In this document: positions 1-49,994 of the stretch, piece by piece | Numbering within the stretch: the first letter of the stretch is position 1 | Layout: the number at the start of each line of letters is the position of its first letter | Source: an uncultured Bacillota bacterium | GTDB taxonomy: Bacteria; Bacillota_I; Bacilli_A; RF39; UBA660 | Assembly: GCA_946617625.1 (NCBI GenBank) | Contig: CAMOKF010000001.1 | Coordinates: 86,064-136,057 of the forward strand | Length of the DNA stretch: 49,994 nt | Direction: 5' to 3' | Made by a program: the position numbers and the translations under genes | Notes under the pieces: model-generated | Database searches by the model: none | Told to the model about the DNA's origin: nothing | What the model saw: the letters and a program-made list of their open reading frames with translations, nothing else

Positions 1-3000
1 CTGTAGTAGATGAAGGTTCGTGTATAATGGGTTTAATCAACATCTCTTTTTCAGAATTTACATAACTATAATTATCTAAATTAACCTCGGACTCATTATT
101 CCAGTAATAATTTTTAGTTGTAGGTAGTCTTAACACACTACAATTATGTTCTTGATAAGTTTCTGGTAATATATAAAGACTTCTTAAAAGTTGATTTATT
201 GTTACTTCAGTGTCTTCCAAAAGTACTATTTCTACGTAACAACAGTTTTCACCAAATACAATCCAGGACATACGATAAATAACATCATCTCGTAAGTAAT
301 CCATATTAACAAGTGTTTTATTACCTTCATTATCATAAGCATAAATCTTTATATTTCCTGAATAGACTGTGATTAGTGAACGGAAATCTGCAAGTATGAA
401 TATACTTTCAATTACATCTCCAACTTCATTTGGAAGTCTACTAATTTTCATTAGTCCATTTTTAATATAATAATTTATCTTATAATTTATTACACCTAAA
501 ATACTAAATAAATCATCGTAAAAACTTAATGGCAAAATCTCATACTGTTCTCTTTTAGAAGGATATTCTATTTTATATACAGATTGTTTTCCATTCTGAA
601 CAGAGAAATCATCTACACCATAAGAATCAAAATAATAATCATATTTAATATAATTCTCTCCTGAAATAAACTCTGGATTATCTTCATATTTATCATCCAT
701 ATTACTATTAGCGTAGAATTTATTACATTGTTCAGAAATATATTTCTGTTCTATTCTATTTAGATTTAAATCTATATAATTTTTATATGGAATTTCAAAA
801 GATTTTCCAAGAGCATTTATGTGTAATCTCTTATACCACTCAAAGTATATATTATAATAAATATCAATATTTGTAGCAGGTATTAAGCTTGTATTTAATT
901 TATAATTTAATTGTTTTCTTTCTGAATCATAGTTATAAATGAATGTTGAATCAGATTCATCAAATCTTTTAACATCAAGTGAGTCTAAAACATAATCATT
1001 GTATAATATATAAGAACAATTAACAACATAACTACTATGTATTTTTACATCATAAACATCTCCATATTGAGTTAATTTAATTCTAGTTTTTCCAACCCCA
1101 CTAATAGTTATAGTTTCATCGTTTAACAAATTATCATACGCATCATATAAATCTACTAATAAACTACTATCAGAATTATTATAAATTAATATATTCTGAT
1201 AACTATTTCTTGTCTTTATAGTTCCAGATTGATTAGCTGGTAATCTAAAACTATTCCAAATAGGATTATCATATCCTTGATATTTATGAACTAATCTAGG
1301 ACTACGATGATACATATATGTATAATCTGGATTATATGGGTCAGATTGTCCAGATGGTCTAGAATGTGTATATATACCAGGTCTAATAGTTTGAATATAG
1401 GTATTTATATCATCATCATAAGGTGAATTGATAACCATAGATGTATTAGAATCATTAAATACATTTAAAATATTATTATAGTCATTAATATCATCTATAG
1501 TTAATTTAGGATATTTAATAGACATATCTTCTAATGAAGATATAAATCTAAAACTATTAAAATTAGGTAGACCTGTTCTTAACTCAGTAGTAAGAGTTAA
1601 ATATTCATAACCTTTAGTAATTTCAGCCTTATAATCTTTAATATTTTTATGTATTACTACTATTGAATAAGAAGTATTTCTAGTTAAATTTAAATACAAC
1701 TCTTCATTCTCATTTGTATTATGAGGAATGCCTCGATAAATACCTTGCCAAGCATTTCTCCATACAACAATGCCCGCCTGTGTATTATCTGTTTTTTCCA
1801 CATATCCAAAATGCTTTACTCCCTTGTTAAAGGTAATAGCTCTAGTAGAATCACTATTATTAGGTCCAATATCGTATACATTTAATTTATAAGCATAATT
1901 AGAATTATTTTCGTAATATACTTGAATCTTATCATCTAGATTTGAAGATATTACAGAAAGTCTTTTTTGTTTAACTACCATAATATATCCATTATTACCC
2001 GAATAAGCTAACATTGGATGATGTGATGTATTATTAAATAAATTTGAACTATTTGTAGGTCTATTATTAGTAACAGCACTATTTGAAACTTCTATATTAT
2101 TTGCGGCATAGAATATATTTAAATTAGCTTCCATTTTTGAAGCCGTTTTGAAAAATTCAACACTATCAGCGTTACATACTACATACCAAGTATTAGGTTG
2201 AACATAATATATTTGTTCTAAGCAATTAGTATAAGCATTCTCTACCCATAAAGCTTCTTGTATCAAATTAAACTTATATCTTGTAATATTGGAATTAGGT
2301 ACAGATAATCCTAAAGTACTAGTCCAAGTATCATCATAATAGTATTGACGATTATTATATGTAGCAATTCTATTAGGATTTGTACCTCTACCTATTTTAG
2401 ATTTAAATATACCTGTATCAGATATATAATTAAGATTCATTTCATAATGTGATGTAGAACCTTTGTTTATACATCTTCTTTGTGTAGCGTCATATTCATA
2501 TTTATCATTTAAATTTACTGGTAAGAATTTAATATTATAATCAATATTTGAAATATAACTATTTAAAATATTTTGTGGAATGTCCCAAGTATATTTATAA
2601 AGACCATTTCCAACTAATTCTCTTTTAAAATCATTATCATTCACTGATTTAGATATTCCAGGTTCTTCAGATAGATAGAAATAATCTTCTATCATAGTAG
2701 CAGCCTCATTTAATGAAAAGTTAATAGTCATATAATAAGGGTCACCCATTATTCTATTATTTCCGTCTTTTAATGAATTATGAGCAGGTGAATCTATATA
2801 AGTTAATGATACTACAGGGTCAGTATTTTTATATATTATTTGATTCCACAATCCAGGATTTACTGACTCATCAGTTTTACCATCTTTAGTATAAAATTGT
2901 ATGCTTACTTCAAAATTACCAATCTCAGAATGTGAAACATTATCTAATATTACATCAATATCTGGAAAATAATATGTAGTATCTGCTTTTACTCTATAGA

Positions 3001-6000
3001 CTCTATTAAAGTTTTTAATAGAACTTATTCCTGTAAATTTTTGATTATAGAATGGAGTTCCTGAACCACCCATTCCTATCAAATCATTACATTCAAATTT
3101 CTTATCTAGACTCGTAGAAATTAAATTTTTAGGAATAATTTTAAAATCACTAGGAACTATATCATTTTGTCCCACTGCTAATGTAAATGATACTTGACCA
3201 CTTTCAATATCAGATTTATTAAATAATATAGAATTACAATTTGTATCTGACCATACTAAAACATTGTTCATAGAAGTATCATCTAATGAATCTAATTCCA
3301 TTAATAAAACGGTTATTGTATTTTCTTCTGTATCTCCAGAAATTGGAGTTAGAGGAATATCTACAACATCACCATATACACAATCAATTTTTTCAATATC
3401 AGAATCACTTATGTATCCAGGTAAAGAATTAGATACATCACTTCTGTTGTAATAGAAATAGAAACGATTTTCTGTACCATCAGTTTCGTCAGCGTGTGAT
3501 TGACCTCGATTCATATTTTTTATCTTATCTGCTTGAAGTGTATATTTATAAAGTGTAATAGGTGTTTTATTATAATTAGTATTTAATACTTTAACGTCAT
3601 AATTACATACACATCCTGTAAAAATATAATCATCATAATTACCACTATTATTTTTAACTGGTGTAGACCAAGTTTTATAGTAATTTCTTGAATTGTAAAT
3701 ATCCATATTATTGATTGGAACTAACTTAAAATTATTTTCAGTCAATAAACAATCTGTTTTATTAAAGATATATAACTCATTACTTGTAGTATTTAAAATT
3801 TTACTTCCAATGTCATCATCTAGATTATTATAATCTATGTCGCAAATTTTACTTGTTTTAGATAAATCTTCGTAGACTTCCACATTAGCTTGAGTTATAT
3901 TATAGTCATTAGTTGTAATTGAAATATCACAATTTACTTTAACTACACCCATATCAACATTATCTGTATTATAATTTGTATTAAAAGAAATATCTGATAA
4001 CTCCAATTTAATATATCTACAAGTAACATCATCAAAAGATAGTTCAGTAGAATGCATATTAGAAGTAGTAATAGTTGCAGTACTAACTTGAGTCCAAGTT
4101 TCACCATCTATAGATGTTTCTAAAACAAATGTTACACTATTAAAAAATTGTGTAACTTGGCTAGGTGGATAAATATCAATCATATTTGTAGATTTTAATA
4201 TAAATGATAAATCACCAAAATGTTCAACATCTGTTTCTTGTTGTAAATCAAATAACAAATAATAATTATCTGTATATTGATTGTTATTATAATTTAATAT
4301 TCCAAATAATATATCTAATTTTCTAGAATTATCAGAATTTACTAAATTGCTAAAAGCAGAAGTATCAACTAAACCTAAAGGTTTATTATTAAAAGCCTCA
4401 TCATATGGAGTACTTTCTGTTTTAAATGCCGTAGGTTTTTGATTATCATTTCTAAACCAAGCCTTCAATGTTATCGTTTGATTATCAGATGTTTTTCCTG
4501 TAACTTCTAAATAACCAAGATAAGATTCCATACTTGAAAGATTGATTTGAATTTGAGTATTGCTAATTTTTATACAGTTAATATCTTTAGTTGTTATTTG
4601 CATATTAGATAAAGGTCCAACTGAATCTTTAGTACCCCAAAGTAAAACACCGGGTCCATATATGTATGAATCTTTTATCCAATTAGTATCCTCACTAAAA
4701 TAAAAATATCCAAGAGGAGGTTGTCCTGGTAAACTAGTGTGTCTAATAACTTGTGACCATTTAGGACTATTTGAACTATCAGTTACTAATGTATTGAAGG
4801 CAATCTCATCTATGAAATGATTAGGCACATATGAGGCTAAAACTGAATTAATATTTTTAATATTAACACAATTTAGTTTAGCATATGTGTTAAAATCTAC
4901 TATCATATTTTCACTAGATTCAAATATAGATTCACATAGATTATTATCTTCATCATAAAATACACATTCAGGAGTGTCTGCGGTTATTAATAATTGTTCA
5001 TAAATTCTTAATTTAGTTGTAAATATTTTAGCTGATTCTGTTGTATAATTATTAATTGAGTTTGAATATCCATAAGCACTATTTCCATAGCAGTGATTAT
5101 AAAAAGCTTCAATTTTCACATCAGCAAATGTATTCTCTTTAAAAATTCCAGGAAGCATTGAACTAAATGCTGGTAAATCAAAAATAGTTTCTTCTGTAGC
5201 CTTTTCAGCATCACTTACAGAGATATTTGTACTTCCTTTAAATATCTTATTACTTACATTATATATAACTACTGTATCTGATGTATCTCCATTCAAACGA
5301 TATGTAAATTTAAGTTGTATTATATATTTATCTCCATCATTTAATGAAGAAATCCATCTACCAATATTTCTCTTAAATTTAAAGCTTAATACATTATTAT
5401 ATCCTATACACTCTTTATTATCTTTTTTAGTTAAATCTTTATATTCATTATTTACTTTATTATAAAACTCTATCTTTCCTCCAACAGAAGGACTTATATA
5501 ATGATAAAGTTTCTGCTCTCTACTATCTTTAATATTTAAATAACCTCTAGGACGTAAATCATCATCTGGCCAGTATTTAACATAATAAGGATAATAATAT
5601 GTTTCACCTATTCTACTATTAGAAGCAAACTCTGATACTTCATAACCAACTCCTGAAGTAATTAACAAATCACGATTCTTGAAATCATTTAAGTTTATAC
5701 TTCCTGGCAAGTTTCCAGTATACACAGAATATGGAGAAGTAAATCTATAATCAGAAGAATACTGTCTATATTCAGAATCTTCTAGTAACTTCATATCATC
5801 TGCGGCTAAAACTTTAAATTTATATTTATTTAAAACTTTTCTATTAAAACTTGAACCTGTAGCAGGACCTGGATAATATCCACTATAATCTGTTCCATCA
5901 TAATGAGTATAATCAATTAATAGTCTATTTGTCTCTGAACTATCATTAAAAGCAATTCTTCCTGATAGTGGATTCTTGTTTGTATTCCAAATAAAACTAC

Positions 6001-6937
6001 CTTTATAGTAGTTATTATTATAATCATAAATAGTTTCTCCACTAAAATTTTTACCAAAAATATTTTTTACATATTTAAGTGATTCATTATTTATAATATC
6101 TGGTGACAAATAAACTCTAAAAATAGTATCTCTTAATAAATGATTATCTTCTGAATAAGCATTACTTTTATAATCTGTGCTATATACTTCATTAGATTCA
6201 TCATTGTATTCACCAGTAGATTTATTAAACTTATAAATACCAAATTTCATTCTAAAATCTATGAAATCTTTTTGTTTATAAGCTATGTCTGTACCTTTTT
6301 TATACACCCACATACCAGAGCTAGTGTCATAATAACCAGAATCATAATCTGCATTTTCTGCTCTAGTTATCCAATTCATAGCATTGCCACTTAATCTGTA
6401 TTTAGTATGGTCTTTACTAGCACTTTTAGTTAGTATTCTTTTTACTAATTTGAAATCATCGGGTTCACTCTTATTAGGAATTTCCTGTGAACCAAACTCG
6501 GGAGTAAAATGCAAAGTTCCTGGATAATCTATTACAGATAAATCGTGAGAATATGCTGTACCTTTATCAATGAATTTTTTTCTTCTTCCTTTTTCAAATT
6601 TAGAAGAAGTATCACCATCTACTTTAACCCATCTAGCAAAATCTTGTCTATCTTCTCCATAGAAAAACTTTTCTATAGGAAGAATATTTTGACTAGCATC
6701 TACTAAAGTCATCCAATTAGATTTTTGTCCGTTCTTTATAAATTGTATTTTGGGTATAATTTTAAATTTTGGATAACTTCTAAATACATCGAAATCAATA
6801 TAAAATTGTATATTACTTATATTAATTTCACTTTTAGGTGATAACACAACTAAATCATCTAATACGCCATTTATATTAATTGGCTTTTCATTAATATATA
6901 TTTTACCATCTGTCCAAATTTTATATTTTTGAGCCAT
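1..6937 (-). CDS. Giant tail fibre / baseplate-associated protein, 3' end outside window
   Basis: I read this frame codon by codon from the ATG at 6937 to the window edge and found no in-frame TAA, TAG or TGA. The gene therefore has at least 2312 codons and continues to the left. The product is rich in Asn, Tyr, Asp and Ser and looks like a beta-rich, extracellular structural protein. Around residues 890-985 there is a stretch resembling an F5/8 type C (discoidin, galactose-binding) domain, with VLETSIDGETWTQV followed by CRYIKLELSD, which suggests carbohydrate binding. It is the last gene of the baseplate cluster, directly after the fibre/adaptor genes, so host-receptor recognition or a baseplate-attached fibre is the likely role. 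No trimeric coiled coil, collagen repeat or catalytic motif was recognised. The ORF call is certain; the function is inferred from position, size and the one domain. Confidence 0.8.
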   Translation of the reverse strand, partial: MAQKYKIWTDGKIYINEKPININGVLDDLVVLSPKSEINISNIQFYIDFDVFRSYPKFKIIPKIQFIKNGQKSNWMTLVDASQNILPIEKFFYGEDRQDFARWVKVDGDTSSKFEKGRRKKFIDKGTAYSHDLSVIDYPGTLHFTPEFGSQEIPNKSEPDDFKLVKRILTKSASKDHTKYRLSGNAMNWITRAENADYDSGYYDTSSGMWVYKKGTDIAYKQKDFIDFRMKFGIYKFNKSTGEYNDESNEVYSTDYKSNAYSEDNHLLRDTIFRVYLSPDIINNESLKYVKNIFGKNFSGETIYDYNNNYYKGSFIWNTNKNPLSGRIAFNDSSETNRLLIDYTHYDGTDYSGYYPGPATGSSFNRKVLNKYKFKVLAADDMKLLEDSEYRQYSSDYRFTSPYSVYTGNLPGSINLNDFKNRDLLITSGVGYEVSEFASNSRIGETYYYPYYVKYWPDDDLRPRGYLNIKDSREQKLYHYISPSVGGKIEFYNKVNNEYKDLTKKDNKECIGYNNVLSFKFKRNIGRWISSLNDGDKYIIQLKFTYRLNGDTSDTVVIYNVSNKIFKGSTNISVSDAEKATEETIFDLPAFSSMLPGIFKENTFADVKIEAFYNHCYGNSAYGYSNSINNYTTESAKIFTTKLRIYEQLLITADTPECVFYDEDNNLCESIFESSENMIVDFNTYAKLNCVNIKNINSVLASYVPNHFIDEIAFNTLVTDSSNSPKWSQVIRHTSLPGQPPLGYFYFSEDTNWIKDSYIYGPGVLLWGTKDSVGPLSNMQITTKDINCIKISNTQIQINLSSMESYLGYLEVTGKTSDNQTITLKAWFRNDNQKPTAFKTESTPYDEAFNNKPLGLVDTSAFSNLVNSDNSRKLDILFGILNYNNNQYTDNYYLLFDLQQETDVEHFGDLSFILKSTNMIDIYPPSQVTQFFNSVTFVLETSIDGETWTQVSTATITTSNMHSTELSFDDVTCRYIKLELSDISFNTNYNTDNVDMGVVKVNCDISITTNDYNITQANVEVYEDLSKTSKICDIDYNNLDDDIGSKILNTTSNELYIFNKTDCLLTENNFKLVPINNMDIYNSRNYYKTWSTPVKNNSGNYDDYIFTGCVCNYDVKVLNTNYNKTPITLYKYTLQADKIKNMNRGQSHADETDGTENRFYFYYNRSDVSNSLPGYISDSDIEKIDCVYGDVVDIPLTPISGDTEENTITVLLMELDSLDDTSMNNVLVWSDTNCNSILFNKSDIESGQVSFTLAVGQNDIVPSDFKIIPKNLISTSLDKKFECNDLIGMGGSGTPFYNQKFTGISSIKNFNRVYRVKADTTYYFPDIDVILDNVSHSEIGNFEVSIQFYTKDGKTDESVNPGLWNQIIYKNTDPVVSLTYIDSPAHNSLKDGNNRIMGDPYYMTINFSLNEAATMIEDYFYLSEEPGISKSVNDNDFKRELVGNGLYKYTWDIPQNILNSYISNIDYNIKFLPVNLNDKYEYDATQRRCINKGSTSHYEMNLNYISDTGIFKSKIGRGTNPNRIATYNNRQYYYDDTWTSTLGLSVPNSNITRYKFNLIQEALWVENAYTNCLEQIYYVQPNTWYVVCNADSVEFFKTASKMEANLNIFYAANNIEVSNSAVTNNRPTNSSNLFNNTSHHPMLAYSGNNGYIMVVKQKRLSVISSNLDDKIQVYYENNSNYAYKLNVYDIGPNNSDSTRAITFNKGVKHFGYVEKTDNTQAGIVVWRNAWQGIYRGIPHNTNENEELYLNLTRNTSYSIVVIHKNIKDYKAEITKGYEYLTLTTELRTGLPNFNSFRFISSLEDMSIKYPKLTIDDINDYNNILNVFNDSNTSMVINSPYDDDINTYIQTIRPGIYTHSRPSGQSDPYNPDYTYMYHRSPRLVHKYQGYDNPIWNSFRLPANQSGTIKTRNSYQNILIYNNSDSSLLVDLYDAYDNLLNDETITISGVGKTRIKLTQYGDVYDVKIHSSYVVNCSYILYNDYVLDSLDVKRFDESDSTFIYNYDSERKQLNYKLNTSLIPATNIDIYYNIYFEWYKRLHINALGKSFEIPYKNYIDLNLNRIEQKYISEQCNKFYANSNMDDKYEDNPEFISGENYIKYDYYFDSYGVDDFSVQNGKQSVYKIEYPSKREQYEILPLSFYDDLFSILGVINYKINYYIKNGLMKISRLPNEVGDVIESIFILADFRSLITVYSGNIKIYAYDNEGNKTLVNMDYLRDDVIYRMSWIVFGENCCYVEIVLLEDTEVTINQLLRSLYILPETYQEHNCSVLRLPTTKNYYWNNESEVNLDNYSYVNSEKEMLIKPIIHEPSSTT

Positions 6938-6962
6938 AATCAAAAACCTTTCTTAATTTATT

Positions 6963-8345
6963 TTAACCTAACATAATTTGAATTAATACTTTTCCATCTT
7001 CTGTTTTTGATAAACACTTACCAATAATTCTTCCTGTTTTATCGTCATCAAGTACTCCATTAACTTTTATAACAACATTTTTATATGTCGCAACTTTACC
7101 CTCATTAGTAGACATTACTAAATCTCCAGGTTCACAAGTTTTATCATCTGTATTAGCATATACTCTACCAATTAAACCAACTGGAATATATTTCTTTAAA
7201 TTCTCTTCTAATGTTTTATCTTTATCTCCGCCAATTAAATGTCCATAAGAATCTGAACAAATACCTACTACTAATTTAGATTGAGTATTTATGCATTTTC
7301 TATATTTACCAGTGTCTGGATTAAGCTCTATCACATCACCAGGGTTTATTTTTTCCTCTATATCGTCTTTTTCGTATAATTCTGCATAGTCATTATATAC
7401 AGCATTAAAAACTCTCTCTGCAGTCAAATCTCCTATAATGTCAAGTAATCTACTCTCTGTTTTAGAAACATCTATGATTAGTTTATCATTATTATTATAT
7501 ACTATACTTCTTCTATTATAAGACTCTTCTTGTGATGTATTTTGAAAGTATAATTTTCCACATTTAGTATCATCGATATATTTATGAACATATACATTAT
7601 CTATATCTTTTAAGTATTCTGCTAATGTATGTGGATATATAGTTTCATCGCTATTAACCTTCAATGGGATTAATGATGAAAAATCGTGTTCTCCATCTAA
7701 ATTACTCAAATCAGGTAAAGCAACATCCTCAGCATTTATTTTAGAATATTCCCATTTAGCAATATTCATTAAGCTCGAAATATATTTAGAAGTCTCTGAA
7801 TTATATTTAACTAAACCTACCATTAAAGCATAACTTGGTAACGTATTTCCAGGGTCATCTGTATATGAATAATGAGTAGGATTAAAATCATAATCAGGAT
7901 TTTCTTCATCACTATTTAAATCTATAGCGGATAGACATTCAAATCTAATACCTTGAAATTCTGTTCCTTCTACACCAGTTAAATGCTGCGATTTTTCCCA
8001 TTTAATTCTATCTGGAGTAGTATTATCAGCATAGTGAGGTATAGCAAATACAATAGCTGCACCCGAGTCTGTACTTAACGTAAATTCTAAATTTTTATAA
8101 ATCTCTACATAATATCCGTCTATTACAAAAGAACCTCGAATAGAACTATCATCTGTATCTATACCTAATTTAAATGTATCATTATTAGTACTAGAAATAA
8201 AATTAAATCCACTTAATATATAATTTCTACTCGATGAGGATTTTGCTAAAGTTTTAGCATTATATTCTGTATTAATATCACCATCATTAGGTGAATTTAC
8301 TGCAGGATATACTTTAATATAATCTGGACTTAAATAATTTGGCAT
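6963..8345 (-). CDS. Tail/baseplate structural protein with G2-like (DYAE) C-terminal region
   Basis: This 460-residue protein is not recognised in its N-terminal two thirds. The C-terminal third (about residues 308-460) contains NAVYNDYAELYE, then a conserved-looking run with PGDVIEL, VVGICSDSYG, YIPVGLIGRV and PGDLVMS. This resembles the C-terminal region of phage fibre proteins often annotated as the peptidase G2 / intramolecular chaperone domain, which folds and then releases itself. The similarity is by eye only and no catalytic residue is confirmed. It lies between the giant fibre gene and the fibre-adaptor gene, in keeping with a tail fibre or receptor-binding subunit. It starts with MPNYLSPDYIK after an AAGGAG ribosome binding site. 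Confidence 0.75.
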   Translation of the reverse strand: MPNYLSPDYIKVYPAVNSPNDGDINTEYNAKTLAKSSSSRNYILSGFNFISSTNNDTFKLGIDTDDSSIRGSFVIDGYYVEIYKNLEFTLSTDSGAAIVFAIPHYADNTTPDRIKWEKSQHLTGVEGTEFQGIRFECLSAIDLNSDEENPDYDFNPTHYSYTDDPGNTLPSYALMVGLVKYNSETSKYISSLMNIAKWEYSKINAEDVALPDLSNLDGEHDFSSLIPLKVNSDETIYPHTLAEYLKDIDNVYVHKYIDDTKCGKLYFQNTSQEESYNRRSIVYNNNDKLIIDVSKTESRLLDIIGDLTAERVFNAVYNDYAELYEKDDIEEKINPGDVIELNPDTGKYRKCINTQSKLVVGICSDSYGHLIGGDKDKTLEENLKKYIPVGLIGRVYANTDDKTCEPGDLVMSTNEGKVATYKNVVIKVNGVLDDDKTGRIIGKCLSKTEDGKVLIQIMLG

Positions 8346-8367
8346 ATCTTTTTCTCCTTTTTATTTA

Positions 8368-9438
8368 TTAGTATTCTGATATTATTGTAACATCATTTAT
8401 TTTTAATTCACCAGTTTCGTTATCTATATCTATTGTGAACGTATGCGGTGTTCCAATTGGAGCTCCTGTGTAATCGTGTTTAGTATAAATTATTTCATTA
8501 TTAGTAATTCCTTCGGAGTTTCGTGTTCCATCTATGTAGAGTGAATAAGAAACAACATCTTCTTCCGCATATTCTTCAATGAGTTTATACTTAAATGAGT
8601 ATGTTTCTCCAGAACTTTCCTCTTCAGATATATAAAATTTAACTCCATCATACCCACTAACATTTACAACAGTACCTTTTATTAAATGACTCGTTATCTC
8701 TATAGGGTCTTGTTCATCACCACTAACCACTGGATAAATTTTAAAATGTGAATCTGTTGGCACATCTATATTTGTTAAATATAAATATGAATAATCAGTA
8801 GTATCTACAAGATTACTTTTTGTTTCAACTTCTAATGATACTTCTGTTGTTTCAGTTTCATTTCTATCTATAAGTTTTATATAATCCATTTTATAATCAT
8901 CTTCTCCTGAAGGAGAGATAACTGAAATCTCCCAAGTAACTTCTAATACTGTAGTATCTAACTTTTTAAAAGATTTATCCATTACAACTCTTGCCCAGCA
9001 AGACTGAGATGTTTCTGTACTAAATAACCCTAACTCTGTAAATGTCTGATTATCATACATATCATCTGAAATATATGTTTTAGTTATCAACTTCATATAT
9101 GGATTATTTTTATTATTAACCACTTCAGAATCATTTATTCTAATTCTACAAGGATTTCCATCGACTAAATATTCCTCATCTAAAGAAGTATCATTTACTC
9201 TAACTATACTGGAACCTTTACCTAAAGCAATAAATCTAGGAATAAATTTATTCACAGAATTAATGTAATCATTTATAGACGGGTTAAATTCTCCATTTAA
9301 AAATTTAATAATTCCATATAACGCATTACGAGTAGCACGATTACTACCTTTAACTTCGTTATACACTTTGTGTGTTATCTTATCAATTTCTTTAACACTA
9401 ACATTGACTGTATAACTCACTTGACTTTTTTTAAGCAT
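8368..9438 (-). CDS. Tail fibre adaptor / baseplate protein (P2 gpH N-terminus-like)
   Basis: The 356-residue product has the pattern of proteins that join fibres to baseplates. Around residues 130-175 it reads FTELGLFS, then a cysteine/alanine segment CWARVVMD, then VLEVTWEISV. This order (a GLF motif followed by a V-W-I strand) is shared by many phage fibre-connecting proteins. The C-terminal half is beta-rich and acidic and was not recognised. It follows the gpI/gp7-like wedge gene and precedes two fibre-like genes, which supports an adaptor role. The exact family is uncertain. Confidence 0.7.
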   Translation of the reverse strand: MLKKSQVSYTVNVSVKEIDKITHKVYNEVKGSNRATRNALYGIIKFLNGEFNPSINDYINSVNKFIPRFIALGKGSSIVRVNDTSLDEEYLVDGNPCRIRINDSEVVNNKNNPYMKLITKTYISDDMYDNQTFTELGLFSTETSQSCWARVVMDKSFKKLDTTVLEVTWEISVISPSGEDDYKMDYIKLIDRNETETTEVSLEVETKSNLVDTTDYSYLYLTNIDVPTDSHFKIYPVVSGDEQDPIEITSHLIKGTVVNVSGYDGVKFYISEEESSGETYSFKYKLIEEYAEEDVVSYSLYIDGTRNSEGITNNEIIYTKHDYTGAPIGTPHTFTIDIDNETGELKINDVTIISEY

Positions 9439-9461
9439 TATATAATTCCTCTCTTTTAATA

Positions 9462-10142
9462 TTATTTATGTTTAATTGTATAATCATCATCAGTAGTATT
9501 TTCTGGTGTATTATCTTCAAAATATACAATATTACCCTTACTAACTTTTGAATCATCAATAGTATGTCTTTCTGAAGTATATTCAGGAGTATCGACAGAT
9601 ACGAATGTATGAGTTTGTAACTTACTAACATTATTAAGAACTGTAGATGGTAAGATTCTAATCTTAACTCCAGCAGGTCTTACTCTATCTAATAAGTATG
9701 TTAGTTTAGTTAAGTATTCTGTATTATGAACATATACATTTATGACCTTATGTTTTTCATTAAATGTTTCTATTTCTACAATATCAATACTACTATACTT
9801 ATTTAAGTCTAAAGTTGTTTGATGTCTTGATGAAATAGTAGCTAAAGAAACCGCTAACATTATACCAGTTCTACTACCTTTATTTTTAAGTAACTTAGTA
9901 AAGTATTTTATGATTGTTCTATTAACATCATAATCTTCTAAGTAGTCATAATCATACCCAACATAATTAGTCAGTAATTGTAAAAATTCATTAGGACAGG
10001 TATCTGGATTTAGTAAATCTTCCATATGACCTGTCTTTGTATATATATTATTTACTACTAAGTCTATAAGATTTAAAAGTACTTGATAATCTCTTGACTC
10101 ATCGTGATAGGTGTCTGGTACATAAGCCTTTGATTTAATCAT
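9462..10142 (-). CDS. Baseplate wedge protein, P2 gpI / gp7-like
   Basis: This 226-residue protein directly follows the gp6-like wedge gene, the usual place for the gpI-like wedge partner. The N-terminal half resembles the phage tail protein I family: a helix ending in LLNPDTCPNEFLQLLTNYVG, then NRTIIKYFTKLLKNKGSRTG, a pattern in which a short bundle of helices leads into a GSR/KGT-type turn. The middle has a KVINVYVHNTEYLTKLTYLL segment before VRPAGVKIRI, also typical of the family. In contractile tails this protein packs with gp6 to build the baseplate wedge. The assignment is by motif order and synteny. Confidence 0.72.
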   Translation of the reverse strand: MIKSKAYVPDTYHDESRDYQVLLNLIDLVVNNIYTKTGHMEDLLNPDTCPNEFLQLLTNYVGYDYDYLEDYDVNRTIIKYFTKLLKNKGSRTGIMLAVSLATISSRHQTTLDLNKYSSIDIVEIETFNEKHKVINVYVHNTEYLTKLTYLLDRVRPAGVKIRILPSTVLNNVSKLQTHTFVSVDTPEYTSERHTIDDSKVSKGNIVYFEDNTPENTTDDDYTIKHK

Positions 10143-10152
10143 TTATTTACTC

Positions 10153-12159
10153 CTATTTTAAATACTCTGGTGAAATTACAACACTATTTAAAGCGTTTTC
10201 ATTATACTTACAAGCATTAACTCTATTTAACTCGAATGAAATTTTCATATTAGCTGTAGCCTCATAGCTTAAAGTAAAGTTAACTCTTCCTGTAGTATAA
10301 TCAATAAAATTAGTTCCTATAGTATCTTCCTCTGTTTGAACTGAACTATCTACTAAAACATCTTTTTTATAAGATATTAGTTCACCATAACAATTATCTG
10401 TAATTACATCATCACCTATTTGAATTACGAGTGAACCTGGATAAACAGATTGATGATTTATTTCTTTATAATATTCTATAGAATCTGGACCATATAAATA
10501 GAAATCGAATGATTGTCCAAAATCATCATCGTCTGAATAATACTTAGAATAATCTGAACTCTGTATCTTCTCATTTAAGACACCAGTAATTTCATAATCA
10601 TTTACTCTATAATCATCATTAACTTCATTCTTACTAAAATATTCTATATCTTTAAGATTTACATAATTTATTAATGATGAACAATGTTTTATAGTTTCTA
10701 TTACATCTAAATAATTAGGAACCTCATTAAACTCTACATTTCTTAAAGAAAAAGCTTCATTTAAAACAGCATCTACTTTATTTAAAATTATTTGAGCTGT
10801 ATCTGTAGTTACTGGCTTAGTCAAATATAAAGTTGCTTTAGGCTGCCAATAATAATAATGATAACTATAATTTGTATCATCTTCTTCAGGATATTCATCC
10901 ATTAAAACAATATCTACATCTAACAAAGCATTTTTATATTTATGTAATTCAGTCAATAAGTCAGCCGATAATGTTACGTTATCAGCTTCAGTATCTTCTC
11001 TAATTACATACAGTCTAATTTGATAATCATTCAATGAGTGTCCTTCCCATTGGTCAGGGTCAGTTTGAATATCGGTGGCTCTAGCATTTTTTACTCTAAT
11101 ATCTCTATTAGCAACATTAGTAAAATCGTCTAATGTAATTAAAGTATTTACTGTATTTCTATATTTCTTATAATTAACTCTAGCATCATTAGGCATTTCT
11201 GGATAATAACCTAAAGTAGAAGCTTCATTAGTAATAGAATATGTATTTTCTTCTACAACTACATATTTAGTATTATCACTAGTATTATCTATCTGAACTC
11301 TTGTATACAAAGGAGTATCAATAGAATTTATTTGATTAACAGAAATTTGACCCGAAGCTCCGCTTGATAATATATAAAATAGCTTAAAGTTGATATTACC
11401 ATTTTTATTCCAGCCCGATTTAAGTCTAATTCTTGGACCACTAGCATCTGTTCTAAATTCAAAACAATATGGATTAGTGTTTTCTAAATCTATATCTTCA
11501 ACTAATGTCCATTCATTATCATTACTATCTACTAACCAAATATGGTCTTGGTCTACATTATAATTAGGTAAATAATATACATCATCTGTAATTTCAGATG
11601 AATACATATTATATCCATAAGCATCGTGCCAATCGTTTATACCAAATAAATATAAATTTATATTTTCTGAAGGTGATACTAATGTACCTTCTACGGCTGT
11701 AAAGGTCTCTTCTGTTTTACCAACGATTGATTTTTCTTCTTCATTAATAAGAACATAATCTATATTAGAATACCCTGCATATGTAGTAGTTGTTAAAGCT
11801 ACAAATTTTGGTAAAATTATATCTCCTTCTACTTCATTAGTAATTGTAACATTACACGTACTAGACCTAAACCAAGGCATTTTATATCCAGTTAAACCAA
11901 ATACTTGTTCTGCATTAAATCTCTCCTGTACTGTTGCAGGAAACATTTCTAAAACTTTTTGGTCTAGGTTATATGATAACATATCACCAAACATAGATAT
12001 AAGTTTTAATAATACAATACCAGGGTCTGTTTCTTCTGTAGTATACCATTTAGAAGTTAATTCTGGAATAGTATTATATAAATCTTCAAATATAGTCTTA
12101 TACTCTCTAGATGTGTAACTTAATTCAGATGCATCTAAATTAATATTCGATGTTGACAT
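10153..12159 (-). CDS. Baseplate wedge protein, gp6 / gpJ-like
   Basis: At 668 residues this is the size of T4 gp6-type wedge proteins. The N-terminus reads LSYTSREYKTIFEDLYN, followed by a helix and the phrase EETDPGIVLLKLISMFGD, which is the hallmark opening of gp6/gpJ-like proteins. The region near residues 320-400 (NTLITLDDFTNVANRDIRVK, then YVIRED) is also typical. It forms the dimerising arm of the wedge ring that triggers sheath contraction. It lies directly after the gp25-like gene and before the gpI-like gene, matching the conserved gp25-gp6-gpI order. It ends in TAG, followed two codons later by an in-frame TAA. Confidence 0.88.
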   Translation of the reverse strand: MSTSNINLDASELSYTSREYKTIFEDLYNTIPELTSKWYTTEETDPGIVLLKLISMFGDMLSYNLDQKVLEMFPATVQERFNAEQVFGLTGYKMPWFRSSTCNVTITNEVEGDIILPKFVALTTTTYAGYSNIDYVLINEEEKSIVGKTEETFTAVEGTLVSPSENINLYLFGINDWHDAYGYNMYSSEITDDVYYLPNYNVDQDHIWLVDSNDNEWTLVEDIDLENTNPYCFEFRTDASGPRIRLKSGWNKNGNINFKLFYILSSGASGQISVNQINSIDTPLYTRVQIDNTSDNTKYVVVEENTYSITNEASTLGYYPEMPNDARVNYKKYRNTVNTLITLDDFTNVANRDIRVKNARATDIQTDPDQWEGHSLNDYQIRLYVIREDTEADNVTLSADLLTELHKYKNALLDVDIVLMDEYPEEDDTNYSYHYYYWQPKATLYLTKPVTTDTAQIILNKVDAVLNEAFSLRNVEFNEVPNYLDVIETIKHCSSLINYVNLKDIEYFSKNEVNDDYRVNDYEITGVLNEKIQSSDYSKYYSDDDDFGQSFDFYLYGPDSIEYYKEINHQSVYPGSLVIQIGDDVITDNCYGELISYKKDVLVDSSVQTEEDTIGTNFIDYTTGRVNFTLSYEATANMKISFELNRVNACKYNENALNSVVISPEYLK

Positions 12160-12162
12160 TTT

Positions 12163-12570
12163 TTATAATTCTCCTTCTTCACTATATGTTTCATTATTTC
12201 TTAAAAAGATTTCCATCTCAAAAATTTCATCTGTTCTTTTAATTAAAAACTTTAATGTTAAATATAATTTATTCCTATCATTGACAAAAGTAAGATTATC
12301 CTGAGTTATATACACTCTCTTTTCATAAATATTTATTTGATTAACAATATCTTTTTTAAGAGCATAATTTAATTCAAGATTATTATTATCGTACATTAGC
12401 TTCATTATATCTGTACCATAATTAGGGTCACCTAATAATTCGCCTTTAGATGATAGTAATAAATTTCTTAATGATTGTTGAATTGAATCTAAATAATCAT
12501 CTGATGTTTGAGTTGTTTTACTATAAACATTGAAACATTTAGGATGTTTAATAGAATTTGTATAAGGCAT
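12163..12570 (-). CDS. Baseplate wedge protein, gp25-like
   Basis: This 135-residue protein has the gp25 (GPW family) layout: an N-terminal helix followed by LLLSSKGELLGDPNYGTDIM, a helix with LNYALKKDIVNQINIYE, a strand pair, and the final LKFLIKRTDEIFEMEIFL. The R/KGE-L-P-YG-D pattern near residues 36-50 is the family signature. gp25 links the wedge to the sheath and initiates sheath assembly. Its neighbours are the gp6-like gene downstream and a small acidic gene upstream. Confidence 0.88.
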   Translation of the reverse strand: MPYTNSIKHPKCFNVYSKTTQTSDDYLDSIQQSLRNLLLSSKGELLGDPNYGTDIMKLMYDNNNLELNYALKKDIVNQINIYEKRVYITQDNLTFVNDRNKLYLTLKFLIKRTDEIFEMEIFLRNNETYSEEGEL

Positions 12571-12580
12571 CTAATCTCTC

Positions 12581-12802
12581 CTATAAATCTATTTTTTCTT
12601 CATTATCCTTAAAACTAAAATCATCATCGTTGTCTATAACTTTTTTAAAAGTAGTATCATACTTTTCTTTGTTATATTCCTCATCTCGATAAAGTTCTAG
12701 TTGTTCAATTTGTTCTTGCTCTTCAGGTTCAACATAGTCAAAATCTAATAATTCCTTATTGATTTTATCTTGTTCTTTGTTTTCTTTTACCTTAATAATC
12801 AT
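12581..12802 (-). CDS. Small acidic protein of unknown function
   Basis: A 73-residue, very acidic protein (many Glu, Asp, Gln, Lys) without recognisable domain. Its start is supported by a strong ribosome binding site, AGGAGG followed by TATATTATA and ATG. It stands between the second spike/lysin gene and the gp25-like gene, so it may be a small baseplate component or a chaperone. That is position-based inference only. It ends in TAG. Confidence 0.65.
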   Translation of the reverse strand: MIIKVKENKEQDKINKELLDFDYVEPEEQEQIEQLELYRDEEYNKEKYDTTFKKVIDNDDDFSFKDNEEKIDL

Positions 12803-12833
12803 TATAATATACCTCCTATAAAAATTAAATTGA

Positions 12834-14759
12834 TTATTTTATATATTTACCTTTATTTTTAATACACTTAACTTTTTTACCTTCCCAACTACCTAAATCT
12901 ACTGATTTATATTTACCATTATGCAATTCCCATTCAACTATAGATTCTTTATTACCATAATAATGACCATAAGAAGAACTTCTAGGGTCGGTTTTCTTTT
13001 TGGTATCTGCAATAATAGCATCAAAACTAGTATTATCTCTTAGTACTACTGTTATAGCATCTCCAGGTGAACCAAAGGTTCCTGTTTGTACCGCAATTAA
13101 ATATAAACCATCAATCACAGCAACGTGTTTCTTTGTTTTTTTACCTTGTTTTTTCCATTTTAACCATATGCTTCTTTGTGGACTACCTTGACTCCATTGC
13201 CAACCACCTAAGTCTCTATCATAATTCGTAAAGTCTTGAGTTAAACCACATTGATTAACACTTTTTGGAATAGTGACAGTCTTCTTAGTTTTGCCTGATA
13301 ATTTAGAAGTTTCAGTATCTTCTTTTTTATTACTTCCTATATAATCATTTGGATTAACATAGGCACTATCTTTACTATTTGTTTTATGAACTCTAAAGAT
13401 TAAACCGTTTGATGTTAACTTACCAATAGAAGCACCTTTTGAAACATTTTCTCCTTTAGCAACATCACTTTTTTGTAAACCTATATATTCTACATAATGT
13501 TTTTTATTATCTTTTGTTCTAAATTGAATATATACATTTACTGTTTGACCTTTAGTCTCTATCTTTTTAACTGTTCCTGTATAAACTGCTGCAGCAATTT
13601 TACCTTCAGACTTACTACTAGTTATCTTAATACCATTACTAGTTTTCCACTTACCTGTAATTTTAAATTCTTCATTTTTATCTGATACAGGATATAACCA
13701 ACCAGTAGTTTCATTCGATGAACTAGCATTTGTTACATTAGATAAATTTCCTGATTTACCTTTTAACCAGCCAGCATCCTCCATCATTTTAATATTATGA
13801 TAAACAGATTTTCTTTTAACTTTATCTTCTTTAGATTCCATAGGTCCTTTACAACCTTTAACTTTAGGATTCTTATCTTTTAAAGTATTATAATAATCTG
13901 TAAATGAAACTTTACCCTTGCCATATTCAGCAAGTTTATTCCATTGGTCTTTTTTACCTGTGTAATCATTACACATTTCTACAAATAATAATAAGCTAGC
14001 ATTATTTGTTATACCTTGTTTAGAACCATATTGTATAATTTCTCCTAGGCTTGTTCCTGTATCTCCTTCCCCAGTTCTCGCACATTTTCTTTGTGCTTCT
14101 TGACCATATGAAGTACTCAATATTCTACTTATTTTAGATAAAACTTCATCGTTTACTTTTGATTTACCATCATAAGCTTTTACTTGTTTATTATATTTAT
14201 CAGCAATCTTTTTCGATTGTTCTTTGTCTTGTTTATAAACATAGTTTAAAACTGATTTCGCTCTAGAACCATTCCAATGTCTAAGTCCTAAAGATTTACT
14301 TTTGGCATATGTAAAACATTCTGATTTTATTCTATTGTCTAAAGATGACCATTCATAATTTAATTCGCCACTTGCAACTACATCTACCGCTAAATCAGCT
14401 AATGATAAGCCACATTCTAATTGTAGAGCATTAGGGTCATCATTACTATTAGGTCCTGTAGAATCTCCAAAGTTAAAAGTATCAAAATCGGTTTTACCGT
14501 GAAATACTCTTATGATAATGGGTTGTGAATCATTATCGTCTAAATAACTAATCCAAACCATTGAACCTTTACCCAATTTATTGTTACAACCAACAACAGC
14601 CATTTGAGTAAAGTCTTCTTGTGTAACAGGGTCTATACCATCATTATCATAAATTTCTGGAGAACATCTAGTAGATACTATTATTTTAACTTTTTGTTTA
14701 TCACCACAATCTCTTTCTTCAAGACATTTGGCAGGTATAAATTCTAGTTCTTTTGACAT
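12834..14759 (-). CDS. Baseplate spike/hub lysin, gp5-like paralogue 2
   Basis: This 641-residue multidomain protein opens with an OB-fold-like domain (about residues 1-100): KVKIIVSTRCSPEIYDNDGI, MVWISYLDD, QPIIIRVF. It is clearly related to the start of the neighbouring 677-residue gene. Residues about 110-330 form a helical region with LGLRHWNGSRAK and GITNNASLLLFVEMCND, resembling a lysozyme/chitosanase-like glycan hydrolase. Residues about 370-480 resemble a degraded M23 (LytM-like) fold. The C-terminus (about 500-641) contains AVIDGLYLIAVQTGTFGSPG and a double-psi-like beta region that I do not recognise with certainty. The protein probably forms or caps the tail spike and opens peptidoglycan during injection. 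It arose by tandem duplication with its upstream neighbour, but with a different C-terminal module. Confidence 0.78.
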   Translation of the reverse strand: MSKELEFIPAKCLEERDCGDKQKVKIIVSTRCSPEIYDNDGIDPVTQEDFTQMAVVGCNNKLGKGSMVWISYLDDNDSQPIIIRVFHGKTDFDTFNFGDSTGPNSNDDPNALQLECGLSLADLAVDVVASGELNYEWSSLDNRIKSECFTYAKSKSLGLRHWNGSRAKSVLNYVYKQDKEQSKKIADKYNKQVKAYDGKSKVNDEVLSKISRILSTSYGQEAQRKCARTGEGDTGTSLGEIIQYGSKQGITNNASLLLFVEMCNDYTGKKDQWNKLAEYGKGKVSFTDYYNTLKDKNPKVKGCKGPMESKEDKVKRKSVYHNIKMMEDAGWLKGKSGNLSNVTNASSSNETTGWLYPVSDKNEEFKITGKWKTSNGIKITSSKSEGKIAAAVYTGTVKKIETKGQTVNVYIQFRTKDNKKHYVEYIGLQKSDVAKGENVSKGASIGKLTSNGLIFRVHKTNSKDSAYVNPNDYIGSNKKEDTETSKLSGKTKKTVTIPKSVNQCGLTQDFTNYDRDLGGWQWSQGSPQRSIWLKWKKQGKKTKKHVAVIDGLYLIAVQTGTFGSPGDAITVVLRDNTSFDAIIADTKKKTDPRSSSYGHYYGNKESIVEWELHNGKYKSVDLGSWEGKKVKCIKNKGKYIK

Positions 14760-14765
14760 AATGAT

Positions 14766-16799
14766 TTATCCTTTATAAGGTAAAAATGTATAATAATAAG
14801 TAACTCGCGATAACCAGTCTGTAGATACTCCGTGAGATGTTCCTTTTACAGAACCTTTACCACCGGCATCCTTATATTTATAATATGCTGTACTTTTTTT
14901 ACCTGGGTCTGCTAATATTAATTTACCACTCTTAGTCATACCTGTAATATCCAAAAAATGCCCTTGATAACCTAAAGTACCTTCGCCAATACGACAAAGC
15001 AATATACCACCCTTATTAAGTACACTCTTTACTTTTTTAACAGATAATCCTTTGCCGTAGTATTTAGCAGTACAACCTAATTGTTTCTTATGACTATTTG
15101 TAGCTTTTGATATTCCACTATCGTTATTACCTCTTAAATTACCGTCTCTAGCTATTGCTCCCCATTTTTGAGCAATACCTGTACCTTTTCCATTGCTCAT
15201 TTTTGTTGGTATATAAGATTTGTAATTTCCCGAAAAGTTTGTCCAAGCCATAGCTAATGAAAATATTCCACAAGCTGCTTGAGAATTATTACCGATGGCA
15301 CTACCATAATTATGTTTATAATAATAACCACCTATCCATTGATAATACCAAATAAATTTATCGGGATTACCCCCAAATCCTCCTCCACCTCCAAAAACTA
15401 CATTACTTCCTATATATTCTTCGGGATTTACATAGGAACTACTTTTACTTTTATTCTTATGAACTTTTATTAATAAACCATTGGAATTAAGAGTTCCTAT
15501 TGTGTCATTTTTATTTAAGTTGTCTCCTTCTTTTACAGACTTACTATATAATGAATGATATTCAACATAATGTTTTTCATTACTATTTTTAGTTCTTAAT
15601 TCTACTCCTATAGTATAAGATTGACCTACAACTTCAACTTTTTTAACCTTACCTTTGTACATTGCTACTGCTTTTTTGCCCTCGCTCTTACCATCTTTAT
15701 GAGCAAATCTTACACCATCTTTATATCTCCATTTCTGGTCAAGTTTAAATTTACCATCTTTATCAGATATTGGAAATACCCAACCAGTTTTTTCATTAGC
15801 ACCATCATCATTATCAAAAACATTCTCAAGATTACCAGCTTTACCTTTTAACCAACCAGCATCTTGCATCATCTTGACATTTTTATAAGTATTTTTACGT
15901 CTAGACGCATATGTTCCTGGGTCCATAGACATCATCTTATTATGGAAATTTTTAAGATTCTTTTTACTTAAATCTTTATAGGCTTTAATAAATTTCTTTC
16001 TATTTTTATTCTCCATTCCGGCACCATATTGATTACAGATATCCATAAAATAAAGAATGCAAGCATTATCTTTAATTCCCTGTTTAACTATAGAATCAAT
16101 AAGTTTAGAAATAGGTTCTGTAGGGTCATCATTTAAAGCATAGTTGTATTGAGCTTCTCTACCATCTTCAGATGATATTACTTTTTTTACAGTATTAACT
16201 GAGTCTCTACTTAATTTACCTGTACCCCCTAATTTTTTAGCTCTGTCTTTAGTTTCTTCATAAATATATTTATATGCTTTTGTCGCTCTATTAGAATCAC
16301 TGCCATCTGTCCATTGTCTTATACCAATAGCGGTTTTACCATCACACATAGCATAGAACTCATCTTTAATCATTCCCTTAATATCATCTTGATTTAATTT
16401 AGAAATGGGTTGAGTTGCTTCTCCATAAGACATTATTACAACACCTAAGTCTGCTAATTTTACACCACATTCTAATAAGTCTGTATTAGGGTCGCTAGGG
16501 TCTTTACCCGGATTCTCATTGAAATTATCTGAATCTGTTTTTCCCCAATAAGGACTTACAATAACAGGTTGAGTCTTGTCTTTATCCAGATAACTAATCC
16601 AAACTAAATCGTCTTTTGCAAGATTATTATTACAAGCAACCATAGCCTCTTGAGTATAATCATTATTTTCATTATTAGGGTCTATACCATCATTATCATA
16701 AATTTCAGGTGAAACACGTGAAGGTACAATTATCTTCACTTTATCTTTATCACCATATTTTCTTTCTGATAATACTTTAGCTGTTATTAATTTACTCAT
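14766..16799 (-). CDS. Baseplate spike/hub lysin, gp5-like paralogue 1 with C39-like peptidase
   Basis: This 677-residue protein starts with the same OB-fold-like domain as its downstream paralogue (VKIIVPSRVSPEIYDNDGID, LVWISYLDKD, QPVIVSPYWG). The middle helical domain, with IGIRQWTDGS, DGREAQYNYAL and GIKDNACILYFMDICNQYG, looks like a lysozyme/GH46-like hydrolase. It is followed by a degenerate M23-like domain (about 355-475: RFAHKDG, HYVEYHSLYSKSVKEGD, LLIKVHK). A glycine-rich linker leads to a C-terminal papain/C39-like cysteine peptidase with Cys510 in QAACGIFSLAMA, His614 in GHFLDITG and Asp631 in LADPG, a complete catalytic triad by eye. T4 gp5 carries one lysozyme; this protein appears to combine glycan and peptide cleavage, fitting a thick Gram-positive wall. 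Functions are inferred. Confidence 0.82.
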   Translation of the reverse strand: MSKLITAKVLSERKYGDKDKVKIIVPSRVSPEIYDNDGIDPNNENNDYTQEAMVACNNNLAKDDLVWISYLDKDKTQPVIVSPYWGKTDSDNFNENPGKDPSDPNTDLLECGVKLADLGVVIMSYGEATQPISKLNQDDIKGMIKDEFYAMCDGKTAIGIRQWTDGSDSNRATKAYKYIYEETKDRAKKLGGTGKLSRDSVNTVKKVISSEDGREAQYNYALNDDPTEPISKLIDSIVKQGIKDNACILYFMDICNQYGAGMENKNRKKFIKAYKDLSKKNLKNFHNKMMSMDPGTYASRRKNTYKNVKMMQDAGWLKGKAGNLENVFDNDDGANEKTGWVFPISDKDGKFKLDQKWRYKDGVRFAHKDGKSEGKKAVAMYKGKVKKVEVVGQSYTIGVELRTKNSNEKHYVEYHSLYSKSVKEGDNLNKNDTIGTLNSNGLLIKVHKNKSKSSSYVNPEEYIGSNVVFGGGGGFGGNPDKFIWYYQWIGGYYYKHNYGSAIGNNSQAACGIFSLAMAWTNFSGNYKSYIPTKMSNGKGTGIAQKWGAIARDGNLRGNNDSGISKATNSHKKQLGCTAKYYGKGLSVKKVKSVLNKGGILLCRIGEGTLGYQGHFLDITGMTKSGKLILADPGKKSTAYYKYKDAGGKGSVKGTSHGVSTDWLSRVTYYYTFLPYKG

Positions 16800-16801
16800 A
16801 A

Positions 16802-19216
16802 TTATTTCTTCTTTTTAATATTACCATTACTATCTAAATCTTTTTCTGTTATAATCTTAACATCATCTGAATCGCTAGCGGAGGCAAAATTATATTCGGA
16901 ACCAATAAATTGTCTATATGTAAAATTAGTTCTATCAGATTTTTTCTTCTCTTTCTCATCCTTCTTATATTTTTCGTATTGTTTTTTCCAATATTTAGTT
17001 AACTTAGAACTTTTCTTTACTTTGGTATAGTAATCTTTGCTAGAATTTATAATTTGGTCCTCACTTAATTCCTCATTAGTAAGAACTTTAGAATTTTTAT
17101 AAGATGATTGTATTAATAATTTTAAATCTTTAGCTAATTTATCAATATCAGTCTTTTCTGTAATCTTCAATAACTCTAACGTTGTTTGATAACCACTTGT
17201 ATCGAAAGTATCTTGAATAGAAATAACTCTATAATATCCAGATGAAAAATGTTCCATTCCATCCATATAAACTTCAATTTTAATTGTTGATAATATTAAA
17301 ATTTCAGCTGGGACTCCAATCAATGTTAAAGAAGCTTTGTAATTACCTAAATTTCTTAGAGCTTTTTTATAAATACTTTCTTTTATAATATTATACCAAG
17401 GTGCGAATTCTCCAGATTCAGTAGTAATATCATCTGTATCTGATAATAGATAAGATTTTCCCTCATTATCTACAAAATATAATTCTTCCATAAGAGCTTT
17501 AGTTTTAGTATTAATTGCAGCTTTTATATATGCCCCGGATTCATTAACTTGAAAATTTTTAACTATACTATGAGGAGTTGGTGTGTCTAACCATCTAAAT
17601 GTAAATACACTATCTTTTACAGTCTCATCCTCAAAACCCTTACTATATTCATTAAATGTTATGTATAATATAGAATCATAATTATCTTTACTTGAATCTA
17701 ATATTGTATAATCAAATTTACCACTATAGTTTTTTAAATAACTATTTCTTAGTGTTGCAAAAGATAATAATTCTTCTAAATTACCAAATAGAGACATATC
17801 TTTATTAGATTTTGGTATGCCATTTTCCATAATCTTTTCAAAATCTATTTCATTATCTGTTGATACATTATTGTTTTTAGATTCTTTGGGATTATATAAT
17901 TCATACTTAGCAGTATCTCTAAAATTTTTTGTGCATTTACAAGAAATTGGAGAATTGATATTCTGTGAATTAAAGACGTGTTCTATATCTAATTTTGTAA
18001 ATATAGGATTACCATCAGGTAAATTTCCACACGCAACCTTAAACTTATTCAATTCATTGTTTTCATCTAATTGCTGCAAAAATACTTCTAAAGCGGAAGC
18101 AATAGGTTCTTCAGTACAAGCAAAAGCTCTATGTTTAAATTTATCCATAGTAGCAAGTTCCATAACAGAACTTACGCCCTGAATTGTATATACTAATTGA
18201 TTTTCAATGAATTCATATTTATAATCAGTAACCAATGTATTATACTCAGGTGAAATAATTGAATCTTGACCATCTACTGTATATCCCACTTGTAATTTAC
18301 AAGACCATAGTGTAGCACGCAAATCATCTAAATCAAATTCTTGTTCATCAGAATCTTCAGATTCCATTATACTATTTTTATTCTTATTGTCATCAGTGCC
18401 TTGTTTAGATGCAATACAAATTTGAGTTAAAATAGATTCCAAAGTGTTTGGATTAATTTGATTCTTTTCATCTAATAATGATTTAGCTCTTTCGTGTGGC
18501 GAAAAGCATACAGCAATTTCAAACTCATTTGCTTGTCCAGTACCATTTCTTTTGTAATTGAAATAAGTACTAATTGCTTGATTGGTATCTCTACTATCAA
18601 TTACAGTCTGAGAATTGATTATTCTCTTATTTCCACTATATTTATAACCAATTAATTTTAGTACTACGAATGGAGTATAACCAATTCCATTTGTATTTAT
18701 ATTTTGTAACTCAGTTAAACACTTTGTAAGCTTTTCTTCTGAAATTTGTTGTTGTGTTTTTTGTGTTTTTCCATCAGTTGTTTCGAGTATAGCATCACTA
18801 TATTTCTTTAATATAGCATCATCTAATCCAATTTGACCAGTTATGTATGAAGAGGCTTGATATACTATGTTATCGTCAAATTTAGTACTATTAGATATTA
18901 CATATTCAGCATAATCTTTCCAAACATATTTCGGTACTTTAATATCTTTACCATTATAAGTTATAGTCGTATTAGAAAATAAGTCTATGCCAATATATGA
19001 TAAATCTTCTAATTGTGAAATATTATTAAAAGAATACCCACCATAAGAACCACTGACTATACCGAAAATATTATTAATAACAGCACTAACTGTGCCTTCA
19101 GTTTTCTCTCTATTCTTTTCGTCTTCGTAAGAATTCTGTTGTGCGTATTTACCTTCAATTTTAGTAGAATTATCAGAAATCCATTTTTTAGTTTTATCGC
19201 TTACAATATAACTCAT
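16802..19216 (-). CDS. Baseplate hub protein, gp27 / gpD-like
   Basis: An 804-residue protein directly upstream of the two spike genes, the expected place for the hub on which the spike sits. The C-terminal part (about residues 640-750) reads ASLTLIGVPAEILILSTIKI, then SSGYYRVISIQDTFDTSGY and TTLELLKI. This is the typical ending of gp27/gpD/VgrG-type hub proteins (a strand with G-x-P, an SG-Y-V strand, and a final T-x-L-L strand). The rest is large and not recognised in detail. The C-terminal tail is charged and lysine-rich. The hub forms the trimeric ring between tail tube and spike. Confidence 0.75.
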   Translation of the reverse strand: MSYIVSDKTKKWISDNSTKIEGKYAQQNSYEDEKNREKTEGTVSAVINNIFGIVSGSYGGYSFNNISQLEDLSYIGIDLFSNTTITYNGKDIKVPKYVWKDYAEYVISNSTKFDDNIVYQASSYITGQIGLDDAILKKYSDAILETTDGKTQKTQQQISEEKLTKCLTELQNINTNGIGYTPFVVLKLIGYKYSGNKRIINSQTVIDSRDTNQAISTYFNYKRNGTGQANEFEIAVCFSPHERAKSLLDEKNQINPNTLESILTQICIASKQGTDDNKNKNSIMESEDSDEQEFDLDDLRATLWSCKLQVGYTVDGQDSIISPEYNTLVTDYKYEFIENQLVYTIQGVSSVMELATMDKFKHRAFACTEEPIASALEVFLQQLDENNELNKFKVACGNLPDGNPIFTKLDIEHVFNSQNINSPISCKCTKNFRDTAKYELYNPKESKNNNVSTDNEIDFEKIMENGIPKSNKDMSLFGNLEELLSFATLRNSYLKNYSGKFDYTILDSSKDNYDSILYITFNEYSKGFEDETVKDSVFTFRWLDTPTPHSIVKNFQVNESGAYIKAAINTKTKALMEELYFVDNEGKSYLLSDTDDITTESGEFAPWYNIIKESIYKKALRNLGNYKASLTLIGVPAEILILSTIKIEVYMDGMEHFSSGYYRVISIQDTFDTSGYQTTLELLKITEKTDIDKLAKDLKLLIQSSYKNSKVLTNEELSEDQIINSSKDYYTKVKKSSKLTKYWKKQYEKYKKDEKEKKKSDRTNFTYRQFIGSEYNFASASDSDDVKIITEKDLDSNGNIKKKK

Positions 19217-19227
19217 AATTTAATTCC

Positions 19228-19596
19228 TTAATAGACTAGATTAACAATGTATGGTATTCTTAATATAGTTCCAATAGGAATATAAAAACAATTAGTGAGA
19301 TTATTTGCATAAGCAATAATCCACCACATACTTGCATCATTATAATAATCTTGTGCTATTATATCTAATCTATCCTGTTCTCTAGATGTTACTTTGAAAT
19401 ATTTATCATTAGAAGTTTCTTCATAAATATCTCTAAATCTTATGGAATGATATAATTTGTTATTCTTAAAATCTGAAATCAAATTAGTATTCTTATATCT
19501 ACTATCTATTATGTCATACACTCTTGGACTAGAATATGATATTTCTTCTCTTTGGTCTTTTATAGATTTTATATAACTTTTAGATAAATTTAACAT
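19228..19596 (-). CDS. Baseplate wedge protein, gp53-like with LysM-like fold
   Basis: This 122-residue protein has the gp53/LysM-like pattern at its C-terminal end (about residues 70-120): YFKVTSREQDRLDIIAQDYY, then DASMWWIIAYANNL, then PIGTILRIP. Similar short proteins with the R-x-D-x-I-A ... WW-I-x-x-x-N ... G-x-x-L-x-I-P pattern occur in baseplates of many contractile-tailed phages. They attach wedges to the hub. Neighbouring hub genes support this. Confidence 0.78.
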   Translation of the reverse strand: MLNLSKSYIKSIKDQREEISYSSPRVYDIIDSRYKNTNLISDFKNNKLYHSIRFRDIYEETSNDKYFKVTSREQDRLDIIAQDYYNDASMWWIIAYANNLTNCFYIPIGTILRIPYIVNLVY

Positions 19597-19603
19597 TTAA
19601 TTT

Positions 19604-20107
19604 TTACCCCACATTCCAATTCTTATTAAAATCATTATAAGAAGGTAGTTTTTCGGGTATGTTTGTTATTGATATACTAACTTCAGCATATACATATCTA
19701 CCCAAATAATCTATAGGTTTTTTATACGAAACATCTAAACTTGTTACTGAACCTTCTATATGAAACTTACCAAATGTAAAAGCAGTTAAAGGAGAACGAT
19801 ATTCAGCACCTTTGCCATATTTTGCATATATAGTATTCTCTAAGGCTTCTAATAATGTATCAAAATTTAAACCTTTAGCTTCACAAAAATCTCTATGAAG
19901 ACCTATGGTAAAACTGTATTTTATAAAATTAGTTCCAGCATAAGCAGTAATTGGTTCTGAACGTCCATAACCTTGCGTCTCTGCCCAATTAGCACCTACA
20001 CTCATACTTATATCATCTGGATAACAAGGTAATGTAAAACTACTATTCGTTTGTAAATTAGTTATACTACATCCAGGTAATTTACTAGGTTGAACTGTAT
20101 AAGGCAT
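19604..20107 (-). CDS. Baseplate hub / tube-initiator-like protein
   Basis: This 167-residue protein has a tail-tube-like beta pattern: LPCYPDDISMSVGANW, a GRSEPITAY turn, FIKYSFTIGLHRDF, then a helix, and finally YAEVSISITNIP. Short proteins with this F-x-x-x-P-(D/E)-x-I-S ... W ... Y motif lie between tape measure and hub genes in many myophages and are thought to form the first ring(s) of the tube or the hub adaptor. The precise homologue (gp48/gp54-like or LysM-associated adaptor) cannot be fixed from sequence alone. Its ATG overlaps the stop of the upstream gene, suggesting coupled translation. Confidence 0.65.
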   Translation of the reverse strand: MPYTVQPSKLPGCSITNLQTNSSFTLPCYPDDISMSVGANWAETQGYGRSEPITAYAGTNFIKYSFTIGLHRDFCEAKGLNFDTLLEALENTIYAKYGKGAEYRSPLTAFTFGKFHIEGSVTSLDVSYKKPIDYLGRYVYAEVSISITNIPEKLPSYNDFNKNWNVG

Positions 20108-21345
20108 TATTCCTCACTTCCTCTTAATAATAATTCTTCTGTTTGAGTATCTACTGTTCCATTACAATAAAGAACCCCATTAGCTTTTTGTATATTTTTA
20201 ATTCCTTGTTTCAAGTCATCGTCATATATGCCATAAGATTTTTCTTTTAATTCTAAAGCTTTATTGTAACTCATATCAATGTACTTATATAAATTTTGTA
20301 TATATCTTATATTTTCTTCTGATGAATATTCATTTATAGTATTACCTAAAAATATTTGCAATAATTCTTTATGTATTAACCAATTATCATTAAAATAAAA
20401 TTTATCTAACCATTCTATATTAGTTTCATAAGTATTATTAACTACTTTAGCTACATTTAAATTAGTATCTAATAAATCTTCAATAGATGATTCTAATATT
20501 AATAATGTATCATTATAATTATAAGGTAATTCTATTAACATTGTTTGATACTCTGTATAATTTAATTCAGTATCTTCTGCAGAAGAATATGGATTAAAGT
20601 TTGTAGTATCGAATATTCGTCCCAACTTTCCCGTATATTCTAAATCATTAAATATTTCCATACCATCTGTATCTATATTAGTAATAATATCATTATAAGA
20701 TTTTAAAGATAAAGCTACTCTTAAATTTTTATCTAAATATTTTTTACTGCAGATGGTGTAAATAAAATCTTGATTATAATTTAATATTAAGATTTTAGAA
20801 TTTGAACTATATTCTAAACCTGTTCCACTTAATCTATATTTAGTTAAAATTCGTTGTTCATTAAAAAGATTTATCATCTTCAATAAATCTTCTCTAATAA
20901 TACCCATATCAGGATACAATGATTGAATTGTAATGTATTGGTCTATATCATCGTATAGATTATAATCACTAATAATCCAACCATAAGTTTTTAATAGCTT
21001 AATTAAATACTTTCTATTACTATTTTTATTAGACTCAAAAAATTCATCCACTACTTCTATATTTTTAACTCTCAATAATATAGAATCTACATTATCAACA
21101 ATAGAAAAATATTTTTTAAATATATTCTCATTTTCATATACTAACGTCTTATCATTCTTTAATATTTTAACAATATCTCTATTCTTAGTATATATATAAG
21201 AATTTATAAAATCTATTAAGCTTTGATGAGTATTATAATCATAATAATTAGACAATATTATTTTAGAAGAATAGTATTGTTTTAGAATACCTTGTAAATA
21301 TGAAATAAAGAAATTGTTGTCATCTATTTTTATATTATTCATCAT
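20107..21345 (-). CDS. Tail/hub-associated protein with C-terminal peptidoglycan-binding-like motif
   Basis: A 412-residue protein encoded directly downstream of the tape measure gene. Most of it is a helical, Asn/Ile/Tyr-rich sequence that I do not recognise. The last 40 residues, YGIYDDDLKQGIKNIQKANG then GTVDTQTEELLLRG, resemble the PG_binding_1 repeat (V-x-x-x-Q-x-x-N-G-L-x-x-D-G-x-x-D-x-x-T). That would suit a hub component that contacts the cell wall. Evidence for the binding motif is moderate; the overall function is unknown. Confidence 0.65.
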   Translation of the reverse strand: MMNNIKIDDNNFFISYLQGILKQYYSSKIILSNYYDYNTHQSLIDFINSYIYTKNRDIVKILKNDKTLVYENENIFKKYFSIVDNVDSILLRVKNIEVVDEFFESNKNSNRKYLIKLLKTYGWIISDYNLYDDIDQYITIQSLYPDMGIIREDLLKMINLFNEQRILTKYRLSGTGLEYSSNSKILILNYNQDFIYTICSKKYLDKNLRVALSLKSYNDIITNIDTDGMEIFNDLEYTGKLGRIFDTTNFNPYSSAEDTELNYTEYQTMLIELPYNYNDTLLILESSIEDLLDTNLNVAKVVNNTYETNIEWLDKFYFNDNWLIHKELLQIFLGNTINEYSSEENIRYIQNLYKYIDMSYNKALELKEKSYGIYDDDLKQGIKNIQKANGVLYCNGTVDTQTEELLLRGSEE

Positions 21346-21350
21346 TTATT

Positions 21351-24152
21351 CTATTCCTCATCTGTGTTTAGTTTAGTGTTAACTTTATTATTAAACTTAA
21401 CATTAAGTTGCTTAGTTTTTGGAGCAATTTTATCCGTGGCCTCACTAACTTTATCTGAAATTACTTCTAATATTGAGGTTATACTTGAAAAATCTATAGT
21501 ATTATTCAATTTGCTATCTATTAATTCATCTGTAGTCTCTTTTCCAGTAATACCCCTTTTTCTTAATTTACTGGCTGTTTTTGCAGTAGCTACCATTTCG
21601 CCTTTATGAAGATTTGCTGTATAATTATCTTCTGGAACAAATGATAATCCTGAAAAATGGGATTTACCTGCAATATTTCTAGCCACTGAAAGAGCATCTT
21701 TTTTAAAATATCCAGATTTTTCATATTTTTTAGCCAAATTTAAAACTTCTTGGCTATCTTTTTGAGGACCTGTTCCAAATAAACTATCTATTCCTTTAGC
21801 AATAGTATCTCCACCAATAGCACCAGTAACTATTCCTAAAATACCACCAATTGCAGCACCTACAGGTCCACCCAATCCGAATCCTAAAGCTGCCCAGCCT
21901 AATCCGTGAGTGAGAGCATTACCGAGTCCACCTTTACTGCCACCCAAAATACCACCTGCAACTCCGGCGCCTTTTGAAGTTCCCCACTCTTCAGCAGATT
22001 TATAACCAGAATATCCTTCTATTCCAGTATTTATTAGACCACCAGCAATACTAGCTCCAGACAAGAATTTTGAACCCGTACTCATAGCACCTAATCCACC
22101 ACTTCTTAAAAATCCTGAACCTTTAATAGCATTTCCTAAACTACTTAATCTACTAGTAGCAGCCATTGGAGTAATCATACCACCAGCACCACCAATTCCA
22201 CCACTAGTACCAGACATATTAGCCATCATACTGGCATTAAGCATACTTCCACCAATACCACCGACACCTGGAACTTTAAATGCGGCATTAGTTAAAGCAA
22301 TAGATATTACTGAACCCAAAATTTGTTTAGTAGTACTAGCAATTTCACTAATAGCTTGTGTTGGAAAATTTTTCATAAACTGAGTCGCATCCGCTACAGT
22401 ATTTTCCATTTTATTTTTGTATTTTGTATCTTCAGTATTATAATTAGAAATGTTCTCAGTTAAAGCATCAATCTTCTCAGTTCCACCCAATTGATAATCT
22501 GTATCAGAACCAGTAACTGTTAATTGATTAGCAGTTTGTGTCCAACCACCAGCTAACATTCCTTTATAACCAAGAGCATTTGCTACTGCGGCACCACCTA
22601 TAATATCTCCAGCCTCATTTGCTTGAGCTCCAATATTAGCTAAACCAACTGTAGAATTTCCAACTGCTTCATTGACACCAGCACCAGCACCAAATTCGGC
22701 ACCAAGTAAAATTTGATTTACATTACCAGATGTTAGAGCACCGTATACATCCTTCTGAGCTCCCATAACTTCTTTAGCTGCTTGATAAGCATCATTTGAT
22801 GACATACCTTGTTTCTCATAGGCTTCCATTAAACTTGTATATTGTCCTAAACTTTGATAACCAGTAGCAGCAGCCACTCCACTTTCAATATCAGTCATTA
22901 ATGGGGCTAAGTCAGACGTTAGATAATTAATAATACCATCTTGTAACAATCTGTTTCCTTGTTCAGATTGTTTAATCATTAATTGTTGATTTTTAAGTTG
23001 GTCTAAAGAATTTTTATCTATGTTAAAAGACATATTTACCCAAGCTTCTGATTGAGTATCCATCCAAGGTAATATCTTAGATGCTACCATATCATTTTGA
23101 GCTTTAGTAATTGCCTCTTGTCCTTTAAAACCTTGTTCCAAAGCCTTAGTCATAGCAGGTATCATTTCACTACTATAATTAAATGCTTCATCTCCAAACT
23201 TAGCGACTGTACTGTCTAGCATATCATTGAACATATCAGTACCAGTATTGATACCCATAAATCCACCAGTACCAGCCTGTTCTGGAGATGTTAATCCTGC
23301 TACTTTAGTATAGTTTTGTTCAAAAGCTCCTTTAGCTTTTTCCCAATAAGGCTTTGCAAAATTAAGTAAAGTCTTGCCAATATCTTTTACATCTTTACCA
23401 ATAGATAAAAACTTAGTAAGTTTTTCTGTATCCATTAGTTGACCACGATTAGTTAACCAATCAGCTTTTTCATATATAGGTCTTAACTCTTCTCTTTTGT
23501 CATTGACCATCATTCTCCATTTATTATTAGGTATGGAAATATTTCCAGGTTGATAATCAAATTCTTTATCTAATTTACCATATCCAGAAAAACCTGAATC
23601 AGAATTACTATATTCTTTTCTAGTTGAACCAATGTTTTTACCAGAATCTATAGGTCTTCCTGAATAATCGACTATTTGAGGTTTCTGTGGTCTATTCTTT
23701 TCATTAATGACAACATCATTAAATACAGAATGATTAAATGTAGCATTATTAAAAATGGCTTTATCATAAACAACATTACTAAATTTAGGACTATTAGCAG
23801 ATGCTGTAACTCCTGATGACGTACCTGTTCCTAAACTATTTAATTTATTTAAAGTATCATCTAATTTATCAGAATATTTATCTAAAGATTTGAATAAGTC
23901 ATTAAATACTGTCTTATTAGCACTCAAAGCCTTCTTAGTAAGACTATTAATAGACTTATCAGTATCTTTATTTATATTTTTCAAATTGTCATTTATATAA
24001 GAAAAAACTGAACCAAGCTCTTTTTTAGCTTTATCAGCATTAACATTTATTAAATCTAATTCTGATATTTGATTACTTTTATTTCCAACATTATTAGAAC
24101 GAGAAGAAGGTGATGTATTTTGACCAGTATTATTGTTTTTATTATTAGCCAT
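21351..24152 (-). CDS. Tail tape measure protein
   Basis: The longest gene between tail tube and hub genes, 933 residues. The N-terminal 150 residues are low-complexity and Asn/Ser/Lys-rich. A central helical region (about 200-500) is followed by long Gly/Ala-rich hydrophobic segments (about 600-790, for example GWAALGFGLGGPVGAAIGGI) that are typical membrane-inserting parts of tape measure proteins. The C-terminal region includes SFVPEDNYTANLHKGEMVAT, a phrase commonly found near the end of Gram-positive phage tape measures. It determines tail length and helps DNA entry. It ends in TAG. Confidence 0.87.
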   Translation of the reverse strand: MANNKNNNTGQNTSPSSRSNNVGNKSNQISELDLINVNADKAKKELGSVFSYINDNLKNINKDTDKSINSLTKKALSANKTVFNDLFKSLDKYSDKLDDTLNKLNSLGTGTSSGVTASANSPKFSNVVYDKAIFNNATFNHSVFNDVVINEKNRPQKPQIVDYSGRPIDSGKNIGSTRKEYSNSDSGFSGYGKLDKEFDYQPGNISIPNNKWRMMVNDKREELRPIYEKADWLTNRGQLMDTEKLTKFLSIGKDVKDIGKTLLNFAKPYWEKAKGAFEQNYTKVAGLTSPEQAGTGGFMGINTGTDMFNDMLDSTVAKFGDEAFNYSSEMIPAMTKALEQGFKGQEAITKAQNDMVASKILPWMDTQSEAWVNMSFNIDKNSLDQLKNQQLMIKQSEQGNRLLQDGIINYLTSDLAPLMTDIESGVAAATGYQSLGQYTSLMEAYEKQGMSSNDAYQAAKEVMGAQKDVYGALTSGNVNQILLGAEFGAGAGVNEAVGNSTVGLANIGAQANEAGDIIGGAAVANALGYKGMLAGGWTQTANQLTVTGSDTDYQLGGTEKIDALTENISNYNTEDTKYKNKMENTVADATQFMKNFPTQAISEIASTTKQILGSVISIALTNAAFKVPGVGGIGGSMLNASMMANMSGTSGGIGGAGGMITPMAATSRLSSLGNAIKGSGFLRSGGLGAMSTGSKFLSGASIAGGLINTGIEGYSGYKSAEEWGTSKGAGVAGGILGGSKGGLGNALTHGLGWAALGFGLGGPVGAAIGGILGIVTGAIGGDTIAKGIDSLFGTGPQKDSQEVLNLAKKYEKSGYFKKDALSVARNIAGKSHFSGLSFVPEDNYTANLHKGEMVATAKTASKLRKRGITGKETTDELIDSKLNNTIDFSSITSILEVISDKVSEATDKIAPKTKQLNVKFNNKVNTKLNTDEE

Positions 24153-24193
24153 TTACATCACCTTCTTTCTTAATTAATATTTTTATCATTTAT

Positions 24194-24505
24194 TTATTGA
24201 TAAGTTCTTGTTATTTCTTGAGCAAGTTTTTCTGCTTCTTGAAATTCTTTTTTAAATGTATTTACTGCTTGACTATCTAATGTTAAGTCATTATTTAATA
24301 CAATAGATACTGTTCCATCTTCTAAATATTGAACGGCAATCATATCACTATCTGAAATTCCCAATCCATTTTTATCTGTAGAATTTTTTGATAATTGAAA
24401 TCCAGCCGCACTGATAAGTTCTGTTGGAGATTTTACATCAACAGATGTATTACCCACAGATTTATCTAAAGATGCATTATTGAACTCTTGTAATTTTTTA
24501 ATCAT
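24194..24505 (-). CDS. Small protein of unknown function upstream of the tape measure
   Basis: A 103-residue protein with no recognised domain. The sequence has a central SDMIAVQYLEDGTVSIVLN strand-turn-strand segment and a helical C-terminus (VNTFKKEFQEAEKLAQEIT). Its place directly before the tape measure gene is compatible with a tape-measure chaperone or a small tail protein. No stronger statement can be supported. Confidence 0.6.
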   Translation of the reverse strand: MIKKLQEFNNASLDKSVGNTSVDVKSPTELISAAGFQLSKNSTDKNGLGISDSDMIAVQYLEDGTVSIVLNNDLTLDSQAVNTFKKEFQEAEKLAQEITRTYQ

Positions 24506-24516
24506 AACGTACCTCT

Positions 24517-25638
24517 CTAATCTGTTTTTACTTCTATTCCATTAAATATTTCTATATGTATTTTTCTTCCACTCTCTATTATTTTAGCATTAACGTATGG
24601 ATATGGAGGATAACCTAATAGTATTAAAGTATCATCCTCATCTTCTATATCAACATTAATAATATAATTATCTGGTAATAATATATTATCATTTACAGAA
24701 AATTCATTTTCTAATCCATTTGAAAATACATATGGAGCTTCAACAATTAAATCAAAAGAAATTTTAATTACATCTGGTAAATCTGTTTCTTCTGTAGATT
24801 CTATATACGTATATTCTAAATTCTGAATATTATTTTGCAATGTAACTGTATCATCTTCTGAACCATAATCTTCTGAATCTAGTCTAAATTGTGAAACAGG
24901 AGAATCTTTATGTGAACTTAATACATATGAAATATATATATCATCTATAATCTCTGCATCAACACTGTAATCACCATCTGTTCTAATTTCTAGCTTAGAA
25001 CTTATATTACCCTCATCTAAATCGATGTAGTCTGCTGAAAATATTCCGTGATAGTGAGCATCAGGAGTATAAAAACCGTTGTATCCATTTAATTGTAATA
25101 CACCACTCAAATTTTCTCCTGGCGCTGATGATGGAGATATTCTAATATTATTTCCAAACGCAGAATATAAATAAATATATTCATTATTTCCTACAATAGC
25201 ATTTGCTAAAATACCTTTAACTAATTTATTAGTATCTCTAATAACAACATTACCATTTCCAAGTAATCCATTATTATCTAATAAATCCTCTCCAGTACCC
25301 ACTAATTCTCTTTGTTCATTATCAGCAACAATGGCGTTATATGAATCGATGTTAGACTTGAATATAACTGTCCATAAACCACCCGAATAATTATATAATG
25401 TACTGGAATCAACAACAAAGTATTTTTTATTGTCTTCAGTATCTATAAATCTATCTGAATCAGTATAACAAATAACAGCATCATAATCTTCAGGAGAAGG
25501 ACCTCTAAATATTTTTAATTGTGAAGTGTCTGTAATAAAATATAAATATAAATTATTTCCTGATGATTTTTTATATAAACCAGAATCTCTTAAATAGGCT
25601 AAATCCTGACTTCTAATTTTATAAACATTTTGTGCCAT
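24517..25638 (-). CDS. Tail protein of unknown function
   Basis: A 373-residue, acidic, beta-rich protein. Residues 1-100 contain repeated short strands (LYLYFITDTSQLKIFRGPSP, YFVVDSSTLYNYSGGLWTV) like those in phage virion surface proteins that start with a pyocin-knob-like or fibre-attachment module. I cannot name a family. It lies between the chaperone genes and the tape measure, where additional tail genes are common. It ends in TAG. Confidence 0.65.
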   Translation of the reverse strand: MAQNVYKIRSQDLAYLRDSGLYKKSSGNNLYLYFITDTSQLKIFRGPSPEDYDAVICYTDSDRFIDTEDNKKYFVVDSSTLYNYSGGLWTVIFKSNIDSYNAIVADNEQRELVGTGEDLLDNNGLLGNGNVVIRDTNKLVKGILANAIVGNNEYIYLYSAFGNNIRISPSSAPGENLSGVLQLNGYNGFYTPDAHYHGIFSADYIDLDEGNISSKLEIRTDGDYSVDAEIIDDIYISYVLSSHKDSPVSQFRLDSEDYGSEDDTVTLQNNIQNLEYTYIESTEETDLPDVIKISFDLIVEAPYVFSNGLENEFSVNDNILLPDNYIINVDIEDEDDTLILLGYPPYPYVNAKIIESGRKIHIEIFNGIEVKTD

Positions 25639-25800
25639 TTAATCTTCCTCTGTTACACTATCTATATATTCTTTAGCTTCCTCTTCTGTAGAAAATTCTT
25701 GAATGTATTTTCCAGCACCATCTCTAACAACAGCACCAGATTTTGTTATCGTTATATCGTGATTTTTATATTGAATATTTTCATATAGTTTTGTTACCAT
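25639..25800 (-). CDS. Small protein, 53 residues
   Basis: The frame from ATG at 25800 to TAA at 25639 encodes 53 residues: it begins MVTKLYENIQYKNHD and ends with a helical EEEAKEYIDSVTEED. The stop overlaps the region just before the next ATG (25638), and codon use is like that of the neighbours, so it looks real. Its middle, ITKSGAVVRDGAGKYIQEF, could be a small beta hairpin. No family recognised. The ribosome binding site is weak, and translation may be coupled to the upstream chaperone-extension frame, which ends 5 bases before. Confidence 0.55.
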   Translation of the reverse strand: MVTKLYENIQYKNHDITITKSGAVVRDGAGKYIQEFSTEEEAKEYIDSVTEED

Positions 25801-25805
25801 ATTCA

Positions 25806-26001
25806 CTATCCCTTCTTGGCTTCTTCTATAGCCTCTTTTTCTGCCTCTCGTATTTCTTTAAGAGTTTCTAATATTAAATCTCTATCTTGTGGAGAAATAG
25901 CATCTGTGTCTAAAAATGGTATATGTAAATTATACGAAATAATAACTTGGTCTTTAACTATTCTTTCATATAATAAATACTTATTAGGTATACCATTTAT
26001 A
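25806..26001 (-). CDS. +1-frame extension of the gp26-like tail assembly chaperone (gp51-like / GT-like)
   Basis: Beginning immediately after the gp26-like gene there is an open frame of 65 codons, DINGIPNKYLLYERIVKDQV at its start and a charged helix (LKEIREAEKEAIEEAKKG) at its end, closed by TAG and TGA in tandem. It has no in-frame ATG, GTG or TTG near its start. It lies in the +1 frame relative to the upstream gene and joins it exactly at the UUU UGA stop. This is the arrangement of lambda G/GT-type tail assembly chaperones, which lie between the tail tube and tape measure genes and make a minor frameshifted long form. In T4, gene 51 follows gene 26 in the same place. The predicted fusion is 247 + 65 = 312 residues. 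Confidence 0.6.
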
Positions 26002-26007
26002 TCAAAA
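26002..26007 (-). promoter_or_regulatory. Probable +1 ribosomal frameshift site, UUU UGA
   Basis: The last sense codon of the gp26-like gene is UUU and the stop is UGA, followed by U. A P-site tRNA-Phe that slips one base forward re-pairs perfectly on UUU and the next codon becomes GAU, entering the 65-codon extension. The slow UGA in the A site is the same logic as the bacterial RF2 site. A second possible site lies a few codons upstream (UUU followed by the rare arginine codon CGA). I did not find a clear stimulatory hairpin or upstream Shine-Dalgarno spacer by eye. Confidence 0.5.
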
Positions 26008-26745
26008 TTCTGGTCGAAAAAATTCCTCTGTTACCGGCAGAGTATATTTAACATTCCTTTCACAAGTAGGACAAATATCTACTAATTCTGTATCTAAACC
26101 TATGGAGTTTTCAAACTCATTATATTTACTAGTTAGATAATTGAAGTCTTTTGCGTGCATTTTCTCAACATAATCTTGAGTTTTTAATTGTCTTGCAACT
26201 TCACCATTAATATTAGTAATAATATAATTCCACTTAATAATAAGTGTAGGGTCTCCTACATATTCAGGAAACTTCATTTTAGTTTTTTCTGCGTCTTTAA
26301 TAATTAAATCGTCTTCTTTAATTGATAATAATTTACAAGTAATAACATCTCCTGAAACAGGAAGAGTTACATCAAGAGTACCTGTAAAATTATCATCTGC
26401 ATATACTGTATTTAACGAATCTAAATCAATCTCTAAATCAATGTTATTACCACAATATGGACATTGAAGAGTAATTTTATAATCACTTCCGTATGTAACT
26501 TTTCTTAAAGCATACATACAAGCAATTAAATCTGCTAAATATAAGTCTTCTGCATTAAAACTATCATCTTCTTTACAGTTATTAATTAACTGTGGAATAA
26601 TCTTAAATCCATTTGTAGATGATAGTCTTATCTTTTCATCTAGTGTAGACATAGCTCTTAACTCTATCTCACTAGGTACTTTTGTTGTATAACCAAGACC
26701 TTTACTTGGTAATTTAACTGTTTCTTTTATTGCTACATTTGACAT
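26002..26745 (-). CDS. gp26-like tail assembly chaperone / baseplate hub factor
   Basis: The 247-residue protein opens with VKLPSKGLGYTTKVPSEIEL, typical of the T4 gp26-like family, then a helical region with DLYLADLIACMYALRKVTYG. It has two CxxC pairs (Cys95/Cys98 in CPYCGN and Cys225/Cys228 in CPTCER), which probably bind one zinc ion. Similar proteins are encoded between tail tube and tape measure genes and are thought to chaperone tape measure or hub assembly. It ends in TGA preceded by UUU, with a conserved-looking downstream frame (see the +1 extension). The ribosome binding site is GGGAGG, eight bases before ATG. Confidence 0.75.
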   Translation of the reverse strand: MSNVAIKETVKLPSKGLGYTTKVPSEIELRAMSTLDEKIRLSSTNGFKIIPQLINNCKEDDSFNAEDLYLADLIACMYALRKVTYGSDYKITLQCPYCGNNIDLEIDLDSLNTVYADDNFTGTLDVTLPVSGDVITCKLLSIKEDDLIIKDAEKTKMKFPEYVGDPTLIIKWNYIITNINGEVARQLKTQDYVEKMHAKDFNYLTSKYNEFENSIGLDTELVDICPTCERNVKYTLPVTEEFFRPEF

Positions 26746-26780
26746 TTATTTACCTCCCATTAAAATATCAATATATACAA

Positions 26781-26836
26781 TTATATTTGACATTTTAGTC
26801 TATGAATATAACTCATAACTAAAACGCCAAATATAA
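26781..26836. other. Long hairpin between tail tube and chaperone genes
   Basis: The two arms, 26781-26806 and 26812-26836, are nearly perfect inverted repeats: about 24 pairs, with two G-U wobbles and one bulge, and a loop of about six bases. No U-run follows on the minus strand, so it is not a classical intrinsic terminator. It may be an mRNA processing or stabilising structure that separates the very abundant tube transcript from the chaperone transcript. Confidence 0.6.
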
Positions 26837-26849
26837 TTAAGTTTATAAA

Positions 26850-27458
26850 TTATAGTTTGAGTTCACTTTTTTCAGTCTCTGTAAAGTAGTCATAAATCAA
26901 TGAACCTAAAATCTGTCTTACTGCATTATTATCCTGAGCAAAACTTCCTAGTTTATATTCACCTAACCAAACACCGTGAAGTGTCCAAGAACGATAAATT
27001 TTACCATCTGGTGAAAACTCAATCAAATATGCAGTTGTTTTATAATCTTTAGCCTGTCCAACAACCTCTTTCTTAGGGTCATAGATTAAGTTGAACCAAG
27101 CGGCTAATAATCTTTCTACATCTAATCCAATAAAATCATTAAATGTAATATTAGATGTATCCATAGAAGGTCTACCAGCAAACTTAGCAACATTGTTTCC
27201 ATAAGGTACTTCAATAGGTGAAATACTCATTCCAGGAGCATCAAAGTTTGCTACAGACAACATCAAATCTTTTTTATAACCTTGATTAGAACCAGTATCA
27301 CTTAATTTAGGTAAACCTAAATTATCTAACTCTATCTGTACTTCAAAGTTGTTAGTACGCTGAGGTTCCCAGTACCAATTAGATTGTCTAGCATTAGACA
27401 TTCTTTGAACGGCACCTTTGCTATAATAAGCATTACCTGTATTATCTTGAAATTTCAT
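26850..27458 (-). CDS. Tail tube protein, gp19-like
   Basis: At 202 residues it is close in size to T4-like tube proteins and follows the sheath gene. Recognisable parts are NFEVQIELDNLGLP, VANFDAPGMSISPIEVPYGN and the strand RSWTLHGVWLGEYKLGSFA, the usual pattern of contractile-phage tube subunits, in which a lipocalin-like beta barrel forms hexamer rings. It would polymerise on the baseplate under control of the tape measure. The start MKFQDNTGNAYYSK has a good upstream GGAG. Confidence 0.88.
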   Translation of the reverse strand: MKFQDNTGNAYYSKGAVQRMSNARQSNWYWEPQRTNNFEVQIELDNLGLPKLSDTGSNQGYKKDLMLSVANFDAPGMSISPIEVPYGNNVAKFAGRPSMDTSNITFNDFIGLDVERLLAAWFNLIYDPKKEVVGQAKDYKTTAYLIEFSPDGKIYRSWTLHGVWLGEYKLGSFAQDNNAVRQILGSLIYDYFTETEKSELKL

Positions 27459-27478
27459 TTATTAATCTCCTTTCTATT

Positions 27479-29611
27479 TTATAGAGCAACTGTACTTTCA
27501 CCATAAGTAACTGTTGCAGGGTCTAGTTGGAAATCAATTACAAAATCTTCAACCGCTTCAAATACTGAAACTTTAACTGAACCGTAAATAACTTTTCTAT
27601 CATCTCTTTGTAGAGAATCGTCCATAATGATTTCATAATCATTAAGAGCATTATTTACTTGCATTGAAGATAATGTATCATTTACTCTACTAATAAATGA
27701 GTTCCAAGTAAGAAGATTATTATTATCAAATGTTAATCCTAAAGCAGTATCAAAAATAACTGCTTTGATTTCATTTGCTAAGATTCTTACGTGAGGTTGT
27801 TGTAGAGCTGATTTCTTAGATAATTCATATGGAGGTGATAGAGCATAACCTGTTCTCAATCCATATACTACATATCCATAATTTCTTAAATTCATAATAG
27901 GATTAATTCTAATATGATATGCATCTTCTGATTGAAGTTCATCTAAAGTAGCTCCACCAATTTGAGATGATGTAGCAGTAATACTACCAATTCTCATTCT
28001 CTTAACACCAGCAGGTGGGTTATAAACTTGTCCTCCATTATTAACATTTGTTAACAATGCTTGTAAGAACCAATATGAAGGTGGTAACCATTCACCAACA
28101 CCATCAACATTTGGTCCATAACACCAAGGACAATAATAAGCTACATAAGAATCTGGCTTATATTCATACTGTCTAACCGGAACATACTCTCTTAAATCTC
28201 CAGAAGTTAATTCTACATCTTGAGCAATATCTAATATACCAAAAGCATCTCCTCTAGTATAACATAATTTTCTAATAGCATCATATACATCCATTGTATT
28301 TGTATGAACACTAGGAATTGTACTAGAATCTTCTAAGTCTCTACAAATACCAGCAGCTGTAGCAAATCTAAAATCATATGTATATTTGTCTTCTAGACCT
28401 ACAAAGAAATTATCTGGACTAGGTGAAGTTTTATTATAATCTTCACATAACTTAAATACTTCTGATTTAATAGTAGCTTCATTTCCATATTTGCTTGAAT
28501 CACCTTTAAGTGAAATTAGATGAAGTTCATATTGAGTTTCATCATCTAAATTCAAGTGGTCCATTTCTTTCAAATGACTATGGAATGCTGAAGTCTTTAT
28601 TTCTGTTGAATTATCTTCAACACTAATATATTTAGAATTTCCGTTTACAGCTTGTTTCAAAGCTGCTGCATAAGCAATATCAAAAGTCTCTCCAAGTGAA
28701 GATTCTCCAGGACCATATCCTTTTCCTGGATATTGCATAATCTTAAATGTTTCAACTACACCTGTACCTACATATACTTTTAAACTATATTGATAATTTG
28801 TTTGAGAATTTGTATTAGCTTTTGCTAATTCTGTTCTATACAAATCTACTGAAATTGAATCGCCAAATTCTCCTGAATAAACAGCTTTTATATTAACTGA
28901 AGATTCTTCTTCTGTTTCAGCAAAATCAACATTGACACCAGGCACTGGGTCTGTTTCTCCTTGAACATTGAAATCAGAAACAAACTCAAATCTATGTGGG
29001 TCTGTATCATTAATGTCTGGAGCTTCATATCCAGAAGTTCCAGATGGAATTGTCCAAGTAGCAGTAGTTTTTTCTTCATTTAAAATAGGGTCTCCAATAA
29101 CAACAACATCTTGTCTTTGATGTGAAGCATTTTCAATAGTTAACTTACTAGTAAATGTTGTAGTATCAGCAATAGCAGTATCATAAGTAGCAGATACAAT
29201 AATATCATTATTATCATTTGTACTAATACTTACACTAGTAGGACTTCCATAGTTACTTGCCTTATACCCATAATTAACATTCTCATTATCTATAACTGTA
29301 AATCCTGTAAGACTCTTATCTTTAATATCTTTGTGTCCATAGACACTAGCAGTTGCAGTAGACTCATCTTCAGCAGCAACTCTAGTAAATAAAATAGGAT
29401 AACCAAGTCTTAAAATGTTTTTGGCTGTCTTATATGAATAAGTACCTTCAACACTTCCTCCAAAGATACTTAAATCTGATAAAGATGTTAGTAATGTTGG
29501 AGTATTAATAGGTCCGAAAGTAGAACCTCCGATAACCAATGTTGTATTGTATAAACCTACACTTGATTGTACTATGGTATTATCTATTTCATTAATAGTA
29601 ACTGAAGGCAT
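27479..29611 (-). CDS. Tail sheath protein, gp18-like
   Basis: This 710-residue protein begins SVTINEIDNTIVQSSVG and continues with LVIGGSTFGPINTPTLLTSL, SDLSIFGG and AKNILRLGYPILFTRV. This is the standard N-terminal signature of contractile sheaths. Near the C-terminus a conserved block follows: LNDYEIIMDDSL, ISRVNDTLSSM and VKVSVFEAVEDFVIDFQLDP. The size matches large T4-type sheaths (659 in T4) with an added surface domain in the middle. The start ATG directly touches the TAG of the upstream gene and has GGAGG seven bases before it. Confidence 0.93.
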   Translation of the reverse strand: MPSVTINEIDNTIVQSSVGLYNTTLVIGGSTFGPINTPTLLTSLSDLSIFGGSVEGTYSYKTAKNILRLGYPILFTRVAAEDESTATASVYGHKDIKDKSLTGFTVIDNENVNYGYKASNYGSPTSVSISTNDNNDIIVSATYDTAIADTTTFTSKLTIENASHQRQDVVVIGDPILNEEKTTATWTIPSGTSGYEAPDINDTDPHRFEFVSDFNVQGETDPVPGVNVDFAETEEESSVNIKAVYSGEFGDSISVDLYRTELAKANTNSQTNYQYSLKVYVGTGVVETFKIMQYPGKGYGPGESSLGETFDIAYAAALKQAVNGNSKYISVEDNSTEIKTSAFHSHLKEMDHLNLDDETQYELHLISLKGDSSKYGNEATIKSEVFKLCEDYNKTSPSPDNFFVGLEDKYTYDFRFATAAGICRDLEDSSTIPSVHTNTMDVYDAIRKLCYTRGDAFGILDIAQDVELTSGDLREYVPVRQYEYKPDSYVAYYCPWCYGPNVDGVGEWLPPSYWFLQALLTNVNNGGQVYNPPAGVKRMRIGSITATSSQIGGATLDELQSEDAYHIRINPIMNLRNYGYVVYGLRTGYALSPPYELSKKSALQQPHVRILANEIKAVIFDTALGLTFDNNNLLTWNSFISRVNDTLSSMQVNNALNDYEIIMDDSLQRDDRKVIYGSVKVSVFEAVEDFVIDFQLDPATVTYGESTVAL

Positions 29612-29887
29612 CTATTTTTCCTCCTTTTTATTATTTTTATTTTTATCTTGTTCTTTAGATTTATAATTTTTATTTGATTTAGATTTTTTAGATTTAGGTT
29701 TTTCTACTTTTACTTTTTTAGGTTCAGTAGAACTATAAACACTTAATCTACCATCACTAACCAACATTTTACAATAATCTAAAGTACTAGTATCATTATC
29801 TTTTACTGAAATGATATTGTTGTAATAATAACTTTTTCCATTTATTATTACTGTTTGATTTCTTGTTGTAACTAGAAATGTTTTCAT
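29612..29887 (-). CDS. Small basic protein upstream of tail sheath
   Basis: A 91-residue protein with a compact N-terminal part (MKTFLVTTRNQTVIINGKSY, then a CKMLVSDGRLSVYSS strand-turn) and a long lysine-rich, disordered C-terminus. The function is unknown; a small head-tail joining or sheath-associated role is possible from position. Its TAG is immediately followed by the sheath ATG in the same frame, so any read-through would fuse it to the sheath. Confidence 0.65.
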   Translation of the reverse strand: MKTFLVTTRNQTVIINGKSYYYNNIISVKDNDTSTLDYCKMLVSDGRLSVYSSTEPKKVKVEKPKSKKSKSNKNYKSKEQDKNKNNKKEEK

Positions 29888-29889
29888 TG

Positions 29890-30375
29890 TTACTCCTCTT
29901 TTATATAGTTATAATTAGTTTCTTCATAATTTGCCTTGATAGGTTCATTTTTAAAGACTGGTACAACCTTACACACATAACAATCAGGATATTCGCTCTG
30001 AGTTGTTATTTCTGTTATCTTAAACTCTCTTGACATAGATTGTGTTACTAATTCTCTATCAGCTGTAGGAGATATATAAATTCTTGCTTCTACAGTTAAA
30101 TTAGGAGTATCTATAGGTAACATCATTATATAAGGTTTATCCTCTGGGTCTTCAGATAACCAACCAAGATTTCTTAGAAACTTTCTTTTAGGATTAGCTT
30201 CATAAATAACACTTAGTTCAATAGGTTCTGAGAGTTTTTCTGGGTCAATTTCACTATGAATTGATTCAGTGGATTTAAGTATATATCTATATTGAACAGT
30301 AAATCCACGTAATTCAGCCATTTCTTTAAAGAAACTTCCATATATTTTTGCATCATAGTCTATTAATTTTCCCAT
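29890..30375 (-). CDS. Neck / head-tail connector protein, possibly gp14-like
   Basis: This 161-residue protein contains MAELRGFTVQYRY, then IELSVIYEANPKRKFLRNLG, PYIMMLPID and a C-terminal REFKITEI followed by YPDCYVCKVVPVF. Proteins with this order are found between neck and sheath genes of T4-like phages. Position and size suggest a head-completion or tail-terminator-type connector. The family name is uncertain. Confidence 0.62.
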   Translation of the reverse strand: MGKLIDYDAKIYGSFFKEMAELRGFTVQYRYILKSTESIHSEIDPEKLSEPIELSVIYEANPKRKFLRNLGWLSEDPEDKPYIMMLPIDTPNLTVEARIYISPTADRELVTQSMSREFKITEITTQSEYPDCYVCKVVPVFKNEPIKANYEETNYNYIKEE

Positions 30376-30397
30376 ACTACTCTCAACCTATTTAATA

Positions 30398-31876
30398 TTA
30401 TTTACATAATCCTGAAACACGATATGTTCCTGATTTACTTTCTGTAATAAAGTTATATCTAAATCCTGTACATTTAACAACATTATCAATCTTCTTACAT
30501 TCAACTATAAATGTATTTTTAGTATTTGATTCTGTTTTAGGACTAAATACTTTATCTACATCACAAGTAAATCTTCCATATCCATTTCTAAATCTAAAGT
30601 TTTCAATTACAATATTTGCATTTACTTTAGATTCATCTTTCTTATTAAGAACACACTCTAAAGTCAATGTTCCTTTAGAAATTCTAGCCTTTGTAACTTC
30701 CATAGAATCAATATTCTTATAATTCTCTGTTACGAAGTTTGTTAGAAGTTTATTGAAAGACTTTTCTTCTAATCTCATACCTCTTCTCATAGGTCTTCTT
30801 TGTTCAAACTGTCTTTGTCTGTTAAAAGTTCTTCTATTCATAGGTTTAGCAAATCTACTTCTATTTTCGATTCTTCTATTCTCAACTCTACGTCTATTAA
30901 GTGGTCTTTTAACTCCAGCTTGTCTTGAAATTCTAGATTCAACTGCACGTCTTCTAGAAATAGGTCTTCTCATAGGTCTTCTTCTATTTTCAACTCTACG
31001 TCTTTCAATAGGTCTAACTCTACGATTCTTTCTCATTTGCTCCATTCTACGAGCTCTTCTTAATGCTCTTGCTCTACGTCTTGCTCTTTCTGCTTTTAGA
31101 GCATTATCTTTAGTAACTGTTTTAACTTTAGGTCTCTTATTTGAGCGTTTAGGTGGAGTCCATACAGGTTTAGAATCTAGTTCAAGTTGCTGTGCAGATT
31201 CTTCTTTCTTTTCTGTCTTATCTTCTTCATCTTCTTTTTTATCTTCTTTGTCTGAACAACCTTCTTCTACCTTTTTAGATTCTTCAATTTCTTCAACTTC
31301 CTCTACTTCTTCTTCAGTAGACTCTTCTTTAGTTTCAGAATCTTCTTTAGGTTCTTCTTCGTCTTTCTTATCTTCTGTATCATCAATCTTTGATACTTCA
31401 CCCATTAGAATAAATGCTTCAGGTGTTTCACCACAAACTGGACATTCACTTCCTTCTGCAAGTTCAGTATCATTAAAGAATTTATTTCCACAAATTGGAC
31501 AAGTGTATGTAAAATCTCCTACATACTCATCTGATGTTGGAACCTCACCATCTGGTGTTTCGTCAATAAGTTGTTGTAGTTCATCTATACTATCTGTAAC
31601 TTGTTCTGGGTCCAAATCAGGGTCAATAATTACCGCAACATCATCAAATGTATCTTCTGGTAAACTTTCACCTTCGATTGGATTTCCATCAAAGTCAACA
31701 ACTTCATCATCAAATTCATCAAAATCATCTATACCAGCATCAATATCATCTGCTTCTGTGATTTTGTTAGACTCTTTGATTAGTTTCTTCTGAGTCTTAT
31801 TCTTACTTTTACTTTCTTGACAAGCTCTCATAGTAGCTTCAAATGTACTCATTGTTTTTTCATTTAACTTAGTCAT
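30398..31876 (-). CDS. Zinc-ribbon, acidic and arginine-rich virion-associated protein
   Basis: The 492-residue product has a striking order of segments. Residues 40-110 are very acidic. Residues 124-150 form a zinc ribbon (Cys126, Cys129 in CPICG and Cys145, Cys148 in CPVCG). Residues about 165-235 are another acidic Glu/Lys stretch. Residues about 240-375 are arginine-rich, with the recurring motif RRRVENRR. The last 115 residues look like a small folded beta domain (TLTLECVLNKKD, FIVECKKIDNVV). The basic region resembles nucleic-acid condensing tails. The gene lies among neck genes, so it may be an internal head protein or a protein that binds packaged DNA. I do not recognise the family. 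The N-terminus carries LIKESN and ITEADD, possible prohead protease sites. Confidence 0.68.
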   Translation of the reverse strand: MTKLNEKTMSTFEATMRACQESKSKNKTQKKLIKESNKITEADDIDAGIDDFDEFDDEVVDFDGNPIEGESLPEDTFDDVAVIIDPDLDPEQVTDSIDELQQLIDETPDGEVPTSDEYVGDFTYTCPICGNKFFNDTELAEGSECPVCGETPEAFILMGEVSKIDDTEDKKDEEEPKEDSETKEESTEEEVEEVEEIEESKKVEEGCSDKEDKKEDEEDKTEKKEESAQQLELDSKPVWTPPKRSNKRPKVKTVTKDNALKAERARRRARALRRARRMEQMRKNRRVRPIERRRVENRRRPMRRPISRRRAVESRISRQAGVKRPLNRRRVENRRIENRSRFAKPMNRRTFNRQRQFEQRRPMRRGMRLEEKSFNKLLTNFVTENYKNIDSMEVTKARISKGTLTLECVLNKKDESKVNANIVIENFRFRNGYGRFTCDVDKVFSPKTESNTKNTFIVECKKIDNVVKCTGFRYNFITESKSGTYRVSGLCK

Positions 31877-31902
31877 TATTGAAAAAATCTCCTCTCATAT
31901 TT

Positions 31903-32604
31903 TTAATCTATAGGTAGCATCATATCTGAGTTTTCATTCAAGAACCCTCTGATTTCTTCTAACTCAGCTGTTGCTTCCGATAGTAGTTGGTCTGAATCTA
32001 TTTCATATGTGCTAGAATTTAATTTGAATTTACCACGTATTCTACCTAGAATTTGTTTCGTTAGAGCTAATGCCAATCGTCTTAATAAGTTTTGCCAAAA
32101 CGGTTCAACTATATCTTCGACTGTTTTATATTCTGGAATATATACAACTGTAATTTTATCCGGTTTAGGATAATTAGCATAACAATATAAATCACTATTC
32201 TTCTTATCCCAATAAAAATCTAAATCTGTTGCTATACTATTCTTTAATTGTTGTGTGAGCAAAGCTCTATTATAATCAGTTAAAGATACATACTGCAGTG
32301 AACTTTGTCTTGCTGCTAAATACATAATGTCCTGAAAATCAGCAATTCTATTTGGAGTATTGCTCCTCATAATCATCACTACAGTATTTATCATATCTTT
32401 ACCTTTATTAAATTTTCCCTCTTCAATATGCATTTTTTCTGCATAAGGGATAGTAGCTGTACGTGTATCTGTAATATAATGCTTTATTTCTCTAAAAGCC
32501 ATATCTATTATTTGTTCTAGTTGTTCATTAATCTCAACTTTAACAATAGGAAATCCTAGCTGTAACAAAATATCATCTTTATATTCTTCTAAAGTCATAT
32601 ACAA
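31903..32604 (-). CDS. Neck protein / head completion protein, gp13-like
   Basis: This 233-residue protein starts with a helical MTLEEYKDDILLQLG and IDMAFREIKHYITD. It ends with LALALTKQILGRIRGKFKLN, then DSDQLLSEATAELEEIRGFL. The latter is the typical C-terminal signature of neck (head-closure) proteins in T4-like phages. It follows the head genes and precedes the connector and sheath genes, as expected for the protein that closes the portal after packaging. The start has an AAGGGAG ribosome binding site. Confidence 0.7.
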   Translation of the reverse strand: MYMTLEEYKDDILLQLGFPIVKVEINEQLEQIIDMAFREIKHYITDTRTATIPYAEKMHIEEGKFNKGKDMINTVVMIMRSNTPNRIADFQDIMYLAARQSSLQYVSLTDYNRALLTQQLKNSIATDLDFYWDKKNSDLYCYANYPKPDKITVVYIPEYKTVEDIVEPFWQNLLRRLALALTKQILGRIRGKFKLNSSTYEIDSDQLLSEATAELEEIRGFLNENSDMMLPID

Positions 32605-32631
32605 CTACTCCCTTCATTTGATATAAAGATA

Positions 32632-32674
32632 GATATGACTGTTATCCAGAGGGGAGGATAGGCACAGCCATATC
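32632..32674. other. Hairpin with anti-Shine-Dalgarno-like loop, upstream of neck gene
   Basis: Arms 32632-32647 and 32656-32674 pair over about 16 bases, with a three-base bulge. On the transcribed strand the loop contains the sequence TCCTCCCCTC, which is complementary to the ribosome binding site of the next gene (AAGGGAG, just before 32604). It may be a regulator of that gene or only an mRNA processing hairpin. No U-run follows, so an intrinsic terminator is not supported. A small second hairpin (ATCTATTT and AAATAGAT) lies just upstream, near 32685-32707. Confidence 0.5.
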
Positions 32675-32719
32675 TCTCTCCATCAATCTATTTTAAATTA
32701 AATAGATGTTAAACTTATA

Positions 32720-33406
32720 CTACTCATCTGTAGTAGTAACTGCAATAGTAGCAGTGTTACTAGCTTCATCTGTAAGTGTTACTGTAGCAGATGCTGCTGC
32801 ATTAGCAGAGGCTGTAACTGTTACAGTTGTTCCTTCAACTTCTACTGTAATACTAGGTTTATCAGATTCTGCTGTAACTGTACCTGTTGCATTTGAAATT
32901 GTAGCTGTTCCAGACTCGCCTTTAACAATAGACAATTCTGTAGGAGCTACTGATAATGTAGGTGTATCTTCGTCAGGGTCTTCGTCAGGGCCTGGCCCTT
33001 CACCTTCTTCATCATCTTCAGCTGCTTCTTCATCAGCTTCTACATTCTCTTCAATTACAACATCTCTAGTATCATTAGCTAGGTCTCCCCAAGCTGCAAC
33101 ATCTGCTGGGTCAACTACAGTATCACCAATCTTAACTGTCATACCGTCAATCTTAGCAAGACTTCTGTAGTACATAACTTCATCAGCATTTGATGTTGTG
33201 AACTTGTATTCTTGACCAGACTTTAGATACTTAACATTATTAGTCTTATATCCTTGAACACCGATACCTGTAATAGTAGTATCTTTGATTGTTACTGTAC
33301 CTGCATTATATCCACCTGGAGCAGTAGCGATTTCACTATTTACATCAGGGGCTGTATATGAAAGTGTGATTGTAACAGGTGTTGAACTGAAATCAATATT
33401 TGCCAT
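32720..33406 (-). CDS. Ig-like domain head protein (decoration-like)
   Basis: The 228-residue protein has a beta-rich N-terminal domain (about 1-115). A highly acidic Glu/Asp/Pro/Gly linker (about 120-150) follows, with EADEEAAEDDEEGEGPGPDE. The C-terminal domain of about 75 residues begins TPTLSVAPTELSIVKGESGT and matches the bacterial Ig-like (Big2-type) pattern ending in SATVTLTDEASNTATIAVTT. Such domains occur on decoration proteins on capsid surfaces (Hoc-like) and in other virion proteins. It follows the capsid gene, so a head decoration role is plausible. It ends in TAG. Codon use is less A+T-rich than in neighbours, like that of the capsid exons, which suggests high expression. Confidence 0.75.
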   Translation of the reverse strand: MANIDFSSTPVTITLSYTAPDVNSEIATAPGGYNAGTVTIKDTTITGIGVQGYKTNNVKYLKSGQEYKFTTSNADEVMYYRSLAKIDGMTVKIGDTVVDPADVAAWGDLANDTRDVVIEENVEADEEAAEDDEEGEGPGPDEDPDEDTPTLSVAPTELSIVKGESGTATISNATGTVTAESDKPSITVEVEGTTVTVTASANAAASATVTLTDEASNTATIAVTTTDE

Positions 33407-33437
33407 AACTTAATTCTCCTTTAATTATTTTTTTATT

Positions 33438-33474
33438 GCAACTAGTAAAAAGATACTTACTAATTACTAGTTGC
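33438..33474. other. Perfect 11-bp hairpin after the capsid gene
   Basis: The arms 33438-33448 (GCAACTAGTAA on the transcribed strand's complement) and 33464-33474 match without mismatch, with a 15-base loop. It is located between the last capsid exon and the Ig-like gene. The sequence after it on the minus strand is A-rich rather than U-rich, so it is more likely an mRNA end or processing structure than an intrinsic terminator. Confidence 0.55.
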
Positions 33475-33495
33475 AGAATATGTGTAAAACATATA

Positions 33496-33561
33496 TTAGT
33501 CAGTAATCTTACCTCTAATATACATTTTTGAGTTAACCATCTTTTTAGCGTACATTGTTGC
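33496..33561 (-). CDS. Major capsid protein, downstream C-terminal exon (exon 5 copy)
   Basis: Twenty-one codons plus TAA encode ATMYAKKMVNSKMYIRGKIT followed by D. The same ending is present at the end of exon 4 (ATSYAKKLVNNKMYIRGKVI, then S). Fifteen of 21 residues agree, but many third positions differ. It sits directly downstream of a group I intron core, as a 3' exon should. Its codon use (AAG, GTT, AAC) is like that of the other capsid exons, so this appears to be the original end of the capsid gene. The exact 3' splice site is uncertain; AAG|GCA at 33561/33562 or AAAG|AC a few bases upstream are possible. Confidence 0.6.
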   Translation of the reverse strand, partial: ATMYAKKMVNSKMYIRGKITD

Positions 33562-33922
33562 CTTGTCTTTATATAAGAACGTAACTTCTTATATGATATT
33601 ACTAGAATATCCACTTACTTTCATAAGTGAGGAGACTATTTCTTCATCCATATAATTTACTATATGGAGCCGAGCACTTCCACTATCATTAACTTATAGT
33701 GTACTAATTAGTCGTTGAACCTTATTCTATTCGAATCTTGGCTGCAGAAGAACCATTTTAATTGTACTTAGGATTTAACCATATACAAATCTATAAACTT
33801 TTTTCTACTTTCGTAACATTCACACTTAAGCTTATTTCATCTTTATGTTGTAGTGTTATAGCTTTAGGTATTGCCTGCAATTCACTCGGTATTTATAGAC
33901 TCTCTTACGAGTGTGAAACAAA
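33562..33922 (-). ncRNA. Group I intron core (intron 4), possibly missing or having an uncertain 5' splice site
   Basis: The minus strand has the conserved order of group I core elements: GAATTGCAGGCAA (P4 region), TTCTGCAGCC (Q-like), GGTTCAACGACTA (R/P7) and GAAATAGTC (S-like). It shares long identical blocks with intron 3, such as GTGAATGTTACGAAAGTAG (both followed by AAAAAAG) and GGTTAAATCCTAAG. Unlike introns 1 and 2, its endonuclease gene lies before the core rather than in the P6 loop. The 5' splice site should lie in exon 4, but I could not find a convincing P1 pairing. It may still splice (giving exon 5) or be a displaced relic. Confidence 0.6.
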
Positions 33923-34630
33923 TTACTTTATTTCTAGGGCGTTTAATCTTATCATATTTTCATCTATAAACATAAACTCATATCCTAAATCTAAACAAGC
34001 TTGTTTTTTAGCTAAAACAATTTTATCTTCTTTATCAATAGAATACTTACATTCTATAATAAGATTTTTTGATTTTATGTAAAAATCTGGTAAATACATA
34101 TGTATTTTATTATCAGTAGGTTTTAAATACGGTATTTCTAATTTTTCATATTCGTAATCAATTCCTAATTGTTCTAATAACTTAACTGTATTTAACTCTA
34201 ATGTTGACCTTAAATTTAAACCTTTATATTTATGCTTTATTCCATATCTATTTTTATAGATTTTTTCTCTAGCATCTTTATATTTTGGTAAACTATGTAG
34301 GTCATTACAAACTTTAGTCATCTGTATAGATTTCTCTTTACGTCTTTCGTCTGTCCATCCCTTTTTAGCTCTATTACTCTGAAATTTAGAATCTTGATTC
34401 ATTTCTTTACAGTGTTTAGAAGCTTTTTCTTTAGCAATATCTGATTTATTATATGTTGTAATTACCTTAGAACTAGCTTCTTTACGTAATTTAGCACTTT
34501 CATCAGAATATGTTTTGCTATTAGGGTATAAACATCTAAATTCTTTATAAGTTAAATTATGTGTTTTTAAATGCACATTATTTATACAGTTTAATTTTTT
34601 ATTACAAATAGGACATTTTATCTTACTCAT
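33923..34630 (-). CDS. Homing endonuclease, zinc finger plus PD-(D/E)XK
   Basis: This 235-residue protein starts with a Cys2His2-like finger (Cys6, Cys9, His20, His24; CPICNKKL ... HLKTHNLTYKEF) similar to the MucR/Ros-type finger used by many phage endonucleases to bind DNA. The C-terminal half has the PD-(D/E)XK layout: RSTLELNTVKLLEQ (Glu145), YLPDF (Asp182), IIECK (Glu193, Lys195) and a final QACLDLGYEFMFI. It starts four bases after the TAA of exon 4 and lies upstream of the intron 4 core. It would cut an intron-less or element-less capsid gene and promote copying of the element. The catalytic residues look intact. Confidence 0.78.
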   Translation of the reverse strand: MSKIKCPICNKKLNCINNVHLKTHNLTYKEFRCLYPNSKTYSDESAKLRKEASSKVITTYNKSDIAKEKASKHCKEMNQDSKFQSNRAKKGWTDERRKEKSIQMTKVCNDLHSLPKYKDAREKIYKNRYGIKHKYKGLNLRSTLELNTVKLLEQLGIDYEYEKLEIPYLKPTDNKIHMYLPDFYIKSKNLIIECKYSIDKEDKIVLAKKQACLDLGYEFMFIDENMIRLNALEIK

Positions 34631-34633
34631 AAA

Positions 34634-35194
34634 TTATGAAATTACCTTACCTCTTATATACATTTTATTATTTACAAGTTTTTTAGCATAAGACGTTGCC
34701 CAGCCTTTTCTTCCTGCGAAGTCATCTGTCATCAACAAATCTGTACTAATGATTGGCATATATGGACAATAGAACATACCAGCATCCATAAATGAACTTC
34801 CTTTGTAACCCATTACATATTCATCTGGGTCATATTCAGGTGATACATAAACTTTGATATTACCAAGAGTACCCATAAAGTAAGGTCCAATTGCCTGTTG
34901 TCCTGAAGGTGAGAAGTTTCTCATTACTTCAATAACAGATGCAACATTAAGACCACAAACCATAAAGTTAGGTTTAATCTTTCTTGTACTCTGATATACA
35001 AGGTTCAAACCTTCAACGATTCTAGCATAGAAGCTATCGTAATGGTCTACTAGGTTAACACCAGTAATCTGTGTCTTTGACCAAGGTGTGTTCTCTGTAG
35101 CTGCCTTATCTCTAATATCTTTTGCTAACTCAATATCAATTTCGTGAGCAATTTCACCAGATACTTCAGTAGCTAGAAGAGAATCAATATCTTG
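34634..35194 (-). CDS. Major capsid protein exon 4 with in-frame stop
   Basis: Exon 4 begins after intron 3 with QDIDSLLATEVSGEIAHEID and continues to YIRGKVIS and TAA at 34634. It contains the typical gp23-like C-terminal half: VDHYDSFYARIVEGLN, MVCGLNVASVIEVM, QQAIGPYFMGTLGN, VYVSPEYDPDEYVMGYKGSS and YCPYMPII. It is complete without further splicing. The last 22 codons duplicate the downstream exon 5 with diverged nucleotides and higher A+T content, so they may have been imported along with the endonuclease gene that follows four bases later. Confidence 0.82.
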   Translation of the reverse strand, partial: QDIDSLLATEVSGEIAHEIDIELAKDIRDKAATENTPWSKTQITGVNLVDHYDSFYARIVEGLNLVYQSTRKIKPNFMVCGLNVASVIEVMRNFSPSGQQAIGPYFMGTLGNIKVYVSPEYDPDEYVMGYKGSSFMDAGMFYCPYMPIISTDLLMTDDFAGRKGWATSYAKKLVNNKMYIRGKVIS

Positions 35195-38135
35195 CCCATC
35201 ATTTTAATGATGTTGCTAATATTTTCATATTAGATTAGACTATATCTTCATCTACGAGAGATGTTTCCCATTTCGAAGTATTATGTAATACCCCTACGTC
35301 ATAATGACTAGTCGTTGAACTTTCTCCATTTAAATTAAGGAGCTTAGCTGCTGATTATCGATTACTATATATCCTTAGGATTTAACCTTAGATTATTGTC
35401 TTATCTTTTTTCTACTTTCGTAACATTCACGCTTATCTTTTCAGATTACGTTGTAGTGTAAGACACTTTACGATTTTCCAGCAATTAGAGAAATTTATTT
35501 TTGTACCTGTCACCAGATACCGGAGCTGGTCAAGATTTATGCAACCTTAGTTAACTCCTTCTCAAGCTCGTAAGCTGCGTCAAAAGCATAAACAGCTTTC
35601 ATCTTTCTGCTCTGTGCTTGTACTGGTAGTGAAGTAATCTTCAAGTTTACTTCTGGAACATTGTTAATTGGAACATCTTCATTGTTATATGTATATGAAG
35701 CTGTAACATCCTGTGTAGGAGCATTAGTTAAAGTGATTGCAAGTGTACCAGTTGCATAATCAATAGTACCAGTAACACCTGTACCTGTAATGTTTCCAGC
35801 ACCATCATCAGTAATAATTGTACCATCTACATTAACTCCAAATGTACCAGGAATAATTGGTGTCCAACTTGCTGTAGCTGAAATAGATGTTGTTCCTGCT
35901 GCCGCAATCATCTCACCATCAATAGCTGATGTTGAGTAATTAGGGTCAGCAACACCCATATTCAAGCTTGATGCAAACATATCACCAGCTTTAGTTTTAC
36001 CCTTATTGCTACCATAATCATATTGAATATAATTAATCATACCAACCAAGTGTGTTACATATAAACCGTTTCCGTTTATATTCTATATGTCACCATATAG
36101 TTCAGACTATATCACGTTCTTAATTACTATTACCATAATTAAGAACCCTAGCTTTTCGAGTTCACTTGAACCCTACTCTACTCCCTTCTTCTTATAGAGA
36201 TTTCTTCTATAATATGGTTTCGATAGTCGTTGCACTACTTAATATTTTATGTAAATCTTCAATAGAAAATAAAAAATAAAATTCATATCCTGCTTTTTCA
36301 CAAGCTTTTTTCTTAATTTGATTTACTTCATCTTCCCAATAACAATATGGTTTAATTTCTAAAATAATATCATCTTGTAATAAAATATCTGGTAAATAAC
36401 TATGTATTACATTATTATAATTATAATTAATTGTAATACACTCATAATCAAAATTTGAGGTATATTTAGAAAGTTCACTTATAATGTTTGCCTCAACTTG
36501 ACTTCGAGTAGTTATGTTTCTACCATTCGGTAATGTTAAATTAACTCTATTTCCAATTTTTCCATATCTAGCAAGTGAATTAGTATATTCTGGATTTTCG
36601 TGTCTTTTTAACATCATTTCACGAACAACTTTTTTATGTTTTTCTGATTTATTGTATTCAGTTATCTTCTTACTAATTTTATCTAGTTGCTCTAACCTTT
36701 TAGCACAAGTGCTATTATTCCAGTTTTTCCAATTATTTTTAGCGGCATTTAATTTTTTATTTGATGGATTATGATTAGCATAATCAACTTTAGCCCTAAA
36801 TGTAGGGTCATTATTATTGTTAATCATAATTCTTTGACGTTGTTCTAATTGTTTACCGCTAATATTAGGAATATCAGGATATTTATTATGAAATTCATCC
36901 CAAGATAATTTATGTGTTTTGCCTAAATGTGACTTCATTCTTTGAACTTTTTTATCACATATAGGACATTCAATGTATTCATAATACTTATCTTTTCTAA
37001 CTTCTTTCATATAAACATCCTTTATTAAATAGCTCAGGATTGTCTTAATTTATTAAGAGTTCCCCTGAATTAACTAGGTTATTCGAGTTAGATTACTCTA
37101 ACAAGTCGCTATGGATTTTAAACGATTATCGATTGGTTGTACCGAACAAATATCATAAGCAATCAAGTTAGGTACAACAGCATTTACAATATCAAGAGCC
37201 GTTTACGTTGCGAATAAATCGTTTCCATTTATTCTCTATATATTTCTATATAGACCTGACTATATCATATTCCTTATTTATAATATAAGGAATCCTTGCA
37301 CTTCCATTTAAAGGATTTACATTAAGTTAATGTCACTTAATTACCTACCACTTGGCTGTACTCTACTCATTTACTCCTCGATTTCTTTTATCGAGTACAC
37401 TTTCGATAGTCGATGAACTTATTATACTTTTCTTATGAAGTTTTCCAAAATACCATCCAATATAATTATAAAGTTCAAATACTTTGGGGTGTTTACTTAT
37501 ATGTCCGTTAGTAATCCAAATTCTATTTTTGGCGGCATTTTTAATTTTCTTTACCATATTTTTTAAATGCTTTTTTAATAAGTTTACCAGAACCTTTATA
37601 TCTTTCATCAAATTTAGATGACTTATGTTGTCCTACATATTTCTTTTTATTAATAAGGTTTGTTGTTAAATAAATATATCCATACATAAATAAATTTCTC
37701 CTATAAATTTATATATATTAAATAGTGGTAATCCTAAAAATAGGAGTTTTAGGAAATGAGAGCTACTCACTGTCCCACTAATTAATTTTAATAATTAATT
37801 AGTATAATAAGCTGCTGATTGTCCATTGTTACATCCTTAAAATTTTCACACTTTGGTATTTAAGGCTTTAGGAGTTTCCAGCAATTCACAAGGTTTGTCA
37901 TAACATATTACTATGCTACGGATACTCCACAAGAATATCTCTTATATTGACCGATGCCAGCAGGCTGTGTTGATTCTGTCATCTTAATTCTATGATGAGT
38001 ATTCTCTAGACATACTGCCAAAGCAACGGCTTTTTCTGTTCCTAGTTTTTTACCTAGAACAGATTCAGTCATTTTAATTCTCTTATCCCACTTTCTTAGT
38101 AGGCGAGCATTTTTAGCACTAATTTTATCTGCCAT
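34634..38135 (-). CDS. Major capsid protein, gp23-like, interrupted by group I introns (joined exons)
   Basis: The capsid reading is join of 38135-37932 (68 codons), 37199-37122 (26), 36064-35543 (174) and 35194-34637 (186), giving about 454 residues, or a similar length if exon 5 is used. The spliced protein reads through IGQYKRYS|ALDIVNAVVPNL, ICSVQPIDNR|LYVTHLVG and KELTKV|QDIDSLLA, which is continuous gp23-like sequence. Residues around 115-225 form an inserted beta domain. Exon 1 is a likely propeptide with two copies of RIKMTES spaced 30 residues apart, compatible with prohead protease cleavage. It assembles the head shell. The gene follows the protease-scaffold gene, as in T4. Splice positions for introns 1 and 3 are supported by P1 or P10 pairing; intron 2 is ambiguous by a few bases. 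Confidence 0.85.
35195..35542 (-). ncRNA. Group I intron 3 in capsid gene (no ORF)
   Basis: This 348-base intron carries all core elements on the minus strand: AATTGCTGGAAAA (P4), AATCAGCAGC (Q), GTTCAACGACTAGTC (R) and AAGATATAGTC (S). The 5' exon ends GGTT, and GACC just inside the intron forms P1 with U-G at the splice site. AUCUU next to it pairs with AAGAU at the start of exon 4 (P10), which fixes the junction as V|QDID. It has no endonuclease gene. It is related to intron 4. Confidence 0.85.
35543..36064 (-). CDS. Major capsid protein exon 3
   Basis: 174 codons, from LYVTHLVGMINYIQYDYGSN to ELEKELTKV. Near the start MINYIQYDYGSNKGKTKAGD is gp23-like. The middle (about 45-125) is a Thr/Gly/Ala-rich beta insertion, ASWTPIIPGTFGVNVDGT to ASYTYNNEDVP, as found in capsid insertion domains. 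The end, VPEVNLKITSLPVQAQSRKM, then KAVYAFDAAYELEKEL, is the conserved hinge before the long C-terminal part. Unspliced reading would end at TAA two codons into intron 3. Confidence 0.85.
36065..37121 (-). ncRNA. Group I intron 2 in capsid gene
   Basis: The 1057-base intron has AATTCAGGGGAA (P4), CAATCCTGAGC (Q) before the endonuclease gene, and GTGCAACGACTATCG (R) and GTGATATAGTC (S) after it. The gene therefore lies in the P6 loop. The exon boundary is ambiguous because TTTA occurs at both junctions; all options give DNR|LYV. The endonuclease C-terminus (ATTIETIL) overlaps the R element. Confidence 0.82.
36207..37010 (-). CDS. Intron 2 homing endonuclease, zinc finger plus PD-(D/E)XK
   Basis: This 267-residue protein has a finger at its start (Cys15, Cys18, His28, His33; ECPICDKKVQRMKSHLGKTH) followed by LSWDEFHNKYP. 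The C-terminal half has TTRSQVEANIISEL (Glu173), SYLPDIL (Asp208), ILEIKPY (Glu218, Lys220) and KKACEKAGYEFYFLF, a PD-(D/E)XK nuclease layout like that of the intron 4 endonuclease. The middle is basic and probably wraps DNA. Start MKEVRKDKYY follows AAAGGATG. The gene appears intact, so intron 2 is probably still mobile. Its last codons are read from the intron's catalytic core. Confidence 0.8.
   Translation of the reverse strand: MKEVRKDKYYEYIECPICDKKVQRMKSHLGKTHKLSWDEFHNKYPDIPNISGKQLEQRQRIMINNNNDPTFRAKVDYANHNPSNKKLNAAKNNWKNWNNSTCAKRLEQLDKISKKITEYNKSEKHKKVVREMMLKRHENPEYTNSLARYGKIGNRVNLTLPNGRNITTRSQVEANIISELSKYTSNFDYECITINYNYNNVIHSYLPDILLQDDIILEIKPYCYWEDEVNQIKKKACEKAGYEFYFLFSIEDLHKILSSATTIETIL
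37122..37199 (-). CDS. Major capsid protein exon 2 (26 codons)
   Basis: This mini-exon encodes ALDIVNAVVPNLIAYDICSV and then QPIDNR, a nearly invariant stretch of gp23-like capsid proteins. It is flanked by intron 1 (3' end AAACG|GCTCTT) and intron 2. It can only be expressed by splicing, because neither flank is open. A homing element on each side of a 78-base conserved core shows that this short region is a repeated target. Confidence 0.85.
37200..37931 (-). ncRNA. Group I intron 1 in capsid gene
   Basis: This 732-base intron begins after GATATTCT. P1 pairs GAUAUUCU of exon 1 with GGAGUAUC inside the intron, all eight positions, with the U-G at the splice site. The core elements are AATTGCTGGAAAC (P4), CAATCAGCAGC (Q), GTTCATCGACTATCG (R) and ATGATATAGTC (S). 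A decayed endonuclease gene lies between Q and R, in the P6 loop. The joined exons give YKRYS|ALDIV. Confidence 0.85.
37363..37687 (-). pseudogene. Decayed GIY-YIG homing endonuclease in intron 1
   Basis: The first part, ATG at 37687 to TAA at 37541, encodes 48 residues starting MYGYIYLTTNLINKKKYVGQ and ending KKAFKKYGKEN. This is the start of a GIY-YIG domain. The second part, in another frame and read to TAG at 37363, has KNRIWITNGHISKHPKVFEL and IGWYFGKLHKK, a NUMOD-like DNA-binding module. The catalytic Arg/Glu segments between them are missing. The gene is broken by an internal deletion and a frame change, so it is very likely inactive. Confidence 0.75.
37932..38135 (-). CDS. Major capsid protein exon 1 with propeptide
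   Basis: 68 codons, MADKISAKNARLLRKWDKRI to IGQYKRYS. RIKMTES occurs at residues 19-25 and 49-55, with a helical LGTEKAVALAVCLENT between. Prohead proteases of the gp21 type cleave after (I/L)-x-E-like motifs, so one of these may be the maturation site; the second would leave STQPAGIGQYKRYS as the mature start. The start has AAAGGAG six bases before ATG. Without splicing the frame stops six codons into intron 1. Confidence 0.85.
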
Positions 38136-38155
38136 AACTCTATTTCTCCTTTGTA

Positions 38156-39787
38156 TTATTTATTATTATTGTTTGATACAGATTCTAGAATTGACATTGT
38201 TTGTACATCTTCTTCAGATGCTTCATTTCTTCCTAGAATTTGTATCTCTCTCGCACCAGTCATTGAAATTGGAATATTACTTAGTCTTGTTTCCTTATCT
38301 AAGGCTTCATTGACTACTTTATCAATTTCTTGTACTGATGGGTTCTTAGATACATTATTTCTAATGTATTGTTCAGATATTCCTGAAACTGAAGCTCTTA
38401 CCTTAATATAACCATTTAATAAGTCATTACATTTATTATGTAGTTTCTTATTCTCTGATAATACTTTTGATTGAGAATCTTTAACATTGTTAAACTGTTC
38501 AGTCATATCTGATAAGTTTTCTGAAAGTTGTTTATTCTCTGCTTTTAGATTATGTAATGAAGTTTCGTTTAACTTATGAGATTCTGTTAAAGACTCTTGC
38601 AACTTACTTAATTTACTAGAATTAGATTCTTGTAGTTTTTGAATATGATTATGTAAATCTTTATTCTTACTTTCTAATTGTCTGTTTTGACTTCTTAACT
38701 GTTTAGTCTGACTAGACAACTTATCATTATCTTCTAGTAAAGTATCAATTCTTTCAGATAATTTATCATTATCTTCTAAAACTGATTGAAATTGAGATTT
38801 AGCATTATCTCTCTGTTTAACTAATTCATTACATTCATTAGCAACTTCTGTTAAATAACTTTCATACTCTGCGATTTTATCATCGCTCTCTTTAATATGA
38901 TTTCTCATATTATGTGAATTAGACTTCATACTCTTAATAAGATTAGACATTTCTGTAATCCGAATATTTTTCGCAGATACTTGATTTTCTAATTTCTTAT
39001 TAGTATCTTCTAATTCTTGAGTCTTATTTATCGACTCCTCCAAGTCTTTTGCAACTTCTGATGAGATATTATCTCCACTCTGTAAGTTGTTTAATTTATT
39101 ATTTATTGATTCTAATAATGAATCATTACTTGGCATCGCTTTTTCAACTACACTCTTAATTGAGTTAAGTTCTGAAACTGTATTTGCATTATCAATTTCA
39201 ACTTCTACAGATTCTGATAATTTCTTATATTCTTTTGACTCTACAACATCTGGTCTAGCAGATTTAACTGCAGGCATAATTACAACATCAAAACAAATAA
39301 ATACATAAGTATCAGGGTCAATCTCTGTTTCACCTTGAGCGTTTGTAATTTCTTCACCAGAACCTCTAGAAGATACTCCTAACTGTGAACCATAATCTAA
39401 TAGTTCTTTTACTATTCTTCCATTAGGTGTATCTAAAATATCAAATGAACACCATACAATTCCTTCGTTTTCTCTAATCTGAAATTCTCTTAAACATACT
39501 GCAATTTCTTTAATTGAAGTTTCTAGTCTTTCTTCTGGGTGGTCAGCCTCACCAAATATTGTATGTGTAGCCATTCCTTCTTTGAAATCATCTGACTGTT
39601 CAACTTTCTTCCACAACTCTAAACTATATTTTCTACCATTTCTAGTAGGATTAATTAGGTCTGCCGCAGGTCCTTCAAGTCTTCCTATATATTTTTTACC
39701 ATCATCTGTAACTCCACTCTCTTTAATATATTTAAGTGGATTAGCTGATGTTTTTAATTGTTCAATAAGAATTTTTTTATTAGTCAT
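38156..39787 (-). CDS. Prohead protease fused to coiled-coil scaffold (gp21-gp22-like)
   Basis: The first 190 residues are a gp21-like prohead protease: KKYIGRLEGPAADLINPTRN, GEADHPEE with His83, VVWC/VWCSFDILDTPNGRI and LGVSSRGSGE with the likely nucleophile Ser139 or Ser140. The rest, about 200-480, is a long coiled coil with heptad-like runs (ELEDTNKKLENQ, KLSERIDTLLEDNDKL and so on), as in scaffold proteins. A short C-terminus, YIRNNVSKNPSVQEIDKVVN, follows. In T4 the two functions are separate genes 21 and 22; here one chain has both. It builds and then digests the prohead core before packaging. The next gene is the capsid gene. Confidence 0.85.
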   Translation of the reverse strand: MTNKKILIEQLKTSANPLKYIKESGVTDDGKKYIGRLEGPAADLINPTRNGRKYSLELWKKVEQSDDFKEGMATHTIFGEADHPEERLETSIKEIAVCLREFQIRENEGIVWCSFDILDTPNGRIVKELLDYGSQLGVSSRGSGEEITNAQGETEIDPDTYVFICFDVVIMPAVKSARPDVVESKEYKKLSESVEVEIDNANTVSELNSIKSVVEKAMPSNDSLLESINNKLNNLQSGDNISSEVAKDLEESINKTQELEDTNKKLENQVSAKNIRITEMSNLIKSMKSNSHNMRNHIKESDDKIAEYESYLTEVANECNELVKQRDNAKSQFQSVLEDNDKLSERIDTLLEDNDKLSSQTKQLRSQNRQLESKNKDLHNHIQKLQESNSSKLSKLQESLTESHKLNETSLHNLKAENKQLSENLSDMTEQFNNVKDSQSKVLSENKKLHNKCNDLLNGYIKVRASVSGISEQYIRNNVSKNPSVQEIDKVVNEALDKETRLSNIPISMTGAREIQILGRNEASEEDVQTMSILESVSNNNNK

Positions 39788-39811
39788 CTTTGAACACCTT
39801 TCAAAATAAAA

Positions 39812-40255
39812 TTACTCAAAATAAATTGATATTGCTGTAGTCGCATCTACTTCATCATTGTATCCTTGAGATACTCTAATTTTTTGTCCGGCTTTATTCT
39901 TTAATACAATTCCAGCTGAACCGTTTGTAACATATGTAGAACCGGTATTACTTCTAACAGTATCGGTAAAACCAGCATCTTCTAATTTGTTATATATAGA
40001 CTTAAAGTTTTTATCGAACTCAATAGGTTGTTTACAACTGTCATCTTTACAAACAACTAATCTAGTATCATCATTTCTTATTTGTAAATCAGATGATATT
40101 GTACCTCTTAAAAGTGACTCAATATCATTTATATCAAGTTTTTCTTGAGTATCATCACTAGAAGATTTAGTATCTTTATTCTTTTTCTTCTTGCCAAAAA
40201 GTTCTAGTTGTCTTTTTCTACTCTCTGTTATAATATCTTCAAATTTCTTTTGCAT
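39812..40255 (-). CDS. Small prohead-region protein, unknown function
   Basis: A 147-residue protein starting MQKKFEDIITESRKRQLELF, followed by a lysine-rich stretch and a small C-terminal domain with LEDAGFTDTVRSNTGSTYVT and KIRVSQGYND. The N-terminal DIITESRK contains a possible (I/L)-x-E prohead cleavage site. The position between portal and protease is that of T4 prohead core genes 67 and 68, but no similarity is clear. Confidence 0.6.
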   Translation of the reverse strand: MQKKFEDIITESRKRQLELFGKKKKNKDTKSSSDDTQEKLDINDIESLLRGTISSDLQIRNDDTRLVVCKDDSCKQPIEFDKNFKSIYNKLEDAGFTDTVRSNTGSTYVTNGSAGIVLKNKAGQKIRVSQGYNDEVDATTAISIYFE

Positions 40256-40269
40256 AATTATTCTCCTTA

Positions 40270-40521
40270 TTATTCTGTCTGATTAAGAATATCTCTTATC
40301 ATTGATATTTCACTACTAGCTGTAATGTCTGCTTTCTTTTCTGCACCATTTTCAAAAGATAAGATAGCATATTCACCACTATCTGATTTAACATACTCTA
40401 TACTTTCTAAACCTGAATAGTGTCTAGTATTTTGTAATAAAGTACATAAATCATTTAAAAACTTTGGCTTATCTTCTTTATATTCTTCCTCTTTTAAAAT
40501 TATCGATTCAAATACATTCAT
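40270..40521 (-). CDS. Small prohead-region protein, 83 residues
   Basis: Starts MNVFESIILKEEEYKEDKPK; the rest includes LESIEYVKSDSGEYAILSFE and a C-terminal helix. It has a good ribosome binding site (AAGGAGATAT before ATG). No family recognised. It may be a head-core component, since it is in the portal-to-protease interval. Confidence 0.55.
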   Translation of the reverse strand: MNVFESIILKEEEYKEDKPKFLNDLCTLLQNTRHYSGLESIEYVKSDSGEYAILSFENGAEKKADITASSEISMIRDILNQTE

Positions 40522-40522
40522 C

Positions 40523-40960
40523 TTAATATATCTCCTTAATCTTGTTTCTAATATTATTTGAAACTTCTAATAATTTATCTATATTTCCTGTTGAATAACT
40601 ATTTATAGCATCTAATATCTCTTCTGTCATCATTGTCTTATAATAATCTTGTTTAATATCTTCATCTATATTCTTAAGTCCTATCATTGTTTGTGTTAAT
40701 AATGATGAAAGAGCAATAGCTTTATCTTCAACATTTAGATTTTCATTAACTAAATTTTTATATAATGGATTCTTATGTCTTTTACTATGGATATGTTCTA
40801 GTGTTGTTATCTGTTGTTGTGGATAATATTCATTAATAAATTTAACTACACTTAATGGTACTTCTTCTTTACCCGCAATTTTCTTAACCTGTTCTGTTAT
40901 ATCTATATCTTTTGTCTTTTTAATTTCTAATAAGTAATGATAACATTTAAACTTATCCAT
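40523..40960 (-). CDS. Prohead-region helical protein, unknown function
   Basis: A 145-residue, mostly helical protein starting MDKFKCYHYLLEIKKTKDID, with HIHSKRHKNPLYKNLVNENL and ALSSLLTQTMIGLKNIDEDI. It is separated from the next gene by one base and has a GGGGAG ribosome binding site. I see no recognised domain. Confidence 0.58.
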   Translation of the reverse strand: MDKFKCYHYLLEIKKTKDIDITEQVKKIAGKEEVPLSVVKFINEYYPQQQITTLEHIHSKRHKNPLYKNLVNENLNVEDKAIALSSLLTQTMIGLKNIDEDIKQDYYKTMMTEEILDAINSYSTGNIDKLLEVSNNIRNKIKEIY

Positions 40961-40989
40961 TTATATAAATCTCCCCTCAAGATTAATTT

Positions 40990-42102
40990 TTAATATTCAT
41001 CATCGTATTCATCTTCATCCCAGTAATCATCATATTCATCTTCTTCTGGTGAATCGTCAAATTCAAAAGGACCATTTTCTGAATACACACTACCTTTTTT
41101 AGGTTCTTGTTCAAGTTCTTTTAATTTTTCTTCTGTAAAACAAGTATCACAAAGTTTCTTTAATAATTGTTCATATTCATCTTGTGTATAAATAGTTTTA
41201 ATTTCATCTAAAATTGATTTTGATTCTGGAATATATTTATATAACCAATTTGCATAAGATGATAGGTCATTTGCCCAACCATCTAAACCATATGTATTGT
41301 CAAAAACATCTCCATCATTATACCATTTATAAATAAGTTTAGATGTTGCTGTTGCTAGTTGAGTTGCCATATTATCACCTTCTCCTGAAGCTGGTAAATA
41401 TTTATCATCTAACTTCTCAAACTTATTGAAATAAGACCAATCAACTCCACCTTTATCTTCTCCACCATTATAACCATTTTCTTCAGGTTCAGAAGCTTTA
41501 TTTTCACTCTCTGATGAATTTTCTACATCCTTATTATTACATCTATCAATCATATCCATACTAACTGCTAAAAGATGATTATAATCAGAAGATTTAGCAT
41601 CATCTAAATAACTATTGATTTCTTCTTGTGAAAATCCTTGTTCTTTCATAGCTTTTTGAACATAACCCATAATTGAGTATGCATTACCATCAATACCTAC
41701 AAGGTCGTATTCTTTTGCTTCTTTGATAGATTCTGTTAACCTTGTATCTATATAAGCTATAGATATTCCAGGTTCTTCCATTTCAAAATAAGCGTCTTTA
41801 TCATATTTTTGAATAACGGGATTTAAATATTCATTAATTACTTTTTCAAATTCTTCATAATACATTTCCGATGAAAAAGTAACTCTTGTTCTTTTACCAT
41901 CATCTTTTACAGAAACATCTGCTAAATAAACATATTGGAGTTCTGATTCTAAATCAAAATCTTCAACACCCTTATTTATATCTATTACGTATTGTTTAAA
42001 AGCATCTTCTAACTCTTTTTGTAAAACTGATTTAGATTTAGTAGATTCTTTAATCTGTTGAGTTCTATCAATTATGTTTTCTATTAAGTTTTTAGTATTC
42101 AT
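40990..42102 (-). CDS. Unknown acidic protein downstream of portal
   Basis: This 370-residue protein begins MNTKNLIENIIDRTQQIKES, possibly a head-targeting or cleavable start with QIKES. Residues 130-200 contain a helical region with GNAYSIMGYVQKAMKEQGFS and EEINSYLDDAKSSDYNHLLA. Residues about 230-330 form another domain. The C-terminus is a highly acidic tail (PEEDEYDDYWDEDEYDDEY). Its start overlaps the portal stop by one base, so translation is probably coupled. I cannot name the function; an internal prohead protein is possible. Confidence 0.6.
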   Translation of the reverse strand: MNTKNLIENIIDRTQQIKESTKSKSVLQKELEDAFKQYVIDINKGVEDFDLESELQYVYLADVSVKDDGKRTRVTFSSEMYYEEFEKVINEYLNPVIQKYDKDAYFEMEEPGISIAYIDTRLTESIKEAKEYDLVGIDGNAYSIMGYVQKAMKEQGFSQEEINSYLDDAKSSDYNHLLAVSMDMIDRCNNKDVENSSESENKASEPEENGYNGGEDKGGVDWSYFNKFEKLDDKYLPASGEGDNMATQLATATSKLIYKWYNDGDVFDNTYGLDGWANDLSSYANWLYKYIPESKSILDEIKTIYTQDEYEQLLKKLCDTCFTEEKLKELEQEPKKGSVYSENGPFEFDDSPEEDEYDDYWDEDEYDDEY

Positions 42103-43949
42103 TAAAACTCTCCTTCATCTTCAAATGAACCGAATTCAACAGTCTCTTCAACTCCAGTATCTTCAAAACCTGTATTTTCTCCACCAAAATCTTCTGGTGG
42201 TCCACTAGGTTCTCCTCCACCTCTGAAGTCTCCTAACATATCTCCACCCATATCACTTGACATTGAATGACCTGATGATGTACCGAAACCATCTTCTTCC
42301 ATAGCTTCATCAGCAAACTCATCTTCTTCTTGAGTTCCTTTGTCTTCTTCTAAGATATCTGATAGTTCATTGTCTGATAGATAAATGTTTACAAAGTATT
42401 CAAATACTTTCTTCTTAGTTTCATCTGTATAACTATCTCCAAGTAATTCTATAAATGAACTAATTAGGTCTAATCTTATTCCCATAGTTTCATCTCTTTC
42501 AGCATCTTCTGTAGTTGCTGGTGAAACCATACGAACTTTGAACTTATTTACATATCCATCAAAACCTTTATCTAATGCAAATAGATTTAATAAATCTGTT
42601 ATACCTTGAACATAAGCATTTTGTATTCTCTTTATTGTTCTAGCATATCTTGCATCTAGTTTAGTTAAAGATGTACCACCACTAAATCCTGCGGCATCAT
42701 CCGTAAATCCTAAAAATTGTTTTGGAACTTTAAGTCCACCAAACAATTTATTTGAATAATAATCTAAATCTGCAATAGATTTAATATCTACATCTCCACC
42801 CACATTACTCATTGAAATAGTACCTTTACCATTTCTTGTAGGTATATAAAGTATGTTATCAATAGGACCAGGAGCTGCTTGACTCTTAAATCTTCCTACA
42901 TCTTTATCTAACATATTTCTCTGTTCCATCATTTGCTTTAATCTCTTTAGCAAATTAGAAACTTGAGATTTTGTCATATCTCCTACTTCTACTTGAAGTA
43001 ATCTAATAATTGAAGAACGAGTAATTCTATTTAGAAGAATAGCATCTTCCATTAATTTAACTTCTTGATATATTTTGTATATATCATAAAGAATAGATTT
43101 ACCACGTTTAATTTTATATTCTTCTACAACCTCTTTAGTTTCGTGAGTTTTCTTATCCTCGCCTGTAAATACAATAGCTAACTTCTCTGGAAATCTAGTT
43201 ACTGTATTTGAAAGTGTTATATGAATATAGTTTCTAGGGTCACAAACAGTTTTATTTAAACTATTCTCTGCCTGATATGTATATGTATTCATAAGACCTT
43301 GTGTTTTAAAATCTGATTGGTCTTCAACTGGAATCTTTACAAAACCAACTGTCTTATCTTTTTTAACTAAATCAAATATCTCACAAGGATTATTTACCAT
43401 TTCAATAGATTCTTCCATTACTGAACCTTTTCTAGGTTTCTTAATGTTTGTGAATCCATCATTATATCCTCTGTCATTTTCAATTTCTTGAGTTAAATCT
43501 GTAAATGTTTCTAGATATAAATCACCATATAAACAAAGAGCATATATGTGTTCCCAACAATTTTTGTTTAAATCTAAAATATCTACAAGTCTATTACCAA
43601 ATTGAGCAATTTCTGTATCATCACTATCTACCCAAATAATTTTTCCGTCTCTGTTATATTGAGTAGCATCATCTGCATACATTTCTAATGCTGAGGCAAT
43701 AATACTATCTAACTTCATTTCATCATAGACTTTGTATAATTGTTCTCTAGTATCAGATACAATTCTTAGTTTATCTAAATCTGAAGCATCTACAAATACA
43801 TCTGTATCTGCTGCTTTCAATAATTCATCACCAAGAGTTTTTCCCTGAGACGCAATATGAACTCCTGTATTATTATCAGGAGCTTTTACTCTAATTCCAA
43901 GAACATCTTCTGTAAATATTTTCCATCTACTTTTATTGTTTGTTGGCAT
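42102..43949 (-). CDS. Portal protein, gp20-like
   Basis: This 615-residue protein has the portal layout: a start with SRWKIFTEDVLGI, then LDSIIASALEMYADDATQYN near residue 80 (a common portal phrase), a wing region with YHI-like NYIHITLSN, a long stem helix region with LMEDAILLNRITRSSIIRLL, and a conserved KVPKQFLGF followed by GGTSLTKLDARYARTIKRIQ. The last 90 residues are acidic and Gly-rich. It forms the dodecameric DNA gate and docks terminase. It follows the terminase gene as in most phages; in T4, gp20 has 524 residues. Confidence 0.88.
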   Translation of the reverse strand: MPTNNKSRWKIFTEDVLGIRVKAPDNNTGVHIASQGKTLGDELLKAADTDVFVDASDLDKLRIVSDTREQLYKVYDEMKLDSIIASALEMYADDATQYNRDGKIIWVDSDDTEIAQFGNRLVDILDLNKNCWEHIYALCLYGDLYLETFTDLTQEIENDRGYNDGFTNIKKPRKGSVMEESIEMVNNPCEIFDLVKKDKTVGFVKIPVEDQSDFKTQGLMNTYTYQAENSLNKTVCDPRNYIHITLSNTVTRFPEKLAIVFTGEDKKTHETKEVVEEYKIKRGKSILYDIYKIYQEVKLMEDAILLNRITRSSIIRLLQVEVGDMTKSQVSNLLKRLKQMMEQRNMLDKDVGRFKSQAAPGPIDNILYIPTRNGKGTISMSNVGGDVDIKSIADLDYYSNKLFGGLKVPKQFLGFTDDAAGFSGGTSLTKLDARYARTIKRIQNAYVQGITDLLNLFALDKGFDGYVNKFKVRMVSPATTEDAERDETMGIRLDLISSFIELLGDSYTDETKKKVFEYFVNIYLSDNELSDILEEDKGTQEEDEFADEAMEEDGFGTSSGHSMSSDMGGDMLGDFRGGGEPSGPPEDFGGENTGFEDTGVEETVEFGSFEDEGEF

Positions 43950-43960
43950 ATACCCTCTTT

Positions 43961-45568
43961 TTAAAAAATTAACATACTATCATCTTGATGTGAGAAAAAT
44001 GCATTTTCTAATTCATCATCAGTAACTGTAGCATTTTCTTGTCTTGTCATTGTACTTCTTAATTGTTTCAATCTTTTATCTTGTTCCTCTTTTATCTCTT
44101 GTTCGTGTTGCATATTATCTAACTCTGTACTCATCAAATCTGCTACACTTTGTTCTTCTTGTTTAGGAACACTAGTAATATCTGATTTTAATTGAGCTAA
44201 ATACTTATCTTCTGGTGTAATATAAACATCTTCATTTGTATCTACAATAGCTGTATAATCTTCAATTACATTTAAATCTAATGGGTCAACATTTAATGAA
44301 GCATTATATAAAGCACCAGCTAAACTATCGGCACCATCCTTTTCTCCTTCAGGAGGGTGATCAACTTTTCCTGTCTGATTATTTTGTTCAAGATTTATTA
44401 ACTGATTATAAATCTCTTCTGTATTATTTAATAATCTAATTCTTCTTTCATTTATTGAAGCCTTTAGATACATATAACCATCAGGTTTTTTATCTAAAGA
44501 TATTATAGATGCATTAAATCCAGCTTGTATAAACTGTTGTTTACTATCTGCTGATTGGAATCCATCTAATGAAACTCCCTGAATATTTAATCCAAGTCTA
44601 TGTCTTAACCAATAAATAAATTTTCTATTTTTCTCAAGACTTATCTCATCTCCAGTAGGACATTGTATTTCAACAGTAAAAGCGTGTTTATATACAAATT
44701 CGTGTACTGGAGCATATTCACCATCTTGATATTGTTGCTCTTCTCGTAAACCAATTACCCATACACCTGATATACCAGTTTTATCACCCGTTAATGATGT
44801 ATCAATATGAATAAACATAGGCTTACTGATAAGTGCACTATCTAATTTTATAGTACTAAAAAAGTCCTGTATCAGCATACTATCAGATGTACCTATACTG
44901 ATAACATTGTTTGTAAATGGGTTCTCTGAACTACATTTTGCACTGTCTATACTATCATAAGATATAAACTTAGTAACTAATGAAGTAGATATACCAGCAA
45001 ATTCCATTAATGACCTATCTACATCTCTTTCAAAGTCTTTCTTTAACTCTAATGGTACTGCTAATAATCTATATCCTTGTTGTTTTATAGCATCTAAATC
45101 TTCTCCAGGTCTTACTATTCTTGAATTTAATTTCTTATCTCCTACTGCAACATAGAATCTTTTATCTGAAAATGTACCTTTAGGTTTTACATTCCATTGA
45201 GGTTCATCTGATATAAATACATCTTTTTCATCTTTTACTGTTTCTATATATGATTCTACGAAATCTTGTTCTGATTTCTTTGATGATACTAGAAATAATT
45301 TTGCTTGTAATACACCACCAAATGTAAATCTTGATTGCATTCTTCGTTTTACACTTGTATATGTATCCATTATTTTAGATTTAGTATAATCTATATTACT
45401 ACCCTTAACAAAATTAATCTAAATTTCGTCAAGAATTCCACAATTATGAGATACAACATATCTATTATTGGTCTTTATTAAAAAGTTATTATTTGGTGTA
45501 GCCAATACAACATCATATACTGGAATTGGCTCATCGTATTTAACTTTTATAATACTAGAAATCTTCAC
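43961..45568 (-). CDS. Large terminase C-terminal half with split-intein IntC and internal UAG
   Basis: GTG at 45568 follows a strong AGGGGAGGTGA site and opens one continuous frame to 43961, apart from one UAG at 45421-45419. Codons 1-42 are an intein C-terminal fragment. Codons 43-49 are CGILDEI, which looks like the Walker B motif of large terminases. After UAG the frame continues INFVKGSNIDYTKSK, then YTSVKRRMQSRF and FLVSSKKSEQDFVESYI (the ATPase coupling motif). The RNase H-like nuclease follows, with Asp in FIHIDTS, VSLDGF and KDGADSLAGAL (residues 190, 269 and 348 counted from the Met at 45370). The Met at 45370 has no ribosome binding site and would lose Walker B, so it is not a good start. 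The N-terminal half with Walker A must lie elsewhere. Function: ATP-driven DNA packaging and cutting. Confidence 0.8.
45416..45424 (-). promoter_or_regulatory. In-frame UAG flanked by identical AUU codons (recoding candidate)
   Basis: The mRNA reads GAA AUU UAG AUU AAU UUU. Removing one AUU and the UAG gives LDEINF, the expected terminase sequence (related terminases have LDEMNF). This arrangement, a take-off codon followed by UAG and a matching landing codon, is that of the T4 gene 60 bypass, but with only six bases skipped. Plain read-through would add two residues instead (LDEI-x-INF). Reinitiation at a rare ATA codon after AAGGG, ten codons on, is a third possibility. It is also compatible with a true nonsense mutation or sequence error. 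Confidence 0.45.
45443..45568 (-). other. C-terminal split-intein fragment (IntC)
   Basis: The 42 codons encode KISSIIKVKYDEPI at the start, then VYDVVLATPNNNFLI (intein block F) and RYVVSHN followed by Cys (block G: penultimate His, terminal Asn, and Cys as the first extein residue). The length is in the range of known IntC fragments, and the start codon with its own strong ribosome binding site shows that it is a separate polypeptide. No N-terminal intein fragment or Walker A half is present elsewhere in the window. Function: splice in trans with an IntN-bearing terminase N-half. Confidence 0.85.
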
Positions 45569-45605
45569 GAAATATCACCTCCCCTCAAAATACTAAAATT
45601 ATTAC

Positions 45606-45740
45606 TTATTTAAACTTAATAACTTTACCACTTTTTGAATGTTTTGAAACCTTTTCTAATATAAATATAAGGTCTTCAACAATCTTTTTTGGCATATCTT
45701 TATCTAGTATTTTTTCTCTGTATTTATTTAAATTATTCAA
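45606..45740 (-). CDS. Possible small protein between lysine-rich genes and terminase
   Basis: The frame from TTG at 45740 to TAA at 45606 encodes 44 residues, starting with NNLNKYREKILDKDMPKKIV and ending SKHSKSGKVIKFK. It is helical and basic with no recognised family. The frame is open further up to the end of the 274-residue gene. There is an AAAGAG before TTG with longish spacing. It may be a real small gene or a relic. It lies directly upstream of the IntC gene. Confidence 0.35.
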   Translation of the reverse strand: MNNLNKYREKILDKDMPKKIVEDLIFILEKVSKHSKSGKVIKFK

Positions 45741-45762
45741 AATATAATCCCACTCTTTAAAT

Positions 45763-46587
45763 TTAACCTAAACTACCAAAAATCTCTTCTCTAAATTCCC
45801 ATTTTCCATTTTTGTACATAGCACCTAAAAAATAATCTGTACCATTAGATGAGTTGGTTGATTCATAATAAAAATAAAATCTACTATGCCAATAATAACC
45901 ATTTTTATCTCTATCTACTATGGAATTATTGCTTTTAACAATAAAAGTATTAAATAATGGCTGTAACCAAGCAGGTAGGTCTTTTACTAAATTAGAACTA
46001 GTAATTTCAGGATGTAATTTATCTCTATCATCATACGCGTATCTTCCTGTACTATATCCGCCACCTTTAAATTCAACATTAAGTTCTAAATTTGGAAAAT
46101 TTAATATACTTCTTATTTTATCAAATAATTCATCAAAAGGAATATTTTTAACAAATTCATTCCTTTCTTCAACCTCATTGTGTACATTATCTTCTTTTAA
46201 TTCTCTTCCTCTAATAATACTTTCAAACTTATTCTCCATAATTATCTCCTTTTTACTTAAATATTCTTCTAATAGTTTATTTTCACTAACTCTTTCAGCA
46301 GGTGTATAACTACTATAAACTTCTACTTCATCCATTAATGATAATATGTCATTAGCCATTTCTTCATCAACATCTTCGACATCATAATACATATCTTCTA
46401 ATTCATTTAATATCTCATATGAATTATTTACTATTGCAGACATTGTATCTCCTACAATACCATCATATTTATCATTATCTAGATTAGGTAAATAATCATC
46501 ATATGTATCTGAAAATTCATATGCATCATAATCATCTTCTAGCTGTATTAATTTTTGTGCTAATAATTCTAATTTCTCTAAACCCAT
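45763..46587 (-). CDS. Unknown acidic protein
   Basis: A 274-residue protein: an acidic helical first half (MGLEKLELLAQKLIQLEDDY, then YEILNELEDMYYDVEDVDEE), then MENKFESIIRGRELKED inside, which resembles the start of other genes of the head region, followed by a second domain with IVDRDKNGYYWHSRFYFYYE. The internal Met at about residue 116 with a preceding AAAGGAGATAAT ribosome binding site could start a second, shorter product of 159 residues. No family recognised. Confidence 0.6.
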   Translation of the reverse strand: MGLEKLELLAQKLIQLEDDYDAYEFSDTYDDYLPNLDNDKYDGIVGDTMSAIVNNSYEILNELEDMYYDVEDVDEEMANDILSLMDEVEVYSSYTPAERVSENKLLEEYLSKKEIIMENKFESIIRGRELKEDNVHNEVEERNEFVKNIPFDELFDKIRSILNFPNLELNVEFKGGGYSTGRYAYDDRDKLHPEITSSNLVKDLPAWLQPLFNTFIVKSNNSIVDRDKNGYYWHSRFYFYYESTNSSNGTDYFLGAMYKNGKWEFREEIFGSLG

Positions 46588-46596
46588 AATTACCTC

Positions 46597-47478
46597 TTAT
46601 ATTTTGTCTATCTCTTTTTCTAAAGATTCTAGGTAATCTACTGCCCATTTATAATAACTATTAAATCTTTCTATATCAGATTCATTATTAGAATCCATAG
46701 ATTTATCTCTGTATTCTTTTAATTTATCTAATTTCTCTAATACATAAGTATAATATCTACAAGCACTACCTAAACAGCTAAAAGCATTACTAATAGCAGA
46801 ACTGTTAACATCATTATAATTACTAATATCATATTTATTTTGAATACTATCAAATAATCTATCTTTAGCAGATTCTATTCTATTATATAAATCATCTAGA
46901 GAAACTTTATATTTATTATAAGTATCTTTAAAATTATAATTAAATAATCTAATCTGCCAATATTCTGGAGTAGGTATTTCATATCCGGATTTATCTCTTC
47001 CATTTGGAGTTTCCCATTCAGCATCATCTCCCCAGTAATCAGTATCTTTCTTTTGTCCACCATATTCTCCACTATATAAATCTCTAGGGTCCTCATAAGA
47101 ATCTTTATCGGGTTTAAGATTAGATTCATCTACTGAAATAACTGCAATCTTATCAGCGTTATCTAATAATTGTTTTCTACTCCAATCTTGATATTTACGA
47201 GGTCCTTTATTGTCGCTAAAACTAGAAGAATATGCTACAACATCTTCGTGATGCTTACCATTACTCCAACTATCATCATATTCAAAGTAGAATATAATAA
47301 CATCTCCATTATTCCATTCTGGAGCTCGATTGGTCATTTTAGACATTACAGTAAATTTACAATTATGTAAATCAATACCTTTTCTATTAATGCTATTTAA
47401 AACATCTTTATTAGCATTTTTAATAAACCAATCAGGTAAGTTTTGCATACTTTCTTTTAATACTATTTTTTCTACCAT
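46597..47478 (-). CDS. Unknown protein, 293 residues
   Basis: It starts MVEKIVLKESMQNLPDWFIK, has a compact region with PEWNNGDVIIFYFEYDDSWS and a helical C-terminus with YYTYVLEKLDKLKEYRDKSM. The IVLKES start resembles possible (I/L)-x-E prohead cleavage motifs seen in neighbouring genes. No family recognised. Located between neck-like and terminase genes. Confidence 0.6.
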   Translation of the reverse strand: MVEKIVLKESMQNLPDWFIKNANKDVLNSINRKGIDLHNCKFTVMSKMTNRAPEWNNGDVIIFYFEYDDSWSNGKHHEDVVAYSSSFSDNKGPRKYQDWSRKQLLDNADKIAVISVDESNLKPDKDSYEDPRDLYSGEYGGQKKDTDYWGDDAEWETPNGRDKSGYEIPTPEYWQIRLFNYNFKDTYNKYKVSLDDLYNRIESAKDRLFDSIQNKYDISNYNDVNSSAISNAFSCLGSACRYYTYVLEKLDKLKEYRDKSMDSNNESDIERFNSYYKWAVDYLESLEKEIDKI

Positions 47479-47482
47479 AATT

Positions 47483-47668
47483 TTATTCTCCTCTTTTCTC
47501 TAATTCTTCAGCCATAAACAGAAATATTTCGTGTACTTCTAATATAGTATCTTGGTCTTCTTTATCTAGCCACTCTGTCCAAATGTCTTCTGGTATTTTT
47601 GATATAAATTCTGCATAATCTTCACAAAAATTATATGCTTCAATAGATGTTAAATTATTCATAATCAT
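47483..47668 (-). CDS. Small protein, 61 residues
   Basis: It starts MIMNNLTSIEAYNFCEDYAE and ends EVHEIFLFMAEELEKRGE; it is helical and acidic. The start codon overlaps the stop of the upstream gene by one base, which suggests coupled translation. No family recognised. Confidence 0.5.
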   Translation of the reverse strand: MIMNNLTSIEAYNFCEDYAEFISKIPEDIWTEWLDKEDQDTILEVHEIFLFMAEELEKRGE

Positions 47669-48324
47669 TAATCTCCTTCTTTATTTATTGGTAAATCTAT
47701 ACTTTCTTTCTCTATTAAGTCTTCATCTTCAATTTTAGGACTATACATTTCAAAAGTAAAGTCCATATCAATTTGAGATTCATCATAAGACTTCCAAAGA
47801 TAAGCGTTATCTATATACATTCCTATTGTTTGTCTAAAATATCTTCCTCTATTTTTATGTTCTGCAATATCTGAATTATCTTCAACTGTATCATCTAGTA
47901 TTAAATTAAACACGTGTTGAATATCTAATCCATAAGGAATGTCTACTAATAATGTTGGATGAGTCGATAAGTAAAAAATTAATTCTCTCATTATCAAATC
48001 ATTTTCTTTTCTAGTATCTGTAAATACATCTACTTGATAATTTATATTAATAGGCATCATTCTGACACCTTTGAAATATATTATTCCCGATTCTTCATCT
48101 ACATAATGACCTAGTTCAGAGCCAGTAAATTTCATTGAGTGATTTCTACTATCATTTATTGCCCAACCAGTTCTAGTAATATTTATAATTGGTAATTGTA
48201 AATCATCTCTACCAATAAAAGCTTTAAAATCAAAAAGATTCTCTACAACATTTATAGATACATCTTTATTAAATATTTTATTAAATGACTTTACTATTGA
48301 TTCATCGTATGCGTATACGCTCAT
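47668..48324 (-). CDS. Probable tail sheath terminator / neck protein, gp15-like
   Basis: The 218-residue protein has an order of segments like T4 gp15: an N-terminal helix with VKSFNKIFNKDVSINV, then QLPIINITRTGWAIND, a strand-helix segment MPININYQVDVFTDTRKEND with LIMRELIFYLSTHP, then LLVDIPYG and a final strand region GRYFRQTIGMYIDNAYLW. In gp15, a similar IYELSIFTRYEDD...EQILPYF precedes a C-terminal strand set. gp15 caps the sheath and tube and joins the tail to the head. The gene overlaps its upstream neighbour by 23 bases. Assignment is by pattern, not by a search. Confidence 0.62.
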   Translation of the reverse strand: MSVYAYDESIVKSFNKIFNKDVSINVVENLFDFKAFIGRDDLQLPIINITRTGWAINDSRNHSMKFTGSELGHYVDEESGIIYFKGVRMMPININYQVDVFTDTRKENDLIMRELIFYLSTHPTLLVDIPYGLDIQHVFNLILDDTVEDNSDIAEHKNRGRYFRQTIGMYIDNAYLWKSYDESQIDMDFTFEMYSPKIEDEDLIEKESIDLPINKEGD

Positions 48325-48775
48325 TTATTTTTATTTCTCCTAACTTATTAGCTATATATGATTTCCAATAACCTAATATATTTCTTTTATATTTATAAAC
48401 TACTTTACTGATAAATGCTGTAGGTGGACAATTATCATTTCCTTTATCTAAAAATCTAGCAACTGTTTCTAATTTAGTTCTACTCATTGGTAAATAACCT
48501 TTGATATAAATAATACACATATCATTCTTTAATATTTTATAATCTATGTTGTTAATAATTAAATCTACAACATATCTCATATTTATATTATCAGATTTAT
48601 CTATCCAATTTATCCAAGTAGCATCTAATAGTATTTTTTCTCTATCAATGAACTTTTGATATATTAAACCATTTGAAATATCAAACTTAATACTCTTGAC
48701 TAATGATTTACAAAAGTCATTTAAGACTCTTCTGTGTTTAGTTGTTAAATCTTCAAACTTAAACTGTAATATCAT
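48302..48775 (-). CDS. Unknown protein, possible head-tail joining factor
   Basis: The 157-residue product starts MILQFKFEDLTTKHRRVLND and ends KSYIANKLGEIKINERIRIR; it is basic and helical with an MRYVVDLIINNIDYKILKND strand-turn. Both ends overlap neighbouring genes (TAATG at 48775 and a TGA inside the next gene), which shows tight coupling with the gp15-like and SWIM genes. No family recognised. Confidence 0.6.
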   Translation of the reverse strand: MILQFKFEDLTTKHRRVLNDFCKSLVKSIKFDISNGLIYQKFIDREKILLDATWINWIDKSDNINMRYVVDLIINNIDYKILKNDMCIIYIKGYLPMSRTKLETVARFLDKGNDNCPPTAFISKVVYKYKRNILGYWKSYIANKLGEIKINERIRIR

Positions 48776-49587
48776 TACTCTTCATCTTCTTCAGTAGTTT
48801 CTTCATCTACTTCAATTTCATCTTCAACATTTTCTTCTGGCTCTTCTTCAGGTTCTTCTTCAACATCATCAGTTGATTTATTCTTTTCTAAACCCTTTCT
48901 CCACTTATTTACGTATTTATCTTTATCGCTATCGTCCTTAGCATTTTTAGCTTTAGCTAAGTAATATGCTCCCATATTCTTTGTTAATGCTTCTTCAGGA
49001 ATATCTAATGCTTGAGCGAATGATTTTGGATGACGTTTAATATAATCATTCAACCAACTAGATACTTTTGTTAACCAAGATTTATTGTTTAATAATGAAA
49101 ACAAATGTTTACATACTGAACCTATATCATTATTTGGATTTCTTATTTCTTTGCCGTTATCATTTTGTGGAGTACCATAATTAAATCCACTTTGAGTAGC
49201 CCAGAATTTATATCTATAAATCCAGTCAGGACAAGTACAATTAACTTCTAAATTATCAGTATCATCAATAGATATTAATAATGCTCTTTGTATATCATTA
49301 AATGTAACTGTTTCTGCACCTTTACTGTGTATTATATTTCTTAAGTTTTCTAAAAATGTACTAAAAGATAATGTACAAGTATATAAATCAGTACCTTTTA
49401 TATCTACTTCAATAGTAAGTCTATCTTCTGAAAATAACTTACCCATATCAATAGCTCTACAATTAGATTTTTTATTTATATAACTTTTACTTCTTACTAC
49501 TCTACCAGGACTTTCTCTTCTCGTTTTATTTCTAATACTAGTTCTAGTTGGACTAGCTGCTGGTCCTTCTAATAATACTCTAATCAT
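48775..49587 (-). CDS. SWIM-type zinc finger protein
   Basis: The 270-residue product contains CTCPDW (Cys117, Cys119) and, 40 residues later, VCKHLF (Cys159, His161), the C-x-C-x(n)-C-x-H pattern of SWIM zinc fingers, which bind DNA or proteins. The basic start (RTSIRNKTRRESPGRVVRSK) and an acidic end (EEEPEEEPEENVEDEIEVDE) flank it. SWIM-type proteins are found in several large phages near head and terminase genes, but their role there is not known to me. The start MIRVLLEGPAAS has a GGAGG ribosome binding site. Confidence 0.7.
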   Translation of the reverse strand: MIRVLLEGPAASPTRTSIRNKTRRESPGRVVRSKSYINKKSNCRAIDMGKLFSEDRLTIEVDIKGTDLYTCTLSFSTFLENLRNIIHSKGAETVTFNDIQRALLISIDDTDNLEVNCTCPDWIYRYKFWATQSGFNYGTPQNDNGKEIRNPNNDIGSVCKHLFSLLNNKSWLTKVSSWLNDYIKRHPKSFAQALDIPEEALTKNMGAYYLAKAKNAKDDSDKDKYVNKWRKGLEKNKSTDDVEEEPEEEPEENVEDEIEVDEETTEEDEE

Positions 49588-49591
49588 AGAG

Positions 49592-49915
49592 TTAAACCTC
49601 CATTAACCTCTTAACATATACTACTATATCTTGTAATGTTTTAAGTTGTTCTTCTGATAAATTATAATCTGCACCTTCTGTATACTCTATTGATAAATCT
49701 CTTTTAACTTGTTTTCTAAATTCATCAATATCATATTTAGCAGTTAATGTAAATAAATACTCATCTATAAATACTGTAGCTATTAACTTTAAATCATTGT
49801 TTTGTTCAGTACCTGTAACTATTGTATTTTCAAATATATATTCTTCAGAATCTTGTAATTCTTCTGATACTGAAATTAGTATTTGTTTGTAATCTACATC
49901 TTCTTTTAATTTCAT
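49592..49915 (-). CDS. Unknown protein, 107 residues
   Basis: It starts MKLKEDVDYKQILISVSEEL and contains VTGTEQNNDLKLIATVFIDE, then an alpha-helical end. It follows the partial gene directly, the upstream TAA touching its ATG. No family recognised. Confidence 0.55.
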   Translation of the reverse strand: MKLKEDVDYKQILISVSEELQDSEEYIFENTIVTGTEQNNDLKLIATVFIDEYLFTLTAKYDIDEFRKQVKRDLSIEYTEGADYNLSEEQLKTLQDIVVYVKRLMEV

Positions 49916-49994
49916 TTATTTGTCTCTTTCTATAACATCTTTCATAATAATAGTTTTAACTTGTTTATTATTAAACTCTCTTACAAAGTCGTAT
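49916..49994 (-). CDS. 3' end of an upstream gene
   Basis: The frame at the right edge encodes YDFVREFNNKQVKTIIMKDV and then IERDK and TAA at 49916-49918. It is open to the window edge, so only the last 25 codons are seen. The stop directly precedes the next ATG. Function cannot be stated. Confidence 0.6.
   Translation of the reverse strand, partial: YDFVREFNNKQVKTIIMKDVIERDK

What the first reader, a model, noticed from the sequence alone, without database searches (positions are those of the whole stretch)
43961..45568. Terminase large subunit split by a split intein at the Walker B motif
The frame begins with its own GTG and strong ribosome binding site, then a canonical IntC (VYDVVLATPNNNFLI ... 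VVSHN|C), followed by CGILDEI and the rest of the terminase, including the nuclease domain. Directly seen: the IntC motifs and the downstream terminase motifs. Known: split inteins occur in phage replication and nucleotide-metabolism genes (gp41 helicase, NrdA, NrdJ, IMPDH). Inference: terminase is assembled by protein trans-splicing, with the Walker A half encoded outside the window.
Basis: partly seen in the sequence, partly recalled or inferred. Interest (0 to 1): 0.92.

Follow-up and report, generated by a model that had tools for sequence, protein, structure and literature searches.

The report
Split terminase with a ribosome stop-hop

Summary
The missing N-half (Walker A, then an intein N-fragment starting at Cys) lies about 102 kb away on the same 136-kb contig, and no second copy of this terminase was found. 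The same split occurs in isolated phages (Bacillus SP-15, Listeria LIS04, Streptococcus GXN1). TAG is a normal stop in this phage, and this is the only such interruption found when the contig was compared with a relative. Six alleles of the intein-bearing family have a stop immediately 3' of a codon at this spot, with gaps of +1 (CUU UGA C, the RF2 frameshift motif), +6 (AUU UAG AUU, the window), +9, +10, +25 and +39 nt. None of 50 intein-less terminases does. In two sister alleles the take-off and landing codons match and differ together (CUC/CUC, CUG/CUG), and the gap changes length and frame. I conclude that the C-half is probably made by stop-associated ribosomal hopping/bypassing and then joined to the N-half by protein trans-splicing. 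This recalls T4 gene 60. Nothing has been tested at the bench.

The parts
45570..45585 (-). ribosome binding site of the IntC/C-half gene (GGGGAGGTGATATTTC before GTG)
   Evidence: read directly
45440..45568 (-). IntC: GTG start, 43 codons VKISSII...VYDVVLATPNNNFLI...VVSHN|C (Cys+1 at 45442-45440)
   Evidence: alignment with IntC of four other phages, invariant VYD, NF, HNC
45422..45439 (-). start of the C-extein after Cys+1: GILDEI (Walker B Asp and catalytic Glu); take-off codon ATT 45424-45422, codon 49 of the ORF
45416..45421 (-). 6-nt coding gap: stop TAG (45421-45419) and landing codon ATT (45418-45416) matching the take-off codon; exact hexaloop of a predicted 15-bp hairpin
45401..45436 (-). 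predicted hairpin, 15-bp stem with loop UAGAUU; as stable or more in 1.7% of synonymous recodings at a narrow window, 14% at a wider one
43961..45415 (-). rest of the terminase C-half: NFVKGSNIDYTKSKI-MDTYT..., rest of ATPase domain and RNase H-like nuclease domain
42102..43949 (-). portal protein (T4 gp20 family) directly downstream: genomic context of a packaging gene
   Evidence: Pfam PF07230 E 6.4e-52

Best explanation
This is the C-terminal half of a phage large terminase whose gene is fractured at the Walker B strand. Step 1 (inferred): ribosomes translate IntC plus CGILDEI and meet TAG in the A site. The peptidyl-tRNA-Ile leaves AUU, hops six nucleotides and re-pairs with the identical AUU beyond the stop, then decodes AAU. 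The product is IntC-CGILDEI-NFVKGS..., collinear with unbroken terminases. Step 2 (inferred from complete intein motifs): IntC associates with the IntN on the N-half made from the gene at C1:27111-28025, and protein trans-splicing joins ...GLGQDII to CGILDEINF..., restoring the ATPase. Step 3 (more speculative): such gaps arise and persist because a short insertion in the conserved Walker B sequence spoils the target of homing endonucleases that attack this site, while ribosomes skip it at tolerable cost, as proposed for T4 gene 60.
For: Split: N-half with IntN on the same contig, no second C-half; same split in SP-15, LIS04 and GXN1 with IntC fused in frame. Recoding: in 78 non-identical terminase loci, 6 of 28 with an intein at this site and 0 of 50 without have a stop/gap after the junction (Fisher p 0.0015, phylogeny not corrected). 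Alleles: window ATT TAG ATT; L008/L009 TGC TAA CTA TGA; L010 TGC TAG ATC A TGA; L067/L125 CTC TGA-33 nt-CTC; L126 CTG TAA-19 nt-CTG; L132 CTT TGA C. The stop is always directly 3' of the last collinear codon. L067 and L126 (87% aa identity) differ in both take-off and landing codon and stay matched; the gap differs in length and frame, so readthrough cannot explain both. After the gap the sequence evolves as coding: 11 of 18 differences at third positions between landing and first ATG in L067/L126, 9 of 16 in window/L008, 5 of 5 in L132/L131. No ATG, GTG or TTG lies between resume codon and conserved Met in window, L067 or L126. tblastn of L010's contig against the window's contig showed no other in-frame stop inside a real coding match. 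Take-off codons are 44-49, close to codon 46 of T4 gene 60.
Against: No expression, ribosome-profiling or mass-spectrometric data. The window's own gap rests on one allele with possibly non-independent assemblies. In L008 and L010 the proposed landing codon is TGA against take-off TGC, a two-of-three match. Hairpins are weakly supported in window and L008 and not in L010, L067 or L126. No nascent-peptide signal was tested. A matched codon could also come from target-site duplication when the gap was inserted. Most relatives with an intein at this site (22 of 28) need no recoding.
Confidence: 0.68

Rival explanations
1. UAG readthrough: a near-cognate tRNA reads TAG, giving CGILDEI-X-I-NFVKGS with two extra residues after Walker B.
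For: In the window the frame is the same on both sides of TAG, so readthrough alone would give a full-length product.
Against: It cannot serve L010 (+10), L126 (+25) or L132 (+1), where the frame changes, nor easily L008 with two stops. It would put two extra residues beside the catalytic Glu, where relatives have no insertion. No suppressor tRNA found.
Confidence: 0.12
2. Two-chain terminase: translation stops at TAG; the short IntC-CGILDEI only trims IntN from the N-half by trans-splicing, and the C-half starts separately, so the motor works as a nicked enzyme.
For: L008 and L010 have a TTG, and L132 a GTG, a few codons after the gap. Together the pieces still contain the whole terminase sequence in those alleles.
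Against: Window, L067 and L126 have no ATG, GTG or TTG before the conserved Met 15-18 codons on; starting there would drop residues that are conserved with third-position bias, and in L067/L126 also the Walker B DE. Codons between TGA and TTG in L008/L010 still encode the family residues GI/AL.
Confidence: 0.1
3. Assembly or sequencing error, or a dead gene.
For: The exact 6-nt allele is seen only in the window and in an identical contig that may share reads.
Against: The other alleles include pairs from different metagenomes (L008/L009 99.93% identical; L067/L125). All put a stop directly after the last collinear codon at the same junction, and the downstream half is under purifying selection. 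The genome has no second C-half.
Confidence: 0.07
4. The gap is removed at the RNA level, as a tiny intron or by editing.
For: These phages carry group I introns in capsid and terminase genes.
Against: Gaps of 1-39 nt are far too short for self-splicing introns, no Rfam match lies at the junction, and an always-adjacent stop with matched flanking codons has no role in RNA removal.
Confidence: 0.03

Closest known systems
Split terminase large subunit of Bacillus phage SP-15, Listeria phage LIS04 and Streptococcus phage vB_SagM-GXN1
   Same: Same protein, same intein site before Walker B, split intein, N-half and C-half in separate genes (61 kb apart in GXN1).
   Different: IntC is fused in frame to the C-half with no stop or gap.
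Phage T4 gene 39 / mobA / gene 60 (translational bypass of 50 nt)
   Same: Gene split beside a homing endonuclease; [quoted passage not shown] take-off at codon 46 (here 44-49) (PMC5009743, PMC3014915, PMC11194080). GIY-YIG genes lie between the halves in L125, L126 and L132 and next to IntC in L008.
   Different: Here the pieces are rejoined by an intein rather than as subunits; gaps are 1-39 nt; the window's allele is a 6-nt stop-hop with no adjacent endonuclease; bypass not shown experimentally.
Stop-hops on synthetic constructs (matched codons flanking a stop)
   Same: AUU UAG AUU is exactly this arrangement, nine nucleotides giving one amino acid (PMC5009743).
   Different: The 2016 review states that no natural occurrences were known.
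RF2 (prfB) +1 frameshift site CUU UGA C
   Same: The L132 allele carries CUU UGA C at the same junction; the prfB motif itself is quoted from general knowledge.
   Different: In a phage terminase, not prfB; no clear upstream Shine-Dalgarno stimulator seen.
Fractured genes with split inteins (Dassa et al. 2009) and the split-intein DNA polymerase of phage MIJ3
   Same: Gene broken within an intein with an endonuclease between halves (MIJ3: PMC6892783; Dassa et al. from memory, text not held).
   Different: Host gene is terminase and the C-half needs recoding.
Streptomyces phage Hau3 terminase (suspected bypass)
   Same: Also a terminase, bypass suspected (PMC5009743).
   Different: Centred on a UUA codon; no split intein mentioned in the passages read.

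Membership tests
Split intein | IntN with catalytic Cys1 at the end of the N-extein gene | tested here: met
   intein_Nterm (TIGR01445) above cut-off, starting at C211 of the N-half; matches DnaE and NrdJ-1 inteins by sequence profile
Split intein | IntC with own start, blocks F and G (HN) and nucleophile +1 | tested here: met
Split intein | IntN and IntC splice in trans | not testable with these tools
   needs co-expression
Terminase large subunit | Walker A in the N-half | tested here: met
   GAIGLGKTT in L012; aligns with N-halves of relatives
Terminase large subunit | Walker B with catalytic Glu | tested here: met
   GILDE, collinear with intact relatives
Terminase large subunit | RNase H-like nuclease domain | tested here: met
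   C-half model Z 15-16 to terminase nuclease domains
Translational bypass (T4 gene 60 type) | stop codon directly 3' of take-off codon | tested here: met
   six of six alleles
Translational bypass (T4 gene 60 type) | take-off codon matches landing codon | tested here: met
   exact in window, L067 and L126; two of three bases in L008 and L010
Translational bypass (T4 gene 60 type) | take-off stem-loop | tested here: inconclusive
   window fraction 0.017 and L008 0.026 at the narrow window, both about 0.13 at the wider one; not significant in L010, L067, L126
Translational bypass (T4 gene 60 type) | nascent-peptide stimulator | not tested
   only the ORF1 length was compared
Translational bypass (T4 gene 60 type) | measured fusion product from two ORFs | not testable with these tools
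   needs mass spectrometry or reporters
Homing-endonuclease plus bypass cassette | homing endonuclease gene next to the bypassed gene | tested here: inconclusive
   GIY-YIG in L008, L125, L126 by Pfam and GIY-YIG-like by eye, apparently broken, in L132; none seen beside IntC in the window or L010

The most novel reading that the evidence does not exclude
Stop-associated ribosomal hopping/bypassing has arisen repeatedly at one site, the C-extein start of split-intein terminases, as the price of escaping homing endonucleases that cut the conserved Walker B sequence. An essential motor enzyme would then need both a ribosome jump and protein trans-splicing, and the window would hold a natural 6-nt stop-hop, a class not known in nature as of the 2016 review.
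Probability: 0.45. Interest if true: 0.93.

Novelty: new variant of a known kind. Interest (0 to 1): 0.85.

Why it matters
Programmed bypassing is established in very few natural places (T4 gene 60, yeast mitochondria). Here is a candidate set of natural alleles at one site, with gaps from 1 to 39 nt and with take-off and landing codons that differ together, so the determinants of hopping can be compared and tested. It also links two oddities, split inteins and bypass, possibly through homing-endonuclease pressure on one essential gene, and shows that terminase annotation can fail where several kinds of interruption coincide.

Tried and rejected
Stop-codon reassignment: rejected for the window (TAG ends 7 of 40 ORFs; no suppressor tRNA) and for L008 (TAA and TGA both in frame). 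Some distant relatives appear to read TGA as Trp, but not this phage.

Group I intron at the junction: no Rfam match there.

Genome-contig scans for relatives: nothing confirmed, twice.

AlphaFold model of the N-half: poor (pLDDT 40.6, four sequences), not used. The C-half model is adequate mainly for the nuclease domain.

PDB search by C-half profile: no hit. PHROGs, Pfam and NCBIfam do not recognise the window's C-half by sequence.

Dassa et al. 2009 is not held. One short peptide search of the genome was uninformative.

Full report
Observation. On the minus strand a GTG at 45568 follows GGGGAGGTGATATTTC and opens an IntC of 43 codons (VKISSIIKVKYDEPIPVYDVVLATPNNNFLIKTNNRYVVSHN|C), followed by GILDEI. 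TAG is an ordinary stop here: of 40 non-overlapping ORFs of at least 80 aa, 31 end in TAA, 7 in TAG and 2 in TGA. ARAGORN finds only Glu, Asn, Gln and Met tRNAs on the contig.

The other half. The window is C1:86064-136057 of a 1.19-Mb, 64-contig bin, and it ends at the contig's end. The intein_Nterm family rings at C1:27192-27395. There a 304-aa ORF carries Walker A (GAIGLGKTT), runs to GSQAEHGLGQDII and continues as CVKGDTVIK...EVTGEHKLKLKDGTYKKAKDLTEEDELLDIDIIQ. The intein model starts at that Cys and passes its curated cut-off, and a four-sequence profile also matches DnaE and NrdJ-1 inteins in the PDB. The C-half has one copy in the bin. Another terminase on C7 is an ordinary 485-aa Terminase_6N protein with its own neighbouring phage-like ORFs.

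Relatives. Isolated phages have the same split terminase: SP-15 (N-half ...GLGRDIF|CLTGESK...; C-half ...VVHN|CGLLDEVEF), LIS04 and GXN1, the last with halves about 61 kb apart. Intein-less relatives read straight through, for example GIGQHIFAGMLDEVNF and GQQIYCAFMDEVDF, so the intein sits at the start of the Walker B strand.

The interruption is not unique to the window. Six alleles have a stop directly after the last collinear codon, then a gap, then the family sequence. Window: ATT|TAG ATT|AAT. L008/L009: TGC|TAA CTA TGA|GGA. L010: TGC|TAG ATC A TGA|GCT. L067/L125: CTC|TGA, 33 nt, CTC|GAT. L126: CTG|TAA, 19 nt, CTG|GAT. L132: CTT|TGA C, which in +1 reads GAC GAG. L132's intein-less sisters L131, L133 and L134 lack the extra base. 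L008 and L009 come from two metagenomes and are 99.93% identical over 4.2 kb; L067 and L125 also come from two metagenomes. L007 matches the window at 100% over 12 kb and may not be independent.

Strength. Among 78 non-identical terminase loci, 6 of 28 with an intein at this site and 0 of 50 without show such a gap (Fisher p 0.0015; relatedness not corrected). Comparing the L010 contig with the window's contig by tblastn, the only in-frame stop inside a genuine coding match is this one; the others are antisense frames or lie at or beyond gene ends. Between landing codon and first ATG the L067/L126 differences fall 3/4/11 by codon position, and window/L008 3/4/9, so that stretch looks translated in the downstream frame. 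Window, L067 and L126 have no ATG, GTG or TTG there. L067 and L126 differ in both the take-off and the landing codon, which remain matched (CTC/CTC, CTG/CTG), while the gap is 39 nt in one and 25 nt in the other, so one is in frame and one is not. Codon frequencies of the three exact matches are 4.0%, 0.9% and 1.0%, though L067 and L126 are not independent and a target-site duplication could have produced a match at origin. In the window the gap UAGAUU is the exact loop of a 15-bp predicted hairpin; 1.7% of synonymous recodings are as stable at a narrow window, 13.6% at a wider one. L008 gives 2.6% and 13.3%, and the other alleles nothing. RNA structure is therefore only suggestive.

Mechanism. 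The simplest single account is stop-associated recoding: peptidyl-tRNA leaves the codon before the stop and re-pairs at a matched or near-matched codon downstream (or slips +1 at CUU UGA C in L132), and the resulting IntC-terminase joins the N-half by trans-splicing. Both steps are inferred; neither is shown. Readthrough fails for alleles that change frame. Separate initiation fails for alleles without a start codon and would lose conserved residues.

Known things it resembles. T4 gene 60 has a gene split by a homing endonuclease, a stop directly 3' of the take-off codon, matched GGA codons, take-off at codon 46 and a 50-nt gap proposed to protect against the nuclease (PMC5009743, PMC3014915, PMC11194080). 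Here take-off is at codons 44-49, and GIY-YIG genes lie between the halves in L125 and L126, apparently in broken form in L132, and beside IntC in L008. None was seen beside IntC in the window or L010, so the endonuclease-escape story is not established. The 2016 review says stop-hops were seen with synthetic constructs and that no natural in-frame occurrence was known, and it mentions a suspected bypass in the Streptomyces phage Hau3 terminase (PMC5009743). My searches of an open-licence paper library found no report of a split-intein terminase or of bypass beside an intein; that library is incomplete.

Verdict. The split-intein terminase is well supported and is a new member of a known kind, already present in cultured phages. 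The recoding step at the junction is the surprising part: strongly suggested by comparison, unproven experimentally.

Noticed in passing
window 33612-37010 (minus): The major capsid protein gene is broken by group I introns (Rfam matches at 35216-35526 and 33612-33939) and by ORFs 33923-34630 and 36207-37010 with Phage_endo_I-like nuclease domains.
   Followed up: partly
L055 1-3400 (start of the L010 contig): The terminase N-half of this relative is further interrupted by a cis intein with an HNH-like insert just before Walker A and at least one group I intron, as well as carrying the IntN at Walker B.
   Followed up: partly
L016 about 5000-5600 and L126 3001-4626: A second intein in the terminase nuclease domain (after HPPNS in GXN1; HPANG|C...VVHN|S in L126).
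   Followed up: no
L125 1341-1943: A second IntC fused in frame to a divergent, truncated terminase C-half fragment, beside the gapped one: possible recombination relic.
   Followed up: no
L014 1589-3712: Listeria phage LIS04: the terminase N-half is interrupted by an endonuclease ORF just before the IntN, so the record annotates the pieces as separate small intein/Hint proteins.
   Followed up: partly
L080, L096, L097, L099, L107: Relatives with in-frame TGA or other stops at conserved Trp-like positions, suggesting phages or hosts that read TGA as Trp.
   Followed up: no
L013 (G000 contig C17): A long surface-like protein with a C-terminal Hint-like domain (weak intein_Nterm match).
   Followed up: no
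L132 2384-3270: The GIY-YIG-like endonuclease between the two terminase halves appears broken into two ORFs, as if decaying after the split.
   Followed up: no
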